The notes beneath the pieces were generated by a model. That model was not told where the DNA came from, ran no database searches, and was given only the letters and a program-made list of their open reading frames with translations. Below, in pieces: positions 1-64,000 of a stretch of DNA of 64,000 nt (the first letter of the stretch is position 1; every line of letters starts with the position of its first letter). This DNA is from Oceanicella actignis (GTDB taxonomy: Bacteria; Pseudomonadota; Alphaproteobacteria; Rhodobacterales; Rhodobacteraceae). The position numbers and the translations under genes were made by a program. The DNA is taken from contig NZ_VNHJ01000011.1 of NCBI RefSeq assembly GCF_008124525.1, positions 1 through 64,000 on the forward strand, given 5' to 3'.

Positions 1-544
1 GCGTCTCGCCCGAGCTCTGGCGCAGCGCGGTCAGGATCAGGTCCTGCCCCGGCCCGCCCCATCGGAAGTGATCGACCGAGCGCCCGCCCTCGGTCTGCTT
101 GAGGATGTAGAGATTGGGCGCCGCGTCGTTGCGCCACGAGGCCGGCGCGCCGCCGCCCAGCACATGCCGCACGAGCCCGATCTCGGGCCCGAACGAGGCC
201 GTGCCCTCGGGGATGCCGTTGGCGCCCGTGGTCCACACCTTGCCCGAGGTCCGCGGCGAGGCGTCCGTCGCCAGCCCCTGCGCCTCGAAGCGCCCGGCGG
301 TCGCCCCCGCCCCGCGCGAGCTCAGCCGCCACCATGGGTGGACCGCGCGCTCGGCCGCGCTCAGGAACGCGACCGCCTGCGCCGGGTCCGCCTTGGCCGG
401 GTCCTGCCGCCAGGGCGCGTAGCCTTCGGCGTTCGACTGGCCGAAGATCAGCCACAGCGCGACGGTGTTGTCGGGAAAGGACGGAGGGCCGCCGCGGCGC
501 GCGCGCGCCGCGAGGGCCCCGACCGAAAGCCCGAGCGAGAGCAT
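1..544 (-). CDS. SGNH/sialate O-acetylesterase-like protein, probable GTA head-spike fibre (3' end outside window)
   Basis: About 181 codons are visible and the frame stays open to the window edge. Near residue 33 the translation has the block-I signature LWLIFGQSNAEGY, typical of sialate O-acetylesterase/SGNH enzymes that deacetylate sugars. The ATG overlaps the stop of the spike-base gene by one base (TGATG), so the two are probably translationally coupled. In Rhodobacter capsulatus two adjacent genes (rcc01079, rcc01080) encode the capsid head spikes that let gene transfer agents bind host capsule. The partner gene here is a clear match to the first of these, so this is probably the second. 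The fibre role is inferred from position. A stand-alone carbohydrate esterase is the alternative. Confidence 0.6.
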   Translation of the reverse strand, partial: MLSLGLSVGALAARARRGGPPSFPDNTVALWLIFGQSNAEGYAPWRQDPAKADPAQAVAFLSAAERAVHPWWRLSSRGAGATAGRFEAQGLATDASPRTSGKVWTTGANGIPEGTASFGPEIGLVRHVLGGGAPASWRNDAAPNLYILKQTEGGRSVDHFRWGGPGQDLILTALRQSSGET

Positions 545-813
545 CAGTCGATCACCAGCGCATGGATGCCCGCCGCCGTGGTGCCCGTGGCGCGCACGCG
601 CGTGACGCCCACGGGCAGCAGCGTCTGATCGGCCACGGTCACGGTGCGCGGGCCGCCGCCGCGGACCGTGTCGATGACGACGTCGCCGCCGACGGTGACG
701 AACAGCGCGATGGCCGCGTCGGGCAGATCGACGGCGTCGTCGGGAGTCACGGGAACGATGTCGGTCGCCGGGCCGGCAAGCGGCACCGCGCGCCCGCTGA
801 ACGGGTTTGCCAT
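544..813 (-). CDS. GTA head-spike base protein (Rcc01079 family)
   Basis: An 89-residue protein rich in Val, Thr and Gly (start MANPFSGRAVPL, end GIHALVID), as expected for a small beta-structured capsid decoration protein. It matches the phage/GTA spike-base family named after R. capsulatus Rcc01079, whose member anchors the spike fibre on the gene-transfer-agent head. An AAGGAG ribosome binding site lies 8 bases before the ATG. A CtrA-type site lies about 85 bases upstream. The next gene overlaps its stop. The main GTA structural cluster is not in this window, consistent with a separate spike locus. Confidence 0.75.
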   Translation of the reverse strand: MANPFSGRAVPLAGPATDIVPVTPDDAVDLPDAAIALFVTVGGDVVIDTVRGGGPRTVTVADQTLLPVGVTRVRATGTTAAGIHALVID

Positions 814-897
814 GGGAAGCGCTCCTTTTGGATGAACGCGCGGCGAGAACCCGGCGGACGGGTTCCTCGCGGCGCCGCTTCCTGATACCCGAACTTG

Positions 898-913
898 GTT
901 AAATCGGCGTTAA
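898..913 (-). promoter_or_regulatory. CtrA-type binding site upstream of the spike genes
   Basis: Read on the minus strand this is TTAA, seven bases, TTAAC, an exact match to the TTAA-N7-TTAAC consensus of the CtrA response regulator. It sits 85 to 100 bases upstream of the spike-base ATG, in the short gap after folB, in otherwise GC-rich DNA. GTA production in Rhodobacterales is known to depend on CtrA. Binding here is inferred. Confidence 0.6.
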
Positions 914-933
914 GGGTCGCGCCGCGCGCCCAC

Positions 934-1839
934 TCAGCCGCCGTCGGCGCCGATGACCGCGCAGGCGCCCGCGCCCAGATGCGCCGCAAGGAAGCGCGCC
1001 AGCGCCGGCGCGTCGCGCGGATCGGGGCGGTGCTCGTCCTTGAGGTCGCAAAGAATGCGCGCCGGCGCCCACACCGCAGGGCGTCCGCTTCGCAGGGCAT
1101 GGACCAGCTCGGTGCGGGTGTCGGTGACGACGAAGCGCGCATCCTGCCCCGCGAAGGCCCAGGCCGCCTGGTCAAGCGCGCTCAGCAGCAGCCGCTCGGC
1201 CGCCGCGCCCTCGAGGCCCATCCTCCGCGCCGCCTCGACCGCCGCCTGGCCGAAGCGCCCCGGCGCCACCACCGCCGCCACCGGCCGACGGCGGGCGGCC
1301 AAGGCCTCGCGCGCGGCGCGGCGCGCGGCGTCGTCATCGTCCAGCAGCGCCGGATCGGTCAGCGCCGCCACCATCGGCGACGCCCCCGCCGCCGTCGCCG
1401 CGATCTGCGCCAGGCGCGCCTGCGCGGCGCGGCGGGTGCGCACGATCTCGACGCCCAGCGCGCCGGGAATGCGGTCCAGCTTCTCGACCCGCACCAGCAC
1501 GCGCGCCGCGCGCGGATCGCGCAGGCAGCGCGCGGCGATGCGCTCGGCGCAGGTCTCGAGCAGGTTCAGACGCCCCTCGGCCAGCGTGTCGTCGATCGCC
1601 TCGACCAGCGTGTCATACGAGATCACCCGGTCCACGTCGTCGGTCGCGCCGGCCTCGGTGGGCCGCACCTCGAGCACGACGCTGAAGCGCAGCCGCTGCG
1701 CGACGCCGCGCTCGGAGGCGAAGGCGCCGATCTCGACGGCGCGCACCAGGTCGCGCACGCTGATGCGGTCGAGCGGCAGCTCGGCCGTGTCGGTGTCGCG
1801 GCGGGGCCATTCGAAGGCCAGGGCGGTCTCGTCGATCAT
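934..1839 (-). CDS. folB: Dihydroneopterin aldolase with C-terminal amino-acid-kinase-like extension
   Basis: 301 residues. Residues 1-125 are the FolB fold (DRISVRDLVRAVEIGAF, SYDTLVEAI, NLLETCAERIA and a VEKLDRIPGAL stretch with the conserved Lys). This enzyme converts dihydroneopterin to 6-hydroxymethyl-dihydropterin in folate synthesis. Stand-alone FolB is about 120 residues. The remaining 170 resemble the C-terminal half of amino-acid-kinase-fold proteins linked to pterin pathways (PGRFGQAAVEAARRMG, a DQ pair, PAVWAP), without the N-terminal nucleotide-binding Lys-Gly-Gly segment. The start is the ATG preceded by GAGGAG. Longer in-frame starts lie in low-complexity sequence. The function of the second half is unknown. 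Confidence 0.85.
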   Translation of the reverse strand: MIDETALAFEWPRRDTDTAELPLDRISVRDLVRAVEIGAFASERGVAQRLRFSVVLEVRPTEAGATDDVDRVISYDTLVEAIDDTLAEGRLNLLETCAERIAARCLRDPRAARVLVRVEKLDRIPGALGVEIVRTRRAAQARLAQIAATAAGASPMVAALTDPALLDDDDAARRAAREALAARRRPVAAVVAPGRFGQAAVEAARRMGLEGAAAERLLLSALDQAAWAFAGQDARFVVTDTRTELVHALRSGRPAVWAPARILCDLKDEHRPDPRDAPALARFLAAHLGAGACAVIGADGG

Positions 1840-2055
1840 CGGCGCGCACTCCTCGCGCGGCCCGGAGCGGGGCCGCGTCTCTTGCTCCGGTGATCGCCCC
1901 TGCGGCGCGCGATTGCAAGCGCGGAACCGACGCAAGGCGCCCCCCGCCCGACGCCCCCCCGACCCGCCGCGCGCACCCCGACGCGCCCCGCCGCCTCCGA
2001 CGCCGGGGCCGCCTGCCGGCCCACGACCCCGCCCAGGCCCGCGCGACGCCCGCGC

Positions 2056-2084
2056 TTGACACCGGCGGCCGGCGGGACCATGTT
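2056..2084 (+). promoter_or_regulatory. Candidate nadAB promoter
   Basis: TTGACA at 2056-2061 is a perfect -35 box. A 17-base spacer follows, then CATGTT as a weak -10. A start near 2091 would give a leader of about 75 bases that contains the inverted repeat at 2127-2149. The -10 match is poor, so the assignment is moderate. Confidence 0.4.
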
Positions 2085-2126
2085 CCATGCGAACGCACGC
2101 CGCGCGCGTGCTTTTTTCGGACATTC

Positions 2127-2149
2127 GATATGCTCAAAACGAGCATATC
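2127..2149. promoter_or_regulatory. Perfect 9-bp inverted repeat, candidate NAD-biosynthesis operator
   Basis: GATATGCTC, five bases (AAAAC), GAGCATATC: both arms are perfectly complementary. It lies between the candidate promoter and the GGAGG ribosome binding site of nadA, in a locally AT-rich stretch. Repressors of the NadQ and NrtR types control nad genes in alphaproteobacteria through palindromes. The symmetry and position suggest such an operator, but which protein binds is inference. Confidence 0.55.
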
Positions 2150-2167
2150 CGCGGAGGACGACGCGCC

Positions 2168-3220
2168 ATGTTCATCAACGCCGACATGCCCATCAAGGCC
2201 GCCCGCGCCGAGCTGGAGGCCGCCTACGACCTGGAGCCCTCGGCGGCGGCCATGAAGGACACCGCCGACATCTACGAGCGCGTGCGTCACATCATTCCCG
2301 AGCCCGACTGGATGCTGCACGCGCCCTATGTGCGCGCCATCAACCGGCTGAAGAAGGAGAAGGACGCCGTCATCCTGGCGCACAACTACATGACGCCCGA
2401 GATCTTTCACGGCGTGGCCGACGTGTCGGGCGACTCGCTTCAGCTGGCCATCGAGGCGACCAAGGTCGATCAGCAGACCATCGTGCAGTGCGGCGTGCAC
2501 TTCATGGCCGAGACCTCGAAGATCCTGAACCCCGAGAAGACGGTGCTGATCCCCGACGCGCGGGCGGGCTGCTCGCTGGCCTCGTCGATCACCGCCGCCG
2601 ACGTCGAGGCGCTGCGCCGCCAGCATCCGGGCGCCAAGGTGGTCAGCTACGTCAACACCACCGCCGAGGTGAAGGCCGCCTCGGACATCTGCTGCACCTC
2701 GGCCAACGCCGTGCAGGTGGTCGACGCCCAGCCCGGCGACACCGTCATCATGACCCCCGACGGCTACCTGGCGCAGAACGTCGCGCGGCTGAGCCGCAAG
2801 CGCGTGGTCTGGTGGGACGGCGCCTGCATCGTGCACGAGCGCTTCACCGCCGAAGAGATCCGCGCCTTCCGCGAGGACAACCCCGGCGTCGCCGTCATCG
2901 CCCATCCCGAGTGCCGCCCCGAGGTGGTGGCCGAGGCCGACTTCACCGGCTCGACCTCGGGAATGATCGCCTGGGTGCGCCGCCACAAGCCCGCCAAGGT
3001 GGTGATGGTCACCGAATGCTCGATGTCGGACAACGTCGCCGCCGAGCTGCCCGAGGTCGAGTTCGTGCGCCCGTGCAACATCTGCCCGCACATGAAGCGC
3101 ATCACGCTCGAGAACATCCTGTGGTCGCTGCATTCGGGGACCGAAGAGGTCACCGTGCCCGAGCACCTGATCGAACCCGCGCGCCGCGCCGTCGAGCGCA
3201 TGATCGCCCTGACCGCCTGA
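2168..3220 (+). CDS. nadA: Quinolinate synthase
   Basis: 350 residues, the usual length for NadA. It condenses iminoaspartate with dihydroxyacetone phosphate to quinolinate using a 4Fe-4S cluster. Candidate cluster cysteines are C108 ([10 protein letters not shown]), C220 ([10 protein letters not shown]) and C303/C306 (PCNICPHMK). The chosen ATG (MFINADMP) has GGAGG ten bases upstream. An in-frame ATG at 2087 would put the inverted repeat inside the coding region and lacks a binding site. It is followed after 32 bases by nadB, which supplies its unstable iminoaspartate substrate, so the two form an operon. Confidence 0.95.
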
Positions 3221-3252
3221 GCGCCGCCCCGCCCCACGCCGAAAGGTCGTCC

Positions 3253-4848
3253 ATGGATCAGAACGACACCGTCCGGCGCGCCGAGGGCGCGCTGATCGTG
3301 GGCGCGGGGCTTGCCGGCCTTTTCGCCGCGCTCAAGATGGCGCCCGCGCCCTGCGTGGTGCTTTCGCCGCTGCCCCTGGGCGACGGCGCCTCCTCGGCCT
3401 GGGCGCAGGGGGGCATCGCCGCCGCCCTCGCCCCCGAGGACAGCCCCGCCCTTCATGCCCGCGACACCGTCGTCGCCGGCGCCGGCGCCGTGGACGAAGC
3501 CGTGGCCCGATCGGTCGCCGAGGAAGCGGCCGCGCGCATCGAGGACCTGTTGCGCATCGGCGCCCCCTTCGACCGCGACGCATCGGGGCGGCTTCTGCAA
3601 TCGCGCGAGGCGGCGCATTCGTTCAACCGCGTGGTGCGCGTGAAGGGCGATCAGGCCGGGCGGGCGGTGATGGACGCGCTCATCGCGGCCGTGCGCCGCA
3701 CGCCCTCGATCCGGGTGCTCGAAGGCGTCAGCGTGGACGATCTGGCGCTGAGCGACGGCCGCGTGAGCGGCGTCTTCGCCCGCCGCGCCGGCGATCTGCA
3801 CGCCGAGCCGATCCTGCTCCAGGCGCCGGCGGTGATCCTTGCCGCGGGCGGCGTGGGCGGGCTTTACGCCGTGACCACCAATCCCTCGAAGGTGCGCGGC
3901 CAGGGGCTGGGCATGGCCGCGCGCGCCGGCGCGCTGATCGGCGATCCCGAATACGTCCAGTTCCACCCCACCGGCATCGCCGTCGACCGCGACCCGACGC
4001 CGCTCGCCTCCGAGGCGCTGCGCGGCGAGGGCGCGCTGCTGATCGACGAGACCGGCGCGCGCATCATGCAGGGCGTGCACCCGGACATGGAGCTGGCCCC
4101 GCGCGACGTGGTGGCGCGCGCGCTGCACCGGCACATCGCCCGCGGCGGCAAGGCGTTCCTGGACACGCGCGCCAGCCTTGGCCCGCGCATCGCCGAAGAG
4201 TTCCCCGCCGTCACCGCCTATTGCCGCGAAGCGGGCATCGACCCCGCGCGCGAGCCGATCCCCGTGCGCCCCGCCCAGCACTACCACATGGGCGGCGTGC
4301 TGACCGACGCGCGCGGGCGCACCAGCCTGCCGGGTCTGTGGGCGTGCGGCGAAGTCGCCTGCACGGGGCTGCACGGCGCCAACCGGCTGGCCTCGAACTC
4401 GCTGCTCGAGGCGCTGGTCTTCGCCGCGCGCATCGCCCAGGACGCGGCCAACCTTGCCGCGAGGGCCGACCCCGAGCCGGCGCCGCCCCCGCCGCCGCTG
4501 CGCCCCGCGCAAGAAGGCGACCCGCTGCGCGCCGCCGAAGACGCCGTCCGCGCCCTGCGCCGGACCATGACGCGGGATGTGGGCGTCGAGCGCGACGAAG
4601 AGGGGCTGAGGCGCGCGCTGCGCGAGATCTCGCGGCTCGAGCGCGGCACGCCATGCGCCTCGCGCGCCTTTCTCAACATGACGAGCGCCGCGACGCTGAT
4701 CGCCGCCGCCGCGCTGATGCGCCGCGAGAGCCGCGGCGGGCATTGCCGCTCGGATCATCCCGAGGCAGACCCCGCCGCGCCGGCGCGCACGCAGATCACC
4801 CTGACCCGCGCCCTCGAGATCCGCGAAAGCGTCTGCGCCGAGGGCTGA
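3253..4848 (+). CDS. nadB: L-aspartate oxidase
   Basis: 531-residue flavoprotein that oxidises L-aspartate to iminoaspartate, the first step of de novo NAD synthesis. The N-terminal dinucleotide-binding motif is IVGAGLAGLFAAL. SSAWAQGGIAAAL, the succinate-dehydrogenase-like QFHPTGI segment and HYHMGGV with GLHGANRLASNSLLE are all conserved. The C-terminal helical domain starts near residue 430 after a Pro-rich linker. It is the second gene of the nadA operon. The nadC gene, often third in such operons, does not follow. Instead a convergent hydrolase gene ends 22 bases away. Confidence 0.95.
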   Translation: MDQNDTVRRAEGALIVGAGLAGLFAALKMAPAPCVVLSPLPLGDGASSAWAQGGIAAALAPEDSPALHARDTVVAGAGAVDEAVARSVAEEAAARIEDLLRIGAPFDRDASGRLLQSREAAHSFNRVVRVKGDQAGRAVMDALIAAVRRTPSIRVLEGVSVDDLALSDGRVSGVFARRAGDLHAEPILLQAPAVILAAGGVGGLYAVTTNPSKVRGQGLGMAARAGALIGDPEYVQFHPTGIAVDRDPTPLASEALRGEGALLIDETGARIMQGVHPDMELAPRDVVARALHRHIARGGKAFLDTRASLGPRIAEEFPAVTAYCREAGIDPAREPIPVRPAQHYHMGGVLTDARGRTSLPGLWACGEVACTGLHGANRLASNSLLEALVFAARIAQDAANLAARADPEPAPPPPPLRPAQEGDPLRAAEDAVRALRRTMTRDVGVERDEEGLRRALREISRLERGTPCASRAFLNMTSAATLIAAAALMRRESRGGHCRSDHPEADPAAPARTQITLTRALEIRESVCAEG

Positions 4849-4869
4849 GCCCCCGCGCGCCGGCGCCGC

Positions 4870-5610
4870 TCAGCGCGTCGCCACCTGGTCGGGTTCGCGG
4901 TAGAAGACGTGCTCGCCGATCACGGCCGTGCGCTCCAGCTTCGAGGCCCAGCGCGGCGACACGGAGCTCGCGTGATAATGCGTGGCCCGCCCGGTCAGCG
5001 CGCGCGGTCGGCCGTCCAGCATCCGCCGCGCGACCCGGCCCGCGCGCTCGAAGGCGCGGCGATTCGTGATCGCCTCGGGGCGGCCGTCGCAATTGTACGA
5101 GAACTGGCAGGCGTGCAGACGGTCGGCGCCCTGATTGACCACCTCGCACACCGTGTTCGGAAAGCGCGGGCTGTCGACGCGGTTCAGAATCACCTCGGCC
5201 ACGGCGATCTGGCCGGTCAGCCCCTCGCCGCGCGCCTCGAAATAAAGCGCCTCGGTCAGGCAGCGCCACTGCTCGTCGCCCTCGGGCTTGACGGCCTCGA
5301 ACTCGGCGCGCGCGCGCGCGCCCACGCTCATCGCGCCCGACACCGTCCTGTCGGCGCGCTCGAGCCCGCGGCGCAGCGCGTCGGCCGCTTCGTCGTCCTC
5401 GCGCGCAAGCGGGGTCAGGTCCACGATGCTCAGCCGCGGCGTGGCGCGGCCGGCCACGGCGTGAACATCCACCTCGCCCTGCCGCTCGAACGCGGCCTGA
5501 AGCGCGGCGCGTTCCGAAGCCAGCGCCGCGCGCGCATAAAGTCCCGCATCGGCCAGCGCCGAAGACGCGACGAGCAACGCGGCCGCGGCCGCGACGGCAT
5601 GTGCGATCAT
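4870..5610 (-). CDS. SleB-type cell-wall hydrolase, secreted
   Basis: 246 residues with a clear signal peptide ([20 protein letters not shown]). The C-terminal hydrolase_2 domain (residues about 125-240) contains [13 protein letters not shown] with the expected catalytic Glu, then [13 protein letters not shown] and CQFSYNCDG. Family members act as lytic transglycosylases or amidases on peptidoglycan in the periplasm. The start was chosen because GAGGAAGAG precedes it and it opens directly into the signal peptide. An in-frame ATG 42 bases upstream lacks both advantages. It converges on nadB. Confidence 0.85.
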
Positions 5611-5762
5611 CGTTCTCTTCCTCGCCTCGGAGCCTCGGCGCGGCTTGCGCATCGCGCCCGGCTCGTTGCCCAGCAGATCCCCCGAAGCTCCTCGAATCCG
5701 TTCGGCCTCGCTGAAACGCCGCCCTTGCGCGGGCGCGAGGCGCGCGCCCCGTGCGGGGCGCG

Positions 5763-6764
5763 TCAAGGCTCGTCAACCTTGCGCCCGCCGCCCGCGCTGT
5801 CAAGCGCGGCGCGCAGGGCGCCCGATATGGACGCGGCGGCCGCGAAGGGGCCTACATCCTGCGCCCGCGCCAGGCCCAGCCGCTCGGCGGCGGCCAGACC
5901 CTCGGTTCCGAATCGAGCCCGCAAGGCCGAGCGCGCCCAGGCCATGGCATGCGCCGCGCGCAGCCGGGCCAGCGCCGCGCCCCCGTCGGCGGCCAGCCAG
6001 GCCGCGCGCGCCTCGATGCGGTCCACCGCCTCGTCCAGCCCGCCGCCCTCGAGGGCCGAACATGACAGCGCGACCGGCGTCCAGCCGTCGGGGCGCGGCG
6101 GCGCCAGCGACAGCGCGCCCTTCAGATCGGCCAGCGCCCGGCGCGCCGGCGCCCCCAGATCGGCCTTGGTCACCAGCACGAAATGGGGAATCTCCATCAC
6201 GCCCGACTTCATGAACTGCAGCGCATCGCCCGAGCCGGGCTGCACGCACAGCACCACCGTGTCGGCCAGATCGGCGACCTCGGTTTCCGACTGGCCCACG
6301 CCGACCGTCTCGACCAGCACGCGGTCGAAGACGGCGCGCATCAGCGTCATGGCCGGGTAGCTGAGCTCGGCCAGCCCGCCCAGCCTGTCGCGCGCCGCCA
6401 TCGAGCGCACGAACACGCCCGCATCCTCGGGGTCGGAGTCGATGCGCGTACGATCGCCCAGCAGCGCCCCTCCCGAGCGGCGCGAGGACGGGTCGACCGC
6501 GATCACGCCCACGCTGAGCCCGCGCGCGCGCCACAGCCCGATGAGCGCGTTGACCAGGGTCGACTTGCCCACCCCCGGCGGCCCCGTCAGCCCGATCACA
6601 TGCCCCGCCGGCGCCGCATGCGCCGCGTCGAGCAGCGCGGTCACGTCCGGCGCGTCGGGGCGCGCCTCGATGCGCGCCAGCGCCCGCGCCAGCGCCGCCT
6701 TGCCGCCCGCGCGCAGCGCCGCCAGCGCGGCCGCGCCCCCGGCCTCCGCTTGCGGCGCGCTCAT
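5763..6764 (-). CDS. meaB: MeaB/ArgK-type GTPase, methylmalonyl-CoA mutase chaperone
   Basis: 333-residue G3E GTPase. Walker A is [17 protein letters not shown] near residue 55. It also has [27 protein letters not shown] and the TKAD guanine-specificity motif. MeaB proteins protect and reload B12-dependent acyl-CoA mutases such as methylmalonyl- or ethylmalonyl-CoA mutase. No mutase gene is in the window. The ATG overlaps the ppdK stop (ATGA), so it is translated from the ppdK message. Confidence 0.93.
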
Positions 6765-9415
6765 TGCGCCGCCTCGTCTTCGCGCGCGCCGGCCGCGCCC
6801 TCGGCGGCCTCGTCGTCGCGCGCCAGGATCGCCGCCTGCGCCGCCGCCAGCCGCGCCACCGGCACGCGGAAGGGCGAGCACGAGACGTAGTCGAAGCCGG
6901 CCAGCTCGCAAAACCGCACCGAGGCCGGATCGCCGCCATGCTCGCCGCACAGACCGATCGAGACCGCCCCGTCCGCGGCGCGGGCGCGCTCGACGGCGAT
7001 CAGCATCAGCTCGCCCACCCCCTCGAGATCCAGCGTGTGGAAGGGGTCCTCGGGGAAGACGCCGGCATTGACGTAGTCGCGCATGAAGCGCCCCGCATCG
7101 TCGCGGCTCAGGCCATAGGTCATCTGCGTCAGGTCGTTGGTGCCGAAGCTGAGGAAATCGACGTCGCGCGCCAGATCGCCCGCCCGCAACGCGGCGCGGG
7201 GCGTCTCGACCATCACGCCGACGCGATAGCGCGGCGCGCGGCCGGTCTCGCGCGCGACCTCGGCCGCGACCTCGTCGATATGCCCGCGGATCAGCTGCGC
7301 CTCGCGCCGCGCCGAGACCAGGGGGATCATGATCTCGGGGTCGACGATCTGATCCCCATCCCAGGTTTCGGCCAGGGCCTCGAAGATCGCGCGCGCCTGC
7401 ATGCGGTAGATGTCGGGCAGCGTGACGCCCAGCCGGCAGCCGCGCTTGCCCAGCATGGGGTTGAACTCCTGCATGTCGGCGATGCGGCGGGCCAGCTCCT
7501 CGGCCGAAACGCCCATCTCGCGCGCCAGATCGGCGATCTCCTCCTCGCCATGGGGCAGGAACTCGTGCAAGGGCGGGTCCAGCAGGCGGATCGTCATGGG
7601 CCGGCCGCGCATCACGCGATAGAGCTCGGCGAAGTCGGCGCGCTGCATGGGCAGCAGCCGCTCGAGCGCGGCGCGGCGGTCCTCGTCGGACTGGGCCAGG
7701 ATCATGCGGCGCATGACGTTGATGCGCCCGCGCTCGAAGAACATGTGCTCGGTCCGGCACAGGCCGATGCCGTCGGCCGCGAAGCCCAGCGCCACGCGCG
7801 CGTCCTGCGCGGTGTCGGCGTTGGCGCGCACCTTCATGCGCCGCTCTTCGTCCGCCCATGCCATCAGCTGCGCCAGCGGGCCCGAGAACTCGGGCTGCAC
7901 CGTGGCCGCCGCCCCCGCCATCGCCTGCCCCGCGCCGCCGTCCACGGTCAGCATGTCGCCCTCGGCGAAGACGCGCCCGTCGGGCGCGCGCAGAACGCGC
8001 CGGGCGCGGTCGATGCTCAGCTCCGAGGCGCCCACCACCGCCGGCACGCCCAGCCCGCGCGCCACCACCGCCGCGTGCGAGGTCATGCCCCCCCGCAGCG
8101 TCAGCACCCCCGCCGCCGCGTGCATGCCGCGGATGTCCTCGGGGCTGGTCTCGACCCGCACCAGGATGGCGCGGGCGCCGCGGGCGGCGAAGGCCTCGGC
8201 GGCCTCGGCCGAGAAGGCCAGCGGCCCCGACGCCGCGCCCGGGCTGGCGGGCAGGCCGCGGGCAATCACGTCGCGCGGCGCGTCCGGGGCCAGCGTGGGG
8301 TGCAGCAGCTCGTTCAACATGCGCGGCTCGATGCGCAGCAGCGCCGCCCGGCGCCCGATCGCGCCGCCTTGCGCCAGGTCGACCGCGATGCGCACCGCCG
8401 CGCGCGGCGCGCGGCGCATGGGCTCGGCCGACAGGATGCGCAGCGCCCCGTTCTCGATGGTGAACTCGAGGTCATGCGCGTCGCCCAGCTCGTGCTCGAC
8501 GCGCTCGGCCAGCGCGCGCAGCGCGTCGGCGATCTGCGGCGCCGTCTCTTCGAGCGAGGGGGCGGCGGCGCCGGCGGCGATGCGCTCCTCGCGCCCCACC
8601 AGCACCGGCGCGCGCGCGCCCGACAGCGCGTCGTCGCCCTGCGCCTGCCACAGCATGCGCCCGGTCAGGAGCGGCGCGCCCGTGTTGGGATCGCGAAAGC
8701 CCGCCCGGCCCGCGCCGCTGAGCCCCTCGCCAAGGCCCATGGCCATGCTCTGCACGATCAGCGCCAGCCCGCCGCGCTCGGGCCCCCCGCGCGAGACGCG
8801 CAAGAGCCGCGCCGACACCGACGCCCAGGCGCGCGCCATGGCCTGCAGCGCGCCCTCGAGCTGCGCGCGCGGATCCTCGGGAAAGGGCGCGCCGGTCTCG
8901 TCCTCGACGATCTCGAGAAAGCGCGCGCACAGCCGCTCGAGCGCCGCGGCGTCCAGCTCGGCCTCGTCGGCGGCGCCGGCGTCCTTGAGCGCGTCGTGCA
9001 GCGCCGCCTCGAAGGCGTCGGCGTCCGCGCCCATCGCGCCCACCGCATAGCCCTGGATCAGGCGGCGGCGCGCGTCCAGCGCCGCCCGCAACCCCAGGCG
9101 CGCGGCCAGCGCGTCGAGCCGCCCCGCCCCCGCGCCGATGTCCAGCACCGCATGCGGCCCGCCCCAGGCCCGCTCGGCCGGGCTGGCGCGCACCGCCAGA
9201 AGCGCCTCGTCGCCCAGCCGTGCCAGCGCCGCGTCCAGCTCGCCCCCGAGCACGCGCGCGGGCGGCTCGTCGGCAAAGCGCGCCGCCGCCTCGGCCGAGA
9301 TCGCAAAGCCCGGCATGGTCGGCGCGCCCATGGCATGGAGCCGCGCCAGCGTCGCCGCCTTGCGCCCGAAGCTGGCGGGCGACGGCGCGCCCGGCGCATG
9401 AAGATCGCGGATCAT
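6761..9415 (-). CDS. ppdK: Pyruvate, phosphate dikinase
   Basis: 884 residues with this start, the normal size. It interconverts pyruvate, ATP and phosphate with phosphoenolpyruvate, AMP and pyrophosphate. It has an N-terminal ATP-grasp region, the swivelling phosphohistidine motif GGMTSHAAVVARG near residue 450, and a C-terminal PEP-binding barrel with GLCRTEHMFF and catalytic Cys in GLCGEHGGDP. The start MIRDLHAPG places the conserved FGRKAATLARL lid at the usual position. Its binding site is weak and the frame is open upstream, so another start is possible. Coupling to meaB links C3/C4 flux to acyl-CoA mutase activity. Confidence 0.92.
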   Translation of the reverse strand: MIRDLHAPGAPSPASFGRKAATLARLHAMGAPTMPGFAISAEAAARFADEPPARVLGGELDAALARLGDEALLAVRASPAERAWGGPHAVLDIGAGAGRLDALAARLGLRAALDARRRLIQGYAVGAMGADADAFEAALHDALKDAGAADEAELDAAALERLCARFLEIVEDETGAPFPEDPRAQLEGALQAMARAWASVSARLLRVSRGGPERGGLALIVQSMAMGLGEGLSGAGRAGFRDPNTGAPLLTGRMLWQAQGDDALSGARAPVLVGREERIAAGAAAPSLEETAPQIADALRALAERVEHELGDAHDLEFTIENGALRILSAEPMRRAPRAAVRIAVDLAQGGAIGRRAALLRIEPRMLNELLHPTLAPDAPRDVIARGLPASPGAASGPLAFSAEAAEAFAARGARAILVRVETSPEDIRGMHAAAGVLTLRGGMTSHAAVVARGLGVPAVVGASELSIDRARRVLRAPDGRVFAEGDMLTVDGGAGQAMAGAAATVQPEFSGPLAQLMAWADEERRMKVRANADTAQDARVALGFAADGIGLCRTEHMFFERGRINVMRRMILAQSDEDRRAALERLLPMQRADFAELYRVMRGRPMTIRLLDPPLHEFLPHGEEEIADLAREMGVSAEELARRIADMQEFNPMLGKRGCRLGVTLPDIYRMQARAIFEALAETWDGDQIVDPEIMIPLVSARREAQLIRGHIDEVAAEVARETGRAPRYRVGVMVETPRAALRAGDLARDVDFLSFGTNDLTQMTYGLSRDDAGRFMRDYVNAGVFPEDPFHTLDLEGVGELMLIAVERARAADGAVSIGLCGEHGGDPASVRFCELAGFDYVSCSPFRVPVARLAAAQAAILARDDEAAEGAAGAREDEAAQ

Positions 9416-9592
9416 GGTCTCGGCCAGCACGCGCCGCCCCCTTGTGAACGCCGTCCCGCGCCGGGCCTCGGCGCGGGGAACGGTCCCATTGTGCAGTGCG
9501 GCAAGCATAGCCCGGTCCGCGGCCGAGCGAAAGCGGCGCCTTCGCCGCATGCGGTCGAACGTTCCGCTGGTCGGAACGGAGCGGCCGCGCCG

Positions 9593-11653
9593 TCAGCCCT
9601 CGATCAGCGACAGATCCGCCGCCTGGCGCGTCACCGCGCGGATGCGGTTGAGCAGGCACAGCCGGTTGCGCCGCACCGCCGCGTTCGGGGCGTTTACCAC
9701 GACGGCCTCGAAGAAGGCGTCGATGGGGCCGCGCAGCGCCGCCATGGCGCGCATGGCGCGGGCGAAGTCCTCGGCCCCGAGCGCCTCGGCGATCTCGGCC
9801 TCGGCCCGGTCGAGCGCCTCGAACAGCGCGCGCTCGGGGCCGGGTTCGGCCAGCTCGGGCATCGGGTCGAGCGAGTATTCCACGCCGTCCTTCTTCTCTT
9901 CGGCCGCAAGGATGTTCGCCGCGCGCCGGTAGCCGGCCAGCAGGTTCGCGCCGTCGTCCTGCTCGAGAAAGGCCTGAAGCGCGCGCACCCGCCGCACCAG
10001 CAGCGCCACGTCGTCCTGCCCGCCCAGCGCGAAGCAGGCGTCGATCACGTCGTGCCGCACGCCCTCGGCGCGCAGATGCGCCTTGAGGCGCTCGGCGAAG
10101 AAGGCCATCAGATCGTCCGCGTCGCAGCGCGGATCGGCCTTGGCGAAGAGCGGGCGCAGGCGCAGCCTCAGGTCGTTCTCCAGCACGATGCGGATCACGC
10201 CCAGCGCCGCGCGGCGCAGCGCGAAGGGGTCCTTCGAGCCGGTCGGCTTCTCGTCGATGGCCCAGAAGCCGGCCAGCATGTCGATCTTGTCGGCCAGCGC
10301 CACCGCGACGCTGACCGGCGCCGTCGGGACCGCGTCGGACGGGCCCAGCGGCGCGTAATGCTCGGCGCAGGCGGCGGCGACCTCGGGGGCGTGGCCGGCC
10401 TCGAGCGCATAGCGCCGGCCCATCGCGCCCTGAAGCTCGGGGAACTCGTAGACCATCTCGGACGCAAGGTCGGCCTTGGCGATGCGCGCCGCCTCGGCCG
10501 CCATGTCGGGCTTGGCGCCGACCAGCGGCGCGATCTCGCGCGCCAGCGCCTCGATGCGCGCGATGCGCTCGGCCTGCGAGCCCAGCCGGCTGTGGAAGGT
10601 CACGTTCGCCAGCTTGCGCGCCATGCCCTCCAGCCCCTTCTCGCGCACCGCGCGCAGGTCGTTCTCCCAGAAGAACTTGGCGTCGGACAGCCGCGCCGAC
10701 AGCACCTTGCGGTTGCCCGCCAGGATCAGCGCGCCGTGATCGGGCGTCTCGACATTGGCGACGGTCACGAACTGCTCGATGCGGTCGGTGACGGGGTTGC
10801 GCACCGAGAAGAACTTCTGATGCTCCTTCATCGAGGCGCGCAGCACCTCGGGCGGCAGGTCGAGGAATTCGGGCGCGATGGGGCCCATCAGCGTCACCGG
10901 CCATTCGACCAGGCCCGCCACCTCTTCGAGCAGGCCCGGATCCTCGACCAGCTCCAGCCCCTGCGCGAAGGCCAGCGAGGCGGCGTCGGCCATGATGCGG
11001 CGCTTGCGCTCTTCGGGGTCGAGCACCACCTTCGCCGCCTCGAGCCGGGCGGCATAGTCCTCGAACGAGCGCACGGCGAAGGGTTCGGGCGCCATGAAGC
11101 GGTGGCCGCGCGCGACGTCGCCGGCGCGGATGCCGTCGATCTCGAGCGGGACCACGCGCGCGCCCTGATCGTCATGCAGGATGCACAGGATCGAATGCAG
11201 CGGCCGCACCCAGCGCAGCGCGCCCGCGCCCCAGCGCATGGATTTGGGCCAGGGGAAGGAACGGATCACCTCCTCCAGCGTCTCGGCCACCACCTCGTCG
11301 ACGTTGCGGCCGGGGCGCTCGATGACGGCGAACAGCACGCGGCCCTTCTTGTCCTCGCGCTCTTCCAGCTGCTCGCGCGTCAGGCCGGTGGCGCGCAAGA
11401 AGCCCTCGATCGCCTTTTGCGGCGCGTCGGCGCGCGGGCCGCGGCGCTCTTCGCGCACGGGGCGGGTGGCCTCGGGCAGGCCGGTCAGCGCCAGCGCCAG
11501 GCGCCGGGGCGTGGCGAAGGCGGCGGCATGGGCGTAGGTCACGCCGCGCTCGACCAGCCCGTCGGTCATCAGGCGGCGCAGGTCCTGCGCGGCGCGCGCC
11601 TGCATGCGGGCCGGGATTTCCTCGGAGAAGAGTTCGATCAGCAGATCGGGCAT
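9593..11653 (-). CDS. glyS: Glycyl-tRNA synthetase beta subunit
   Basis: 686 residues, full length. It starts with the family signature [18 protein letters not shown] and contains [17 protein letters not shown]. The C-terminal anticodon-binding region ends in [11 protein letters not shown]. With the alpha subunit it forms the bacterial alpha2-beta2 enzyme that charges tRNA-Gly. It follows DUF6446 and glyQ on the same strand with a 49-base gap, so the three genes probably form one transcript. Confidence 0.97.
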
Positions 11654-11702
11654 GGCTTCGTCCTGGCATGGCGCGCGCGCGGCGCGGCTGAACTTGGATC
11701 GG

Positions 11703-12164
11703 TCATCGCGGCCGCTCGTCCGCGAAACGTTCGTTGAGCTGGCGCCACATGAAGGCGCGCCCGTCGGGGCGGTAGGCGATGATGCGGTCGAAGCCCTCGG
11801 GCGCGTCGCGCTCGGCGATCACGGCGCGCGCGGCGCCCGCCTCGAGATCGCGCGTCAGCGCGCCGGCGTCGAAGCATTCGAACCAGCCCGGCGCGACCAG
11901 CGGCCGCGGATCGGGCGCGGGCGCCAGCGCGTCCAGCGCCGCCGCCGCGGCGGGGGTCAGACGAAAGCAGGCGCGCATCTTGAGCGGGCTGGTCGGCGCG
12001 TCGATCCCCTCGAAATCCTCGACCGCCAGCGTCAGCCCCGCCGCCGTCACCTCGGCCGCGGGCGCCATCGGTTCGTAGAAGGCGCGGGTCTTGGACCACC
12101 ACATGGCCGCGCCGAACGCCGCCGCGAAGGCGATCAGCCCGATGGCGACGACCTTGCCGCGCAT
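11703..12164 (-). CDS. DUF6446 family protein
   Basis: 153 residues with one N-terminal membrane anchor or uncleaved signal ([19 protein letters not shown]). A predicted periplasmic domain follows, with paired Cys (RACFRL, FECFD) and the C-terminal [13 protein letters not shown] region. This family is recognised as a Rhodobacterales protein encoded between glyQ and glyS. Its function is unknown. It starts four bases after the glyQ stop, implying tight co-translation. Confidence 0.8.
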
Positions 12165-12168
12165 GCGC

Positions 12169-13140
12169 TCAGGCCCCGACCGGCGCGGGGGCGCCCTGCC
12201 CGGCCTCCTCGGCCGCCTCGGCCTCTTCGGCGGCGACGAAGGCGTCGGCGCAGCGCTTGGCCAGCGCGCGCACGCGCGCGATGTAGGCCTGGCGCTCGGT
12301 CGGCGAGATCACGCCGCGCGCGTCCAGCAGGTTGAACAGGTGGCTGGCCTTGATGCACTGGTCATAGGCGGGCTGCGCCATGATGATGGTGCGCCCGGTC
12401 TTGGGATCGCGCGCGGGCTGGTCCAGGATCGCGGCGCATTCGCGCTCGGCGTCCTCGAAGTGGCGCAGCAGCATCTCGGTGTCGGCCACGTCGAAGTTCC
12501 AGCGCGAGTATTCGCGCTCGGCCCGGCGGAACACGTCGCCATAGCTGAGCGCGATGGGCGCGTCGGGGTCGTTGAAGGGCATGTCCATGACGTGATCGAC
12601 GCCCAGCACATACATCGCCAGCCGCTCGAGCCCGTAGGTCAGCTCGCCCGAGACCGGGCGGCAGTCATGCCCGCCCACCTGCTGGAAGTAGGTGAACTGG
12701 CTGACCTCCATGCCGTCGCACCAGACCTCCCAGCCCAGCCCCCACGCGCCCAGGGTCGGGCTTTCCCAGTCGTCCTCGACGAAGCGCACGTCGTGATGCG
12801 CCAGATCGATGCCGATCGCCTCGAGCGAGCCCAGATACAGGTCCTGCAGGTCCGGCGGGCTGGGCTTGATGAGCACCTGATACTGGTAATAGTGCTGCAG
12901 CCGGTTGGGGTTGTCGCCATAGCGCCCGTCGGTCGGCCGGCGCGAGGGCTGCACATAGGCCGCCGCCCAGGGCCGCGCGCCCAGCGCGCGCAGCGTGGTG
13001 GCCGGGTGGAAGGTGCCCGCGCCCACCTCCATGTCGTAGGGCTGGAGCACCGCGCAGCCCTTCGAGGCCCAGTAGTTCTGGAGCCTGAGGATGATCTCCT
13101 GGAACGAGCGCGGCGCGCCCGACTTGTCCGCTTGGGTCAT
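12169..13140 (-). CDS. glyQ: Glycyl-tRNA synthetase alpha subunit
   Basis: 323 residues, catalytic subunit of glycyl-tRNA synthetase. It contains [35 protein letters not shown] and [18 protein letters not shown], all diagnostic. First gene of the minus-strand glyQ-DUF6446-glyS unit. Its promoter must lie in the 147-base gap shared with the divergent iron permease gene. Confidence 0.97.
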
Positions 13141-13287
13141 GAGTTGCGCATCCCGGCTGGACGCCGCCCGGCGCGGCGCGCGCGGAACCTAGCCGCGCCC
13201 GCGGGCAAGGTCAACGCGCGGCCGTGGGCGCGCGGCGCGGCGGTCTTGGCTCTGGACAGCCGCGCCGGGGCGCGGTATCGGCCGGAC

Positions 13288-14973
13288 ATGACCGAGAATT
13301 TTGATCTGGAAAAGCCCCGCCGCGCCCTGCCCGCCATCGACGGGTGGACCGTGGCCTCGCTGGCGCTCGGGCTGGCGCTGGCGATGCCGCTGATCTCGGT
13401 GGCGGCGATGGCGCTGTTCCCGTCCGAGAACATCTGGCCGCACCTTCTGGCCACCGTTCTGCCGCGCTATGTGGGCAACTCGCTGATCCTCATGGCGGCG
13501 GTCGGGGCGGGCACGGCGATGATCGGGGTCGGCGCCGCCTGGCTGGTGGTCATGAAGCGCTTTCCGCTGCGCGGCGTTCTGGAATGGGCGCTGCTCGCGC
13601 CGCTGGCCATGCCGGCCTATATCGGCGCCTACGCGCTGGTCGACTTCCTGGAATATGCCGGCCCCGTGCAGACCGCCCTGCGCGCCGCCTTCGGCTGGAG
13701 CTCGGCGCGCGACTACTGGTTCCCCGAGATCCGCTCGCTGGGCTCGGCCTGCGCGGTGTTCACGCTGACGCTCTACCCCTACGTCTATCTCATGGCCCGC
13801 GCCGCCTTCCGCGAGCAATCGGTCTGCGCGCTCGAGGTCTCGCGCTCGCTGGGCTGCGGGCCGTGGGGCAGCTTCTTTCGCGTGGCGCTGCCGCTGGCGC
13901 GCCCGGCCGTCGCCGCCGGCGCCGCCATCGCCATGATGGAGACGCTCAACGATTTCGGCGCGGTCGACTACTTCGCCGTGCAGACGCTGACCACGGGCGT
14001 CTTCTCGGTCTGGCTCGAAAGCCACAACGCCGGCGGCGCGGCGCAGATCTCGAGCGTCACGCTGATCTTCGTGCTGGCGCTTCTGGGGCTGGAAAGCGCG
14101 TCGCGGCGCGGGCGGCGCTATCACAACATGTCGCGCCGCTACCGCCCCATCGAGGGCGAAGAGCTGGGCCCCGTCTGGCGCTGGATCGCGACGCTGGCCT
14201 GCCTGACGCCGGTGACGCTGGGCTTCCTGCTGCCGGCCGGCATCATGGCCGACCACGCCCTGACCGAGACCCAGGCCTGGCGCGACCCGGATCTGTGGCG
14301 CGCGGCGGCGAACACGGCGATGCTGGCGGGCGCGGCGGCGGCGGTGTCCTGCGCGGCGGGGGTGACGCTGGTCTATGGCGCGCGGGTGTCGCGCTCGGGC
14401 GCGCCGCGCATGGTGGCGCGGCTGGCGGCGCTGGGCTACGCTGCGCCCGGCGCGGTGCTGGCGGTGGGCATCCTGTTCCCCTTCGCGGCGATCGACGACG
14501 CCCTGGCCGACGCGGCGCTGGCGCTGACGGGGCATGATCCGGGGCTGCTGCTGACCGGCTCGGCGGCGGCGCTGGTCTTCGCCTATGTGGTGCGCTTCGC
14601 GGCCATCGCCTATGGCTCGATCGACAGCGCCTTCGGACGCGTCACCCCCTCGATGGAGGCCGCCGCCCGCGCGCTGGGCGAGACGCGCGCGGGCGCGCTC
14701 AAGCGGGTGCATCTGCCGCTGATCCGCGGCTCGGTGCTGACCGCGGCGCTGCTGATCTTCGTCGACAGCGCCAAGGAGCTGCCCGCCACGCTGCTGCTGC
14801 GCCCGTTCAATTTCGAGACGCTGGCCACCGCCGTCTACAACGCCGCCTCGCTCGAGGACATCGGCGGCGCGGCGCCGCCGGCGCTGGCGATCGTGCTGGT
14901 GGGGCTGGCGCCGGTGGCGCTGCTGATGCGCTCGCTGCGCCATTCGCGCCCCGGCGAGCAGCCGGGCCGCTGA
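13288..14973 (+). CDS. fbpB: Fe3+ ABC transporter permease, two fused permease domains
   Basis: 561 residues with about twelve hydrophobic segments. Two permease modules each carry an EAA-type loop for docking the ATPase: SRSLGCGPWGSFFRVALPLARP near residue 190 and ARALGETRAGALKRVHLPLIR near 470. The fused arrangement is typical of FbpB/SfuB/AfuB ferric-iron importers of the inner membrane. No ATPase or binding protein adjoins it. A ferric-binding protein of the matching family lies at 62738-63751. The ATG has no strong binding site. The hydrophobic core starts near residue 20, which supports this start. Confidence 0.88.
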   Translation: MTENFDLEKPRRALPAIDGWTVASLALGLALAMPLISVAAMALFPSENIWPHLLATVLPRYVGNSLILMAAVGAGTAMIGVGAAWLVVMKRFPLRGVLEWALLAPLAMPAYIGAYALVDFLEYAGPVQTALRAAFGWSSARDYWFPEIRSLGSACAVFTLTLYPYVYLMARAAFREQSVCALEVSRSLGCGPWGSFFRVALPLARPAVAAGAAIAMMETLNDFGAVDYFAVQTLTTGVFSVWLESHNAGGAAQISSVTLIFVLALLGLESASRRGRRYHNMSRRYRPIEGEELGPVWRWIATLACLTPVTLGFLLPAGIMADHALTETQAWRDPDLWRAAANTAMLAGAAAAVSCAAGVTLVYGARVSRSGAPRMVARLAALGYAAPGAVLAVGILFPFAAIDDALADAALALTGHDPGLLLTGSAAALVFAYVVRFAAIAYGSIDSAFGRVTPSMEAAARALGETRAGALKRVHLPLIRGSVLTAALLIFVDSAKELPATLLLRPFNFETLATAVYNAASLEDIGGAAPPALAIVLVGLAPVALLMRSLRHSRPGEQPGR

Positions 14974-15038
14974 ACAAGGCGCGGGCGTCGGGCGCGGGCG
15001 TTGACGGCGCGCCGCGCGCAAGGCTACACCGGCGCCAC

Positions 15039-15114
15039 GCCGGCGTAGCTCAACTGGCAGAGCAGCGCTCTTGTAAAGCGAAGGTTGCAGGTTCGATTCC
15101 TGTCGCCGGCGCCG
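15039..15114 (+). tRNA. tRNA-Thr (anticodon TGT)
   Basis: Acceptor GCCGGCG (15039-15045) pairs with CGCCGGC (15104-15110). The D stem is GCTC/GAGC. The anticodon loop CTTGTAA (15070-15076) gives TGT for threonine ACA codons. The T arm is GCAGG-TTCGATT-CCTGT. The first anticodon-stem pair is a G-A mismatch, which is not unusual for this isoacceptor. The terminal CCA is not encoded (GCCG follows). Confidence 0.95.
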
Positions 15115-15136
15115 TCGCCCGGACCGCGCAAGCGAA

Positions 15137-15164
15137 ACGGGCGGCCCCTTGCGGCGCCGCCCGT
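15137..15164. terminator. Hairpin between convergent tRNA-Thr and ene-reductase gene
   Basis: ACGGGCGGC and GCCGCCCGT form a 9-bp perfect stem with a 10-base loop. On the minus strand it is followed by TTTCGCTT, a weak T-rich tail, so it most likely ends the reductase transcript. It may also serve the tRNA. Confidence 0.5.
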
Positions 15165-15171
15165 CAAGGCG

Positions 15172-16272
15172 TCAGGCCTCGGCCAGCTGATCCAGCGTCG
15201 GATAATCGGTGTAGCCCTTCGCCCCGCCGCCATAGAGCGTGCTCGCATCGAGCGGGTTGAGCGGCGCGCCGCGGCGCAGGCGCTCGACCAGATCGGGGTT
15301 CGAGATGAAGGGCCGCCCGAACGCGACCAGATCGGCATAGCCCGATTCGACCGCCTTCATCGCCATCTCGCGGTCATAGCCGTTGTTGACCATCCATGCG
15401 CCGCGGAAGGCCTTGCGCAGCGCCGTCAGATCCACCCCCTCGGGCAGGTCGCGCGGGCCGCCGGTCTGGCCCTCGACCAGGTGCAGATAGGCCAGCCCGA
15501 ACGGATCGAGCCGCGCGACCACATGCTCGGCCAGCGCCTTGGGGTTGCTGTCGGCGGCGTCGTTGACCGTCGAGAAGGGGCTGACGCGCACGCCCACGCG
15601 GCCGGCCGGGACCTCGGCCAGGATCGCCTCCACCGCCTCGACCAGAAGGCGCGAGCGGTTCTCGAGCGAGCCGCCATAGGCGTCGTCGCGGTCGTTCACG
15701 CCGTCCTTCAGGAACTGGTCGATCAGATAGCCGTTGGCCGCGTGCAGCTCGACGCCGTCGAACCCGGCCTCCATGGCGTTGCGCGCCGCGGCGCGGTAGT
15801 CGGCGAGGATGCGCGGGATCTCCGAGGCCTCGAGCCGGCGCGGCGCCGAGGTGTCGACGAAGTCCTTGCCGTCGAAGGTCTTGGCCTTGGCCGGCCGGTC
15901 GGTCGAGCTGACCGGCGCCTGCCCGCCCGGCTGCAGCGACACATGCGAGATCCGCCCCACATGCCACAGCTGCACGAAGATCTTGCCGCCGCGCGCATGC
16001 ACCGCATCGACCACCTTGCGCCAGGCGGCGACCTGCGTGGGCGAGTAGATGCCCGGCGTCCAGGCATAGCCCTTGCCCTCGGGGCTGATCTGCGAGGCCT
16101 CCGTGATGATGAGCCCCGCCGAGGCGCGCTGGGCGTAATATTCGGCCGTCAGGTCGGTCACGGCGTCGGTGGCCGGATCGGCGCGGTTGCGCGTCAGCGG
16201 CGCCATCACGACGCGGTTGGCCAGATCGACTTCGCCCACGCGAACGGGCTGGAAAAGGGGATGTTCGCTCAT
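15172..16272 (-). CDS. nemA: Alkene reductase, old yellow enzyme family (NemA-like)
   Basis: 366-residue FMN-dependent ene-reductase. It has the N-terminal NRVVMAPLTRNR, the FMN-binding LHAANGYLIDQFLKDGVNDR segment near residue 180 and a late FGRPFISNPDLVERL. Enzymes of this type use NAD(P)H to reduce electrophilic alkenes, nitrate esters and N-ethylmaleimide. It lies 149 bases downstream of a TetR gene on the same strand, an arrangement like nemR-nemA, so electrophile-induced expression is inferred. The physiological substrate cannot be read from sequence. Confidence 0.92.
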   Translation of the reverse strand: MSEHPLFQPVRVGEVDLANRVVMAPLTRNRADPATDAVTDLTAEYYAQRASAGLIITEASQISPEGKGYAWTPGIYSPTQVAAWRKVVDAVHARGGKIFVQLWHVGRISHVSLQPGGQAPVSSTDRPAKAKTFDGKDFVDTSAPRRLEASEIPRILADYRAAARNAMEAGFDGVELHAANGYLIDQFLKDGVNDRDDAYGGSLENRSRLLVEAVEAILAEVPAGRVGVRVSPFSTVNDAADSNPKALAEHVVARLDPFGLAYLHLVEGQTGGPRDLPEGVDLTALRKAFRGAWMVNNGYDREMAMKAVESGYADLVAFGRPFISNPDLVERLRRGAPLNPLDASTLYGGGAKGYTDYPTLDQLAEA

Positions 16273-16373
16273 GTCTGCTTCCTTGCGGTTGTTGGAAGGA
16301 TGGGTTTCGGGGTTCGACGTGCGGGCTGGCGCGGGGGCGGTTCTGCGCGTCGCTTCCGGGGGCGGCTCATTCA

Positions 16374-16387
16374 GGACCGATCAGTCC
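16374..16387. promoter_or_regulatory. Imperfect operator-like repeat before the ene-reductase
   Basis: GGAC, six bases, GTCC in the gap between the TetR gene and the reductase gene. It shares GGACCG and GTCC with the palindrome in the TetR promoter, so it could be a second, weaker TetR site. The arms are only 4 bp, so chance is quite possible. Confidence 0.25.
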
Positions 16388-16421
16388 AGAACGAGCCCCG
16401 CGAAAACGGCGCCCCCGACAT

Positions 16422-17111
16422 TCAGCCCGAGGAAGGCGATGGCGGTCCCTCCGCTTCGGCGCCCGGCCGGTCGGCGGCGGCGGGCGGCGCCGCCAGGCGG
16501 CGCGCCTCCTGGGCGATGGCGCGCAGCGTGCGCGCCGGCGCCCCCGCCTTGCCCAGCGTCGCCGCGCCCAGCGACAGGGCCACCAGCGCGCTGGCCCGCT
16601 CGCGCGCCCGCGCCGGTTCGACCGCGGCCAGGGTGCGTTCGGCCAGATCCTCGAGCGCGCGCATGTGCGCGCGGCCGATGGCCGCCACCTCGGGGTCGGC
16701 GGGGGCAAGCTCGGTCAGGCAGTTGACCATGAAGCAGCCCTTGGCCTGCGCCGCGCGCGGCGCCAGCGCCTCGGCCAGCGCGATCGCCGCCGCGCGCGCG
16801 TCGGGCGCATCGCGCAAGATCTGCTCGAGCGCCGCACGCCGCCCGCGCGCATAGGATTCGATCGCCGCCACCAACGCGCCCCGCTTCGAGCCAAGCCAGG
16901 CGTAGAAGCTCGAGCGGCTCAGGCCCATGGCGCGGGTCAGCTCCTCGAGCGAGGCGGCCTCGAAGCCCCGGGTCCAGAAAACCTCCAGCGCCGCGGCCAG
17001 GGCGGCGTCCTCGTCGAAGGCGCGCGGGCGGCCGGGACCGCAAGGCGCCGCCGCCGCGGCCGAAGGCCGGGCGCGCCGCGCGTCGGGGGCGATGTCGTCG
17101 GGCGTGCTCAT
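16422..17111 (-). CDS. TetR/AcrR family regulator, probable NemR-like repressor
   Basis: 229 residues. The helix-turn-helix SLEELTRAMGLSRSSFYAWLGSK lies near residues 54-76. The ligand domain has two close cysteines, C126 and C131 (GCFMVNC). Electrophile-sensing TetR proteins such as NemR respond through cysteines, and the downstream gene is an ene-reductase, so a role as its thiol-responsive repressor is inferred. Its promoter contains a 13-bp palindrome, suggesting autorepression. The C-terminal 20 residues are Ala/Pro/Gly-rich. Confidence 0.85.
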   Translation of the reverse strand: MSTPDDIAPDARRARPSAAAAAPCGPGRPRAFDEDAALAAALEVFWTRGFEAASLEELTRAMGLSRSSFYAWLGSKRGALVAAIESYARGRRAALEQILRDAPDARAAAIALAEALAPRAAQAKGCFMVNCLTELAPADPEVAAIGRAHMRALEDLAERTLAAVEPARARERASALVALSLGAATLGKAGAPARTLRAIAQEARRLAAPPAAADRPGAEAEGPPSPSSG

Positions 17112-17117
17112 GGGCCT

Positions 17118-17146
17118 CTATATGGACCGTCCATTCCATAATGCAA
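17118..17146 (-). promoter_or_regulatory. TetR-gene promoter with embedded palindromic operator
   Basis: On the minus strand TTGCAT (17146-17141) and ATATAG (17123-17118) are separated by 17 bases. The spacer holds the palindrome ATGGAC-C-GTCCAT (17122-17134), the classic geometry for repression by occlusion. The -10 ends only 6 bases before the ATG, so the transcript would have almost no leader. A GAGG also lies 3 bases before the ATG. Confidence 0.5.
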
Positions 17147-17536
17147 GCCCGCCCCCGCCGCCATCCCTTGCCGCCGCGCCCTCGGAAGGCGCCCGCAGCC
17201 TCCGCCCCGCCCGCCGTCCTTCGGCGCATCAGGCATCGGGCCGGCGCAACGCCCCGACCAGGCCACGCCTTGCCGGCCCTTGCGCGACGCGAAGAGGCCC
17301 GGCCGGGAACGGCGCACGATGCGTCGGGGGCGGCGCGCCACGGCCCGATGCACCAGGGCTTGCCCTTGCTTGCGCGCCGGTCGGCTCAGGCGCCGCCCCT
17401 CTGCGCAAGGGGCAAGGCGCCGCAACGCCTTCGCGGCCCGGGGGCGCGTCGCCCTTCGGCTCAAGGATTGGCAACGCCGCTCGCCCCCCGCCCGACGCGC
17501 CACGCCGCGCAGGCTGGCGCGCCTGCGCGCCGGGCC
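17147..17536. other. Gene-free spacer between the LysR and TetR genes
   Basis: About 390 bases of GC-rich sequence. Open frames cross it on both strands but none shows a recognisable domain, a binding site or a plausible start. I see no tRNA, repeat array or clear terminator. Confidence 0.5.
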
Positions 17537-18472
17537 TCAGCCCGCGCGCCGCGCGCGGGCCGCGCCGCCCAACGCGCGCCGCACCCGCCGCACCAGCGCC
17601 AGCGCCGCCGGCGGCGGCGGCCGCGTCTCGAGCATCGCGGCCACGGCGTCGAGCGGGCCGGGAAAAAGCGGCCCCTCGGCCAGCGAGATGCGCGCCAGCC
17701 GCCCCGCGGCCAGATCCTCGGCCGCCGCGGCGCCGGGCATGATGCACGCCGCCTCGCCCGCAAGCGCCATGCGGCGCAGCAGCGCCATGTCCTGCACCGT
17801 CGTCACGACTTCGCGCGCGCGCGACGGATCGGGCAGCGCCGCCGGATGCGCCGCGCCGAGCCGCGCGAACACCCAGCCGGGCGCGTCGAAGCAAAGCACC
17901 GGCCCCGCGAAAAGCTCCGCCGCCGCCACCGGCGCGCGCGTCAGCGGATTGCCCGCCCGCGCCACCGCCACGGGCGGCGTCAAGGCAAACGCGCTGAGCC
18001 GCACCTCGGAGGGCGGACGGTCCGGCGCCAGCCCGAAATGCACGTCGATCTCGCCCGCGCGCAGCGCGTCGGCCATGCGCCGCCAGCAGCATGCGCGCAC
18101 CGACACCGCAAGGCCCGGATAATCGCGCATCAACTGCGCCGCCGCCGCGCCCAGGATCGGCTCGGCCACCGCCGGGTCGGCGCCCACCGCCAGGCGGCCC
18201 GAGCGCATGTCGCGCATCATCTCGACGTCGCGCTCGGCTTCGAGCACCGCCGTCAGCGCCGCGCGCGCGCCCTCGACCAGCCGGCGGCCATAGGCGGTCG
18301 GGCGCACCCCGCGGCGCGAGCGCTCGAACAAGATCACGCCGTAGGCGCCCTCGATGCGCGCGATGGCCTGGCTCAGGGCGGAATGCGTCACCCCCAGCCG
18401 CTCGGCCGCGCGGCGGAAATTGCCCTCCTCGGCCAGGGCGACCAGCTGGGCCATGCTCCTCAAGCCGTCCAT
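17537..18472 (-). CDS. LysR family transcriptional regulator
   Basis: 311 residues. The N-terminal winged helix-turn-helix (LVALAEEGNFRRAAERLGVTHSALSQ, first 45 residues) is followed by a substrate-binding domain with SGRLAVGADPAVAEP at about residue 95. The start MDGLRSMAQ has a strong GGAGGGG eight bases upstream. A GTG 18 bases earlier is less likely. No divergent target gene is present, since the upstream neighbour is a tRNA on the same strand. The effector and targets are unknown. The C-terminus is Arg/Ala-rich. Confidence 0.85.
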   Translation of the reverse strand: MDGLRSMAQLVALAEEGNFRRAAERLGVTHSALSQAIARIEGAYGVILFERSRRGVRPTAYGRRLVEGARAALTAVLEAERDVEMMRDMRSGRLAVGADPAVAEPILGAAAAQLMRDYPGLAVSVRACCWRRMADALRAGEIDVHFGLAPDRPPSEVRLSAFALTPPVAVARAGNPLTRAPVAAAELFAGPVLCFDAPGWVFARLGAAHPAALPDPSRAREVVTTVQDMALLRRMALAGEAACIMPGAAAAEDLAAGRLARISLAEGPLFPGPLDAVAAMLETRPPPPAALALVRRVRRALGGAARARRAG

Positions 18473-18791
18473 CGCCCCCCTCCGCCGCACGGATCAGCCG
18501 TTTTGCGAAATCACTTATGCGCGGGCGCCTGGGCCTGAGCAAGAGCCGCGCGCATCTTCGCCCGCGTCGTCTGCCGCGCGGCCGCTCCTCTTGGTGCGGG
18601 GAGTTTCGACCAGCGATCTTAACGATCCGTCAAACGGCAGGACGAACGCAGCCCGGCCCGGTCGGAGGTCGGCAAGGCGATGACGCCGGAGAATCGCCCC
18701 AGCCTCCGCCCTCGGCCGCGAGATCCGCGCGACGCGATTCGCGACAGGCCCGGCCAGGCCCCCGCCCGAAGCGCCAGCCCGAATACGCCGA
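18473..18791. other. Gene-free spacer upstream of the LysR gene
   Basis: Two AT-richer patches stand out: one at about 18495-18520, next to the LysR start and likely its promoter, and one at about 18612-18640 containing CTTAACGATCCGTCAAAC. No coding region is supported on either strand. Confidence 0.4.
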
Positions 18792-18810
18792 CGCCGCCCA
18801 GAGGGCGGCG
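18792..18810 (-). terminator. Hairpin after tRNA-Tyr
   Basis: CGCCGCCC, three bases, GGGCGGCG form an 8-bp stem 23 bases beyond the tRNA 3' end. No T-run follows, so it may act as a processing or weak termination signal. Confidence 0.4.
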
Positions 18811-18832
18811 CGTTCGTCGCTTGATCGTCAGA

Positions 18833-18918
18833 TGGTGGAGGGGGCTGGATTCGAACCAGCGTAGGGTTTCCCCGACGGATTTACAGTCCGTTGCATTTGA
18901 CCGCTCTGCCACCCCTCC
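18833..18918 (-). tRNA. tRNA-Tyr (anticodon GTA)
   Basis: 86 bases on the minus strand with a genome-encoded CCA. The acceptor stem is GGAGGGG/CCCCTCC. The anticodon stem-loop CGGACTGTAAATCCG gives GTA for tyrosine codons. The long variable arm CGGGGAAACCC typical of bacterial tRNA-Tyr is present. It is divergent from rlmB. Confidence 0.96.
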
Positions 18919-19204
18919 TGCCGGCGCCGCGCGCCGTTGGCGCTGCGCGACGTGGTGACTGGCGCGGGGTTTAGTGCGCGCAAGGGCGGGCGTCAACCGG
19001 GAATTTTCCGGCGCGCTCGCGCGCCCGCCCCTTGCGCCCCGCCCTGGCGATCGCGGCCCCGCGCCTTGCCCGGCGCCCGTTTTCGCCCCGCGCGCGTGCC
19101 GCCGCGCCCCGTTCGCCGGACGCCCCCTTGCCTGCGGCGCGCGGCCGTGGTCTTGAGTGATCCGACGGCGCGGATCCGCGCGCCCCCGCAAGGAGCCTGC
19201 CCCC

Positions 19205-20068
19205 GTGAGCGACCAACGCCGCCCCGCGCCCTCCTCGGCCCCCACGGGCCGCCCGCCCCGCAAGCCGCGCTGGGCCATCGAGAAGGACCGCGCGCGCAAG
19301 GCCGGCCCCGAGACCGTCTGGCTGTTCGGCCTGCACGCGGTGCGCGACGCGCTGCTCAATCCGGCGCGGGTCAAGCGGCGGCTGATCGTCACGCGCAACG
19401 CCGCCGACCGCCTGGGCCCCGAGGCGCTGGCCGCCGCCGGCCTCGAGCCCGAGATCGCCGACCCGCGCCGCTTTCCCGCGCCGCTCGACCCGCAATCGGT
19501 GCATCAGGGCGCCGCGCTCGAGGTCGAGCCGCTGGACTGGGGCGATCTCGAAACGCGCTGCGCGCCCGCGCCCGGCCGCCCCGCGCCCGTGGCCGTTCTG
19601 CTCGACCGCGTGAGCGATCCGCACAATGTCGGCGCCATCCTGCGCTCGGCCGAGGTGTTCGGCGCCTGCGCGGTGATCGCGCCCGCGCGCCATTCGGCGC
19701 CCGAGACCGGCGCCTTGGCCAAGAGCGCCTCGGGCGCGCTCGAACGCCAGCCCTATCTGCGCGTGCGCAACCTGGCCGATGCGATGGAGCGGCTGCGGGC
19801 CATGGGCTATCGCATCGTGGGGCTGGACGGGGCCGCCGACCGGACGCTGGCGCAGGCGCTGGCCGGCCCGCTGCGCGAGGGCGCGCCGCTGGCGCTGGCG
19901 CTGGGCGCCGAGGGGCCGGGCCTGCGCGCGCGCACGCGCGAGCTGTGCGACGCGCTGGCGCGCATTCCCGCCGCCGGAGAGTTCGGCTCGCTCAACGTCT
20001 CGAACGCCGCCGCGGTGGCGCTGTATGCGGCGCGCGCGGCGGATGTGAGCGAGCGCAACAATTCGTGA
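19205..20068 (+). CDS. rlmB: 23S rRNA 2'-O-methyltransferase RlmB (SpoU/TrmH family)
   Basis: 287 residues. A substrate-binding N-terminal domain (VWLFGLHAVRDALLNP) precedes a SpoU knotted methyltransferase domain with VLLDRVSDPHNVGAILRSAE, ALGAEGPGL and the closing SLNVSNAAAVALY. RlmB methylates G2251 of 23S rRNA. The start is a GTG with AAGGAG nine bases upstream. The in-frame GTG at 19157 lacks one. The first 25 residues are basic and disordered. A terminator-bearing candidate small RNA follows its stop. Confidence 0.92.
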   Translation: MSDQRRPAPSSAPTGRPPRKPRWAIEKDRARKAGPETVWLFGLHAVRDALLNPARVKRRLIVTRNAADRLGPEALAAAGLEPEIADPRRFPAPLDPQSVHQGAALEVEPLDWGDLETRCAPAPGRPAPVAVLLDRVSDPHNVGAILRSAEVFGACAVIAPARHSAPETGALAKSASGALERQPYLRVRNLADAMERLRAMGYRIVGLDGAADRTLAQALAGPLREGAPLALALGAEGPGLRARTRELCDALARIPAAGEFGSLNVSNAAAVALYAARAADVSERNNS

Positions 20069-20114
20069 TGATTCCGTGAGACTTCTTTAATTTCTTCGCG
20101 CGAGACTCCATATT

Positions 20115-20205
20115 GGTGACGAGGCGGAAAGCGATACGCCTTTCGCTTCATCACCACTGTCCCTCGTTCCGACTTCGCGCCCGCTTCATGCGGGCGCTTT
20201 TTTTT
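20115..20205 (+). ncRNA. Candidate small RNA: long hairpin, linker, intrinsic terminator
   Basis: Bases 20115-20133 and 20137-20155 form a 19-position stem with two mismatches, two G-T pairs and an ATA loop. A 21-base linker containing CCCTC follows, then a perfect 8-bp GC stem (20177-20184 with 20190-20197) and eight T residues. The stretch is far less GC-rich than its surroundings and contains no credible gene. A CATATT at 20109-20114 with TTTAAT 17 bases before could be its promoter. The shape matches Hfq-type sRNAs. A structured rlmB 3' UTR is the alternative. I do not recognise a named family. Confidence 0.5.
20177..20205 (+). terminator. Strong intrinsic terminator
   Basis: GCGCCCGC, loop TTCAT, GCGGGCGC, then eight consecutive T. 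It is the best factor-independent terminator I found in the window. It ends rlmB and/or the candidate small RNA. Confidence 0.9.
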
Positions 20206-20331
20206 GACGCAGCAAGGACTTGGCGCCGCCCGGCCGCCGGCGCGCGGGGCCGGGCCAACGGTCCGAACCTTCGCGAATCGGATCAAGGCCGCGCTTGATC
20301 GCCCCCCGCGCCGCGCCTTAGACTGCGCCGC

Positions 20332-20853
20332 ATGACGACGCCCCGGACCCCCGCCCCCGAAGCCCTCGACGCCCCCATCGACGACGCCGCCCTGCGCGAG
20401 ATCCTGCGCGGCGCGCGCACCATCGCCATGGTCGGCGCCTCGCCCAACGAGCTGCGGCCCTCGTTCTTCGTCGCCCGCTATCTCAAGCTCAAGGGCTACC
20501 GCGTGCTGCCGGTCAACCCGGCCCATGCGGGCAAGACCATGCTGGGCGAGACGATCCTGCCCTCGCTGGGCGCGATTCCGCCCGAGGCGGGCGAGGTGCA
20601 GATGGTGGACATCTTCCGCCGCTCGTCCGAGGCCGGCGCGATCGTGGACGAGGCGCTGGAGACGCTGCTGGAGCGCGGTCTGCGCACGATCTGGATGCAG
20701 ATCGGGGTCGAGGACCCCGCCGCCGCGGCGCGCGCCCGGGCCAGGGGCGTGCGCACGGTGATGAACCGCTGCCCCAAGATCGAATACCAGCGCCTGTTCG
20801 GCGAGCTGCGCTGGGGCGGATTCAACACCGGCATCATCTCGTCGAAGCTGTAA
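20332..20853 (+). CDS. CoA-binding domain protein (YccU-like)
   Basis: 173 residues with a Rossmann-type CoA-binding domain. TIAMVGASPNELRPSFFVARYLKLKGYRV is followed by LPVNP, VQMVDIFRRS and WMQIGVED, then RCPKIEY near the end. Such proteins resemble the CoA-binding part of succinyl-CoA synthetase. Their role is not established. metY begins 75 bases downstream after a structured leader, so co-transcription is possible. Confidence 0.88.
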   Translation: MTTPRTPAPEALDAPIDDAALREILRGARTIAMVGASPNELRPSFFVARYLKLKGYRVLPVNPAHAGKTMLGETILPSLGAIPPEAGEVQMVDIFRRSSEAGAIVDEALETLLERGLRTIWMQIGVEDPAAAARARARGVRTVMNRCPKIEYQRLFGELRWGGFNTGIISSKL

Positions 20854-20913
20854 TGCGGAAATCGGCTGTCATTCGCCGAAAAGCACAGTAGGTTCGCACC
20901 AAACATTCCGCAT
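20853..20913 (+). promoter_or_regulatory. Structured leader before metY, riboswitch-like
   Basis: ATGCGGAA (20853-20860) is exactly complementary to TTCCGCAT (20906-20913). Inside lies a second stem, TCGGC (20862-20866) with GCCGA (20875-20879). The closing arm ends three bases before the AAGG of the metY binding site, so folding could affect initiation. The region is notably less GC-rich than the flanking genes. It does not match the SAM-II, SAH or SAM/SAH consensus as I know them. It could instead be a protein operator or chance symmetry. Confidence 0.4.
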
Positions 20914-20928
20914 CCCAAGGAGCCGATC

Positions 20929-22224
20929 ATGTCCGACGACGCCCCCGCCTATGGTTTCGACACCCTCCAGATCCACGCCGGCGCGCGGCCCGACCCGGCC
21001 ACCGGCGCGCGCCAGACGCCCATCTATCAGAACACCGCCTACGTCTTTCGCGACGCGGACCACGCCGCGGCGCTGTTCAACCTTCAGGAAGTGGGGTTCA
21101 TCTACTCGCGCCTGACCAACCCCACCGTCAGCGTGCTGCAAGAGCGGCTGGCCGCGCTCGAGGGCGGCGTCGGCGCCACCTGCGCCTCGTCCGGGCATGC
21201 GGCGCAGATCCTGGCGCTGTTCCCGCTGATGGGGCCGGGCGACAACGTGGTCGTCTCGACCCGGCTCTACGGCGGGACGATCACCCAGTTCTCGCACACC
21301 ATCAAGCGCTTCGGCTGGGAGGCGAAGTTCGTCGATTTCGACAAGCCCGGCCAGGTGGCGCGCGCGGTCAACAAGCGCACCAAGGCCATCTTCTGCGAAT
21401 CCATCGCCAATCCGGGCGGCTACGTGACCGACCTGCCCAGGATCGCCGCCGTGGCCGAGCGCAAGGGCGTGCCGCTGATCGTCGACAACACCGTGGCCAC
21501 CCCCTATCTGTGCCGCCCCTTCGAGCATGGCGCGCACATCGTCGTGCACTCGACCACCAAGTATCTGTCGGGCAACGGCACGGCCATGGGCGGCGCGGTG
21601 GTCGATTCGGGCAAGTTCGACTGGTCGGCCTCGGACAAGTTCCCCTCGCTCAGCGCGCCCGAGCCCGCCTATCACGGCCTGAAGTTCCACGAGACCTTCG
21701 GCCCGCTGGCCTACACGCTGCACGGGCACGCGGTGGGGCTGCGCGATCTGGGCATGACCATGGCGCCGATGAACGCCTTCCTGACGCTGCTGGGCATCGA
21801 GACGCTGTCGCTGCGCATGGAACGGCACGTGGCCAATGCGCGGCGCGTGGCCGAGTGGCTCGAGCAGGACCCGCGCGTCGAGTCGGTGACCTATGCCGGG
21901 CTCAAATCCTCGCCCCACTACCGGCGCGCGCGCAAGCTGTGCCCCAAGGGCGCGGGCGCGCTCTTCGCCTTCGCGCTCAAGGGCGGCTACGACGCCTGCG
22001 TCAAGCTGGTCGATGCGCTGCAGATCTTCAGCCATGTGGCCAATCTGGGCGACACGCGCTCGCTGGTGATCCATTCGGCCTCGACCACCCATCGCCAGCT
22101 GACCCCCGAGCAGCAGGAGGCCGCCGGCGCCGCGCCCAACGTGGTGCGCCTGTCGATCGGGCTCGAGGATCCCGAGGATCTGATCCGCGACCTCGACCAG
22201 GCGCTGACCAAGGCGACGAGCTGA
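20929..22224 (+). CDS. metY: O-acetylhomoserine sulfhydrylase (PLP-dependent)
   Basis: 431 residues, Cys/Met metabolism PLP enzyme. GFDTLQIHAGARPD, RLTNPTVSVLQERLAALEGG and the PLP-lysine motif STTKYLSGNGTAMGG are conserved. The length and the insertion after the lysine fit the MetY type rather than shorter MetB/MetC. It forms homocysteine from O-acetylhomoserine and sulfide in methionine synthesis. AAGGAG precedes the ATG. The leader contains nested inverted repeats. Confidence 0.94.
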   Translation: MSDDAPAYGFDTLQIHAGARPDPATGARQTPIYQNTAYVFRDADHAAALFNLQEVGFIYSRLTNPTVSVLQERLAALEGGVGATCASSGHAAQILALFPLMGPGDNVVVSTRLYGGTITQFSHTIKRFGWEAKFVDFDKPGQVARAVNKRTKAIFCESIANPGGYVTDLPRIAAVAERKGVPLIVDNTVATPYLCRPFEHGAHIVVHSTTKYLSGNGTAMGGAVVDSGKFDWSASDKFPSLSAPEPAYHGLKFHETFGPLAYTLHGHAVGLRDLGMTMAPMNAFLTLLGIETLSLRMERHVANARRVAEWLEQDPRVESVTYAGLKSSPHYRRARKLCPKGAGALFAFALKGGYDACVKLVDALQIFSHVANLGDTRSLVIHSASTTHRQLTPEQQEAAGAAPNVVRLSIGLEDPEDLIRDLDQALTKATS

Positions 22225-22229
22225 GCCGC

Positions 22230-22886
22230 ATGACCGACCGCCCCGCCCCCCGGCCGCGCTTGCGCCGCGCAAGGCGGGGGGGCGGCGGCCCCCATCAAGG
22301 CGCCGGCCCGCCCGGGCCCGGCGCCTTTCGCTTGCGCGCCGGCCCGCCCGGCGCGGGGCGGGCCCTGGCCGCCGGGCTGACGGCGGCCGCGCTGGCTCTG
22401 GGCGCCGGGCCGCTTGCGGCCGCCGAGGGCGCCGCGCCCGAGCGCGCGCCGCGCCCCCTTGCCGCCCCGCGCGCAGGCCCCGCGCCCCACGCCCCCCCGG
22501 ACGCGGCGCCGCGCCCCGCGGCCCCCTCGCCCGCCGGTCCTGTCGCCGAGGCCGGACGCGCCCCGGCTCCGGGCGCCGCAGGGCCCGACGCGGCCTCTCC
22601 GGCCAGCGCGCCGCGCCCGACGCCAAGGCCCGGCGCGGCCGCGGGCGGCGCGCTCACGCCCCATGGCTTCGCCCAGGGCTCGCGGCTGGACATGGGGCGA
22701 GTGTCGCTTCTGGGCGTGTTCGGCGCTCATGGCGCCCGGCGCGCCCTGTTGCGGCTGCCGGAAGGCGAAAGGCTGATGATCGCCCCCGGCGCGCTGGTCC
22801 ATGGCTGGCGCGTGGCGCAGATCGAGGAAAAGGCCGTGATCCTTGTGCGCGGCGGCAAGAGCCTGCGGCTCCTGACGCCGCAGTGA
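22230..22886 (+). CDS. Ala/Pro-rich protein with GspC/PilP-like C-terminal domain
   Basis: 218 residues starting six bases after the metY stop with only a weak binding site, so coupled translation is likely. A basic N-terminus and a hydrophobic Ala/Gly segment at about 50-68 (signal or anchor) precede a Pro/Ala-rich linker of some 85 residues. The last 65 residues (RVSLLGVFGAHGARRALLRL, GALVHGWRVAQIEEKAVILV) resemble the small HR-type domain of GspC and PilP secretion/pilus proteins. No secretion genes are nearby. The domain call is tentative. Confidence 0.5.
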   Translation: MTDRPAPRPRLRRARRGGGGPHQGAGPPGPGAFRLRAGPPGAGRALAAGLTAAALALGAGPLAAAEGAAPERAPRPLAAPRAGPAPHAPPDAAPRPAAPSPAGPVAEAGRAPAPGAAGPDAASPASAPRPTPRPGAAAGGALTPHGFAQGSRLDMGRVSLLGVFGAHGARRALLRLPEGERLMIAPGALVHGWRVAQIEEKAVILVRGGKSLRLLTPQ

Positions 22887-22912
22887 CGCGGGGGCCCAAG
22901 CGAGGGGACCGC

Positions 22913-22931
22913 GCCGCGCCCCGGGCGCGGC
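22913..22931. terminator. Hairpin between convergent genes
   Basis: GCCGCGCC, CCG, GGCGCGGC: an 8-bp stem filling the 48-base gap between the Ala/Pro-rich protein and the sulfotransferase gene. It is symmetrical, so it could serve both transcripts. No T-run on either side. Confidence 0.4.
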
Positions 22932-22934
22932 CGC

Positions 22935-23987
22935 TCAGAGGCCGGCCCAGCTTCGGCTTTCGTATCTGCGCTTGAGCTCGGCCGAGGCGATCTGATGCAC
23001 CAGCGGCCAGGCGCCGTTCGCCGCGGCGATGCGCGCCGCGGTGCGCTTGAGAAAGCCGAATCCGGCCTGGATCTCGCCAAGTTGCGAGCGGATCTCGGCC
23101 AGCGCCGCCGCCGGCTCTCCGGATCTGGCATTGAGGCTCAGATGAAGCGCCCAGTTCCGGGCGAAAGGATCGCCCGTTTCGCGCGCCGAGCGGATGGCCT
23201 CTCTGACGACCTCGTCTTCATGCGACTTGCCGGGCATCCTGAACAGGCTCTGAAGAAGATCGAGCCGGTGGTGCTCGACCTCGCGGAACTCGGGCGGATC
23301 GGCCTTGTCGTGCCGCCCGTCTAGCTCGCGCGAATATCCGAAATGCTCGAAATCCTTCTCATACAGCTTGCGAACCTTGCGCAGGGTCGCGCTGCATTCG
23401 AAAAACTGCATGAATTTCTCGTCGGCGTTCGTGCCGTGGACGTTTCTTCTGGGCGCCTGTTCGACATCCTTTCCAAGGAACCTCGAAAGCACGCGCGGCA
23501 GGTCGCGGTCCATGTCCTCCAGACGGCCGATGAAATTCGGCTCGATGAACGGATACATGACATTGATGTATTGCGGGCGCCAATGCGGGTCCAGATATTC
23601 AGGATCGTCCTGAAATATCGCATCTACGAAGCTTTCGAAAGAAATTCTGTCCGCAACATCGAACCCGTAGCGATTGCAGAAGTCCTGCCAGACCGGCATT
23701 TCTCTTTGCCTGATCTTGTTCAGATACGCCGAAACGATCCGCTTGTATGGATTCCTGACGAAGGTGAAAATGTTCGCGCGCTTCAGCCAGCCCTGCCCGG
23801 CGATCTGGCTCGAGAATGGCGACGCCTTCAGGTCGTGAACGTCGACGTCGGGTCCATGCGTTTCAGGCGACACGCATTTCCAGAGATTGAACTTGACGGT
23901 GCTGCACCCGACCTTCGGGTTGTTCAGATAGACGATGTTGCTTTTCTTGTTGGCTCTGATCGCCTGCTTGCAGATGAATGGAAGCAT
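22935..23987 (-). CDS. Sulfotransferase family 2 protein
   Basis: 350 residues. The PAPS-binding motifs are clear: a 5' phosphosulfate loop NPKVGCSTVK (residues 23-32) and a 3' phosphate motif FVRNPYKRIVSAY (76-88). They place it with carbohydrate-type sulfotransferases that move sulfate from PAPS to a glycan. It probably acts on surface polysaccharide, but the acceptor is unknown. GGAGAG precedes the ATG by five bases. Its first two thirds use many A/T-ending codons and Lys, Asn, Phe and Tyr, unlike every neighbour, a sign of recent acquisition. There are no mobile-element remains beside it. Confidence 0.85.
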   Translation of the reverse strand: MLPFICKQAIRANKKSNIVYLNNPKVGCSTVKFNLWKCVSPETHGPDVDVHDLKASPFSSQIAGQGWLKRANIFTFVRNPYKRIVSAYLNKIRQREMPVWQDFCNRYGFDVADRISFESFVDAIFQDDPEYLDPHWRPQYINVMYPFIEPNFIGRLEDMDRDLPRVLSRFLGKDVEQAPRRNVHGTNADEKFMQFFECSATLRKVRKLYEKDFEHFGYSRELDGRHDKADPPEFREVEHHRLDLLQSLFRMPGKSHEDEVVREAIRSARETGDPFARNWALHLSLNARSGEPAAALAEIRSQLGEIQAGFGFLKRTAARIAAANGAWPLVHQIASAELKRRYESRSWAGL

Positions 23988-24367
23988 CAAGCTCTCCGCA
24001 TTTGTGCTCCGGGCCAACCCGCGCGCTCGGCGCCTTGCGGCTTCGACCTTTCACCGGGCTCCGCATCCCTGAGCGAAGACCACGAACGCCATCCGTTTCG
24101 GGACGGGCAGGAAGACGAACAAGACGCCGCATGCGCGCCGACCTCGGGTCGCCTCGAGCCCGCTCCGCCGCGCGTCGGTCTTTGAAGTTGTCTCCCACGC
24201 GCCCGCATCGCGCGTGACGATAATCATGCCGGCATGCCGCGTCGAGCGTGAATCGAAGCGTCGCCAAGGCGACGACGGATCAGGGCGCGAGGCGCTCGCC
24301 GCCCTTCGGGCCGGGCGCCGGCGCCCCCGCTGCGCGACCGCCGTCGCCGCCCCCCCCCGCGCGGTGG
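23988..24367. other. Gene-free spacer upstream of the sulfotransferase gene
   Basis: About 380 bases with no supported gene. A perfect 12-bp palindrome CATGCCGGCATG lies at 24225-24236, next to GATTAT on the minus strand, which could be a -10 box for the sulfotransferase gene. The base composition is intermediate between the sulfotransferase gene and the chromosome. Confidence 0.4.
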
Positions 24368-25066
24368 TCACCCGCGGGCGCGCGCGCCTTCGGCCGCGTC
24401 GCGGATGGCGCGGATGTTCTCGCCATAGGGCTCGGGCCGCGCGGCCGAGCCGCCCTTGAACACCGCCGAGCCGGCCACGAGCACATCCGCCCCCGCCGCC
24501 GCGACCAGGGGCGCGGTGACCGGCGTCACCCCGCCATCGACCTGAAGGTGGATCGGGCGGTCGCCGATCATGGCGCGCAGCTCGGCGATCTTGTCGAGCT
24601 GGCCCTCGATGAAGCTCTGCCCCCCGAAGCCGGGGTTGACCGTCATCGCCAGCACCAGGTCGGCCACGTCCAGAAGATGCGCCACGGCCGAGGCCGGCGT
24701 GCCGGGGTTCAGCGCCACGCCCGCCTTGCAGCCCGCCGCCCGGATCGCCTGAAGCGTGCGGTGGATGTGGGGGCCGGCCTCGACATGCGCCGTGATCACA
24801 TCGGCGCCGGCGCGGGCGAAGGCCTCGATCCACGGATCGACCGGGGCGATCATCAGATGCACGTCCATCACCGTCTTGACATGCGGGCGGAAGGCGGCGA
24901 CGGCGGGCGGGCCGAAGGTCAGGTTGGGCACGAAATGGCCGTCCATCACGTCCACATGCACCCAGTCGGCGCCCTGCGCCTCGACGGCGCGGATCTCGGC
25001 GCCGAAATCGGCGAAATCGGCCGAAAGAATGGACGGGGCGATCTTGATCGAACGGTCGAAGGTCAT
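24368..25066 (-). CDS. rpe: Ribulose-phosphate 3-epimerase
   Basis: 232 residues. [57 protein letters not shown] and VDGGV are all diagnostic of this (beta/alpha)8 enzyme, which interconverts ribulose-5-phosphate and xylulose-5-phosphate. Catalytic Asp residues sit in the VDVMDG and VDGG segments. It is separated from lpxB by 88 bases on the same strand. Confidence 0.97.
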
Positions 25067-25154
25067 GGTCTGGGCTCCGCTGAGGACCGGGTTCGGCGCC
25101 TCCTATAGCCCGGCCGGGCGGGCGGGGGCGAGGGGAAAGAGGCCAAGGCGCGAG

Positions 25155-26351
25155 TCACCGCATCGGCGCGCCGATCCGCGCCAGCACCGAGCGCGCCGCG
25201 CGCTCGCTGGGCGGGGGACCGCCGCGGCCCAGAAGCGCCAGCGCCTCGTCGGCGGCGGCCAGCTGCCGCTCGCGCGCCGGGCCGTCGGACAAGAGCGGCG
25301 CCAGCGCGCCGGCCAGCGCCTCGGGGGCGCAGTCCTCCTGAAAGAATTCGGGGATCTCCTTGCGCCCGGTCAGCAGGTTGACCAGATTGCCGGTGTCGAC
25401 CCGGATCAGGCGCCGCAGCAGCGCCGCCGTCAGCGCGTTCGCCTTGTAGCCGATGACATGGGGCGTGCGCATGGCCGCCAGCTCGAGCGTCACCGTCCCG
25501 CTGGCCGCCAGGGCCAGGTCGGCGGCGGCCAGGGCGGCGAACTTCTCGGCCTCGGCCTCGGCCGGATCGCGCCCGCGCGGGTCGAGCAGATGCGCGGCGA
25601 AGGGCCAGCCGCGCGCGGCCTCGGCCACCTGCGCGGCGACGCCCTCGGCCATGGGCACGACCACCGCCAGATCGGGGCGCGCCGCCGTCAGCCGCGCCGC
25701 GGCGGCGGCGAAGGGGGCGGCCAGGCGCGCCACCTCGCCCGCGCGGCTGCCCGGCAGCAGCGCCAGCAACGGGCGCTCGCCCACCCCGAGGCGCGCGCGC
25801 AGCCCCGCCGCGTCGTGATCCTCGGGGCCGCCGCGCTCGACCACCGGGTGGCCGACGAAGTCGCAGCTCATGCCCGCTTCCTGCATGTAGGGCGGCTCGA
25901 AGGGCAGAAGCGCCAGGACATGGTCGGTGTGCCGCGCCATCTTCGCCGCGCGCCCCGGCCGCCAGGCCCAGACCGAGGGCGCGACGTAGTGAATGGTCCG
26001 CAGCCCCGGCGCCGCGCGCCGCGCGCGCCGCGCCACCCGCAGCGAGAAGGAGGGGCTGTCGATGGTCACCAGCGCGTCGGGGCGCGCGCGCGCCACGTCG
26101 CGCGCCGCCTGGTCGATGCGCGCCAGCAGGCGCGGCAGGCGCGGAAGCACCTCGGCCAGGCCCATCACCGCCAGCTCGTCGGCGGGAAACAGGCTGCGCA
26201 GCCCCGCCGCCTGCATCAGCGGCCCGCCCACGCCCGAGAAGGTCACCGGCCGGGCCGAGATCCGCGTCAGCGCGCGCATCAGCGCCGCGCCCAGCCGGTC
26301 GCCCGAGGGCTCGCCCGCGATCAGGTGGATGCGCAGCGGCGCGGCGCTCAT
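25155..26351 (-). CDS. lpxB: Lipid-A-disaccharide synthase
   Basis: 398-residue GT19 glycosyltransferase that joins UDP-diacylglucosamine and lipid X in lipid A synthesis. IAGEPSGDRLGAALMRAL, FSGVGGPLMQAAGL, YVAPSVWAWRPGRAAKM, LLPGSRAGEV and the late ASGTVTLELA are conserved. It starts at MSAAPLRIH with GAGGAG upstream and lies 10 bases after the lpxI stop, so it shares that operon. Peripheral inner-membrane enzyme. Confidence 0.97.
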   Translation of the reverse strand: MSAAPLRIHLIAGEPSGDRLGAALMRALTRISARPVTFSGVGGPLMQAAGLRSLFPADELAVMGLAEVLPRLPRLLARIDQAARDVARARPDALVTIDSPSFSLRVARRARRAAPGLRTIHYVAPSVWAWRPGRAAKMARHTDHVLALLPFEPPYMQEAGMSCDFVGHPVVERGGPEDHDAAGLRARLGVGERPLLALLPGSRAGEVARLAAPFAAAAARLTAARPDLAVVVPMAEGVAAQVAEAARGWPFAAHLLDPRGRDPAEAEAEKFAALAAADLALAASGTVTLELAAMRTPHVIGYKANALTAALLRRLIRVDTGNLVNLLTGRKEIPEFFQEDCAPEALAGALAPLLSDGPARERQLAAADEALALLGRGGPPPSERAARSVLARIGAPMR

Positions 26352-26361
26352 GCCCGGCTCC

Positions 26362-27294
26362 TCATGCCTGCCCGGCCGCATCGTCATGCGGCGCCCCCTC
26401 GGCCTGCGGCGCCCCCTCGGCCTGCGGCGCGGCCTCGGGCGCGCGGCCCCAGATGAACAGGCCCAGCCGGTCGGCCTCGGCCACCGTCGCCGCGCGGTCG
26501 AGGATCAGCGCACCCCCGGCCTCGAGCGCCACGCCCCGCAAGCCCGCCGCATGGGCGGCGCGGATCGTGTCGGGGCCGATGGCGGGCAGGTCGGCGCGCC
26601 GGTCCTGCCCCGGCTTCGGCCCCTTGAACAGCACCCCAAGCGGGCGCCCTTCGGGCCGCGGCGGGCTGGGCAGCGCGGCCACCTGCGCCAGCATGGCGTC
26701 GGTGCCCGCGATGGTCTCGGCGCCAAGGCACAGCCCCTGCGCCACCACCGCGCCCTGCCCCACATCGACCGCCCCCAGCGCGCGGGCGATGCGCGCGGCG
26801 CGCGCGGCGTCGGCGCGGTCGCCCGCGTCGGGCGCCGCGCGGGTCAGCACGCCCTCGGGGGCGAGCAGCTCTTCGGTGAAGGCGTGGGCGGGAACCAGGC
26901 GGAACCCCTCGGCCTCGATCAGCGCCGCAAGGCCGCGCAGCATCTCGTCGTCGCCCTTGCGCAAGAGCGGCAGGGCGCGCGCGGCCAGCCGCGCCGCCGT
27001 CAGGTCGAACCGCAGGGGGTTGAGGCGCGGGCGCGTCATCGCGCCGGCGAAGCAGACCTCGACGCAGCCCGCCTTGCGCAGCGCGCCGAGCATGCGCCCG
27101 AGCTTCTCGAAGGGCGCGTCCAGATGGGGCAGCGCGTCGGCCCAGGGCGCCTCGACCCCCGCGGGCCGGATCACGAACACGTCGCGCCCGGCCTGCGCGC
27201 AGCCCTCGGCCACCAGGCGCGGCAACGCGCCGTTTCCGGCGATGAGCCCGAGCGGGCCCCGAGCGGCGCCCCGCCCCCGAGCCGCCGCGCCCAT
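26362..27294 (-). CDS. lpxI: UDP-2,3-diacylglucosamine pyrophosphatase, LpxI type
   Basis: 310 residues (DUF1009/LpxI family). LGLIAGNGALPRLVAEG opens the protein and KGPKPGQDRRADLPAIGPDTI lies near residue 235. It cleaves UDP-diacylglucosamine to lipid X, replacing LpxH in alphaproteobacteria. It starts four bases after the lpxA stop. The C-terminal tail repeats AEGAPQ, from an 18-bp direct repeat near 26393-26430. Confidence 0.93.
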   Translation of the reverse strand: MGAAARGRGAARGPLGLIAGNGALPRLVAEGCAQAGRDVFVIRPAGVEAPWADALPHLDAPFEKLGRMLGALRKAGCVEVCFAGAMTRPRLNPLRFDLTAARLAARALPLLRKGDDEMLRGLAALIEAEGFRLVPAHAFTEELLAPEGVLTRAAPDAGDRADAARAARIARALGAVDVGQGAVVAQGLCLGAETIAGTDAMLAQVAALPSPPRPEGRPLGVLFKGPKPGQDRRADLPAIGPDTIRAAHAAGLRGVALEAGGALILDRAATVAEADRLGLFIWGRAPEAAPQAEGAPQAEGAPHDDAAGQA

Positions 27295-27298
27295 CGGC

Positions 27299-28111
27299 TC
27301 AGCCCCCGCCGGGGGTGCACAGGCCGCGCGCGCTCTCGGCCAGCACGAAGGCGACCAGCTCGGCGACCAGCGCGCGGCCCTCATGGCGGGCGGCGGCGGC
27401 GCGGGCGCGCTCGGCCAGGGGCGCGTCCGAGCCTTCGGCGAAGATCTCGCGGAAGGCGGCGCGCAGGGCGTGGATCTCGTCGCGCGGGGCGCCCATGCGC
27501 TTGAGCCCCACCAGGTTCAGCCCGGCCAGCCGCGCGCGGTCGCCCGTGACCGAGCCGAAGGGGATCACGTCGCGCTCGACCCCGGTCAGACCGCCGATCA
27601 TCGCCCCGCGCCCGATGCGGCAGAACTGGTGCACCGCCGCGTTGCCGCCCAGCACCGCCCGGTCGCCCACCGTCACATGGCCCGCCAGCGCCACCGAGTT
27701 GGCCACGATCACCCCGTCGCCCACGCGGCAGTCATGGCCGACATGGGCGTTGGCCATGAACAGGCACCCCTCGCCCACCTGGGTCAGCCCGCCGCCCCCC
27801 AGCGTGCCGGGATTCATGGTCACGCCCTCGCGGATCATGCAGCGCGGGCCGATGACCAGGCGCGTCTCCTCGCCCCGATACTTGAGGTCCTGCGGCTGAT
27901 GCCCGAGCGAGGCGAAGGGCCAGACCCGCGTGCCAGCGCCGATGCTGACCCGCCCGGCCAGCGCCACATGCGAGATCAGCTCGACCTCGGGGCCCAGCTC
28001 GACCTCGGGGCCCAGCACGCAGAAGGGCCCGACCCGGGCGCCCGCGCCCACGCGCGCGCCCGGCGCCACGACGGCCGAGGGATGGATCGTGGCCGAGGGA
28101 TCGATGCTCAT
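27299..28111 (-). CDS. lpxA: UDP-N-acetylglucosamine acyltransferase
   Basis: 270 residues. It is a left-handed beta-helix of hexapeptide repeats (IHPSAVVAPGARVGAGARVGP) with the LpxA-specific LGHQPQDLKYRGE, the catalytic His in NAHVGHDCRVG and a helical C-terminus (GLNLVGLKRMG). It catalyses the first step of lipid A synthesis, acylating UDP-GlcNAc. It sits between fabZ and lpxI, all on the same strand. Confidence 0.97.
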   Translation of the reverse strand: MSIDPSATIHPSAVVAPGARVGAGARVGPFCVLGPEVELGPEVELISHVALAGRVSIGAGTRVWPFASLGHQPQDLKYRGEETRLVIGPRCMIREGVTMNPGTLGGGGLTQVGEGCLFMANAHVGHDCRVGDGVIVANSVALAGHVTVGDRAVLGGNAAVHQFCRIGRGAMIGGLTGVERDVIPFGSVTGDRARLAGLNLVGLKRMGAPRDEIHALRAAFREIFAEGSDAPLAERARAAAARHEGRALVAELVAFVLAESARGLCTPGGG

Positions 28112-28130
28112 GGCCGTCCTTTCCGCGCGC

Positions 28131-28625
28131 TCAGCCGCGCTGCCGGTCGCCGGGCATGACGATCATGGCCGAGTATTCGGCCTCGGCCGCGACCTTGCCG
28201 CCGACGCGCGCCTCGCCCCAGAACTTCCACACCTTGCCGCGCCCGCGCAGGATGCGCGTGTGCAGCTCGACCTGGTCGCCGGGCGTCACCTTCTGGCGGA
28301 AGCGGCACTTGTCGAGGGTCATGAAGTAGACGAGCATCTCCTCGCCCTCCATGCCCAGCGTGTCCACCACCAGCACGGCGGCGGTCTGGGCCATGGCCTC
28401 GACCAGCAGCACGCCGGGCATCACCGGCTCGGCCGGGAAATGCCCCTGGAAGAAGGGCTCGTTGACGGTGACGTTCTTGATCCCCACCGCGCTTTCGCCC
28501 TTGCGGATGTCGCGCACCGCGTCGATCAGAAGGAAGGGGTAGCGATGCGGTATCATCCGCTTGATGCGGGCGATGTCCGCGCGCCCGGGCGCTTGCGCGT
28601 CGGCGGAGGTCGTCTCGTCGGTCAT
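28131..28625 (-). CDS. fabZ: 3-hydroxyacyl-ACP dehydratase FabZ
   Basis: 164-residue hot-dog fold enzyme. IPHRYPFLLIDAV, the catalytic-His segment NEPFFQGHFPAEPVMPGVL and MTLDKCRFRQKVTPGD are all present. It dehydrates 3-hydroxyacyl-ACP in fatty acid synthesis and competes with LpxA for hydroxyacyl-ACP, which explains the conserved adjacency. It stops 19 bases before lpxA. Confidence 0.96.
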   Translation of the reverse strand: MTDETTSADAQAPGRADIARIKRMIPHRYPFLLIDAVRDIRKGESAVGIKNVTVNEPFFQGHFPAEPVMPGVLLVEAMAQTAAVLVVDTLGMEGEEMLVYFMTLDKCRFRQKVTPGDQVELHTRILRGRGKVWKFWGEARVGGKVAAEAEYSAMIVMPGDRQRG

Positions 28626-28794
28626 TGCGGCCCTCGCTGCTGATCTGAAAGGCGCCCCCTCAATAACGCCCCGCAAGCGCGCGTCAAGGGAAGGCGCAAG
28701 GCAAAACGCCCCGCGCGGGCCGCTAGAGGGCCGTTTCGCCTCCGATTTCGCCCCGATGCGCCCCCCCGAGGCCCCGCCGGGGGCGCGCGCGGGG

Positions 28795-29601
28795 CTAGCG
28801 CGGCGCCGCGCTCCCGGCCCCGTTCCCGGCAGGCGGCGCGCTCCCGTCGCCGGCCGGGGGCGCGCCGCCCGCGCCGTCATCGGCGGCGGGCGCGTCGGAC
28901 AGCAGCTCGGCCGGCGGGTCGAAGGTCACGCCGGCCATGGCCGCGTCGAAGCGGCGCACGGCCTCGTCGGTGGCGTCCAGCGCCGGATCGGCCGCCAGCG
29001 CCGCGCCCGCGTTCAGCACGAAGGCCGCGCCGCGCTCGCGCCGCAGCGCCTCGATCACCCGCGGCAGCGCCGAGGCCAGCGCGGCGCGCGCCTCGTTGAC
29101 GAAGCGCACGAACATCGCGCCCCGCTCCTGCGCGGCGGCGCGCTCGCGCCGCACGCGGCGGTCGAAGGCCAGGGCGCGGGCGTTGAATTCGTCGCGCGCA
29201 AGCGTGTCGCGCAGCTTGCTCAGCTCCAGCTCCTCGGCCTCGAGCTCGGCCTTGACGCGCGCCAGCTGCGCCTCGAGGCGCGCGCGCAGCTCGGCCTCTT
29301 GCCGGCGCAGCGCCGCGGCGGGGGCCGAGGCCTCGATCACCCGGTCGGGATCGACGTAAAGGATCAGCGGCGCCGCCCGAGCCGGCCCCGGAGCCGACGC
29401 AGCGGGCGGCTCGGGGGGCGGCGCGGGGGCCGGCGCCGGAGCCGGCCCGGCGCCGGCGGTCTGGCCCAGCGCGGCGGGCGCCGGCGCGGCGGCCAGCGCC
29501 ACGGCCAGCGCCCGCGTCAGCGCCCCGCCCCCCCGGGCGCCGGCGCGGCGCCGACGCTCAAAAGCGCGTGCCGGCGGTGAAGCGGAAGTATTCCTTCTCA
29601 T
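28795..29601 (-). CDS. OmpH/Skp-like periplasmic chaperone
   Basis: 268 residues from this ATG, which overlaps the end of bamA by 44 bases. An Ala-rich signal-like segment (LTRALAVALAAAPAPAALG) is followed by a Pro/Ala linker and ILYVDPDRVIEASAPA. A long charged coiled coil (about residues 95-170) follows, the hallmark of Skp. The tail is Gly/Pro/Ala-rich. Skp holds unfolded outer-membrane proteins for BamA. The start is uncertain: no in-frame ATG lies between the bamA stop and the signal segment, so a GTG inside it is the alternative. Confidence 0.8.
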   Translation of the reverse strand: MRRNTSASPPARAFERRRRAGARGGGALTRALAVALAAAPAPAALGQTAGAGPAPAPAPAPPPEPPAASAPGPARAAPLILYVDPDRVIEASAPAAALRRQEAELRARLEAQLARVKAELEAEELELSKLRDTLARDEFNARALAFDRRVRRERAAAQERGAMFVRFVNEARAALASALPRVIEALRRERGAAFVLNAGAALAADPALDATDEAVRRFDAAMAGVTFDPPAELLSDAPAADDGAGGAPPAGDGSAPPAGNGAGSAAPR

Positions 29602-32080
29602 CGTAATCCTCCGCCAGCAACGGGTAGGCAAAGTTGAAGCGCAGCGGCCCCAGCGCGCTGTCCACGAACAGCGACACGCCGATCGAGGCGCGCAGGCTCA
29701 TCCCGTCGTCGATGACGACGGTGTTGCCGGCATTGGTCGCGCCCGGCCCGGTTTCGGCGTAGCGCGTGCGGTCAAGCCCGAACAGCGTGCCCATGTCGGC
29801 GAAGGCGCCGCCGTAGAAGCCCAGCTCGTCGGGAAGGCCCAGCGGGAAGGTCAGCTCGGCCCGCATCACGGCGTAGTAGTTGCCCCCCAGCGCGTCGTCG
29901 CGCGTGCGCGTGCGCGAGAAGGCGCCCGTCCCGCCGTCTTCGTAGATGTCCACCCGGCTGACGTCGCGCGGGCCGATGCCTCCGTTCTCGAAGCCGCGGA
30001 AGGTGTCGCCGCCCAGGAAGAAGCGGTCGGTCACGCGCGGATCGTCGCCCAGGCTGAAGAGCGCGCCGGCCTCGAGCTCGAGGCTGGCGACGACGCCCGA
30101 ATCCTCGCCCATCACCGGCCGCCAGCCCTTGGCCCGCGCCACCGAGCGCGAATAGAAGCTGTCGCCGCCAAGGCCGGCGAAATCCTGCTTGAAGCTGTAG
30201 ATGAAGCCGTTGCTCGGCTCGATCGGATCGTCGCGCCGGTCCCACAGATAGTCGAAGCCGATGGACGAGGTGTAGCGCGTGCCCTCGTCCCCCACGATGG
30301 CGGGCGAGGCATAGGTGGTCACGTCGCGGATCTCGTCCGAAGACAGGCGGTAGCGCAGGCGCAGGCGCTCGTCCTCGCTCAGCGGGAACTCGACATAGGG
30401 GCGGAAGCCCGCATTCGTTTCCTGATACGAGCTGGTGTCGGTGCGGTCCACCTGCACGTAGCCCAGGTTGAAGCCCACCGCCAGGTCGCGGTCCAGGAGC
30501 GCCGGCTCTTCGAACGAGAAGGTCAGCGCCTGCTCGTCGCCGGTGTAGTTGACCCGCGCCGAGACGCGCTGGCCGCGGCCGAGGAAGTTGCGCTCGGAGA
30601 TCGAGATGTCGCCCAGCACGCCGTCGGCGGACGAGAAGCCGACGCCGAACGAGATCGAGCCCGTCAGCTGCTCTTCGACCGAGACCTTGACCACCGCGCG
30701 GTCGGGCGCGCTGCCCTGCTCGGTGCGCACGTCCACCTTCGAGAAATAGCCCAGCTTGCGCAGGTTGTTGCGCCCCTCGGCGATGGCCTGGGCGTTGTAG
30801 GCGTCGCCCTCGGCGAAGCGGAACTGGCGGCGCAGGACGCGGTCGATGGTGCGGGTGTTGCCCTCGATCTCGAGGCGCTCGACATAGACGCGCGGGCCCT
30901 CGGCGATCCGGAAGGTCACGTCGACGGTGCGCGTCTCGGGGTTCTTGCGCGCCACGGGACGCACGGCGTTGAAGGCGTAGCCCGCCAGCCCCGCGCGGTA
31001 GGTCAGCGCCTCGATGGTCTTGTCCACCTGGCGGGCGCTGTAGGTCTCGCCCGGCTTCATGGTCAGCGCGTCGCGCAGCGATTCGCCGTCCAGCCCCGGC
31101 AGGTCGCTTTGCACCGTGACGTCGCCGAAAGTGTAGACCTCGCCCTCGTCGATGACGAAGGTGATGACGAAATCCTCGCGGTCGGGCGTCAGCTCGGCCG
31201 TGGCCGAGCGGATGGCGACGTCGGCGTAGCCGCGGTCCAGGTAGTGGCGGCGCAGCAGCTCCTTGTCGAATTCCAGCCGGTCGGGATCGTAGACGTCCGA
31301 GGTGAAGAGCCAGCCCAGGATGCCCGATTCCGACGTCTGGATCGCGCCCTTGAGCCGCCGGTCCGAGAACGCCTTGTTGCCCACGAACTCGATGGCCCGC
31401 ACGCCGGTGCGCGCGCCCTCGTCGATCTCGAAGACCAGGTCGACGCGGTTGCCCTCGCGCTTGACGATCTTGGGCGCGACCGTGGCGCCGTAGCGGCCGG
31501 CGCGGCGGTAGATCTCGGTGATGGCGCGCGCGTCCGCATCCGCCTGCGCGCGCGAGAAGGGCGCGCGCGGCGTCGAGCGCACCACGCCGCGCAGCGCGTC
31601 GTCGTCGAGCGCGTCGTTGCCCTCGAACACCACGCGGTTGATCGAGGGCGCCTCGACCACCTGCACCAGCAGGCCGTCGGCCAGCCAGGCGATGCTCACA
31701 TCCTCGAACAGCCCCGTGTCGATCAGCCGCCGCAACGAGGCGTTGACATCGTCATCCGTGGCCGAGTCGCCTTCCTGCACCGTCATGTAGGCCTTGACCG
31801 TGGCATCCGACACGCGCCGGTTGCCCTCGACCAGGATGCGGGCGACGCGGCGCACGCCGGGCTCGGCCGCGGCCTTGCGCGCCGCCGCGGCCGGGCCGGC
31901 CTGCGGACCCTCGGCCTGCGCAAGCGCCGGCGCCGCCCCGGCGGCCAGCGCCAGCCCCGCGCACAGCCCGGCCCCCAGCCGCGCCGCGCGCCCCGAGGCC
32001 GCGCCCCAGCCCGCCGCCTTGCGCGCCGCCGCCGCGATCGCCGCCCGCCGCTCACAGTTCACCGAACCGCCCCTCATCAT
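29558..32080 (-). CDS. bamA: Outer membrane protein assembly factor BamA
   Basis: 840 residues with a signal sequence ending in AAGAAPALAQA, five POTRA domains (about 75-420) and a C-terminal 16-strand Omp85 barrel. The last residue is Phe (FRFTAGTRF), as expected for a barrel signal. The barrel includes the FLGGDTFRGFENGGIGP lid-loop region. BamA inserts outer-membrane proteins. It follows rseP and precedes the Skp-like gene that feeds it. GGAGTGGG precedes the start. Confidence 0.96.
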   Translation of the reverse strand: MMRGGSVNCERRAAIAAAARKAAGWGAASGRAARLGAGLCAGLALAAGAAPALAQAEGPQAGPAAAARKAAAEPGVRRVARILVEGNRRVSDATVKAYMTVQEGDSATDDDVNASLRRLIDTGLFEDVSIAWLADGLLVQVVEAPSINRVVFEGNDALDDDALRGVVRSTPRAPFSRAQADADARAITEIYRRAGRYGATVAPKIVKREGNRVDLVFEIDEGARTGVRAIEFVGNKAFSDRRLKGAIQTSESGILGWLFTSDVYDPDRLEFDKELLRRHYLDRGYADVAIRSATAELTPDREDFVITFVIDEGEVYTFGDVTVQSDLPGLDGESLRDALTMKPGETYSARQVDKTIEALTYRAGLAGYAFNAVRPVARKNPETRTVDVTFRIAEGPRVYVERLEIEGNTRTIDRVLRRQFRFAEGDAYNAQAIAEGRNNLRKLGYFSKVDVRTEQGSAPDRAVVKVSVEEQLTGSISFGVGFSSADGVLGDISISERNFLGRGQRVSARVNYTGDEQALTFSFEEPALLDRDLAVGFNLGYVQVDRTDTSSYQETNAGFRPYVEFPLSEDERLRLRYRLSSDEIRDVTTYASPAIVGDEGTRYTSSIGFDYLWDRRDDPIEPSNGFIYSFKQDFAGLGGDSFYSRSVARAKGWRPVMGEDSGVVASLELEAGALFSLGDDPRVTDRFFLGGDTFRGFENGGIGPRDVSRVDIYEDGGTGAFSRTRTRDDALGGNYYAVMRAELTFPLGLPDELGFYGGAFADMGTLFGLDRTRYAETGPGATNAGNTVVIDDGMSLRASIGVSLFVDSALGPLRFNFAYPLLAEDYDEKEYFRFTAGTRF

Positions 32081-32140
32081 CCCACTCCGCCTTGTTCCGC
32101 GCTCCGCCGCCCAGGGCCGGCGGATGCGCCGTCGCGCGTT

Positions 32141-33466
32141 CTACATGCCGGCCAGGTCGTTGTATGTCACGAAGATCATCAGCAGGATCACCAGCGCGAT
32201 CCCGATCCCCGTCGCCGCCTCGGCCAGCCGGTCGCTCAACGGCCTACCACGCACCGCCTCGATTGCATAGAAGAGCAGATGCCCCCCGTCGAGCGCCGGA
32301 ATGGGGAACAGGTTGATCAGCCCGATCGAGGCCGAGATCATCCCGATCATGCCCAGAAAGCTGGCCAGCCCCGCCTCGGCCGCCTCGCCCGACATCGAGG
32401 CGATGCGGATCGGCCCGCCCAGCGACGAGCTGTCGGCCTCGCCGCCGATGATGGCCGCCACGTAGCGCAGCGAGCCGTCGATCACCGACCAGGTCCGCGT
32501 CGCCCCGAAGGCCAGCGCCTCGAGCGGGCCGGGCGTGCGCGTCATGGGCGCGACCAGCGGCGCGGCGGTGACGCCGATGAGCGGGCGCATCTCGATCCCG
32601 TCGGCCGTCGGCGTCGGGGTCAGCTGCGGCTCGAGCGCGACGTCGAAGACGCGGCCCTCGCGCTCGATGGTCAGCGTCAGCGGCGGCGTCGCCTCGCGCA
32701 CGGCCTTCTGCAGATCGGCGAAGCTGCGCGCCGGAACGCCGTTCACCGCCCGAATCACGTCGCCCGGCGCGATGCCGGCCTTGTCCGCCGGCCCGCCCGA
32801 GGCCACGCCGCCCACCGCCGGCGGCAGCAGCGGGCCGGTTTCAAGCTCGATCGTCGCGCCGTCGCGGCGCACCAGCAGGCGGTGGCGCTCGCCCTCGGAA
32901 GCCAGCTCGAGCAGCTCGGAGAAATCGGTTGCCGGGCGCCCGTCCACGGCCAGAACCTCGTCGCCCGGACGCAGCGCCGTGGGGTGGCCCGGAACCTCGA
33001 AGGTCTGGCCGATGACCGGGCGTTCGTCGCCCACGCCCAGCGTCAGCGCCATGCCCGCGAAGATGACGATCGACAGAAGGAAGTTGAAGACCGGCCCCGC
33101 CGCCACCGTCGCCGCCCGCTTCCACAAGGGCGCGGCGGGAAAGGCGCGGCGGCGGTCCTCGTCGCTCATCGCCGCCAGCGCCGGGTTGTCCGGCCGCGCC
33201 GAGGCGGGATCGGAATCGCCCAGAAAGCGCACATAGCCGCCCAGCGGCAGCGCCGCCACGCGCCAGCGCGTGCCGCGCCGGTCCACCCAGGCGAACAGCT
33301 CCTTGCCGAAGCCGATCGAGAAGACCTCGGCATGGATGCCGCACCAGCGCCCGACGATGTAGTGGCCGTATTCGTGCACGAAGACCACGATGCCGAGCAC
33401 GATCAGAAAGGGGATGACGGTCGTCAGCAGCGGTCCCAGAAGCGGGATCTGCGCGATGGCGTCCAT
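32141..33466 (-). CDS. rseP: RIP zinc metalloprotease RseP
   Basis: 441-residue membrane protease of the site-2 family. The zinc motif HEYGH lies in a transmembrane helix near residue 30, a PDZ region occupies about 120-290, and NLFPIPALDGGHLL near 390 supplies the third zinc ligand. It cleaves anti-sigma factors or signal-peptide remnants within the inner membrane. Conserved position between dxr and bamA. Confidence 0.96.
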   Translation of the reverse strand: MDAIAQIPLLGPLLTTVIPFLIVLGIVVFVHEYGHYIVGRWCGIHAEVFSIGFGKELFAWVDRRGTRWRVAALPLGGYVRFLGDSDPASARPDNPALAAMSDEDRRRAFPAAPLWKRAATVAAGPVFNFLLSIVIFAGMALTLGVGDERPVIGQTFEVPGHPTALRPGDEVLAVDGRPATDFSELLELASEGERHRLLVRRDGATIELETGPLLPPAVGGVASGGPADKAGIAPGDVIRAVNGVPARSFADLQKAVREATPPLTLTIEREGRVFDVALEPQLTPTPTADGIEMRPLIGVTAAPLVAPMTRTPGPLEALAFGATRTWSVIDGSLRYVAAIIGGEADSSSLGGPIRIASMSGEAAEAGLASFLGMIGMISASIGLINLFPIPALDGGHLLFYAIEAVRGRPLSDRLAEAATGIGIALVILLMIFVTYNDLAGM

Positions 33467-33492
33467 GGAGCGTCTCCTTGCGCGGCGCGCGC

Positions 33493-34677
33493 TCAGGCGG
33501 CGCGGGCGTCGATGATGCGGGCCGCCGCGCGCCGGGCCTCGGCGTCGGCGGCGAACACCTCGTCAAGATGGGTCGCCGGCGCGAAGGGGGCAAGGCGCGA
33601 CATGGTCTCCTCGACCACGGCGGCCATGTCCAGAAAGCCGATGCGGCGCGCGATGAAGGCGTCGAGCGCCGCCTCCTTGGCCGCCAGCAGCGTCGCGCCG
33701 GCCAGACCGCCCGCGCGCATCGCCTCGCGCGCAAGGCGCAGGGCGGGAAAGCGCGCCTCGTCCGGCGGCGCGAAATCCAGCCGCGAGAGCTGCGCGAAGT
33801 CCAGCCGCTCGACCGGCAGCGCCGGCCGCTCGGGCCAGCCCAGCGCGTAGCCGATCGCCACGCGCATGTCCGGCGGGCCCAGCTGCGCCAGGATCGAGCC
33901 GTCGCGATACCCCACCATCGAGTGCACGATGGACTGCGGATGCACCAGCACCTCGATCTGCTCGGGGCGCAGGGCGAACAGGTGCCGCGCCTCGATCATC
34001 TCGAGCGCCTTGTTGAACATCGAGGCCGAGTCGATCGAGATCTTGGCCCCCATGTCCCAGTTGGGATGCGCCACCGCCTGCTCGGGCGTGACGGCGGCCA
34101 TGCGCGCGCGCGGCCAGTCGCGGAACGGGCCGCCCGAGGCGGTCAGGATGACGCGCTCGACCCCCTGCGCGGCGCGCGCGCCGGCCATGGCCTGGAAGAT
34201 GGCGTTGTGCTCGCTGTCGACCGGCAGCAGCGCCGCGCCGGCCGCCTGCTGCGCGGCCAGGAACAGATCGCCCGCGCTGACCAGGCATTCCTTGTTCGCC
34301 AGCGCCACCGTCGCGCTGGCGCGCAGCGCCGCCAGCGTCGGCGCAAGCCCCGCCGCGCCCAGGATCGCCGCCATGCACCAGTCGGCCGGCAGCGCGGCGG
34401 CCTCGATCACCGCCTCGGGCCCGGCGGCGGCGCGCACCCCCGAGCCGGCCAGCGCCCGGCGCAGCTCGTCCAGCCGCGCCGGATCGGCCGTGACCGCAAG
34501 CTGCGCGCCGAACTCGCGCGCGGCGGCGGCCAGGGCGGGAATGTTGCTCATGCCCGTGAGCGCGACGACCTCGAACGCCTCGCGCCCGCCCATGGCGCGC
34601 AGCACGTCGAGCGTGCTGCGCCCGATCGAGCCCGTCGCCCCCAGGATCGTGACCCTGCGCCGCCCGCCCCGGGCCAT
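33493..34677 (-). CDS. dxr: 1-deoxy-D-xylulose 5-phosphate reductoisomerase
   Basis: 394 residues. NADPH-binding ILGATGSIGRSTLDV, ANKECLVSAG and the metal-site region VDSEHNAIFQ are conserved, as are LTASGGPFRDWP and HPNWDMGAKISIDSA. It catalyses the committed step of the MEP isoprenoid pathway. The start has GAGGGGCG upstream. A GTG 18 bases earlier would overlap cdsA. It supplies precursors for UppS, encoded two genes upstream. Confidence 0.96.
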   Translation of the reverse strand: MARGGRRRVTILGATGSIGRSTLDVLRAMGGREAFEVVALTGMSNIPALAAAAREFGAQLAVTADPARLDELRRALAGSGVRAAAGPEAVIEAAALPADWCMAAILGAAGLAPTLAALRASATVALANKECLVSAGDLFLAAQQAAGAALLPVDSEHNAIFQAMAGARAAQGVERVILTASGGPFRDWPRARMAAVTPEQAVAHPNWDMGAKISIDSASMFNKALEMIEARHLFALRPEQIEVLVHPQSIVHSMVGYRDGSILAQLGPPDMRVAIGYALGWPERPALPVERLDFAQLSRLDFAPPDEARFPALRLAREAMRAGGLAGATLLAAKEAALDAFIARRIGFLDMAAVVEETMSRLAPFAPATHLDEVFAADAEARRAAARIIDARAA

Positions 34678-34688
34678 GTCCGCGCCCC

Positions 34689-35501
34689 TCACCACACGAA
34701 CACCGAACGGCCGCGCCAGAAGGTGATGAGCGCCGCCGCCAGCGCCGCCGCCAGAAGCCCGTCCATGCGGTCGAGAACGCCGCCATGCCCGGGGATCAGC
34801 GCGCTGGAATCCTTGACGCCGCAGGCGCGCTTGAGGCGGCTTTCGGCGATGTCGCCGCCCTGGCTGACCACCGCCAGCGCCGCCGAGACCAGCATGACCT
34901 CATGCGCCAGCGTGCCCGTCGTCATCGCCGAGAACGCCGCCCCCGCCGCCGCGGCCAGCGCCACCCCGCACAGCAGCCCCGCCCAGGTCTTCTTCGGGCT
35001 GACGGACGGCCACAGCTTCGGCCCGCCGATCAGCCGGCCGCCGAAATAGCCGCCCACATCCGAGGCGATGACCGTCAGCCACACCCAAAGCGCCGCCGCC
35101 GCGCCGTAAAGCGGATCGTCGCGCAGCCCGTCATAGGCCGCGCAGGCCAGGCCGACATAGCCCGCCCCCAGCGCGAAGGCCGCGCGGCGCCATCCGGCGG
35201 TTCGCCGGTCGGCCAGATACGCCGCCAGCACCCCAAGCAGCAGCGCCGCCACGCCCCAGCGCATCTGCGTCGCCTGCGTCGCCAGCACCGCCCCCGCCGC
35301 CGCCGCCGCGCCCAGCGCGCCCGCCGCGTCGAAGCGGCCCGCCAGCATGCGCCGCAGCTCCCAGGCCATGGCCGCCGCCGCCGCCGCCATCAGCCCCGCG
35401 AAGGCCCAGCCGCCCAGCCACAGCGCCGCGCCGGCCGCCAGCGCCAGCGCCGCGCCCGAGATCGCGCGCACGCGCAGATCGGCGAAGGCCCCCGCGCTCA
35501 T
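34689..35501 (-). CDS. cdsA: Phosphatidate cytidylyltransferase
   Basis: 270 residues, seven to eight hydrophobic helices, with the C-terminal CDP-alcohol signature GGDIAESRLKRACGVKDSS, IPGHGGVLDRMDG. It makes CDP-diacylglycerol for phospholipid synthesis in the inner membrane. The ATG overlaps the uppS stop (ATGA). Confidence 0.95.
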   Translation of the reverse strand: MSAGAFADLRVRAISGAALALAAGAALWLGGWAFAGLMAAAAAAMAWELRRMLAGRFDAAGALGAAAAAGAVLATQATQMRWGVAALLLGVLAAYLADRRTAGWRRAAFALGAGYVGLACAAYDGLRDDPLYGAAAALWVWLTVIASDVGGYFGGRLIGGPKLWPSVSPKKTWAGLLCGVALAAAAGAAFSAMTTGTLAHEVMLVSAALAVVSQGGDIAESRLKRACGVKDSSALIPGHGGVLDRMDGLLAAALAAALITFWRGRSVFVW

Positions 35502-36265
35502 GCGCCCGCCGCGCCCACGGCGCCGAAGCGGCGCTCGCGCCGGCCGTAGCCTTCGAGCGTGCGGGCGAACAGCTCGGGGGTGAAGTCGGGCCAGCACTCG
35601 TCCACGAAGGCCAGCTCGGCATAGGCGGCCTGCCAGACCAGGAAGTTCGAGATGCGCATCTCGCCCGAGGTGCGGATGACCAGGTCCGGATCGGGCAGCC
35701 CGCGCGTGTGCAGCGCGTCGGCGAAGCGCGCCTCGAAGGCGGCGTCGTCGAGCGCCTCGGGGTCGAGCCGCCCCGCCGCCGCCTCGCGCGCCAGCCGCCG
35801 CGCCGCGGCCAGGATCTCGGCCCGGCCGCCATAGTTGAGCGCGATGTTCAGCGACAGCCGCTCGTTGCCCGCCGTCGCCTCCTCGAGCAGCGCCATCTGC
35901 CGCACCAGATCCGCATCCAGCGGCCGCCGGTCGCCCAGAAAGCGCACCCGCGCGCCCTGGCGCGCCAGCGCGCGCCCCTCCTTGCGGATGTAGACGCGGA
36001 ACAGGTTCATCAGCCCCCGCACCTCGTCTTCCGAGCGGCGCCAGTTCTCGGTCGAGAAGGCGTAGAGCGTCAGGCAGCGTACGCCCAGCGCCGGGCAGGC
36101 CTCGACGATGGCGCGCACCGTCTCGACGCCCCGGCGATGGCCCGCAAGGCGCGGCAGGCCGCGGCGCTGCGCCCAGCGGCCGTTGCCGTCCATGATGATG
36201 GCGACGTGCGCGGGCCGGGCCGCGCACGCCCCGTTTCCGCCCGCCGCGTCAGGGGCCTTGAACAT
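35498..36265 (-). CDS. uppS: Undecaprenyl diphosphate synthase
   Basis: 255 residues. VAIIMDGNGRWAQRRGLPRLAGH, LYAFSTENWRRSEDEV, NIALNYGGRAEI and RTSGEMRISNFL are the five conserved cis-prenyltransferase regions. It builds the C55 carrier lipid for peptidoglycan and O-antigen. The start MFKAPDA has AAGGAG 7 bases upstream. The in-frame ATG 18 bases before lies upstream of that site. Confidence 0.96.
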   Translation of the reverse strand: MFKAPDAAGGNGACAARPAHVAIIMDGNGRWAQRRGLPRLAGHRRGVETVRAIVEACPALGVRCLTLYAFSTENWRRSEDEVRGLMNLFRVYIRKEGRALARQGARVRFLGDRRPLDADLVRQMALLEEATAGNERLSLNIALNYGGRAEILAAARRLAREAAAGRLDPEALDDAAFEARFADALHTRGLPDPDLVIRTSGEMRISNFLVWQAAYAELAFVDECWPDFTPELFARTLEGYGRRERRFGAVGAAGA

Positions 36266-36322
36266 CCGCTTCTCCTTGCGCATGGCCGCGCGCGCCGCGC
36301 GGCCGCGCCCGGGCCGAGGCCG

Positions 36323-36886
36323 TCAGACCTGCATGATCTCCGCCTGCTTGCGCTCGAGCAACTCGTCGATGCGCGCGATCGTCTTGTCGGTCATGGACTG
36401 GATTTCGTCCGACCACATCTTCTGGTCGTCCTCGGACATGCCGGCGGCCTTGGCCTTCTTGACCATGTCCATGCCGTCGCGGCGCACGTTGCGCACGGCG
36501 ATGCGCGCCTGCTCGGCATACTGGCCGGCGACCTTGGCCAGCTCGCGGCGGCGCTCCTCGTTCAGCTCGGGGATGGGCAGGCGCAGGATGGTGCCGTCCA
36601 CCACCGGGTTGATCCCGAGCCCCGAGGCGCGGATCGCCTTCTCGACCTTGCCGACCAGCGACTTGTCCCAGACGTTGATGGTGATCATGCGCGGCTCGGG
36701 CACGTTGACCGTCGCGACCTGGTTGATCGGGGTCGGCGCGCCGTAGGCGTCCACAAGGATGTTGTCCAGCATCGAGGCCGACGCGCGGCCGGTGCGCAGC
36801 GACGCGAATTCGGCCTTGAGCGCGGCCAGCGCGCCGTCCATGCGGCGCTGCAGGTCGTCGGTGTCGATGTCGATGTCCTCGGTCAT
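36323..36886 (-). CDS. frr: Ribosome recycling factor
   Basis: 187 residues, full length. [33 protein letters not shown] and the helical [13 protein letters not shown] region are typical. RRF with EF-G splits post-termination ribosomes. It lies 33 bases after pyrH, in the conserved rpsB-tsf-pyrH-frr order. Confidence 0.97.
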
Positions 36887-36919
36887 GTCCTGCTCCTGAA
36901 AGGATGGCGCGCGGCGCCG

Positions 36920-37720
36920 TCAGCCCTGCTCGACGATGGTGAAGCGGCCGCGCCCGCTCAGCACCTCGGCGAAGCCGCCCGGCTGATGCAGCGAGAACAC
37001 CATCAGCGGCAGGTTGTTGTCGCGCGCAAGCGCGATGGCGGACGCGTCCATGATCTTGAGGTTGCGGGTCAGCACCTCGTCATAGGTGATGCGGTCGAAG
37101 CGCTTGGCGTCGGGATTCGTGCGCGGGTCGCTGTCATACACCCCGTCCACCTGCGTGCCCTTCATCAGCACGTCGCAGTTCATCTCCATCGCGCGCAGCG
37201 TGGCGGCGGTGTCGGTGGTGAAGTAGGGGTTGCCCGTGCCGGCGGCGAAGATGCACACGCGCCCCTTCTCAAGGTGGCGGATGGCGCGGCGGCGGATGTA
37301 GGGCTCGCAGATCTGGTCCATGGGAATGGCCGAGATGACGCGGGTGAACACCCCCATCCCCTCGAGCGCCGACTGCATGCCCAGCGCGTTCATCACCGTC
37401 GCCAGCATGCCCATGTAGTCGGCCGAGGCGCGCTCCATCCCCTGCGCCGAGCCCTGAAGCCCGCGGAAGATGTTGCCGCCCCCGATGACCAGGCAGATCT
37501 CGATGCCCAGATCATGCGCCTTCTTGACCTCGCGCGCGATGCGCTCGACCGTCGGCGGGTGCAGGCCGAAGCCCTGATCGCCCATCAGCGCCTCGCCCGA
37601 GATCTTGAGCAGCACGCGCGGCCAGACGGGGCGGGGGCGCGGCTCGGCCGGGACGGCGGCCGAGGGGGTCTGAGCGGCGGGGGACGGGTCGCGTTCCGAC
37701 TGGGGGGTTTCCTGGGCCAT
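36920..37720 (-). CDS. pyrH: UMP kinase
   Basis: 266 residues. After a Pro-rich 30-residue N-terminal tail the amino-acid-kinase fold begins at [44 protein letters not shown] and the [16 protein letters not shown] segment are conserved. It phosphorylates UMP to UDP. GGGAG precedes the chosen ATG. Confidence 0.95.
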
Positions 37721-37906
37721 GCGCGAGTCTCCCTGCTCGTGGGTTCGGGGCAATCTGTCCGAAGGGCGCAGGTCATGCAAGCCGCAATCCCCGCCCCCCG
37801 GGCCGACGCGCCGCCCGCGCCGGCGCGCGGGCGCGGGCGCGGGGCGGGCGCGAAAAGGCCCCGCCGCGACCAGCGCGCCGGGGCCGGGTTCGAAGCGGCG
37901 GCGTCT

Positions 37907-38800
37907 TCAGCCGCCCATGGTCTTGGCGACCTCGGCCGCGAAGTCCTCTTCCTGCTTCTCGATGCCCTCGCCGACCTGCACGCGCGCGAAGGCGACGATC
38001 TCGATGTCGGCGCCCGCTTCCTTGAGCGCCTTCTCGACCGTCAGATCCGGGTTGATGACGAAGCTCTGCTTGAGAAGGCACACCTCCTCGAAGAACTTGT
38101 TCATGCGCCCGACGATCATCTTCTCGATCACGTTCTCGGGCTTGCCGGATTCGCGGGCCTGCTCGGTCAGCACCTGCTTCTCGCGCTCGATCAGCGCGGG
38201 GTCGAGATCGGCCTCGGACAGCGCCGCGGGGTTGGTGGCGGCGACGTGCATGGCCACCTGGCGGCCGATGGCGGCCATGGCGTCCTTGTCCGAGCCCTTG
38301 AGCGCGACCAGCACGCCGATCTTGCCCAGCCCCTCGGCGACGGCGTTGTGCACGTACGAGGCGACCACGTCGCCCTCGACCGCGGCCATGCGGCGCACGG
38401 TCATGTTCTCGCCGATGGTGGCGACCTTGTCGGTCACCACGTCCTTGACCGACTTGCCGCCCAGATCGGCGGCCAGCAGGGCCTCGACGTCGGCGGCGTC
38501 CAGCGCGGCGGCGGCGATGTCGGACACCATCTTCTGGAACTCGGCGTTGCGGGCCACGAAATCGGTCTCGGAGTTGACCTCGACGGCCACGCCCTTGCCG
38601 TCCTTGACGGCCACGCCCACCAGCCCCTCGGCGGCGGTGCGGCCCGACTTCTTGGCGGCCTTGGCCAGGCCCTTGGTGCGCAGCCAGTCGGTGGCCGCCT
38701 CGATGTCGCCGCCCGTCTCGGTCAGCGCCTTCTTGGCGTCCATCATGCCCGCGCCGGTCATGTCGCGCAGCTGTTTCACGAGTGCAGCGGTGATCGCCAT
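37907..38800 (-). CDS. tsf: Elongation factor Ts
   Basis: 297 residues. The N-terminal UBA-like domain ([19 protein letters not shown]) and the EF-Tu contact motif [10 protein letters not shown] are clear. EF-Ts recycles EF-Tu-GDP. It is separated from rpsB by 156 bases that carry GC-rich hairpin-prone sequence but no gene. Confidence 0.97.
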
Positions 38801-38956
38801 GGATCGTCTCCTCGGTCCGTCGGGCCGGGCGCCGCGCGCGGCGGTCGCCCCGGACCCGGGAATGTCGAACGGGGCCCGCCCCCGCGCATGGGCGGCGGCG
38901 GGCCGATGAAGGTCATCTCGCGGTCCCGCGCCGCCCGGCGGCGGCGCGGACGGGCG

Positions 38957-39754
38957 TCAGGCCTGCGCCGCGGGCGCCTCGCCGGCGGGGGTCTCTTCGG
39001 CCGCGGGCAGGGCCTCTTCGATCGGGGCCTCTTCCAGCTCGCCGATGTCGAAGCCCGATTCGCCCATCTGCGCCGCCATGCCGTCGAGCGCGGCGCGCGC
39101 GACCAGGTCGCAGTAGAGCGCGATGGCGCGCGAGGCGTCGTCATTGCCCGGCACCGGGTAGTCGATGCCGACCGGGTCCGAGTTGGTGTCGAGGATCGCC
39201 ACCACCGGGATGCCCAGCTTGCGCGCCTCGGCGACGGCCAGGGCCTCCTTGTTCGTGTCGATCACGAACAGCATGTCGGGCAGGCCGCCCATCTCGCGGA
39301 TGCCGCCCAGCGAGGCCTGGAGCTTGTTGCGCTCGCGCTCCATCTGGAGGCGCTCCTTCTTGGTGAAGCCCTCGGCGCCGTTGTCCAGCTTCTCGTCCAG
39401 CTCGCGCAGACGGTTGATCGAGTTCGACACCGTCTTCCAGTTGGTCAGCGTGCCGCCCAGCCAGCGGTGGTTCATGTAATACTGCGCGCAGCGCTCGGCG
39501 GCCTCGGCCACCAGCGGCGCGGCCTGGCGCTTGGTGCCCACGAACAGCACGCGCCCGCCCTTGGCGACGGTGTCGCGCACGGCCTGCAGCGCCGCGTCCA
39601 GCATCGGCACGGTCTGCGTCAGGTCGATGATGTGGATGCCGTTGCGCGCGCCGTAGATGTAGGGCGCCATGCGCGGGTTCCAGCGATGCGTCTGGTGGCC
39701 GAAGTGGACGCCGGCCTCGAGAAGCTGGCGAAGGGTGAATTCAGGCAGAGCCAT
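38957..39754 (-). CDS. rpsB: 30S ribosomal protein S2
   Basis: 265 residues starting [39 protein letters not shown] and NNHRWLGG-like [14 protein letters not shown] are diagnostic. The C-terminus has the Glu/Ala-rich tail common in alphaproteobacteria. First gene of the long minus-strand translation and envelope block. AGAGGAAAG precedes the start. Confidence 0.97.
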
Positions 39755-39871
39755 GCTGCTTTCCTCTTTCCGGTTTGCGCCTCTGCGGGGGTAGAGCCTG
39801 AGCCCAACCGGCGGACCGTCCGGGATGTCTCCCCGTCCGGCCCAGGCCCCGCATGCGGGTTGAACGAGCGC

Positions 39872-39900
39872 CCAATACACCCTTGCCCGCGCCGACGCAA
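39872..39900 (-). promoter_or_regulatory. Candidate rpsB promoter
   Basis: On the minus strand TTGCGT and TATTGG are separated by 17 bases, giving a leader of about 110 bases. Each box matches only 3 of 6 consensus positions, so this is tentative. The three 11-bp direct repeats lie just upstream of it. Confidence 0.3.
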
Positions 39901-39936
39901 CCTTGCGGCGCCCATGCGCGGCCCGCGGCGCCGGCC

Positions 39937-39969
39937 CCGAGTCGATCCCGAGTCGATCCCGAGTCGATC
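39937..39969. repeat. Three perfect tandem copies of an 11-bp unit
   Basis: CCGAGTCGATC occurs three times with no mismatch and no spacing, in the divergent gap between rpsB and psuK. The unit length matches about one helical turn, so each copy presents the same DNA face. It lies 37 bases upstream of the candidate rpsB promoter and 133 before psuK. Confidence 0.9.
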
Positions 39970-40102
39970 GCCGCGTCCGGGACGCGCCGGCGCCCGGGCG
40001 CGGGCCGTCGGCGCCCAACCGGCCCGGGGCTCTTGCGCCCGCGCGCCGACTGCGGCATGACCCCGGACCCCGCCCCGCCCGGGGCCCGCTTCAGGAGCCG
40101 CC

Positions 40103-41299
40103 ATGCCCCGCCCCGACCAGCCCGACGCGCCGCGCGGCGCCCTGACGCTGTGCATCGGCGCCGCGCATTGGGATCTGATCGGCCGCCCCGAGACATCGGC
40201 GGGCGCGGCGGGCGGCGACGCCGCCCTCGGCCCTGCGGCGGGCGACCACTCCGGCGGCGCGTCGAACGCGGCGCGGCGCCCGGCCGCCGATGCGGCGCGC
40301 GACGCCCTGCTCCATGCCCGGCCCGATGCGCCGCGCGCCCTGCCCCCTGCGCCGCCCGCCGCCCCCGACGCGCGGCCCGACGCCCCCGACGCGCCGCCGG
40401 CCCTGTCCGGCGCACGGCCCGAGGCACGGCCCGAGGCCCCGCTCGCCGCCCCGCTCGCCCCGGGGGCCGACCTGCCCGGGCGCGTGCTGCGCCGGCCGGG
40501 GGGCGTGGCGCTGAACATCGCCGTCGCGCTGGCCGCGCAGGGCCGCCCCGCCGCCCTGCTCGCCGCCGTCGGCCGCGACGCCCCGGCCGACGAGCTGGAG
40601 CGCTGGCTTGCGGCGCGCGCCGTCGCGGCGCATCTGGCGCGGACCGACGCGCCCACGGGCGTCTATCTGGCCATCGAGGACGCGCGCGGCGCGCTCTTCG
40701 CCGCGGTGGCCGATCTGCCGGGCTGCGCGGCGCTGACGCCCGAGGCGCTCGCGGCCGCCATCGCCGCCGCGCCGGGCGCGACGGGCGCCGCTTGCTGGCT
40801 GGCCGAGGCCAACCTGCCCGCCGACAGCCTGGCGGCGCTGGCCCGGCGGGCCGCGCGGCCGCCCCTGGCGCTGGTCGCCGCCTCGCCGGCCAAGGCGGCG
40901 CGGCTGCGCGCGGCGCTGGCGCAGGGCCTGCGCGCACGCAGGACCGGCGGGGCCGGCGTGTGGCTGGTCTCGGCCAACCGCGCCGAGGCCGAAGCCCTGG
41001 CCGGCCGCCCCCTTGCCGACGCGCCCGAGGCCGCCCGCGCGCTGCGCGACATGGGCGCGGACGAGGCGCTGGTCACCGACGGGCCGCGCGCCGCGGCGGT
41101 CTTGACGGCGGCGGGCGAGAGCGCAAGCCTGACTCCGCCGCCGCTCGGCCATGACCGGCGCGCGCGCCTCGTCACCGGCGCGGGCGACGCGCTGACCGCC
41201 GCCTACGTCCATGCGCGCCTTTGCGCCGAACCGCCCGACCGCGCCCTGGCCAGAGGCCTGGCCGCCGCCCGCGCCCTGCTCGAGGAGACCGCACCATGA
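40103..41299 (+). CDS. psuK: PfkB-family kinase, probable pseudouridine kinase, with large insertion
   Basis: 398 residues, longer than the usual 300 to 315. The ribokinase-fold start TLCIGAAHWDLIGRP breaks off at residue 30. An Ala/Pro/Asp-rich low-complexity stretch of about 88 residues follows, and the fold resumes at DLPGRVLRRPGGVALNIA. The insertion falls where PfkB enzymes have the substrate lid. The anion-hole and catalytic-base motif VTGAGDALTAAYVHA is intact, so activity is plausible. The next, overlapping gene is psuG, supporting phosphorylation of pseudouridine from RNA turnover. GGAG precedes the ATG. Confidence 0.85.
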   Translation: MPRPDQPDAPRGALTLCIGAAHWDLIGRPETSAGAAGGDAALGPAAGDHSGGASNAARRPAADAARDALLHARPDAPRALPPAPPAAPDARPDAPDAPPALSGARPEARPEAPLAAPLAPGADLPGRVLRRPGGVALNIAVALAAQGRPAALLAAVGRDAPADELERWLAARAVAAHLARTDAPTGVYLAIEDARGALFAAVADLPGCAALTPEALAAAIAAAPGATGAACWLAEANLPADSLAALARRAARPPLALVAASPAKAARLRAALAQGLRARRTGGAGVWLVSANRAEAEALAGRPLADAPEAARALRDMGADEALVTDGPRAAAVLTAAGESASLTPPPLGHDRRARLVTGAGDALTAAYVHARLCAEPPDRALARGLAAARALLEETAP

Positions 41300-42246
41300 G
41301 CGCACGCCCGCCCCTGCCCCGCCGCCAGCACGCCGCGCCGCCGCTGGCCTTCTCGCCCGAGGTCGCCGCCGCGCTGGAGCAGGGCCAGCCCGTGGTGGCG
41401 CTCGAAAGCACCATCATCACCCACGGCATGCCCTGGCCGCGCAATCTCGAGGTCGCGCGCGAGGTCGAGGACGAGGTGCGCGCCGCCGGCGCCGTTCCGG
41501 CCACCATCGCCGTGCGCCGCGGCGAGATCCGCGTGGGCCTCAAGCCCGCGGCGATGGAGGCGCTGGCGCGCGAGGAGGGGGCGCTCAAGCTCAGCCGCGC
41601 GGACCTGGCCGCGGCGCTGGCGTCGGGAGCGACCGGCTCGACCACCGTGGCGGCGACCATGATCTGCGCCCGCCTCGCGGGGATCGAGGTCTTCGCCACC
41701 GGCGGCATCGGCGGCGTGCATCGCGGCGCCGAGCGCAGCTTCGACATCTCGGCCGACCTGACCGAGCTGGGGCGCACCGCGGTGACCGTGGTCGCGGCCG
41801 GGGCGAAGGCGATCCTGGACCTGCCGCGCACGCTCGAGGTGCTCGAGACCCAGGGCGTGCCCGTGATCGGCTACGGCACCGACGCCTTCCCCGCCTTCTG
41901 GTCGCGCGAGAGCGGCCTGCGCGCCCCGCTGCGCATGGACAGGCCCGAGCAGATCGCCGCCGCCCACCGCATGCGCGCGCGGCTCGGGCTCGAGGGCGGG
42001 CAGCTGGTCGCCAACCCGATCCCGCCCGAGCACGAGATCCCCGCCGAGCGGCTCGACCCGCTCATCGCCCAGGCCGCCGCCGAGGCCGAGGCGCAGGGCG
42101 TGACGGGCAAGGCGGTCACGCCCTTCATGCTCGGCCGCATCCTCGAGCTGACCGGCGGCGACAGCCTCGAGGCCAACGGCGCGCTGGTGCGCGCCAACGC
42201 CCGCCTCGGCGCGCAGATCGCCGCGGCGCTCGCCGCGCTGGACTGA
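41296..42246 (+). CDS. psuG: Pseudouridine-5'-phosphate glycosidase
   Basis: 316 residues. VALESTIITHGMPWPRNLEVA, ATIAVRRGEIRVGL, the ASGATGSTTVAATM loop, FATGGIGGVHRGAE and ANPIPPEHEIP are diagnostic of this family, which splits the C-glycosidic bond to uracil and ribose-5-phosphate. Its ATG overlaps the psuK stop (ATGA) and its stop overlaps the miaA ATG (TGATG), so three genes are translationally chained. Confidence 0.96.
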   Translation: MSARPPLPRRQHAAPPLAFSPEVAAALEQGQPVVALESTIITHGMPWPRNLEVAREVEDEVRAAGAVPATIAVRRGEIRVGLKPAAMEALAREEGALKLSRADLAAALASGATGSTTVAATMICARLAGIEVFATGGIGGVHRGAERSFDISADLTELGRTAVTVVAAGAKAILDLPRTLEVLETQGVPVIGYGTDAFPAFWSRESGLRAPLRMDRPEQIAAAHRMRARLGLEGGQLVANPIPPEHEIPAERLDPLIAQAAAEAEAQGVTGKAVTPFMLGRILELTGGDSLEANGALVRANARLGAQIAAALAALD

Positions 42247-43808
42247 TGCCCCGAGAAGAGGGCGCGCCCGCCCCGGGCGCGGAGGGCGGCGCGCGGGACG
42301 GGGCTGCGGATGGGGCGCCGGGCGCGGCGCGGGACAGGACTGACGTCGGGGCTGACGGCGGGGCTCACGGCGGGGCTCACGGCGGGGCTGACGGCGGGGC
42401 CAAGACCCAGGCGCCGGACGAAGCGCACAGCGCAACGCGGGAGCGACCGCAGGACGCGAAACCGCGCGGCGCGCATGCCGGGGCGCCTGACGGGGCCGCG
42501 GGCGGGGCCGCGAACGGGGCTGAGAACCCGGCGCCGGACGGGGCCCGCGGCGGAACGCCGGAACGGCCGCAGGACGCGGAGCGGCGCGGCGCGCATGCCG
42601 GAGCGCCTGACGGGGCCGCGGGCGCGGCTGCGAACGGGGCCGAGAGCCGCGCGCCGGACGAAGCGCGCAGCGGGACGCCGGAACGGTCGCAGGAGGCGGA
42701 GCGGCGCGGCGCGCGGGACGGTGCTGCGGATGGGGCGCTCGGCGGGGCGCGGCAACGGGCGCTTGCCGAGATGCCCAGGGCGGCGCGGCAAGGCGCACAG
42801 GCGGCGCAGCAAGGCGCGCAAGCGGCGCGGCGAGGCGCACAGGCGGCGCAGCAAAGCGCGCAGGCGGCGCATCTGCCCGCGCCGCTGTCCGAGGCGGCGC
42901 TGGCCCTGCGTCCGGTGCTGGTCGCCGGGCCCACCGCCTCGGGCAAGTCGGCGCTGGCGCTGGCGCTGGCCGAGCGGTTGAATGGCTGCGTCATCAACGC
43001 CGACGCCATCCAGGTCTATGCGGGCTGGCGGGTGCTCTCGGCCCGGCCCTCGGCGGATGACGAGGCGCGCGCGCCGCACAAGCTCTACGGCCATGTCCCG
43101 ATGCAGGACGCCCATTCGACCGGCCGCTGGCTGGCCGAGGCCGCCCGCGCCATCGAGGACTGCGCCCGCCGCGGGCTGACGCCCATCGTCGTCGGCGGCA
43201 CGGGGCTCTACTTCGCCGCGCTCACCCAGGGGCTGGCGCCCATTCCCCCGACCCCGCCCGAGATCCGCGCCCGCGTCGAGGCCCTGTTCGCCCGGGGCGG
43301 CGCCGCGGCGCTGCGCGAGGCCTTGGCCGCGCGCGATCCCGACACGCTGGCGCGGATCGACGCGCGCAACCCCATGCGGCTGATGCGCGCGCTCGAGGCG
43401 CTCGAGACCACGGGCCTCGGCCTGTCGGCGCTTCAGGCGCGCACCCCGCCGCCGCCCCTGCCGCCCGAGCGCGCGCGCCTCGTGCGGCTGATGCCCGAGC
43501 GCGAGGCCCTTTACGCGCGCATCGAGGCCCGCTTCGACGCCATGCTGGCCGAGGGCGCGCTGGACGAGGCCGCGGCCGCGGCCGCCCTCGACCCGCCCGC
43601 CTCGGCGCAGGCGATGAACGCCATCGGCGCGCGCGAGCTCATCGCCCATCTGCACGGCCGCATGACCCTGGACGAGGCCCGCGCGCGCGCCGTGCAGGCG
43701 ACCCGCAACTACGCCAAGCGGCAGCTGACCTGGCTGCGCAACCGCATGCGCACCTGGCCCGCCGCCCCGGACGCCCGGACCGCGCTGGCGCTTGTGCAGA
43801 AGAGCTGA
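42246..43808 (+). CDS. miaA: tRNA dimethylallyltransferase with repeat-built N-terminal extension
   Basis: 520 residues against a usual 290-310. The enzyme begins near residue 222: Walker A VAGPTASGKS (about 226-235), NADAIQVYAGWRVLSARP, VVGGTGLYFAALTQG and the C-terminal RNYAKRQLTWLRNR are intact. It prenylates A37 of tRNAs reading UNN codons. Residues 1-221 consist of three tandem-repeat families (12, 120 and 21 bp, all in frame), rich in Gly, Ala, Asp, Arg and Gln. This start overlaps the psuG stop. An internal ATG at 42771 would give a 345-residue protein and is a real alternative. Confidence 0.88.
   Translation: MPREEGAPAPGAEGGARDGAADGAPGAARDRTDVGADGGAHGGAHGGADGGAKTQAPDEAHSATRERPQDAKPRGAHAGAPDGAAGGAANGAENPAPDGARGGTPERPQDAERRGAHAGAPDGAAGAAANGAESRAPDEARSGTPERSQEAERRGARDGAADGALGGARQRALAEMPRAARQGAQAAQQGAQAARRGAQAAQQSAQAAHLPAPLSEAALALRPVLVAGPTASGKSALALALAERLNGCVINADAIQVYAGWRVLSARPSADDEARAPHKLYGHVPMQDAHSTGRWLAEAARAIEDCARRGLTPIVVGGTGLYFAALTQGLAPIPPTPPEIRARVEALFARGGAAALREALAARDPDTLARIDARNPMRLMRALEALETTGLGLSALQARTPPPPLPPERARLVRLMPEREALYARIEARFDAMLAEGALDEAAAAAALDPPASAQAMNAIGARELIAHLHGRMTLDEARARAVQATRNYAKRQLTWLRNRMRTWPAAPDARTALALVQKS
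42337..42396 (+). repeat. Five 12-bp tandem repeats in miaA
   Basis: Unit GGGCTGACGGCG with variants, the first copy degenerate, encoding repeats of Gly-Ala-Asp/His-Gly. Being a multiple of three, copy-number change would keep the frame. Confidence 0.85.
42361..42720 (+). repeat. 120-bp tandem repeats in miaA
   Basis: Two near-identical 120-bp units (42481-42600 and 42601-42720) follow a third copy (42361-42480) whose first half is replaced by the 12-bp array. Each unit encodes 40 residues of the form GAPDGAAGGAANGAE followed by a TPERPQDAERR segment. A 30-base flank is shared by 42291-42320 and 42711-42740. Confidence 0.9.
42789..42872 (+). repeat. Four 21-bp tandem repeats in miaA
   Basis: Four copies encode a Gln/Ala heptad (QGAQAAQ, RGAQAAQ, QSAQAAH variants) immediately before the catalytic domain. 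Seven-residue periodicity could form a helix or coiled coil. Confidence 0.9.
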
Positions 43809-44162
43809 GGCGCTATCGGCCGGAGGCCGCGCCCCGGCGGCGCAAGGCCGGGCCGCCCCTCCGACCGGCAAGCGCCGCCCCGAGGTGCGCCGAGGGAAAC
43901 GGCCCAAGAGCGACCACGGGATGCGCACGCCCCCACGCCCGCGGCAAGGCGCGCGGCCCAGGCCCGGCGCGGCGGCCGGCGACAAGCCGCGCCCATGCCC
44001 GAAGCGCAGGGCGAAGGGCGCGCGGCGCATCCGCGGCCCGGGCGCCCGCGCGGCGCCGGCGCCTCTTGCCCTGACCGCGCCGGCGCACTACCCCTTGCCG
44101 CGGAACCGTCGCGCCGGCCGCCGGCGCAGCCCCGCCGCGGGCGCAACGACAAGGAGCCCGAC
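43809..44162. other. Gene-free spacer between miaA and ribE
   Basis: About 350 bases, very GC-rich, with many short GC inverted repeats. I found no gene and no match to the FMN riboswitch consensus that often precedes riboflavin genes. The AAGGAG for ribE lies at the end. Confidence 0.5.
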
Positions 44163-44765
44163 ATGTTCACTGGCATCGTCACCGATCTGGGCGAGATCGC
44201 CGCCGTCGAGCGGCGCGCGGGCGACATGCGCGCGCGAATCCTGTGCGATCCGCGCATCGCCGCGGCCGACATCGGCGCCTCGATCGCCTGCGACGGCGTG
44301 TGCCTGACCGTCGTCGCCCATGGGCGCGAGGGCGAACGCGGCTGGTTCGAGGCCGACGTCTCGGCCGAGACGCTGGCGCGCACCAATCTGGGGCGCTGGA
44401 CTCCGGGCCGGCGCGTGAATCTCGAACGCGCGCTGCGCGTGGGCGACGAGCTGGGCGGGCATATCGTCTCGGGGCATGTGGACGGGCTGGCGCGCATCGA
44501 GTCCATGACCCCCGACGGCGACTCGACGCGCGTGCGCCTGACCGCCCCCCACGCGCTGGCCCGCTTCATCGCGCCCAAGGGATCGGTGGCGCTGAACGGC
44601 GTCTCGCTGACGGTGAACGAGGTCGAGGGCGACTCGTTCGGCGTCAACATCATCCCCCACACGCGCGAGCGCACCACCTGGTCCGAGGCGCGCCCCGGCG
44701 ACGAGGCGAATCTGGAGATCGACACCCTCGCGCGCTATGTCGCGCGCCTGGCCGAGGCCGGCTGA
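44163..44765 (+). CDS. ribE: Riboflavin synthase alpha chain
   Basis: 200 residues made of two similar lumazine-binding barrels. MFTGIVTDLGEI opens the first, IACDGVCLTVV closes its site, and GGHIVSGHVDG then VALNGVSLTVNEV mark the second. It dismutates 6,7-dimethyl-8-ribityllumazine to riboflavin. ribD, often just upstream in related genomes, is absent. ribBX follows after a 340-base gap. Confidence 0.95.
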   Translation: MFTGIVTDLGEIAAVERRAGDMRARILCDPRIAAADIGASIACDGVCLTVVAHGREGERGWFEADVSAETLARTNLGRWTPGRRVNLERALRVGDELGGHIVSGHVDGLARIESMTPDGDSTRVRLTAPHALARFIAPKGSVALNGVSLTVNEVEGDSFGVNIIPHTRERTTWSEARPGDEANLEIDTLARYVARLAEAG

Positions 44766-44999
44766 GCCGCCCCGCCGGCGCGCATCCGGCCGCCAGGGGC
44801 GCCGCCCCGGCCCGCCGCCCCGACCCGCCGCCCCGCCCCGCCGATCCCCGCGAAGCCCCCTCGGCCCGTCTTGCGCGGCGCCGGCGCGCGGCCGGGACCG
44901 TCCCCCGGCGGCGGCCCGCGCGGGGCGATAGGTTCTGGCCTTCGCCCGCGCGCCGCGCTATCTGGCCCTGACCGGGCCGCGCGCCGCGCCGGGACGCGG

Positions 45000-45090
45000 C
45001 CCGACACGACCGCCCAGGACCGACGCCCGACACGACCGCCCAGGACCAACGCCCGAGACCGACGCCCGAGACCGACGCCCGAGACCACCG
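45000..45090. repeat. Seven-copy 13-bp tandem array before ribBX
   Basis: 91 bases are exactly seven contiguous 13-base units. The consensus is CCCGAGACCGACG. Units 1 and 3 read CCCGACACGACCG, units 2 and 4 CCCAGGACCGACG or one base different, and units 5 and 6 match the consensus. A 26-bp higher-order period is therefore visible in the first half. The array ends directly at the AAGGA binding site of ribBX. Confidence 0.95.
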
Positions 45091-45105
45091 AAGGATCCGC
45101 GCCCC

Positions 45106-46224
45106 ATGACCGCCGACGACCTGCGCTCCGCCATCTCTCCGATCGAGGAGATCATCGAGGACGCCCGCAACGGGCGCATGTTCATCCTTGTCGATCACGA
45201 GGACCGCGAGAACGAGGGCGACCTGGTCATCCCCGCCCAGATGGCAACGCCCGAGGCCATCAACTTCATGGCCAAGCACGGGCGCGGCCTGATCTGCCTG
45301 GCGATGACGGGCGAGCGGCTCGACAAGCTCGGCCTGCCGATGATGGCGGCGTCGAATCAGTCGCGCCACGAGACCGCCTTCACCACCTCGATCGAGGCGC
45401 GCGAGGGCGTGACCACCGGCATCTCGGCCCATGACCGCGCGCGCACCATCGCCGTGGCCATCGATCCCCAGAGCGGCCCGCAGGACATCGCCACCCCCGG
45501 CCACGTCTTCCCGCTGCGCGCGCGCGAGGGCGGCGTGCTGGTGCGCGCGGGCCATACCGAGGCGGCGGTGGACGTGGCGCGGCTGGCCGGGCTCAACCCC
45601 TCGGGCGTGATCTGCGAGATCATGAACGACGACGGCACCATGGCCCGCCTGCCCGACCTCGTGGAGTTCGCGCGCAAGCATGGGCTCAAGATCGGCGCGA
45701 TCTCGGACCTGATCGCCTATCGCCGCCGCCACGACCACCTGGTGCGCGAAACCGCCGTGCGTCCGGTGCGCTCGCTGCATGGCGGAGACTGGCTGCTGCA
45801 CGTCTTCACCAACGAGCTCGACGGCGCCGAGCACCTGGCGCTGACCAAGGGCGACCTGTCCGACGGCGGCCCGGTCATGGTGCGCATGCATGTCGAGAAC
45901 CCGATCGACGACCTCTTCGCCATCCATCCCGAGCGCCACGGCCAGCTCCAGGGCGCCATGCGCATGATCGCCGCCGAGGGGCGCGGCGCGGTGGTGCTGC
46001 TGCGCCCGCGCGCGCCCGGCGCGCTGACGGCGCAGGTGCTGGGGCGCGACGGCCACGCCGCCGGCGCGCTGCGCGAATACGGCGTCGGGGCGCAGATCCT
46101 CGGCGCGCTCGGCGTCGCCGAGATGATCCTGCTGACCAATTCGCCCGCGCCCAAGGTCATCGGGCTCGAAGGCTACGGGCTGTCGATCGTCCGCACCCAA
46201 CCCATCGCGAGCAAGGAAGACTGA
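45106..46224 (+). CDS. ribB: 3,4-dihydroxy-2-butanone-4-phosphate synthase, RibBX type with degenerate cyclohydrolase half
   Basis: 372 residues. The N-terminal RibB domain (about 1-210) has the metal and substrate motif [25 protein letters not shown] and [14 protein letters not shown]. It makes the four-carbon unit of riboflavin from ribulose-5-phosphate. The C-terminal half aligns with GTP cyclohydrolase II ([16 protein letters not shown]) but lacks the three zinc cysteines and the usual catalytic stretch, so cyclohydrolase activity is not expected. Proteins of this build are called RibBX. It is followed by ribH one base after the stop. Confidence 0.92.
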
Positions 46225-46225
46225 C

Positions 46226-46765
46226 ATGGCCTCGCATGAAGAGCACGGCGCCCTTCCCGCGCCCCGGCTGAGCCCCGCGCCGCGCGTGCTGATCGTGGCG
46301 GCGCCCTTCTACCGCCGCATCGCCGACGACCTGATCGCGGGCGCGCGCGCCGCGCTCGAGGCGGCCGGCGCGACGCATGAGCTGGTCGAGGTGCCCGGCG
46401 CGCTCGAGATCCCCACCGCCATCCGCCTGGCCGCGCGCGCCGGGCGCTTCGACGGCTTCGTGGCGCTGGGCTGCGTCATCCGCGGCGAGACGACCCATTA
46501 CGAGACCGTGTGCAACGACAGCTCGCGCGGGCTGACGCTGCTCGGGCTCGAGGGGCTGTGCATCGGCAACGGCATCCTGACGGTCGAGAACATGGCCCAG
46601 GCCGAGGTCCGCGCCGACCCCGCGCGCATGAACAAGGGCGGCGGCGCGGCCGAGGCGGCGCTGCACCTCATCGCGCTGGCGCGCCGCTTCCGCCCCGCCC
46701 GCATCGGCGAGGGCGTGCAGATCGCGCAAGCGGCCGGCGGGCCGGACGCGGAGGGGCTGGCATGA
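46226..46765 (+). CDS. ribH: 6,7-dimethyl-8-ribityllumazine synthase
   Basis: 179 residues. VLIVAAPFYRRIADDLI, VEVPGALEIPTAI, FVALGCVIRGETTHYE, GNGILTVENMAQAEVRA and the late Lys-Gly-Gly are diagnostic. It condenses the RibB product with the pyrimidine intermediate. The stop overlaps the nusB ATG. Confidence 0.95.
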   Translation: MASHEEHGALPAPRLSPAPRVLIVAAPFYRRIADDLIAGARAALEAAGATHELVEVPGALEIPTAIRLAARAGRFDGFVALGCVIRGETTHYETVCNDSSRGLTLLGLEGLCIGNGILTVENMAQAEVRADPARMNKGGGAAEAALHLIALARRFRPARIGEGVQIAQAAGGPDAEGLA

Positions 46766-47283
46766 GCGCCCCGATCGACGCCCCCGAGCCCCCCGCCGCG
46801 CCCGAGGATCGCCCCGATCCGCGGCTCGAGCGGCGCCTCGCCCGCTCGGCGGCGCGGCTCGCGGCGGTGCAGGCGCTGTTCCAGATGGAGGCCACCGGCG
46901 CCGACATGCGCGCCGTGCAGGCCGAGTTCGAGACCCACCGCCTCGGCCAGCGCATCGACGACGTCGAATATCGCGAGGCCGACATCGCCCTGTTCCGCTC
47001 GCTTCTGGCCGGCGCGGTGACGCGGCAGATCGAGATCGACCAGATCACCGACCAGGCGCTGGTCGAGCGCTGGCCGCTGGGGCGCATCGACCCGACGCTG
47101 CGCGCGCTGTTCCGCGCCGCCGGCGCCGAGCTGCTGACCGGAAGCCGCACGCCGCACAAGGTCGTCATCAACGAATTCGTCGACGTCGCCAAGGCCTTCT
47201 ATCCCGAGGGCAAAGAGGCGCGTTTCGTCAACGCGGTGCTCGACCACATGGCGCGCCGCATCCGCCCCGACGCCTTCGCCTGA
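46762..47283 (+). CDS. nusB: Transcription antitermination factor NusB
   Basis: 173 residues with a 27-residue Pro-rich N-terminal tail, then RSAARLAAVQALFQME, LLAGAVTRQIEIDQ, NEFVDVAKAFYPEGKEARFVNAVLDH. NusB with NusE supports antitermination at rRNA operons. The ribH-nusB pairing is widely conserved. The ATG overlaps ribH (ATGA). Confidence 0.94.
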   Translation: MSAPIDAPEPPAAPEDRPDPRLERRLARSAARLAAVQALFQMEATGADMRAVQAEFETHRLGQRIDDVEYREADIALFRSLLAGAVTRQIEIDQITDQALVERWPLGRIDPTLRALFRAAGAELLTGSRTPHKVVINEFVDVAKAFYPEGKEARFVNAVLDHMARRIRPDAFA

Positions 47284-47404
47284 CGCGGGCGCGAGCGGGG
47301 GCCGGACGCGGCCGAGGACGCGGGCGCGCCCCCGGCGCCGCGCTCAACGCCCATCGGTCGTCTTCGCCGCCGCGCCCTCGGCGCGGCTGCGCCGCAGTCG
47401 CCGC

Positions 47405-47420
47405 GCGCGCCAAGGCGCGC
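47405..47420. terminator. GC hairpin after nusB
   Basis: GCGCGCC, AA, GGCGCGC, a 7-bp stem in the gap between convergent nusB and the membrane glycosyltransferase gene. No T-run. Confidence 0.35.
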
Positions 47421-47430
47421 AGGCAGGGGC

Positions 47431-49407
47431 TCAGCGCCCCTCGGCCGCGCGCGCCCCATCCTTCGCGGGCGCATCCCGAAAGACCTCGACCATGCCGAAG
47501 CCCGGCTGCGTCTCGGGCCCCGTCGGCCTTGCACGCAGGCCGGGCTGAAGCGAAAGGACGTAGGTCCAGAACAGTTCGTCCGCGAACACCCGCCGCCCCT
47601 CGTCGAACGCCCGGTCGATCGGCCGCCGATCCAGATCCAGCGCATCCCGCGTCGTGCGACGCAGATTGTAAAGCTGGCCGTGCCGCAGGAAACGGTCGGC
47701 GAAGCTTTGCGGGTGAAAGGTGAGCAGCAGCGCATCGTCGGGCAGATCCGAGTGCAAGGCGGCGAGCTGAACGGCCGCTTCGCGCCGTGCGAAGCTCATG
47801 CGCAGGTCGTAGAGATGCGCCGTGACCGCCCCCGCGACCACGCCCACGGCCGCCGCGCCCAGGGCGGCGCGGGCCGCGACGCGTCGCGCCGACGCGCCAA
47901 GCGGCGCCAACGCCGCGGCGCCGAACGCGGCCGCAGCCAGCCCCGCCTGCCTGGACAGCGACAGCATCGCATAGGGCGCCGCCGCGGCCCCGCTCGCAAG
48001 CCCGAAGGCCATCGAAGCCGCCGTCGCTCCCAGAACCGCCGCCGCCGTCAGGCGCAGCGCGCGGGGTTCGGGCCGCCCCGCGATCCGCGCAAGGCGCCGC
48101 GCCCCGACCGCCGCCGCCACCGCCGCGAAGGCCAGAGCCGGCGTCAGGTAGCGCATGTTGCTGGCCAGCCCCCCGTGCCATTCAAGCCAGACGAAAGGCG
48201 CGGCCCATGTCGCCAGCGCCAGCAGGCACAGCGCAACGCCCCGCCTCTCGGCGCCCGGCGCGGCCAGCGAAGGCAGCGCCGCCGCGCACAGCCCGATCCA
48301 TGGCGCGCCTTGCAAGAGCGCCTTCTTGTAATGCCCGACGAAGGTCAGATAGCCCGCGGCGTCGCGCATGATGCGCGCCTCTTCGTCCGCGCGCGAATAG
48401 GCGCCGATGTCGATCAGGATCGCATGCGCGCCCTGCGCCGCCCGCGCCAACGCCGCCCACAGCGCGTGCGGCGCGGCCAGCGCCGCGCCCAGCCCCGCGG
48501 CGGCCAGAACGCCCAGGGCGGCCGCCATCGCCTTCCCCGGCGCCGCGCCGCGCGCGCGCAGCGCCCGCCAAAGCGTCGCCGCCCCCAGCGCCGACAGGAC
48601 CGCCAGCGCCGGGCCCATATGCGCGGCAGGATCCACCCCGCCCTCGCGCCCCACGCCGTAGCTGACCGGGTTGAGCGTGCCGAAACGCTGGAAATTGGCC
48701 CATGAGGACAGCGCCAGAACCGGCGCCGCCCCGAGCGCTCCCCAGGCCAGCAGCGCAAGCGGCGCGCGCGCGCACAGCACGGCCCAGAGCAACAATGCCG
48801 GCGCAAGCAGGCCGACATCCAGCCGCATCGACAGCCCCACCGCGCCGATCAGCCCCGCCAAGGCCGCCCCGCGCGCCCGCGCCCGCCCCTCGCGCGCCTC
48901 GGCCTCGAAGAACAGCGCCGCCGAGACCGCCGCCGCGCCCGCGGACGCGCCATGCGGCCAGAGCCCGGTCGCGTATTCGACCAGATGACTGGCCAGCGCC
49001 AGCGTCGCGGCGGCCGCGAAGGCCCAGCGCCGATCCCCCAGCGTGCCAAGCGCCAGCCGCCAGCACCCCCACACCATCGCCAGCGCCCCCAGCGCGTTGA
49101 CGACGAAGAACCCCCGCAGCCCCAGCAGCGCGTCGAACGGCGCCGCCAGCAGCGCAAAGCCCAACGGATATTGCGGCGTCAGCCCCCGCGGCCCCTCGAC
49201 AAGGAACCAGAGCTTGAGCTCCTCGGCGCCGAGATCGGCGAAACCGTTGTCGAACACGGGCCAGGCGCCCTGCCAGATCCGGCGCGCGGAAACGATGTAG
49301 AAGAAATCGTCCACCGTGAATGGACCCGCCGGCGCCGCGGCCAGCGCCAGCCACAGCCAGAACGCCGCCAACGCGGCGAACGCCGCCGTCGTGAGTCTTT
49401 CGCTCAT
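47431..49407 (-). CDS. GT-C-like integral membrane protein, putative lipid-linked sugar transferase
   Basis: 658 residues with about 12 hydrophobic helices over residues 5-500, then a soluble C-terminal segment. The first outer loop holds an acidic pair (GPFTVDDFFYI), a feature of GT-C glycosyltransferases of the PMT/ArnT group, and QYPLGFALLAAP follows. These enzymes move sugars from polyprenyl-phosphate donors on the periplasmic face. Donor and acceptor cannot be read. It is divergent from a GGDEF-EAL gene, so a link to cyclic-di-GMP-controlled surface sugars is conceivable but unproven. Confidence 0.65.
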   Translation of the reverse strand: MSERLTTAAFAALAAFWLWLALAAAPAGPFTVDDFFYIVSARRIWQGAWPVFDNGFADLGAEELKLWFLVEGPRGLTPQYPLGFALLAAPFDALLGLRGFFVVNALGALAMVWGCWRLALGTLGDRRWAFAAAATLALASHLVEYATGLWPHGASAGAAAVSAALFFEAEAREGRARARGAALAGLIGAVGLSMRLDVGLLAPALLLWAVLCARAPLALLAWGALGAAPVLALSSWANFQRFGTLNPVSYGVGREGGVDPAAHMGPALAVLSALGAATLWRALRARGAAPGKAMAAALGVLAAAGLGAALAAPHALWAALARAAQGAHAILIDIGAYSRADEEARIMRDAAGYLTFVGHYKKALLQGAPWIGLCAAALPSLAAPGAERRGVALCLLALATWAAPFVWLEWHGGLASNMRYLTPALAFAAVAAAVGARRLARIAGRPEPRALRLTAAAVLGATAASMAFGLASGAAAAPYAMLSLSRQAGLAAAAFGAAALAPLGASARRVAARAALGAAAVGVVAGAVTAHLYDLRMSFARREAAVQLAALHSDLPDDALLLTFHPQSFADRFLRHGQLYNLRRTTRDALDLDRRPIDRAFDEGRRVFADELFWTYVLSLQPGLRARPTGPETQPGFGMVEVFRDAPAKDGARAAEGR

Positions 49408-49434
49408 GCCCGCCCCGTCCAAGCAACGCCTGTT

Positions 49435-49451
49435 GGCGTCTTGTTTACGCC
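49435..49451. promoter_or_regulatory. Short inverted repeat between divergent genes
   Basis: GGCGT, seven bases, ACGCC in the AT-richest part of the 144-base gap between the glycosyltransferase-like and GGDEF-EAL genes. It could be an operator shared by both promoters. The arms are only 5 bp. Confidence 0.25.
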
Positions 49452-49551
49452 TTGTGCCGAGAATGTCCCGGAAACGCCGCGCGCGATAGAAGATCGCGGC
49501 TGCGGGGGTCAAGCCCGCCGCCCTGCCGCGCCCCTCGAAGGATCTTCTTGC

Positions 49552-51492
49552 GTGAGCAGACTGACCGCAACCCTCGTCGCAACCATGCTCGTCGTCGCCG
49601 TCTCGCTGAGCGGCGGCCTGTTCCTGGTGCGCCACCTCGGAGCGAAGGCCTTCGCGGCGCGGATCTGCGCGGAACAGATGGAAGCCGCGCTGGGCGCGGC
49701 CCAGGCGATGCGCGCGGACGTGGAGGAAATGAAATCGGCCGATGCGGGCGAGGCCCTTCGCGCGCGGCTCGGCGCTCATGCGCGCGAGGCGGCTGCGCGG
49801 CTCGGCGCCCTGTCCGCGGCCATGGCCGATCGCGACCCGAGCGATCCGCTCGCCCGCATCTACCTCGCGCGCGAGGACGGCGCCGCGGCGCTGGCGCGGC
49901 GTCTGCTCGATGGCGCGCAGGCCCCGGCGCCGGATGCGCTCGAGCGCGATCTGGACGCGCTCATCGCCCGGCTGGAACAGGCGCGCCCGATCCACCGGCA
50001 AGAGGCGGAGCGATCGCGATTCGCCGCGCGCGTCGCCTGGCACGGCGCGGCCCTCGGCGTGCCCGCGATCCTCGCCCTCCTGGCGGTGTTCGCGGTCGGC
50101 CCCGCCCTCAGCCGCATCGAGACCCGCGCGCGCCGGCTCGAGGAGGAAACCGCGCGCAGCATGCGCCTTGCCAATCTCGACCCCGTGACCGGCCTGGCCA
50201 ATCGCCGCCGTCTGCTCAAGAGCGCAAGGGATCTGGCGACGCGCGCGGCGGCCGCAAGAACCGGCGTCGCGGCGCTGCGCATCGACATCGACCGCTTCCG
50301 CAGCCTCAACCAGGCCTGGGGGCACGCCGTCGCCGATCAGGTCCTTCGCCATGTCGCGCGCATCCTCCGCGCCGAGGCGCGCGCGGACGACGTGCTCGCC
50401 CGCGCCGGCGCGGACGAGTTCTACGTCATCGCCATGGGCGAGGATGCGGTCGAGCGCCTCAACCAGCTGGCCGAACGCGCCATCGCGCGCCTGGCCGAAC
50501 CCATGGCGGCCGCGGACAGGTCGGTGGGCGAGATCCGCGTGGCAGCGCGGGCGGGGATCGCGGCGGCGCTGCCCAAGGCCGATCAGTCCGAGAGGACGGC
50601 CGAGCAGCTGCTCGTCTCGGCCGACGCGGCGCTGGCCGCCGCGAAGACCGCCCGGACGCGGATCGAGATCCTGTCCGATGGCGGGCGCGAGCAGATCGAG
50701 CGCCGCCGCCGCATGCTGTCCGAGCTGCGCGAAGCCATCGCGCAATCGCAGATCGAACCGTGGTTCCAGCCCCAGATCTGCGCGCGCACGGGCCGGACGC
50801 TGGGCTTCGAAAGCCTCATGCGCTGGCGCCATCCCGAACAGGGCGTTCTGGCGCCCGGGGCGTTCCTGGCCCTGGCCGAGGAAAGCGGTCTGATCGATCA
50901 GATGGGAGAGCTGTGCGCGCGCCGCGCCCTGGCGGCATGCGCCGCCTGGCGCGCCGAGGGGCTGTTCTCGGGCCGCGTCGCGCTCAACGTCTCGGCGCGC
51001 GAACTGCGCGACGCGCAATTCGTCGACAAGCTGGCCTGGGACGTCGAAGGCGCCGGCCTGCGCCCCGAGGACGTCGCCGTCGAGATCCTGGAATCGGCGC
51101 TGATCGACGACGATTCGGACCCGATCATCCGCAACGTCGCCGCGCTGGCCGCGGTCGGCTTCTCGATCGAGCTCGACGATTTCGGCACCGGCCACGCATC
51201 GATCTCGAACCTGCAGAAGTTCCGCGTCGACCGAATCAAGATCGATCGCGGCTTCATCTCGGGCCTCGACCGCTCGGCGCGCAAGCGCAAGCTGGCGGCG
51301 GCGATGATCGGCCTCGCGCGCTCGCTCGAGATCGAGGCGCTGGCCGAAGGCGTCGAAACCGCCGAGGAGCGGCGCATCCTGACCGAGATGGGCTGCGACC
51401 TGCTCCAGGGCTTCGGAATCGCCCGCCCCATGCCCGCCCACATGGCGCGCGCCTGGCTGCTCGGGCGCCGCCCCGCCGTCGCGGCGTCCTGA
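49552..51492 (+). CDS. Membrane GGDEF-EAL protein, probable cyclic-di-GMP phosphodiesterase
   Basis: 646 residues. A first membrane helix (about 5-25), a periplasmic helical sensor region to about 160 and a second helix (about 165-190) are followed by a GGDEF domain. Its signature reads GADEF (286-290), so cyclase activity is doubtful. The EAL domain keeps FESL (E420), NVSAREL, ELDDFGTGHAS, IKIDRGFI and ALAEGVET, all needed for hydrolysis. Degradation of c-di-GMP, perhaps GTP-regulated, is therefore the likely role. The GTG start has AAGGA nine bases upstream. Confidence 0.88.
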   Translation: MSRLTATLVATMLVVAVSLSGGLFLVRHLGAKAFAARICAEQMEAALGAAQAMRADVEEMKSADAGEALRARLGAHAREAAARLGALSAAMADRDPSDPLARIYLAREDGAAALARRLLDGAQAPAPDALERDLDALIARLEQARPIHRQEAERSRFAARVAWHGAALGVPAILALLAVFAVGPALSRIETRARRLEEETARSMRLANLDPVTGLANRRRLLKSARDLATRAAAARTGVAALRIDIDRFRSLNQAWGHAVADQVLRHVARILRAEARADDVLARAGADEFYVIAMGEDAVERLNQLAERAIARLAEPMAAADRSVGEIRVAARAGIAAALPKADQSERTAEQLLVSADAALAAAKTARTRIEILSDGGREQIERRRRMLSELREAIAQSQIEPWFQPQICARTGRTLGFESLMRWRHPEQGVLAPGAFLALAEESGLIDQMGELCARRALAACAAWRAEGLFSGRVALNVSARELRDAQFVDKLAWDVEGAGLRPEDVAVEILESALIDDDSDPIIRNVAALAAVGFSIELDDFGTGHASISNLQKFRVDRIKIDRGFISGLDRSARKRKLAAAMIGLARSLEIEALAEGVETAEERRILTEMGCDLLQGFGIARPMPAHMARAWLLGRRPAVAAS

Positions 51493-51828
51493 GCGCCGGC
51501 GCGGCGCCCGGGCGGCGGCGCATGCCGCGGCGCCCTGCGCCTGCGCGAACGCCCGGCGTGGCCCGCCCGCGCATGCGCATCGCCGCCCGCCGCCCCGCGG
51601 GTCTCCGGCGCGGGCCGGGCTCGCGACCCGCCCGCCGCAGACCATCCCTCGCCGGGCGCGGCGTCGGCGCCGCGCATGCGGGCCTTGCGGGCCGCGGCCG
51701 CATCCCTCGTCGACGCCGGAAAGGACGGCGCCGCCGATCGCCGGAGACGAATCTCCTGCGCGGATCGGCGAAGAACGGACCGCGACGGCGGCCAAGGAAC
51801 CCGCCGCGCCGCGGCGGCGGCGCGCAGC
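51493..51828. other. Gene-free spacer between two convergent genes
   Basis: About 335 bases. A small GGAGA-CGAA-TCTCC hairpin is visible near 51740. I see no supported gene or T-run terminator. Confidence 0.45.
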
Positions 51829-52293
51829 CTAGAGCGCGCGGCGGCCGTAAAGCGCCTCGGCGCGGCTTTCGAAGGCGCGCACGATGCGCTGCATCGCCTC
51901 GTTGAACACCATCCCGATCAGCGCCTGCAGCACCGAGGAGCGGAACTCGAAATCGACGAAGAAATCGATCTCGCAGCTGCCCGGCTCGACCTCGACGAAG
52001 CGCCAGTGATTGCGCAGATGGCGAAAGGGGCCGTCCAGATACTCGACGTCGATGCGCCGCTCGTCGGGGCGCAGCGTCACGCGGCTGCCGAAGCGCTCGC
52101 GAAACACCTTGAACGAGATGACCAGGTCCGCTTCCATCACCTCGACGCCGGGCTCGTCGCCCGGCCGGCGCGAACGCACCCGCGCCGCCTCGCACCAGGG
52201 CAGGAACTCGGGATAGGATTTCACGTCGGCGATCAGCGCATACATCTCGGCCGCGGAGTAGGGAACGCGGCGCTTCTCGGCGTGAGTCGGCAT
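51829..52293 (-). CDS. COQ10/RatA-like START-domain protein
   Basis: 154 residues. VPYSAAEMYALIADVKSYPEFLPWCEAARV is the classic opening of the polyketide-cyclase/COQ10 group. DFEFRSSVLQALIG and the helical FNEAMQRIVRAFESRA close the fold. Members bind ubiquinone or similar lipids. The E. coli relative RatA was described as inhibiting ribosome association. Here a coenzyme-Q binding role is more likely for an alphaproteobacterium, by analogy. Confidence 0.85.
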   Translation of the reverse strand: MPTHAEKRRVPYSAAEMYALIADVKSYPEFLPWCEAARVRSRRPGDEPGVEVMEADLVISFKVFRERFGSRVTLRPDERRIDVEYLDGPFRHLRNHWRFVEVEPGSCEIDFFVDFEFRSSVLQALIGMVFNEAMQRIVRAFESRAEALYGRRAL

Positions 52294-52419
52294 GATGGCT
52301 CCGTGCGTGCGGTCGCGGCCGCGCATCGATACCCCCGCGCCCCCCGCGCCTTCAACCCCTTTCCACCGCCGCCCCGATGAGGCAAAACGCGCCCAGGCCC
52401 CCCAGCGCCGGAGAAACGG

Positions 52420-52974
52420 ATGACCGACAAGCCCTATGTGATCGACCAGATGATCTCGGCCAAGGAGATCGCCGCCCGCGTCGAGGGGTTGGCGCGCGAG
52501 ATCACCGCGCATTTCAAGGACACCGAGAAGCTGATCGTCATCGGCCTGCTGCGCGGCAGCTTCGTGTTCATCGCCGATCTTGCGCGCGAGCTGGACCTGC
52601 CGGTCGAGATCGACTTCATCGAGGCCTCGTCCTACGGCAACGCGACCGAGTCGAGCCGCGAGGTGCGCATCCTCAAGGACCTGCGCGGCGAGATCGAGGG
52701 CAAGGACGTGCTGGTCGTCGAGGACATCGTCGACACCGGCTTCACGCTCCATCACGTGCTGCACCTTTTGCGCGCGCGCAATCCGCGCCGGCTCGAGGTC
52801 TGCGCGCTGCTCGACAAGCCCGCGCGGCGCGAGGTGGACGTGACCGCGCGCTTCATCGGCTTCCAGATCCCCGACGAGTTCGTCGTCGGCTATGGCATCG
52901 ACTTCGCCCAGCGCAACCGCAACCTGAGCTACATCGGCAAGGTGCGCTTCATCGAGCCGCCCGCCGAGGGCTGA
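52420..52974 (+). CDS. hpt: Hypoxanthine phosphoribosyltransferase
   Basis: 184 residues. The PRPP-binding motif is [13 protein letters not shown] (about 104-116). [16 protein letters not shown] and the C-terminal VGYGIDF loop are conserved. It salvages hypoxanthine and guanine to nucleotides. GGAGAA precedes the ATG. Its last 46 bases overlap the end of the convergent oxyR gene. Confidence 0.94.
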
Positions 52975-53906
52975 GCGCCCAGCGGCGGGCGCGGCGCAGC
53001 CGCGGCGGCCTCGCGCAGCAGCTCGGCCAGCTCGTCGAACCAGTCGCGCCCGCCGCCGGGCGCGCGCGCGGCCGCGCGGCGCGCCAGCACCACGCGCCGC
53101 CCCGGCTCGGGCGGATCGAACCGCGCCAGCTCCAGCCCCGGCGCGGCGGCCGCCTCGGGGGCGGCGGCGATCTCGGGCAGCAGCGTCATGCCGAATCCCT
53201 CGGCCGCCAGGCGCGCCAGGGTGGCGAGGCTGGCCGCGCGCAGATCGGCCATGCGCGGACGCGCCAGCGCGCAGGCGGCCAGCGTCTGGTCGGCCAGGCA
53301 ATGCCCCTCGTCCAGCAGCAGCAGCTGTTCGGCGTCGAGCCCGTCGGGGCGCAGCGGGCCGCCGCGGCCGCGCAGCGCCGCCAGCCTGGCCGGCGAACCC
53401 GCCAGCAGGAAACGATCCTCGAACAGCTCGGCCTCCTCGAGCGAGGCGTCGCCCAGCGGCGCCGCGGCGATCACCGCGTCGAGGCGGCCCGCGCGCAGCT
53501 CGTCCATCAGCCGCGCCGTCTGCGCCTCGCGCACGCCCAGCTCCAGCGCGATGTCGCGCGCGCGCATCAGCGGCAGCGCCGCCGGCAACAGATAGGGCGC
53601 GACCGTCGGAATGACCCCCAGCGACAGCCGCCCGCGCAAGCCGCCCCCCCGGCGCGTCATCGCCTCGAGCTCGCGCGCCTCGGCAAGCACGCGCGCGGCC
53701 CGCTCGGCCGCCTCGCGCCCCGCCGGGGTCAGGATCGCCTCGCCGCGCGCGCGCTCGATCAGCGTCGCGCCGAGGGCGGTTTCAAGCTCGCGAATCTGGA
53801 TGCTCAGCGCCGGCTGCGAGACGGCGCAGGCCTCGGCCGCGCGGCCGAAATGGCGATGCTCGGCCACGGCCAGGAAGTAGCGCAGCTGACGAAGCGTGAT
53901 GTTCAT
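52929..53906 (-). CDS. oxyR: OxyR, peroxide-sensing LysR regulator
   Basis: 325 residues. The N-terminal helix-turn-helix ([22 protein letters not shown]) is typical LysR. The redox segment [18 protein letters not shown] aligns with the E. coli OxyR region holding the disulfide cysteines: C203 and C212 here, with the same spacing as C199/C208. It is therefore predicted to sense hydrogen peroxide and activate catalase or peroxiredoxin genes, none of which is adjacent. An Arg/Ala/Pro-rich C-terminal tail extends into the hpt overlap. Confidence 0.9.
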
Positions 53907-54011
53907 GCCGCCTTCCTACCACCGCCGCGCGCCGACGCGAAGGGCGCGCAAGGCTTGCGGCGGCCGCGCCGCGCGGCCATGCTCGGCCCGTCGCCAAGCC
54001 AGGAGCGCCCC

Positions 54012-54827
54012 ATGACCGCCGATTCCACGCTGCGCATCCGCGACGAAGGCCCCGTGCGGGTCATCGCCATCGACCGCCCCGAGCGGCGCAACGCCGTCGA
54101 TCCCGAAACCGCCCAGGCCCTGTTCGAGGCCTTCCTGGCCTTCGACGCCGATCCGGCGGCGCGCGTCGCCGTCCTGACCGGCTGCGGCGAGGCCTTTTGC
54201 GCCGGCTTCGATCTGACCCGCGCGGCGCAGGGCATGCCCGAGGCGTGGTTCGAACGCATGGCCATCCGCGCGCCCGAGGATCTCGAGGGGCCGCCCCGCC
54301 CCGGTCCCATGGGCCCGACAAGGCTGAGCCTGTCCAAGCCGACCATCGCGGCGGTCAACGGCGCGGCGGTGGCCGGCGGCTTGGAGCTGGCGCTGTGGTG
54401 CGATCTGCGCGTCGTCGCCCCCGAGGGATATTTCGGCGTGTTCTGCCGCCGCTGGGGGGTGCCGCTGATCGACGGCGGCGCGATCCGCCTGCCGCGGCTG
54501 ATCGGCCAGGGCCGGGCGCTGGATCTGATCCTGAGCGGAAGGAAGGTCGCGGCCGAAGAGGCCCTGGCCATCGGGCTGGCCGAGCGCGCGGCCCCGCCCG
54601 GCGGCGCGCTGAGCGCCGCGCTCGAGCTGGCGCAGGAGCTGGCGCGCTTTCCCCAGGCCTGCATGCGCGCCGACCGGCGGGTGGCGCTGGCGCAGTGGTC
54701 GCTGAGCGCGCCCGAGGCCTTCGCGCTCGAGTGGCGCTCGGCCGACGCCTTCGCCGCCGAGGGCGTGCACGGCGCGGCGCGCTTCGCAGCCGGCAAGGGG
54801 CGCGGCGGCGCCTTCGACGACCTGTGA
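54012..54827 (+). CDS. Enoyl-CoA hydratase/isomerase family protein (crotonase)
   Basis: 271 residues. The oxyanion-hole segments are [14 protein letters not shown] (about 58-71) and [26 protein letters not shown] (about 109-134). [19 protein letters not shown] follows, with the EXX(D/G) helix replaced by a PLIDGG sequence, so the exact reaction is unclear. AGGAG precedes the ATG. The VIT-type transporter gene overlaps its stop. Confidence 0.9.
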
Positions 54828-55540
54828 GCGCGCAGCCTCCCGCCGATCCCGCCCCGCGCGGCCGCATCGAGACCTATCTGCGCGAGATCGTCTATGGCGG
54901 CAATGACGGCATTGTCACCACCCTGGCCGTCGTCGCCGGCTTCGCCGGCGCGGGCGCGGACGAGGCGCACGAGATCGGCGCCGCGGCGGTGCTGCTGTTC
55001 GGGCTGGCCAATCTGGTGGCGGACGGGGCGTCGATGGGGCTGGGCGCGTATCTGTCGCTGCGCTCGGAGCGCGACATGGTCAACGCCGCCCTTCGGCGCG
55101 AGAGCGCGCTGGCGCGCACGCGCGCGCCCCGCGACGACGCCGCCCTGGCGGCCATGCGCCGCGCCGGGCTGACCGAGGACGAGGCCGCCGTCATCGCCCG
55201 CATCCTGGCCCGCCGCCGGCGGCTGCGGGCCGAGCTGGCGGTGCGGCTGGGTCTGGGCCTGCCCGACCCGGACGCCGGCAACGCGGCGCTGCGCGCGCTG
55301 GCCACCTTTCTGAGCTTCGTGACCTTCGGCTTCGCGCCGCTGGCGCCCTGGTTCGCGCTGGCGCCGGGCGATCTGGCGCTGGCGCTGTCCTTCGGCGCCT
55401 CGACGCTGGCGCTTGGCGGGCTTGGCGTCATGCGCTGGCGGGTGAATGGCGGCGGCCTGCGCCGGCGCCTGGCCGAGACCCTGCTCGTGGGCGGCGCGGG
55501 CGCCGCCTCGGCCTTCGCGGTGGGTCTGGCCTTTCGCTGA
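54824..55540 (+). CDS. VIT1/CCC1 family iron/manganese transporter
   Basis: 238 residues with five hydrophobic segments. [26 protein letters not shown] and the following [17 protein letters not shown] are family signatures. A basic cytosolic segment (about 85-140) corresponds to the metal-binding domain. Members export or sequester Fe2+ or Mn2+. The start is a GTG whose last two bases belong to the crotonase stop (GTGA). A hairpin terminator follows. Confidence 0.88.
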
Positions 55541-55570
55541 GCGCGCCCCGCGCGCCATGGCGGGGCGCGC
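55541..55570. terminator. Bidirectional hairpin
   Basis: GCGCGCCCCGC and GCGGGGCGCGC form an 11-bp perfect stem with an 8-base loop. It starts directly after the transporter stop and ends six bases before the lpdA stop. No T-run, but its placement between convergent genes supports a terminator role. Confidence 0.6.
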
Positions 55571-55576
55571 GGGCGA

Positions 55577-56977
55577 TCAGAAGTGGATGGCGCGGCCGAA
55601 GGCGTCGAGCACCGATTCGTGCATCATCTCGGACAGGGTCGGATGCGGGAAGACGGTCTCGATCAGCTCGGCCTCGGTGGTCTCGAGCGTGCGGGCGACC
55701 GTGTAGCCCTGGATCAGCTCGGTCACCTCGGCGCCGACCATGTGCGCGCCCAGAAGCTCGCCGGTGCGCGCGTCGAACACGGTCTTGACCATGCCCTCGG
55801 GCTCGCCCAGCGCGATCGCCTTGCCGTTGCCGATGAAGGGGAAGCGGCCCACGCGCACCTCGTGGCCGGCGGCCTTGGCCTCGGCCTCGGTCAGGCCCAC
55901 CGAGGCGATCTGCGGCTGGCAGTAGGTGCAGCCGGGGATCGACTCGGGACGCACCGGGTGCGGCTTGCCGCCCGCGATCGCCTCGGCGACCATCACCCCC
56001 TCGTGGTTGGCCTTGTGCGCCAGCCAGGGCGGCCCGGCCAGATCGCCGATCGCCCACAGCCCTTCGACGCCGGTGCGGCAAATCTCGTCCACCACCACAT
56101 GGGTGCGGTCGATCCTGACCCCCAGCGCCTCGAGCCCGAGCCCCTCGACATTGCCGACGATGCCCACGGCCGAGATCACCGTGTCCACCTCGAGCGTCTC
56201 GGTCTTGCCGCCGCGCTCGACATGGGCCGTCGCCCGGCCCCCGGCCCGATCCAGGGCGACGACCTTCGCGCCCTCCATGATCTTCATGCCCTGCTTGACG
56301 AACTGCTTGCGCGCGAAGGCCGAGATCTCTTCATCCTCGACCGGCAGGATGCGGTCCATCACCTCGACCACCGTCACATCGGCGCCGAGCGCGTGGTAGA
56401 AGCTGGCGAACTCGATGCCGATCGCGCCCGAGCCGACGACCAGCAGCTTGCGCGGCATGCGCGGCGGGCGCAGCGCGTGGCGGTAGGTCCAGACCAGATC
56501 GCCGTCGGCCTCGAGCCCGGGCAGCTCGCGCGCGCGCGCGCCCGTGGCCAGCACCACGTTCGGCGCGCGCAGGATCCGCTCGCCCTTGTCCGAGCGCACG
56601 CGCACCTGGCCGCGCGCGGGCAGATCGGCCTGGCCCATCACGACCTCGACCTTGTTCTTGCGCAACAGGTGCTGCACGCCCGAGGACAGCTGCCCCGCCA
56701 CCTTGCGCGAGCGCTCGACCACCTTGCCCAGGTCGAAGCCGACCTTGTCGGCGCTCAGCCCGAACTCGCCCGCGCGGCGCATCAGGTGCAGCACCTCGGC
56801 CGAGCGCAGCAGCGCCTTGGTCGGGATGCAGCCCCAGTTGAGGCAGATGCCGCCGAGCGCCTCGCGCTCGACCACCACCGCGCGCAGGCCCAGCTGCGCG
56901 GCGCGGATGGCGGCGACGTAGCCGCCCGGGCCGGCGCCGATGACGATGACGTCGAAATTGTCCTTGGACGAGCTCAT
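55577..56977 (-). CDS. lpdA: Dihydrolipoyl dehydrogenase
   Basis: 466 residues. FAD-binding VIVIGAGPGGYVAAIRAAQLG, the redox disulfide GGICLNWGCIPTKALL (two Cys five apart), NAD-binding VVGSGAIGIEFASFYHALGA and the C-terminal His-Glu dyad in FPHPTLSEMMHE are all present. It is the E3 component of 2-oxoacid dehydrogenase or glycine cleavage complexes. No E1/E2 genes adjoin it. GGGAG precedes the start. DUF924 lies upstream on the same strand. Confidence 0.95.
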   Translation of the reverse strand: MSSSKDNFDVIVIGAGPGGYVAAIRAAQLGLRAVVVEREALGGICLNWGCIPTKALLRSAEVLHLMRRAGEFGLSADKVGFDLGKVVERSRKVAGQLSSGVQHLLRKNKVEVVMGQADLPARGQVRVRSDKGERILRAPNVVLATGARARELPGLEADGDLVWTYRHALRPPRMPRKLLVVGSGAIGIEFASFYHALGADVTVVEVMDRILPVEDEEISAFARKQFVKQGMKIMEGAKVVALDRAGGRATAHVERGGKTETLEVDTVISAVGIVGNVEGLGLEALGVRIDRTHVVVDEICRTGVEGLWAIGDLAGPPWLAHKANHEGVMVAEAIAGGKPHPVRPESIPGCTYCQPQIASVGLTEAEAKAAGHEVRVGRFPFIGNGKAIALGEPEGMVKTVFDARTGELLGAHMVGAEVTELIQGYTVARTLETTEAELIETVFPHPTLSEMMHESVLDAFGRAIHF

Positions 56978-57100
56978 GCCGATCTCCCTCGCGCGCGATT
57001 GCGTGTTGACGCAAGACAAGCGCGCCGCGCGGGCGAAGGCAACCGCTCAATGACGCAAGGGCGCCCTGCGCCGCGCGCAACGCTCGGCCGCGAGGGGCGC

Positions 57101-57676
57101 TCAGGCGGCCATGTCGTGCACCGTGCGCGCATAGCCGCCGGCCGCCAGATAGGCCTCTTCCTCGGGCGTCGATGCGCGCCCCAGCGCGGCGTTGCGGAAG
57201 GGAAAGCGCCCGAAGCGGCGGATCACCTCGCGATGGGCGCGCGCATGGGGCAGGTTCCGGGCGCGGCTTTGCGGCATGCGCGCGGCCACGAGGCGCACGC
57301 AGCGGTCCTGATCGGCGATCGCCTCGGAGTGCATCAGCGGCAGGTAGAAGAACTGCCGCGCAGGTTCGGGCACGCGCAGATCGTGCCCGCGGGCGATGGC
57401 CAGCTTGGCCAGGCGCAGCGCGCGTTCATCGGCCGCGAAGGCCTGCGGGCGGTCACGGAACATGTTGCGCGGGAACTGGTCCAGCAGAATGATCAACGCC
57501 AGCGCCGAGGACGGATCGACCAGCCAGTGATCGAAGGCCCCGAGCCGCGCCGCGCGCCAGGCGCCCGAAAAGCGGCGGCGCACGGCCTCGTCCAGATCGT
57601 CGGAAGCCTCGTACCAACGCTTCTCGCCCACATCGTTGAGCCAGAACTCGAGTATCTCCTGCGGCGTCGCGCTCAT
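57101..57676 (-). CDS. DUF924 family protein
   Basis: 191 residues. ILEFWLNDVGEKRWYEASDDLDEAVRRRF, ALALIILLDQFPRNMFRDRPQAFA and FFYLPLMHSEAIADQ are the conserved regions of this all-helical family, whose fold resembles tetratricopeptide proteins. The function is not established. Cytoplasmic, no signal. It could be co-transcribed with lpdA (123-base gap). Confidence 0.9.
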   Translation of the reverse strand: MSATPQEILEFWLNDVGEKRWYEASDDLDEAVRRRFSGAWRAARLGAFDHWLVDPSSALALIILLDQFPRNMFRDRPQAFAADERALRLAKLAIARGHDLRVPEPARQFFYLPLMHSEAIADQDRCVRLVAARMPQSRARNLPHARAHREVIRRFGRFPFRNAALGRASTPEEEAYLAAGGYARTVHDMAA

Positions 57677-57757
57677 CTCCGCGTCTCCTTCGGCATTCCC
57701 CAGCGCCGACGGGCCGGCCGGCGCCTGTCTTCAGCGCATACCCGACGCAAGGTCATG

Positions 57758-59050
57758 TCAAGGAATTCGGCGCTCCTCGGCCTTTTCGGCCTCGGCCTGC
57801 TCCGCGTCATGCGCCTCGCTCTGCTCGACCGCGTATTCCTGCGCCAGCTCGACCACCACCGCCGAGGCCGTCGGCGCCACGGGCGCGTAGGCGATCGTCT
57901 CGTCCACCGGCACCGAGGGCCGCTGCGTCATGCGGTAGAGCGCGTAAAGAGTGATCGCGCCCATCACCGCCCCCATGAAGCCGAAATAGGCGAGCGTGCC
58001 GAAGGCGCTCATGGCATAGCCGATCAGCACCGGCCCGCTCACCGCGCCGACGCCGTTGATGAAGATCAGCCCGCCGGCGGCCGACGCCATGTCCTCGGGA
58101 TCGAGGAAATCGTTCGTGTAGGCGATCAGCAGCGAATAGAGCGGGTTGGCCATGCCGCCGATCATGAAGGCCGCGGCCACCTGCGCCTCGAAGCGCCCGC
58201 CCGACGCCATCGCCCCCGCCGCCGACAGCGCGGCGACCGCCGTCACGCCGATGATCAGCAGCCGCCGGTCCACCCGGTCCGACAGCCAGCCGACGGGATA
58301 CTGGAACACCAGCCCGCCCACATAGATCGCCGCCACGAAGATCGAGATCTGCCGGGTCGTCAGCCCCGCCTCGGCGCCGTAGACCGCCGACATGCCGAAC
58401 ATGGCCGAGAAGACCGCGCCGAGGAAAAAGGTGCCCACGCAGCCCAGGGGCGAACTTTCGTAGAGCCGGCGGAAAGACATCGGCTTGCTGGCCTTGAACA
58501 CGGGCGCCGGGCTGACCGAAAGCAGGATCGGCGCGAAGGACAGCGACACCGCCACCGAGATGACGATGAACAGCTCGTATCCCGCCGGATCGCCCAGGTT
58601 GATGGCGAACTGCGCCGCGACGATGCCGACCATCTGCACGATCATGTAGATCGACAGCAGCTGCCCGCGCGTCTCGTTCGTGGCCGAGTCGTTCAGCCAG
58701 CTTTCGGCCACCACATAGACGGCCGAGAAGCAGAACCCCACCACCAGGCGCATCAAGGCCCAGCCGAGCACGCTGGGGGCCAGCGCATAGAGCACGAACA
58801 CGGCCGAGATGATCGAGGCCATGGCCGCGAAGACGCGCACATGCCCCACCCGCCGGATCAGCAGCGGCGTCAGCCGCGAGCCGCCCAGGAAGCCGAGGAA
58901 ATAGGCCGACATGACATAGGCCATCTCGTCGACCGAAAAGCCCTCGATGGCGCCGCGCAGACCCAGCAGCGTGCCCTGCATGCCGTTGCCCAGCATCAGC
59001 AGGAACATGCCGAACAGCAGCGCCCAAGAGTTGGAAAGAATGGAAAGCAT
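57758..59050 (-). CDS. MFS transporter, YcaD-like
   Basis: 430 residues with 12 hydrophobic helices. The loop-2 motif appears as GSRLTPLLIRRVGHVRVF, with VGGLVFQYPVGWLSDRVDRR at the matching loop in the second half. The substrate is unknown. The C-terminus is a cytosolic acidic tail rich in Glu and Ala. GAGG precedes the ATG. Confidence 0.88.
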   Translation of the reverse strand: MLSILSNSWALLFGMFLLMLGNGMQGTLLGLRGAIEGFSVDEMAYVMSAYFLGFLGGSRLTPLLIRRVGHVRVFAAMASIISAVFVLYALAPSVLGWALMRLVVGFCFSAVYVVAESWLNDSATNETRGQLLSIYMIVQMVGIVAAQFAINLGDPAGYELFIVISVAVSLSFAPILLSVSPAPVFKASKPMSFRRLYESSPLGCVGTFFLGAVFSAMFGMSAVYGAEAGLTTRQISIFVAAIYVGGLVFQYPVGWLSDRVDRRLLIIGVTAVAALSAAGAMASGGRFEAQVAAAFMIGGMANPLYSLLIAYTNDFLDPEDMASAAGGLIFINGVGAVSGPVLIGYAMSAFGTLAYFGFMGAVMGAITLYALYRMTQRPSVPVDETIAYAPVAPTASAVVVELAQEYAVEQSEAHDAEQAEAEKAEERRIP

Positions 59051-59140
59051 GCGCGCCTCGCGTGAGATTCGCCGGCATGATAGCCGCGAAGACGGAATGT
59101 TTCGTGACCGAAGCGACTTCTGGACGCGCCGCCGCGGCGC

Positions 59141-60193
59141 TCAGGGGATCAGCAGCGACGCGTCGCCGTAGGAATAGAAGCGGTAGCGCTCGGCCACCGC
59201 ATGGGCGTAGATGCGTCGGATGCGCTCGACGCCCATCAGCGCCGAGACCAGCATCATCAGCGTCGAGCGCGGAAGGTGGAAGTTCGTCATCAGCCCGTCC
59301 ACGGCGCGGAAGCGATAGCCGGGCGTGATGAAGATGTCGGTCTCGCCCGACCACGGCCGCAGGCGCCCGTCCTCGTCCGCCGCGGTCTCGAGCACCCGCA
59401 GCGCCGTGGTCCCGACCGCGACGACCCGCCCCCCTTCGGCGCGCGCGCGCGCGATCGCCTCGGCCGCCTCGGCCGAGATCTCGCCCCACTCGGCGTGCAT
59501 GCGGTGATCCTCGACGCGCTCGGCCTTGACCGGCAGGAAGGTGCCCGCCCCCACATGCAGCGTCACGCGCGCCGAACGCACGCCCGCCTCGTCGAGCGCG
59601 GCCAGAAGGGGCTGGTCGAAATGCAGCGCGGCCGTGGGCGCGGCCACCGCGCCCGGACGCGCGGCGAAGACGGTCTGGTAGTCCTCCTCGTCCTGCGCGT
59701 CGGCGGGGCGGCGGGCGGCGATGTAGGGCGGCAGCGGCATCACGCCCGCCGCCGCGATCGCCGCGTCCAGCTCGGGCCCCGCGCGGTCGAAGACCAGCGC
59801 CACCTCGCCGCCCGCGCCGCGCTCGGCCACGCGCGCGCGCAGCCCGCCGGCGAAGAGGATCTCGTCGCCCTCGCGCAGACGTTTCGCCGGCCGCGCCAGG
59901 GCCCGCCACGCATCCGCGCCCGCGCGCTCGAGCAAGGTCGCCTCGATGCGCGCCACGCCCGAGCCGTCGGCCGTCTGGCGGCGGCGCTCGCCGAAAAGCC
60001 GCGCCGGGATGACCCGCGTGTCGTTGAACACCAGAACGTCGCCCGCCCGCAGCAGCCGCGGCAGATCGGCCACGCGAAGATCGTCGATCGCATCGCCCCG
60101 CGCGGCCAGCAGCCGCGCCGCGCGGCGCGGGCGAACCGGGCGCAGGGCGATCAGCTCTTCGGGCAGGTCGAAATCGAACTCGTCGACGCGCAT
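59141..60193 (-). CDS. queA: S-adenosylmethionine:tRNA ribosyltransferase-isomerase
   Basis: 350 residues, full length. [50 protein letters not shown] and [19 protein letters not shown] are diagnostic. It converts preQ1 in tRNA to epoxyqueuosine. GGAGAA precedes the chosen ATG. tgt, often adjacent, is not in the window. Confidence 0.96.
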
Positions 60194-60263
60194 GTCGTTC
60201 TCCGTCTGCGGCGAAGGCGCCCCCTTACCGGCGCGCGCGGCGCGGCGCAAGGGGGCGCGCCGC

Positions 60264-61538
60264 TCAGTCGAGGGCGAAGACCAACGCCTTGAGATAGCTC
60301 GTCTCGGGCAGCGCCGGGTGAACGGGGTGGTCGGGCCCCGCGCGCCCCGACCAGATCAGCCGCGCGCGCCTTCCCGCCGCGCGCAGCCCCTGCGCGCAGG
60401 CGGCGCGGAAAGCCTCGGCGTCGACGGCGTGCGAGCACGAGCACAGCGTCAGCCATCCCTCTTCGGCCACCAGCGGCGCGGCCATGCGCGCAAGGCGCCG
60501 ATACGCCCGCAGCCCGGCCTCGCGCGCCTGTCGCGAGGGCGCGAAGGCGGGCGGATCGCACACCACCGTCTCGAAGCGCGCGCCCTCTTCGGCCAGCGCC
60601 GCCAGCGCCTCGAAGGCGTCGGCGCGGCGCGTCTCGAAGCGATCCGCCACGCCCGAGCGGCGCGCGCCCTCCTCGGCCAGCTCGAGCGCGCGCGCCGACC
60701 CGTCCACCGCCAGCGCATGCGTCGCCCCCGCCGCCAGCGCCGCCAGCGCGAAGCCGCCCACATGGCTGAACACGTCCAGCATCCGCCCCCCGCGCGCCAG
60801 CCGCGCAACGAAGGCGTGGTTCGGGCGCTGGTCGTAGAACAGGCCGGTCTTCTGCCCGCCGGTCAGATCGGCCATGTAGACCGCCCCGTTCATCGGCGTC
60901 GGCACGGGGCCGTCCAGCCCGCCCCGCAGCACCCGCACGCCGTCCTCCAGCCCCTCGGCCCGGCGCGCGCGCGAGGCGCCGTTCAGCACCACCGTCCGCA
61001 CCCCCGTCACGCGGACCAGCGCATCGACCAGCGCCTCGATCCGCGCATCGGCCCAGGCCGCGTTCGGCTGCACCGCCGCCGCGTCGCCGAAGCGGTCGAT
61101 CACCACCCCCGGCAGGCCGTCGGCCTCGGCATGGATCAGGCGGTGGAAGGGCGCGTCGAACAGCGCCTCGCGCAGCCGCTGGGCGCGGGCGATGCGCGCG
61201 GCGAACCAGTCGGCGTCCACGCGCGCGGCCGGGTCCTCGTCCAGAAGGCGGGCGGCGATCACGCTGTCGGGGTTGAAGGCCGCCAGCCCGAGGGGCGCGC
61301 GCTCGGCGTCCTGCAGCTCGACCAGGCTGCCCGGCGCCAGCTTGCGCGTGCGCCGGTCCATGACCAGCTCGTCCGCATAGGCCCAGGGCGCGCCCGCCGA
61401 CAGACGCCGCCCCGCCTTGGGCCGCAGGCGGACCGTCGGCCGCGTCGCCGGGTCGTCGCCCGCCGGCGCGGAAGGGGGCGCGGCCTCGGCCGCCTCGCGG
61501 GCCCGGGCGGAGGGGTGATCGCTGTCTGCGCTGCTCAT
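60264..61538 (-). CDS. Class I SAM-dependent rRNA methyltransferase (RlmI-like)
   Basis: 424 residues. After a disordered 35-residue tail, an N-terminal PUA-like domain ([15 protein letters not shown]) is followed by a central domain and the methyltransferase core: [34 protein letters not shown] and catalytic [12 protein letters not shown], then CSCSHAV. RlmI methylates a cytosine C5 of 23S rRNA. The PUA plus core layout supports that group, but the exact site is unproven. Confidence 0.9.
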
Positions 61539-61737
61539 GGGGGCTCTCCTGACTCGTCGGGCCCCTCACTACAGCCTTCGCGCATCCGACGGAACAGCCC
61601 ATGCGCGCGCCCGCGGCCAAGGCGCCCGGCCCGCGCAAGGCGACCCCGCGCCCCCGGCCGTTGCATCGCCGCGCCCGCACGCCATACTGCGCGCGCCGAT
61701 CCCCGGCCGCCGAACCCGTCCCCGCCAGGAGCCGACC

Positions 61738-62655
61738 ATGTCCGACCGTCCCCATCCCGCGCGCCCCCTGCCCCGTCCGCTGTCGGACCGGCTGGTGAAC
61801 GACCCCGAGGGCGGCCTCGAACGCCTGCGCGAGATCATGCGCCGCCTGCGCGAGCCCGGCCATGGCTGCCCGTGGGATCTCGAGCAGGACCACCGCTCGA
61901 TCGCCCCCTACGCCATCGAGGAGGCGCACGAGGTCGTCGACGCCATCGAGCGCGAGGCCTGGGACGAGCTGCCCGCCGAGCTGGGCGACCTTCTGTTCCA
62001 GGCCGTCTTCCACGCCCAGATGGCCGAAGAGCGCGGGCTGTTCGGTCTCGACGACGTGCTGCGCGCCATATCCGACAAGATGGTCCGCCGCCATCCGCAC
62101 GTCTTCGCCGCGCCCGACCCCGCCCGCGACGCCGCCGCGCAGACCCGCGCCTGGGAAGAGATGAAGGCCCGCGAGCGCGCCGGCGCGCAGGACGCCCCCG
62201 CCGGCGCGCTGGACGGGCTGCCGCGCGCCCTGCCCGCCCTGACCCGCGCGGCCAAGCTGCAGGCCCGCGCCGCGCGCGTCGGATTCGACTGGCCCGATGC
62301 CGGCGGCGTCGCCGACAAGATCGCCGAAGAGGCGCGCGAGCTGGCCGAGGCCGCCGCCGCGTCCGATCCCGCCGCGATCGAGGAGGAGATGGGCGACCTG
62401 CTTTTCGCCGCCGCCAATCTGGCGCGCCGGCTGGACGTCGATCCCGAAACCGCGCTCAGGCGCGCCTGCGCCAAGTTCGAGCGCCGCTTCCGCGCCGTCG
62501 AGCGCGCCCTGGCCGCCCGGGGGCTGCGCCCCGAGGAGGCGACGCTCGAACAGATGGACGCGCTCTGGAACGCCGAGAAGGCGCGCGAGCGCGCCGCGGC
62601 GGACGGGGACGGAGAAGGGGACGGAGAAGGGGACGGAGGCGCGCGCGGCGGCTAA
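61738..62655 (+). CDS. mazG: Nucleoside triphosphate pyrophosphohydrolase MazG
   Basis: 305 residues with two MazG repeats. The first has CPWDLEQDHRSIAPYAIEEAHEVVDAIE and ELPAELGDLLFQAVFHA. The second has KIAEEARELAEAA and EEEMGDLLFAAANLAR. The metal-binding E..E/E..D pattern is intact in both. It hydrolyses non-canonical NTPs to NMP and pyrophosphate. The C-terminal DGEG repeats come from a 12-bp array at 62605-62639. Confidence 0.94.
   Translation: MSDRPHPARPLPRPLSDRLVNDPEGGLERLREIMRRLREPGHGCPWDLEQDHRSIAPYAIEEAHEVVDAIEREAWDELPAELGDLLFQAVFHAQMAEERGLFGLDDVLRAISDKMVRRHPHVFAAPDPARDAAAQTRAWEEMKARERAGAQDAPAGALDGLPRALPALTRAAKLQARAARVGFDWPDAGGVADKIAEEARELAEAAAASDPAAIEEEMGDLLFAAANLARRLDVDPETALRRACAKFERRFRAVERALAARGLRPEEATLEQMDALWNAEKARERAAADGDGEGDGEGDGGARGG
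62605..62639 (+). repeat. 12-bp tandem repeat at the mazG 3' end
   Basis: GGGGACGGAGAA occurs twice, with a third partial copy, encoding Asp-Gly-Glu-Gly repeats. In frame, so length changes would not disturb the protein. Confidence 0.85.
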
Positions 62656-62677
62656 TCCAGATTTTTTTCATCAGGCA

Positions 62678-62706
62678 TTGACCCGACTCTTTTTCTCGGA
62701 TTAAAG
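62678..62706 (+). promoter_or_regulatory. Promoter of the Fe3+-binding protein gene
   Basis: TTGACC (62678-62683), 17 bases, TTAAAG (62701-62706), in an AT-rich island after mazG. It is one of the better -35/-10 pairs in the window. A start near 62713 would give a 25-base leader with GACGGAG as binding site. The surrounding T-rich stretch may include an iron-regulator site, but I cannot match a consensus. Confidence 0.55.
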
Positions 62707-62737
62707 CAGGGCCGTCCCTCAACGACGGAGCCCATCC

Positions 62738-63751
62738 ATGCGGAAAACCGATCTTCTCGCCGCCCTCGCCCTGAGCGCCGCCGCCGCCCTGCCGGCCGCG
62801 GCCGCCGACGAGGTGAACGTTTATTCCTACCGTCAGCCCGAACTGATCGACCCCCTGTTCGAGGCCTTCACCGAAAAGACCGGAATCAAGGTCAACTCGG
62901 TCTTCCTCAACAAGGGCATGGTCGAGCGCCTCAAGGCCGAGGGCCGCCGCTCGCCCGCCGATCTGGTCTTCACCGTCGACATCGGCCGCCTGAACGAGCT
63001 GGTCGAGGCCGACGTCGTCCAGCCCGTGCGCTCGGCGACGCTCGAGGCCAACATCCCCGCCGCCTTCCGCGACCCCGAGGGGCGCTGGTTCGCCCTGACC
63101 GCCCGCGCGCGCGTCGCCTACGCCTCGAAGGAGCGCGTGAAGGACGGCGAGATCACCACCTACGAGGACTTCGCCTCGGACAAGTGGCGCGGGCGCATCT
63201 GCACCCGCTCGGGCGCGCATCCCTACAACCTGGCGCTGACCGCGGCGATGATCGCCCATCACGGCGAACAGGCGACCGAGGAATGGCTGCGCGGCGTCAA
63301 GGCCAACCTGGCGCGCAAGCCCCAGGGCAACGACCGCGCCCAGGTCAAGGCCGTCTGGGCCGGCGAATGCGACGTCGCCATCGGCAACACCTACTACATG
63401 GCCAAGATGCTGGCCGATCCCGAGCAGCGCGAATGGGCCGAAAGCGTGCGCATCGTCTTCCCCACCTTCGAGAACGGCGGCGCGCACATGAACGTCTCGG
63501 GCGTGGCCATGACCCGCTCGGCGCCCAACCGCGAGAACGCCCTCAAGCTGATGGAGTTCCTCGTCTCGGACGAGGCGCAGCGCCTCTACGCCGAGCTCAA
63601 CGCCGAATACCCCGTCAAGCCCGGCGTGCCGCCCTCCGAGCTGATCCGCAGCTGGGGCGAGTTCACCCCCGACGACCTGCCCCTGGTCGAGATCGCGCGC
63701 AACCGCCCCGCCGCGCTCAAGCTGGTCGAAAAGGTGGATTTCGACGGCTGA
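62738..63751 (+). CDS. fbpA: Fe3+ ABC transporter periplasmic binding protein
   Basis: 337 residues with a signal peptide (cut near residue 23, ALPAAAADE). VNVYSYRQPELIDPLFEAFTEKTGIKV, LVFTVDIGRL and GNTYYMAKML, with the tandem iron-ligand tyrosines, place it in the FbpA/IdiA/FutA ferric-binding group. It delivers Fe3+ to an FbpB-type permease. The only such permease here lies at 13288-14973. A Fur-family gene follows, consistent with iron control. Confidence 0.92.
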   Translation: MRKTDLLAALALSAAAALPAAAADEVNVYSYRQPELIDPLFEAFTEKTGIKVNSVFLNKGMVERLKAEGRRSPADLVFTVDIGRLNELVEADVVQPVRSATLEANIPAAFRDPEGRWFALTARARVAYASKERVKDGEITTYEDFASDKWRGRICTRSGAHPYNLALTAAMIAHHGEQATEEWLRGVKANLARKPQGNDRAQVKAVWAGECDVAIGNTYYMAKMLADPEQREWAESVRIVFPTFENGGAHMNVSGVAMTRSAPNRENALKLMEFLVSDEAQRLYAELNAEYPVKPGVPPSELIRSWGEFTPDDLPLVEIARNRPAALKLVEKVDFDG

Positions 63752-63773
63752 CCCGCGCGCCCCGCGCCCGACC

Positions 63774-63798
63774 GCGCCCCCGCCCCCGGCGGGGGCGC
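63774..63798 (+). terminator. GC hairpin after the Fe3+-binding protein gene
   Basis: GCGCCCCCGCC, CCC, GGCGGGGGCGC: 11-bp perfect stem 23 bases after the stop. No T-run follows, so it may act as a stabilising 3' stem or a partial terminator before the Fur-family gene. Confidence 0.5.
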
Positions 63799-63887
63799 TC
63801 GCGCATCCGGCCCTCGGCTCTTTCGCCCGCCGCGGCGATGCGCTATCAACCCGGCGACCCTCCCGTTTCGCCCCGGACGGAGACGCC

Positions 63888-64000
63888 ATGCCCGGCGAAA
63901 GCATCATCGAACGCTGCGAGGCCAAGGGGCTGCGCATGACCGGCCAGCGCCGGCTGCTGGCGCGCCTTCTGCAAGAGGCCGACGACCATCCCGACGTCGA
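63888..64000 (+). CDS. Fur-family transcriptional regulator (5' part only)
   Basis: 38 codons are visible before the window ends. ERCEAKGLRMTGQRRLLARLLQEADDHPDV matches the N-terminal winged-helix start of the Fur/Mur group of alphaproteobacteria rather than Irr, whose opening differs. Fur-type proteins sense Fe2+ or Mn2+ and repress uptake genes. The gene just upstream encodes a ferric-binding protein. GGACGGAG precedes the ATG. Confidence 0.8.
   Translation, partial: MPGESIIERCEAKGLRMTGQRRLLARLLQEADDHPDV

Follow-up and report, generated by a model that had tools for sequence, protein, structure and literature searches.

Closest described systems

In the passages cited here, StsR (formerly RSs0827) of Rhodobacter sphaeroides is described as a small RNA (sRNA) under the control of RpoHI and RpoHII that binds UpsM and the dcw leader and promotes cleavage by RNase E (PMC8307010; PMC8625941). 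The binding to both partners is documented in the cited parts of three papers (PMC8307010; PMC11354728; PMC8625941), and the first of these, in the sections used, also gives a length of 72 nt, binding by Hfq and induction in stationary phase and under stress (PMC8307010). UpsM (RSs0682) derives from the 268-nt leader of mraZ, just upstream of that gene, as stated in the passage cited (PMC5089854). According to the published work on R. sphaeroides, an RNase E site is opened by this pairing, with the result that dcw mRNA is lowered and growth slowed; the rpoE mRNA, paired from 10 nt downstream of its GTG, has also been published as a target. StsR links stress to cell division via RNA in one studied species.

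Two other sRNA families show sub-threshold matches in the window, i.e., in the whole stretch of 64,000 nucleotides of Oceanicella actignis (contig NZ_VNHJ01000011.1) analyzed here, and both were rejected. SorY (Rfam RF02651, named there singlet oxygen resistance RNA Y) is an sRNA of R. sphaeroides, but its match scores 22.8 bits against a gathering score of 111 and it occupies a separate locus in that species (C4:1632645); among the 394 family genomes searched with it, only R. sphaeroides 2.4.1 rises above the cut-off. The alphaproteobacterial family MmgR/suhB (RF00519) matches over the linker and the terminator, at 23.5 bits against a gathering score of 41.

The locus in Oceanicella actignis

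The segment at 20115-20205 lies between two open reading frames of the same strand, which we take to be rlmB, as named in the original prediction, and presumably the gene of a CoA-binding (YccU-like) protein. Judged from its letters and those of its relatives, this segment holds a conserved gene for an sRNA, preceded by an RpoH-like promoter sequence of its own, from which a transcript is predicted (Table 1). As first noticed, it is richer in AT than its surroundings (GC 0.58, vs. 0.74 across the window), and its 91 nt fold with -44.2 kcal/mol, vs. a shuffled mean of -24.9 (sd 3.18, z -6.07), none of 200 dinucleotide shuffles being as good. The near-perfect stem of 19 positions with a 3-base loop that had been proposed can be found in the fold of 20115-20155 (17 pairs interrupted by two 1x1 mismatches and capped by a 3-nt AUA loop); however, the lowest 6 of these pairs probably lie outside the RNA since transcription is predicted to start near 20122.

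Between the hairpin and the terminator, the predicted fold leaves a C/U-rich linker single-stranded except for a weak 3-bp hairpin. The claim that this linker, with its CCCTC, is complementary to binding sites was borne out, as it is both the most conserved part of the RNA and complementary to the probable target discussed below. The terminator, made of 8 bp, a 5-nt loop and 8 T at 20198-20205, had been called the strongest intrinsic terminator of the window and is indeed first among the 7 candidates defined as runs of at least 5 T on both strands (hairpin of -19.4 kcal/mol, vs. -12.9 for the runner-up). No tRNA was detected at the segment, and Rfam at gathering cut-offs returned only two tRNAs anywhere in the window. 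Plasmid records gave 0 matches to the segment, and the RNA string of the seed turned up in the literature search solely in work on peanut microRNA.

Table 1. Positions of the predicted sRNA gene, its elements and its neighbors in the window.
Feature	Position	Strand	Basis or remark
rlmB (23S rRNA methyltransferase-like), upstream neighbor, presumed	19157..20068	+	Open reading frame
-35-like element CTTTAA	20085..20090	+	TTT at -36..-34 where RpoH logos have TTG
-10 element TCCATAT (A-12 and T-9 of RpoH-type promoters)	20107..20113	+	Motif search over loci
Predicted sRNA, StsR-type, 84 nt	20122..20205	+	Promoter-based +1; model match spans 20115-20203
5' hairpin within the predicted transcript, 7 + 3 bp, AUA loop	20123..20147	+	Fold of the 84-nt form; without the GGAAC loop of most relatives
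Longer 17-bp hairpin of the original prediction	20115..20155	+	Fold; base probably upstream of +1
Conserved core/seed CACTGTCCCTCGTTCCG	20155..20171	+	Sequence comparison of loci
Predicted pairing stretch for this genome's own mraZ (dcw) leader	20153..20178	+	-37.9 kcal/mol, 0/300 shuffled leaders
Intrinsic terminator GCGCCCGC-TTCAT-GCGGGCGC + 8 T	20177..20205	+	Fold, alignment of relatives, terminator ranking
CoA-binding (YccU-like) protein gene, downstream neighbor, presumed	20332..20853	+	Open reading frame

Promoter and predicted start site

An unsupervised motif search over 109 loci recovered a TGCCTATAT-like -10 element at a steady distance, with its key A and T each at 0.98, together with TGTTCACAA-like elements about 42 nt upstream of it. 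In a scan weighted for the -10 element, 108 of the 109 loci score near CCYATNT, a result that is partly circular because the weighting favors the same pattern. The column consensus of 108 aligned promoters shows C-36 at 0.73, T-35 at 0.96 and T-34 at 0.80. For comparison, the RpoHI/RpoHII promoter logo of R. sphaeroides, as given in the cited part of its source, has C-14, T-13, A-12 and T-9, with TTG at -35 (PMC3441632); the window promoter fits this logo at -10 and has TTT rather than TTG at -35. Counting the T of the -10 element as -9 puts +1 at 20122 and gives 84 nt in the window and in R. sphaeroides alike, a rule-based estimate. The 5' end at 20115 that had been assumed would thus need to be moved downstream, as the -10 element at 20107-20113 places +1 near 20122.

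Further upstream, from about -69 to -40 relative to the predicted start, TCAC can be found in 100 of the 109 relatives (12 expected from letter shuffles) and TCA-N8-TYA in 36 of them (1 expected). This direct-repeat-like element upstream of the RpoH-type promoter sequence is maybe the site of a response regulator. The same stretch in the window contains neither TCAC nor TCA-N8-TYA. Just upstream of its -35 element, at 20066-20079, the window has TGA-N8-TGA, which the cited part of PMC9275681 gives as the motif of the cell-division regulator CenR. This occurrence may be due to chance, since its first TGA is the stop codon of rlmB, and CenR was rejected as a regulator on this ground and because the motif is present in only 1 of the 109 loci within the tested stretch.

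Conservation in the Rhodobacteraceae

A DNA search of 295 family genomes gave a match in 146, and among the matches listed, coverage comprises the linker and the terminator and excludes the hairpin. In total 115 loci were examined, namely 30 from the DNA search (L001-L030), five from a pattern scan (Rubrimonas cliftonensis, Cereibacter ovatus, Cereibacter johrii and two metagenome-assembled Rhodobacteraceae) and 80 further matches selected by hand, mostly passing over those to the terminator only. The core with a downstream T run is present in 110 of the 115; the five left out are L030, L081, L095 and L099, which match in the terminator only, and L129. A repeat of the Rubrimonas locus (L042, identical to L002) was omitted from counts of 109. 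CTGTCCCTCGTTC is identical in all 110 kept loci, an invariance that is partly the product of how the loci were chosen, because they were found by similarity to the core. Six genomes (G023, G085, G196, G199, G207, and G253) have two DNA matches each, one of which covers approximately the terminator only (query 111-147).

Regarding the neighborhood, a relative of rlmB lies upstream in 30 of the 34 loci that span 2.7 kb or more, at a distance of some 50 to 1200 nt, and one of the four long loci without it begins too near the RNA to show it. As rlmB can be about 1.2 kb off or not found within the stretch, the RNA is not simply the tail of rlmB. It could be argued that the segment is merely the terminator and 3' UTR of rlmB, with no separate transcript, as it begins 47 nt past the rlmB stop codon with no terminator seen between; this reading is nevertheless very improbable, given that relatives in which rlmB is about 1.2 kb off or was not found keep both the RNA and the RpoH-type promoter sequence.

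Downstream, the gene of the CoA-binding protein can be found on the same strand in 92 of the 110 loci, at 20 to 131 nt from the RNA among the long loci listed. Such an arrangement would suit a cis-acting leader or attenuator of this gene, whose terminator would block transcription or let it through, as the terminator of UpsM does for dcw. Against this, 18 of the 110 loci show no such gene within the available DNA (a short stretch or a diverged protein may account for some of them), the seed has its match in the dcw leader, and StsR is called an orphan sRNA of R. sphaeroides in the cited part of PMC8625941. A purely cis-acting leader is for these reasons considered unlikely, while the sRNA may act both in trans and as a cis leader of the CoA-binding gene.

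A covariance model (R1) was built from 42 loci, excluding the window, that had been picked for the presence of GGAAC at one fixed offset and whose 5' region aligns without gaps. Applied to the window, R1 retrieves the sRNA copy with 53.1 bits (E 1.1e-10), its sole other match being at chance level (10.2 bits, E 2.6). One copy is present in 90 of the 100 family genomes tested, all of them at least 90% complete; across the class, a copy appears in 2 of 114 genomes, both of Rhodobacteraceae and one of them the window's own, in a search whose filters may lose weak matches. The comparison yields a model that Rfam seems to lack, since no Rfam family reached its cut-off at the window sRNA.

The structure of the sRNA is under selection in the relatives. 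Among the 42 loci, double-sided changes occur at every one of the 10 pairs of the 5' stem and 78.3% of the stem cells pair; over the whole structure, 131 cells are changed on both sides, vs. 46.7 in shuffles, and pairing falls from 88.2% to 32.6-46.8% when the partners are slid by 1 to 3 columns. Selection on structure had been deduced from G-T pairs in the stem; the conclusion holds through the 10 of 10 stem pairs that vary on both sides in relatives, whereas G-T pairs in one sequence are no evidence for it. Covariation and conservation in relatives, on which the original prediction had staked the gene, are both present. The 19-position stem could not be upheld as an architecture of the family, being a variant of the window's lineage that is probably cut short by the start site.

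Probable identity with StsR

In Cereibacter (Rhodobacter) sphaeroides 2.4.1, whose genome was recognized by a 99.6% match of its first contig to the 114-kb replicon of this strain, the copy lies at C4:858048-858137, between rlmB and the CoA-binding protein gene, so that the gene order rlmB - sRNA - CoA-binding protein is common to this genome and the window; mraZ is at 694.9 kb. From its position, its promoter type and its complementarity to UpsM and dcw, the gene at 858 kb in R. sphaeroides can be inferred to be stsR (RSs0827). As to position, RSs2461 lies beside RSP_0847 according to the cited passage of PMC3320616 and at 2597.5 kb according to that of PMC9275681. Linear interpolation by hand between RSs0682 and RSs2461, on the assumption, itself deduced, that RSs numbers run along the chromosome, would put RSs0827 near 850 kb, vs. 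858 kb for the gene. None of six coordinate strings around 858.0 and 694.5 kb is present in the main text of PMC9275681.

It is highly likely that the window sRNA is an ortholog of StsR, with its own predicted promoter of RpoH type (heat, oxidative and stationary stress), a 5' hairpin, the single-stranded seed CACUGUCCCUCGUUCC and an intrinsic terminator. The two share their neighbors, the core CACUGUCCCUCGUUCCG, an RpoH-type promoter sequence and complementarity to the mraZ leader/UpsM; they differ in the 5' hairpin, which in the window has another sequence and is devoid of the GGAAC loop found in R. sphaeroides. The candidate, put forward as a new sRNA, does stand as an sRNA gene with promoter-like sequence and terminator, but is very probably not new, if it is indeed the one known as StsR in R. 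sphaeroides. Hfq binding, also proposed for it at first, is published for StsR.

The predicted length of the R. sphaeroides RNA is 84 nt including 8 U, or 76 without them, vs. 72 nt published for StsR. This difference would be expected if the gene were another, unnamed sRNA of the Rhodobacteraceae that also pairs with the dcw leader, StsR being elsewhere. Position, promoter class and UpsM complementarity all coincide with StsR, however, and the chance of an unrelated sRNA falling within 10 kb of the interpolated position is <1% by a hand estimate, which makes a distinct sRNA quite improbable. With regard to the published rpoE target, the rpoE-chrR pair was not found in the R. sphaeroides genome used, although it is listed as 100% complete: two ChrR families gave 0 matches and three sigma-factor families gave 15, 27, and 10, of which 12 of the 15 loci of the first family were inspected and those of the other two were considered by place only. 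The pair may be masked in this genome or have been overlooked.

Pairing with the dcw leader

The mraZ leader of R. sphaeroides holds GAACGGGACAGUGAA, which is antisense to the seed with a 2-nt bulge, and a second, exact match of 12 nt, GGACAGUGAAGG, which is probably outside UpsM because it lies near the presumed mraZ start. From the location of this second match, StsR could also cover the ribosome-binding region of mraZ.

The gene mraZ was found in 28 of the 30 genomes searched, and 27 genomes with both mraZ and an sRNA locus were used to compare the 24-nt seed region with the 600 nt upstream of the mraZ domain match. Seventeen of these leaders pair better than shuffles (at most 5 of 100 as good) and the other 10 have no significant site; two loci in this set (G207 and G122) are short and their stretch may be misplaced. 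When the 18-nt core was used with 400-nt stretches, 16 of 26 leaders reached at most 3/60, vs. 7 of 104 control stretches, i.e., antisense leaders (1/26), downstream stretches (0/26 and 2/26) and far-upstream ones (4/26). In this second comparison G207 was left out for its short locus, and the stretch of G122, whose locus is also short, may be misplaced. Altogether, the comparison suggests the presence of the RNA in the 90 sampled family genomes mentioned above and of a recognizable dcw target site in about two thirds of those tested.

Within the window's own genome, the outcome depends on the length used. Shuffles as good amount to 0/300 with 26 nt (Table 1), 3/100 with 24 nt and 7/300 with 21 nt, while the bare core is not above shuffles (23/60 with 18 nt and 123/300 with 16 nt); these five tests are related and not independent. 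Significance here depends on including the adjoining GACUUCGC, which runs at its end into the terminator arm. Part of the leader site, GAAGUCGGA-N7-CGAGGGAC, coincides with the base of a hairpin that precedes TTTT and can be read as a putative terminator of the leader.

By analogy with R. sphaeroides, for which these steps are published, the stress sigma factor RpoH would transcribe the sRNA in the window's organism, the seed would pair with the dcw leader and UpsM, and the leader would be refolded and cut by RNase E, resulting in less division mRNA.

A putative pseudoknot that locks the seed

In the 5' hairpin region of 98 of the 109 loci, a GGAAC can be found that is complementary to GUUCC of the seed. 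In 88 of these 98, it lies in the apical loop of the minimum-energy fold, and in 49 it ends a 7-nt loop. The 7-nt form has 1-2 nt before the loop strand, none between the loop strand and the 3' arm, and a long crossing loop over the stem, which is the geometry of a classical H-type pseudoknot. The window copy departs from this form of the family, with no GGAAC complementary to the seed GUUCC in its hairpin loop. The comparison thus suggests a knot-like structure in most relatives that is missing from the window. Alternatively, loop and seed could pair between two molecules.

Five of the six pairs of the pseudoknot are invariant in the 42 loci, which were themselves chosen for GGAAC. The sixth joins the base before GGAAC with the base after GUUCC and is, from loop to seed, C-G in 70 loci, U-A in 10, U-G in nine and a mismatch in nine (Fisher p about 1e-6, relatedness not being removed). 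On a poorly supported tree of short CoA-binding-protein fragments (78 rows), parsimony gives 12 changes of the seed base, and only 1 independent pair falls on supported branches (sign test p 1). The covariation of the sixth pair may thus reflect common descent.

Tentatively, and with somewhat more doubt than conviction, it can be proposed from these modeled folds that in most RNAs of the StsR type the seed is locked by the RNA itself, in an H-type pseudoknot into which the dcw leader swaps, and that the window's lineage has an unlocked, constitutively open StsR. The hairpin loop, typically NYGGAAC, would mimic the target and bind GUUCCR within the seed, with CACUGUCCCUC remaining in the crossing loop. 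A bound dcw leader would replace the pairing between loop and seed, the R. sphaeroides leader having its own GAAC/GGAAC beside the seed matches. In most relatives, the hairpin loop may keep hold of the 3' half of the seed up to its displacement by the leader. The window RNA would have no such lock, leaving its seed unbound by the loop.

Should the pseudoknot exist, it would be an unusual route for an sRNA to gate its own seed. In the literature search, nothing relevant surfaced on the conservation of StsR among the entries listed, and StsR and pseudoknot are co-mentioned in a single review, in unrelated places; the primary StsR paper lay outside this search and may already cover conservation or structure.

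If the proposal is true, the window's lineage, like Rubrimonas and a few others, would be a natural experiment on the role of the lock. The GGAAC loop is absent, and other stems are present, in the window, Rubrimonas (L002), L003, L004, L005, L016, and L041, and altered loops can be found in L025, L089, and L157. Among the loci devoid of GGAAC, L110 combines a UGAAC loop with a GUUCA seed, a compensated variant in which loop and seed are still complementary.
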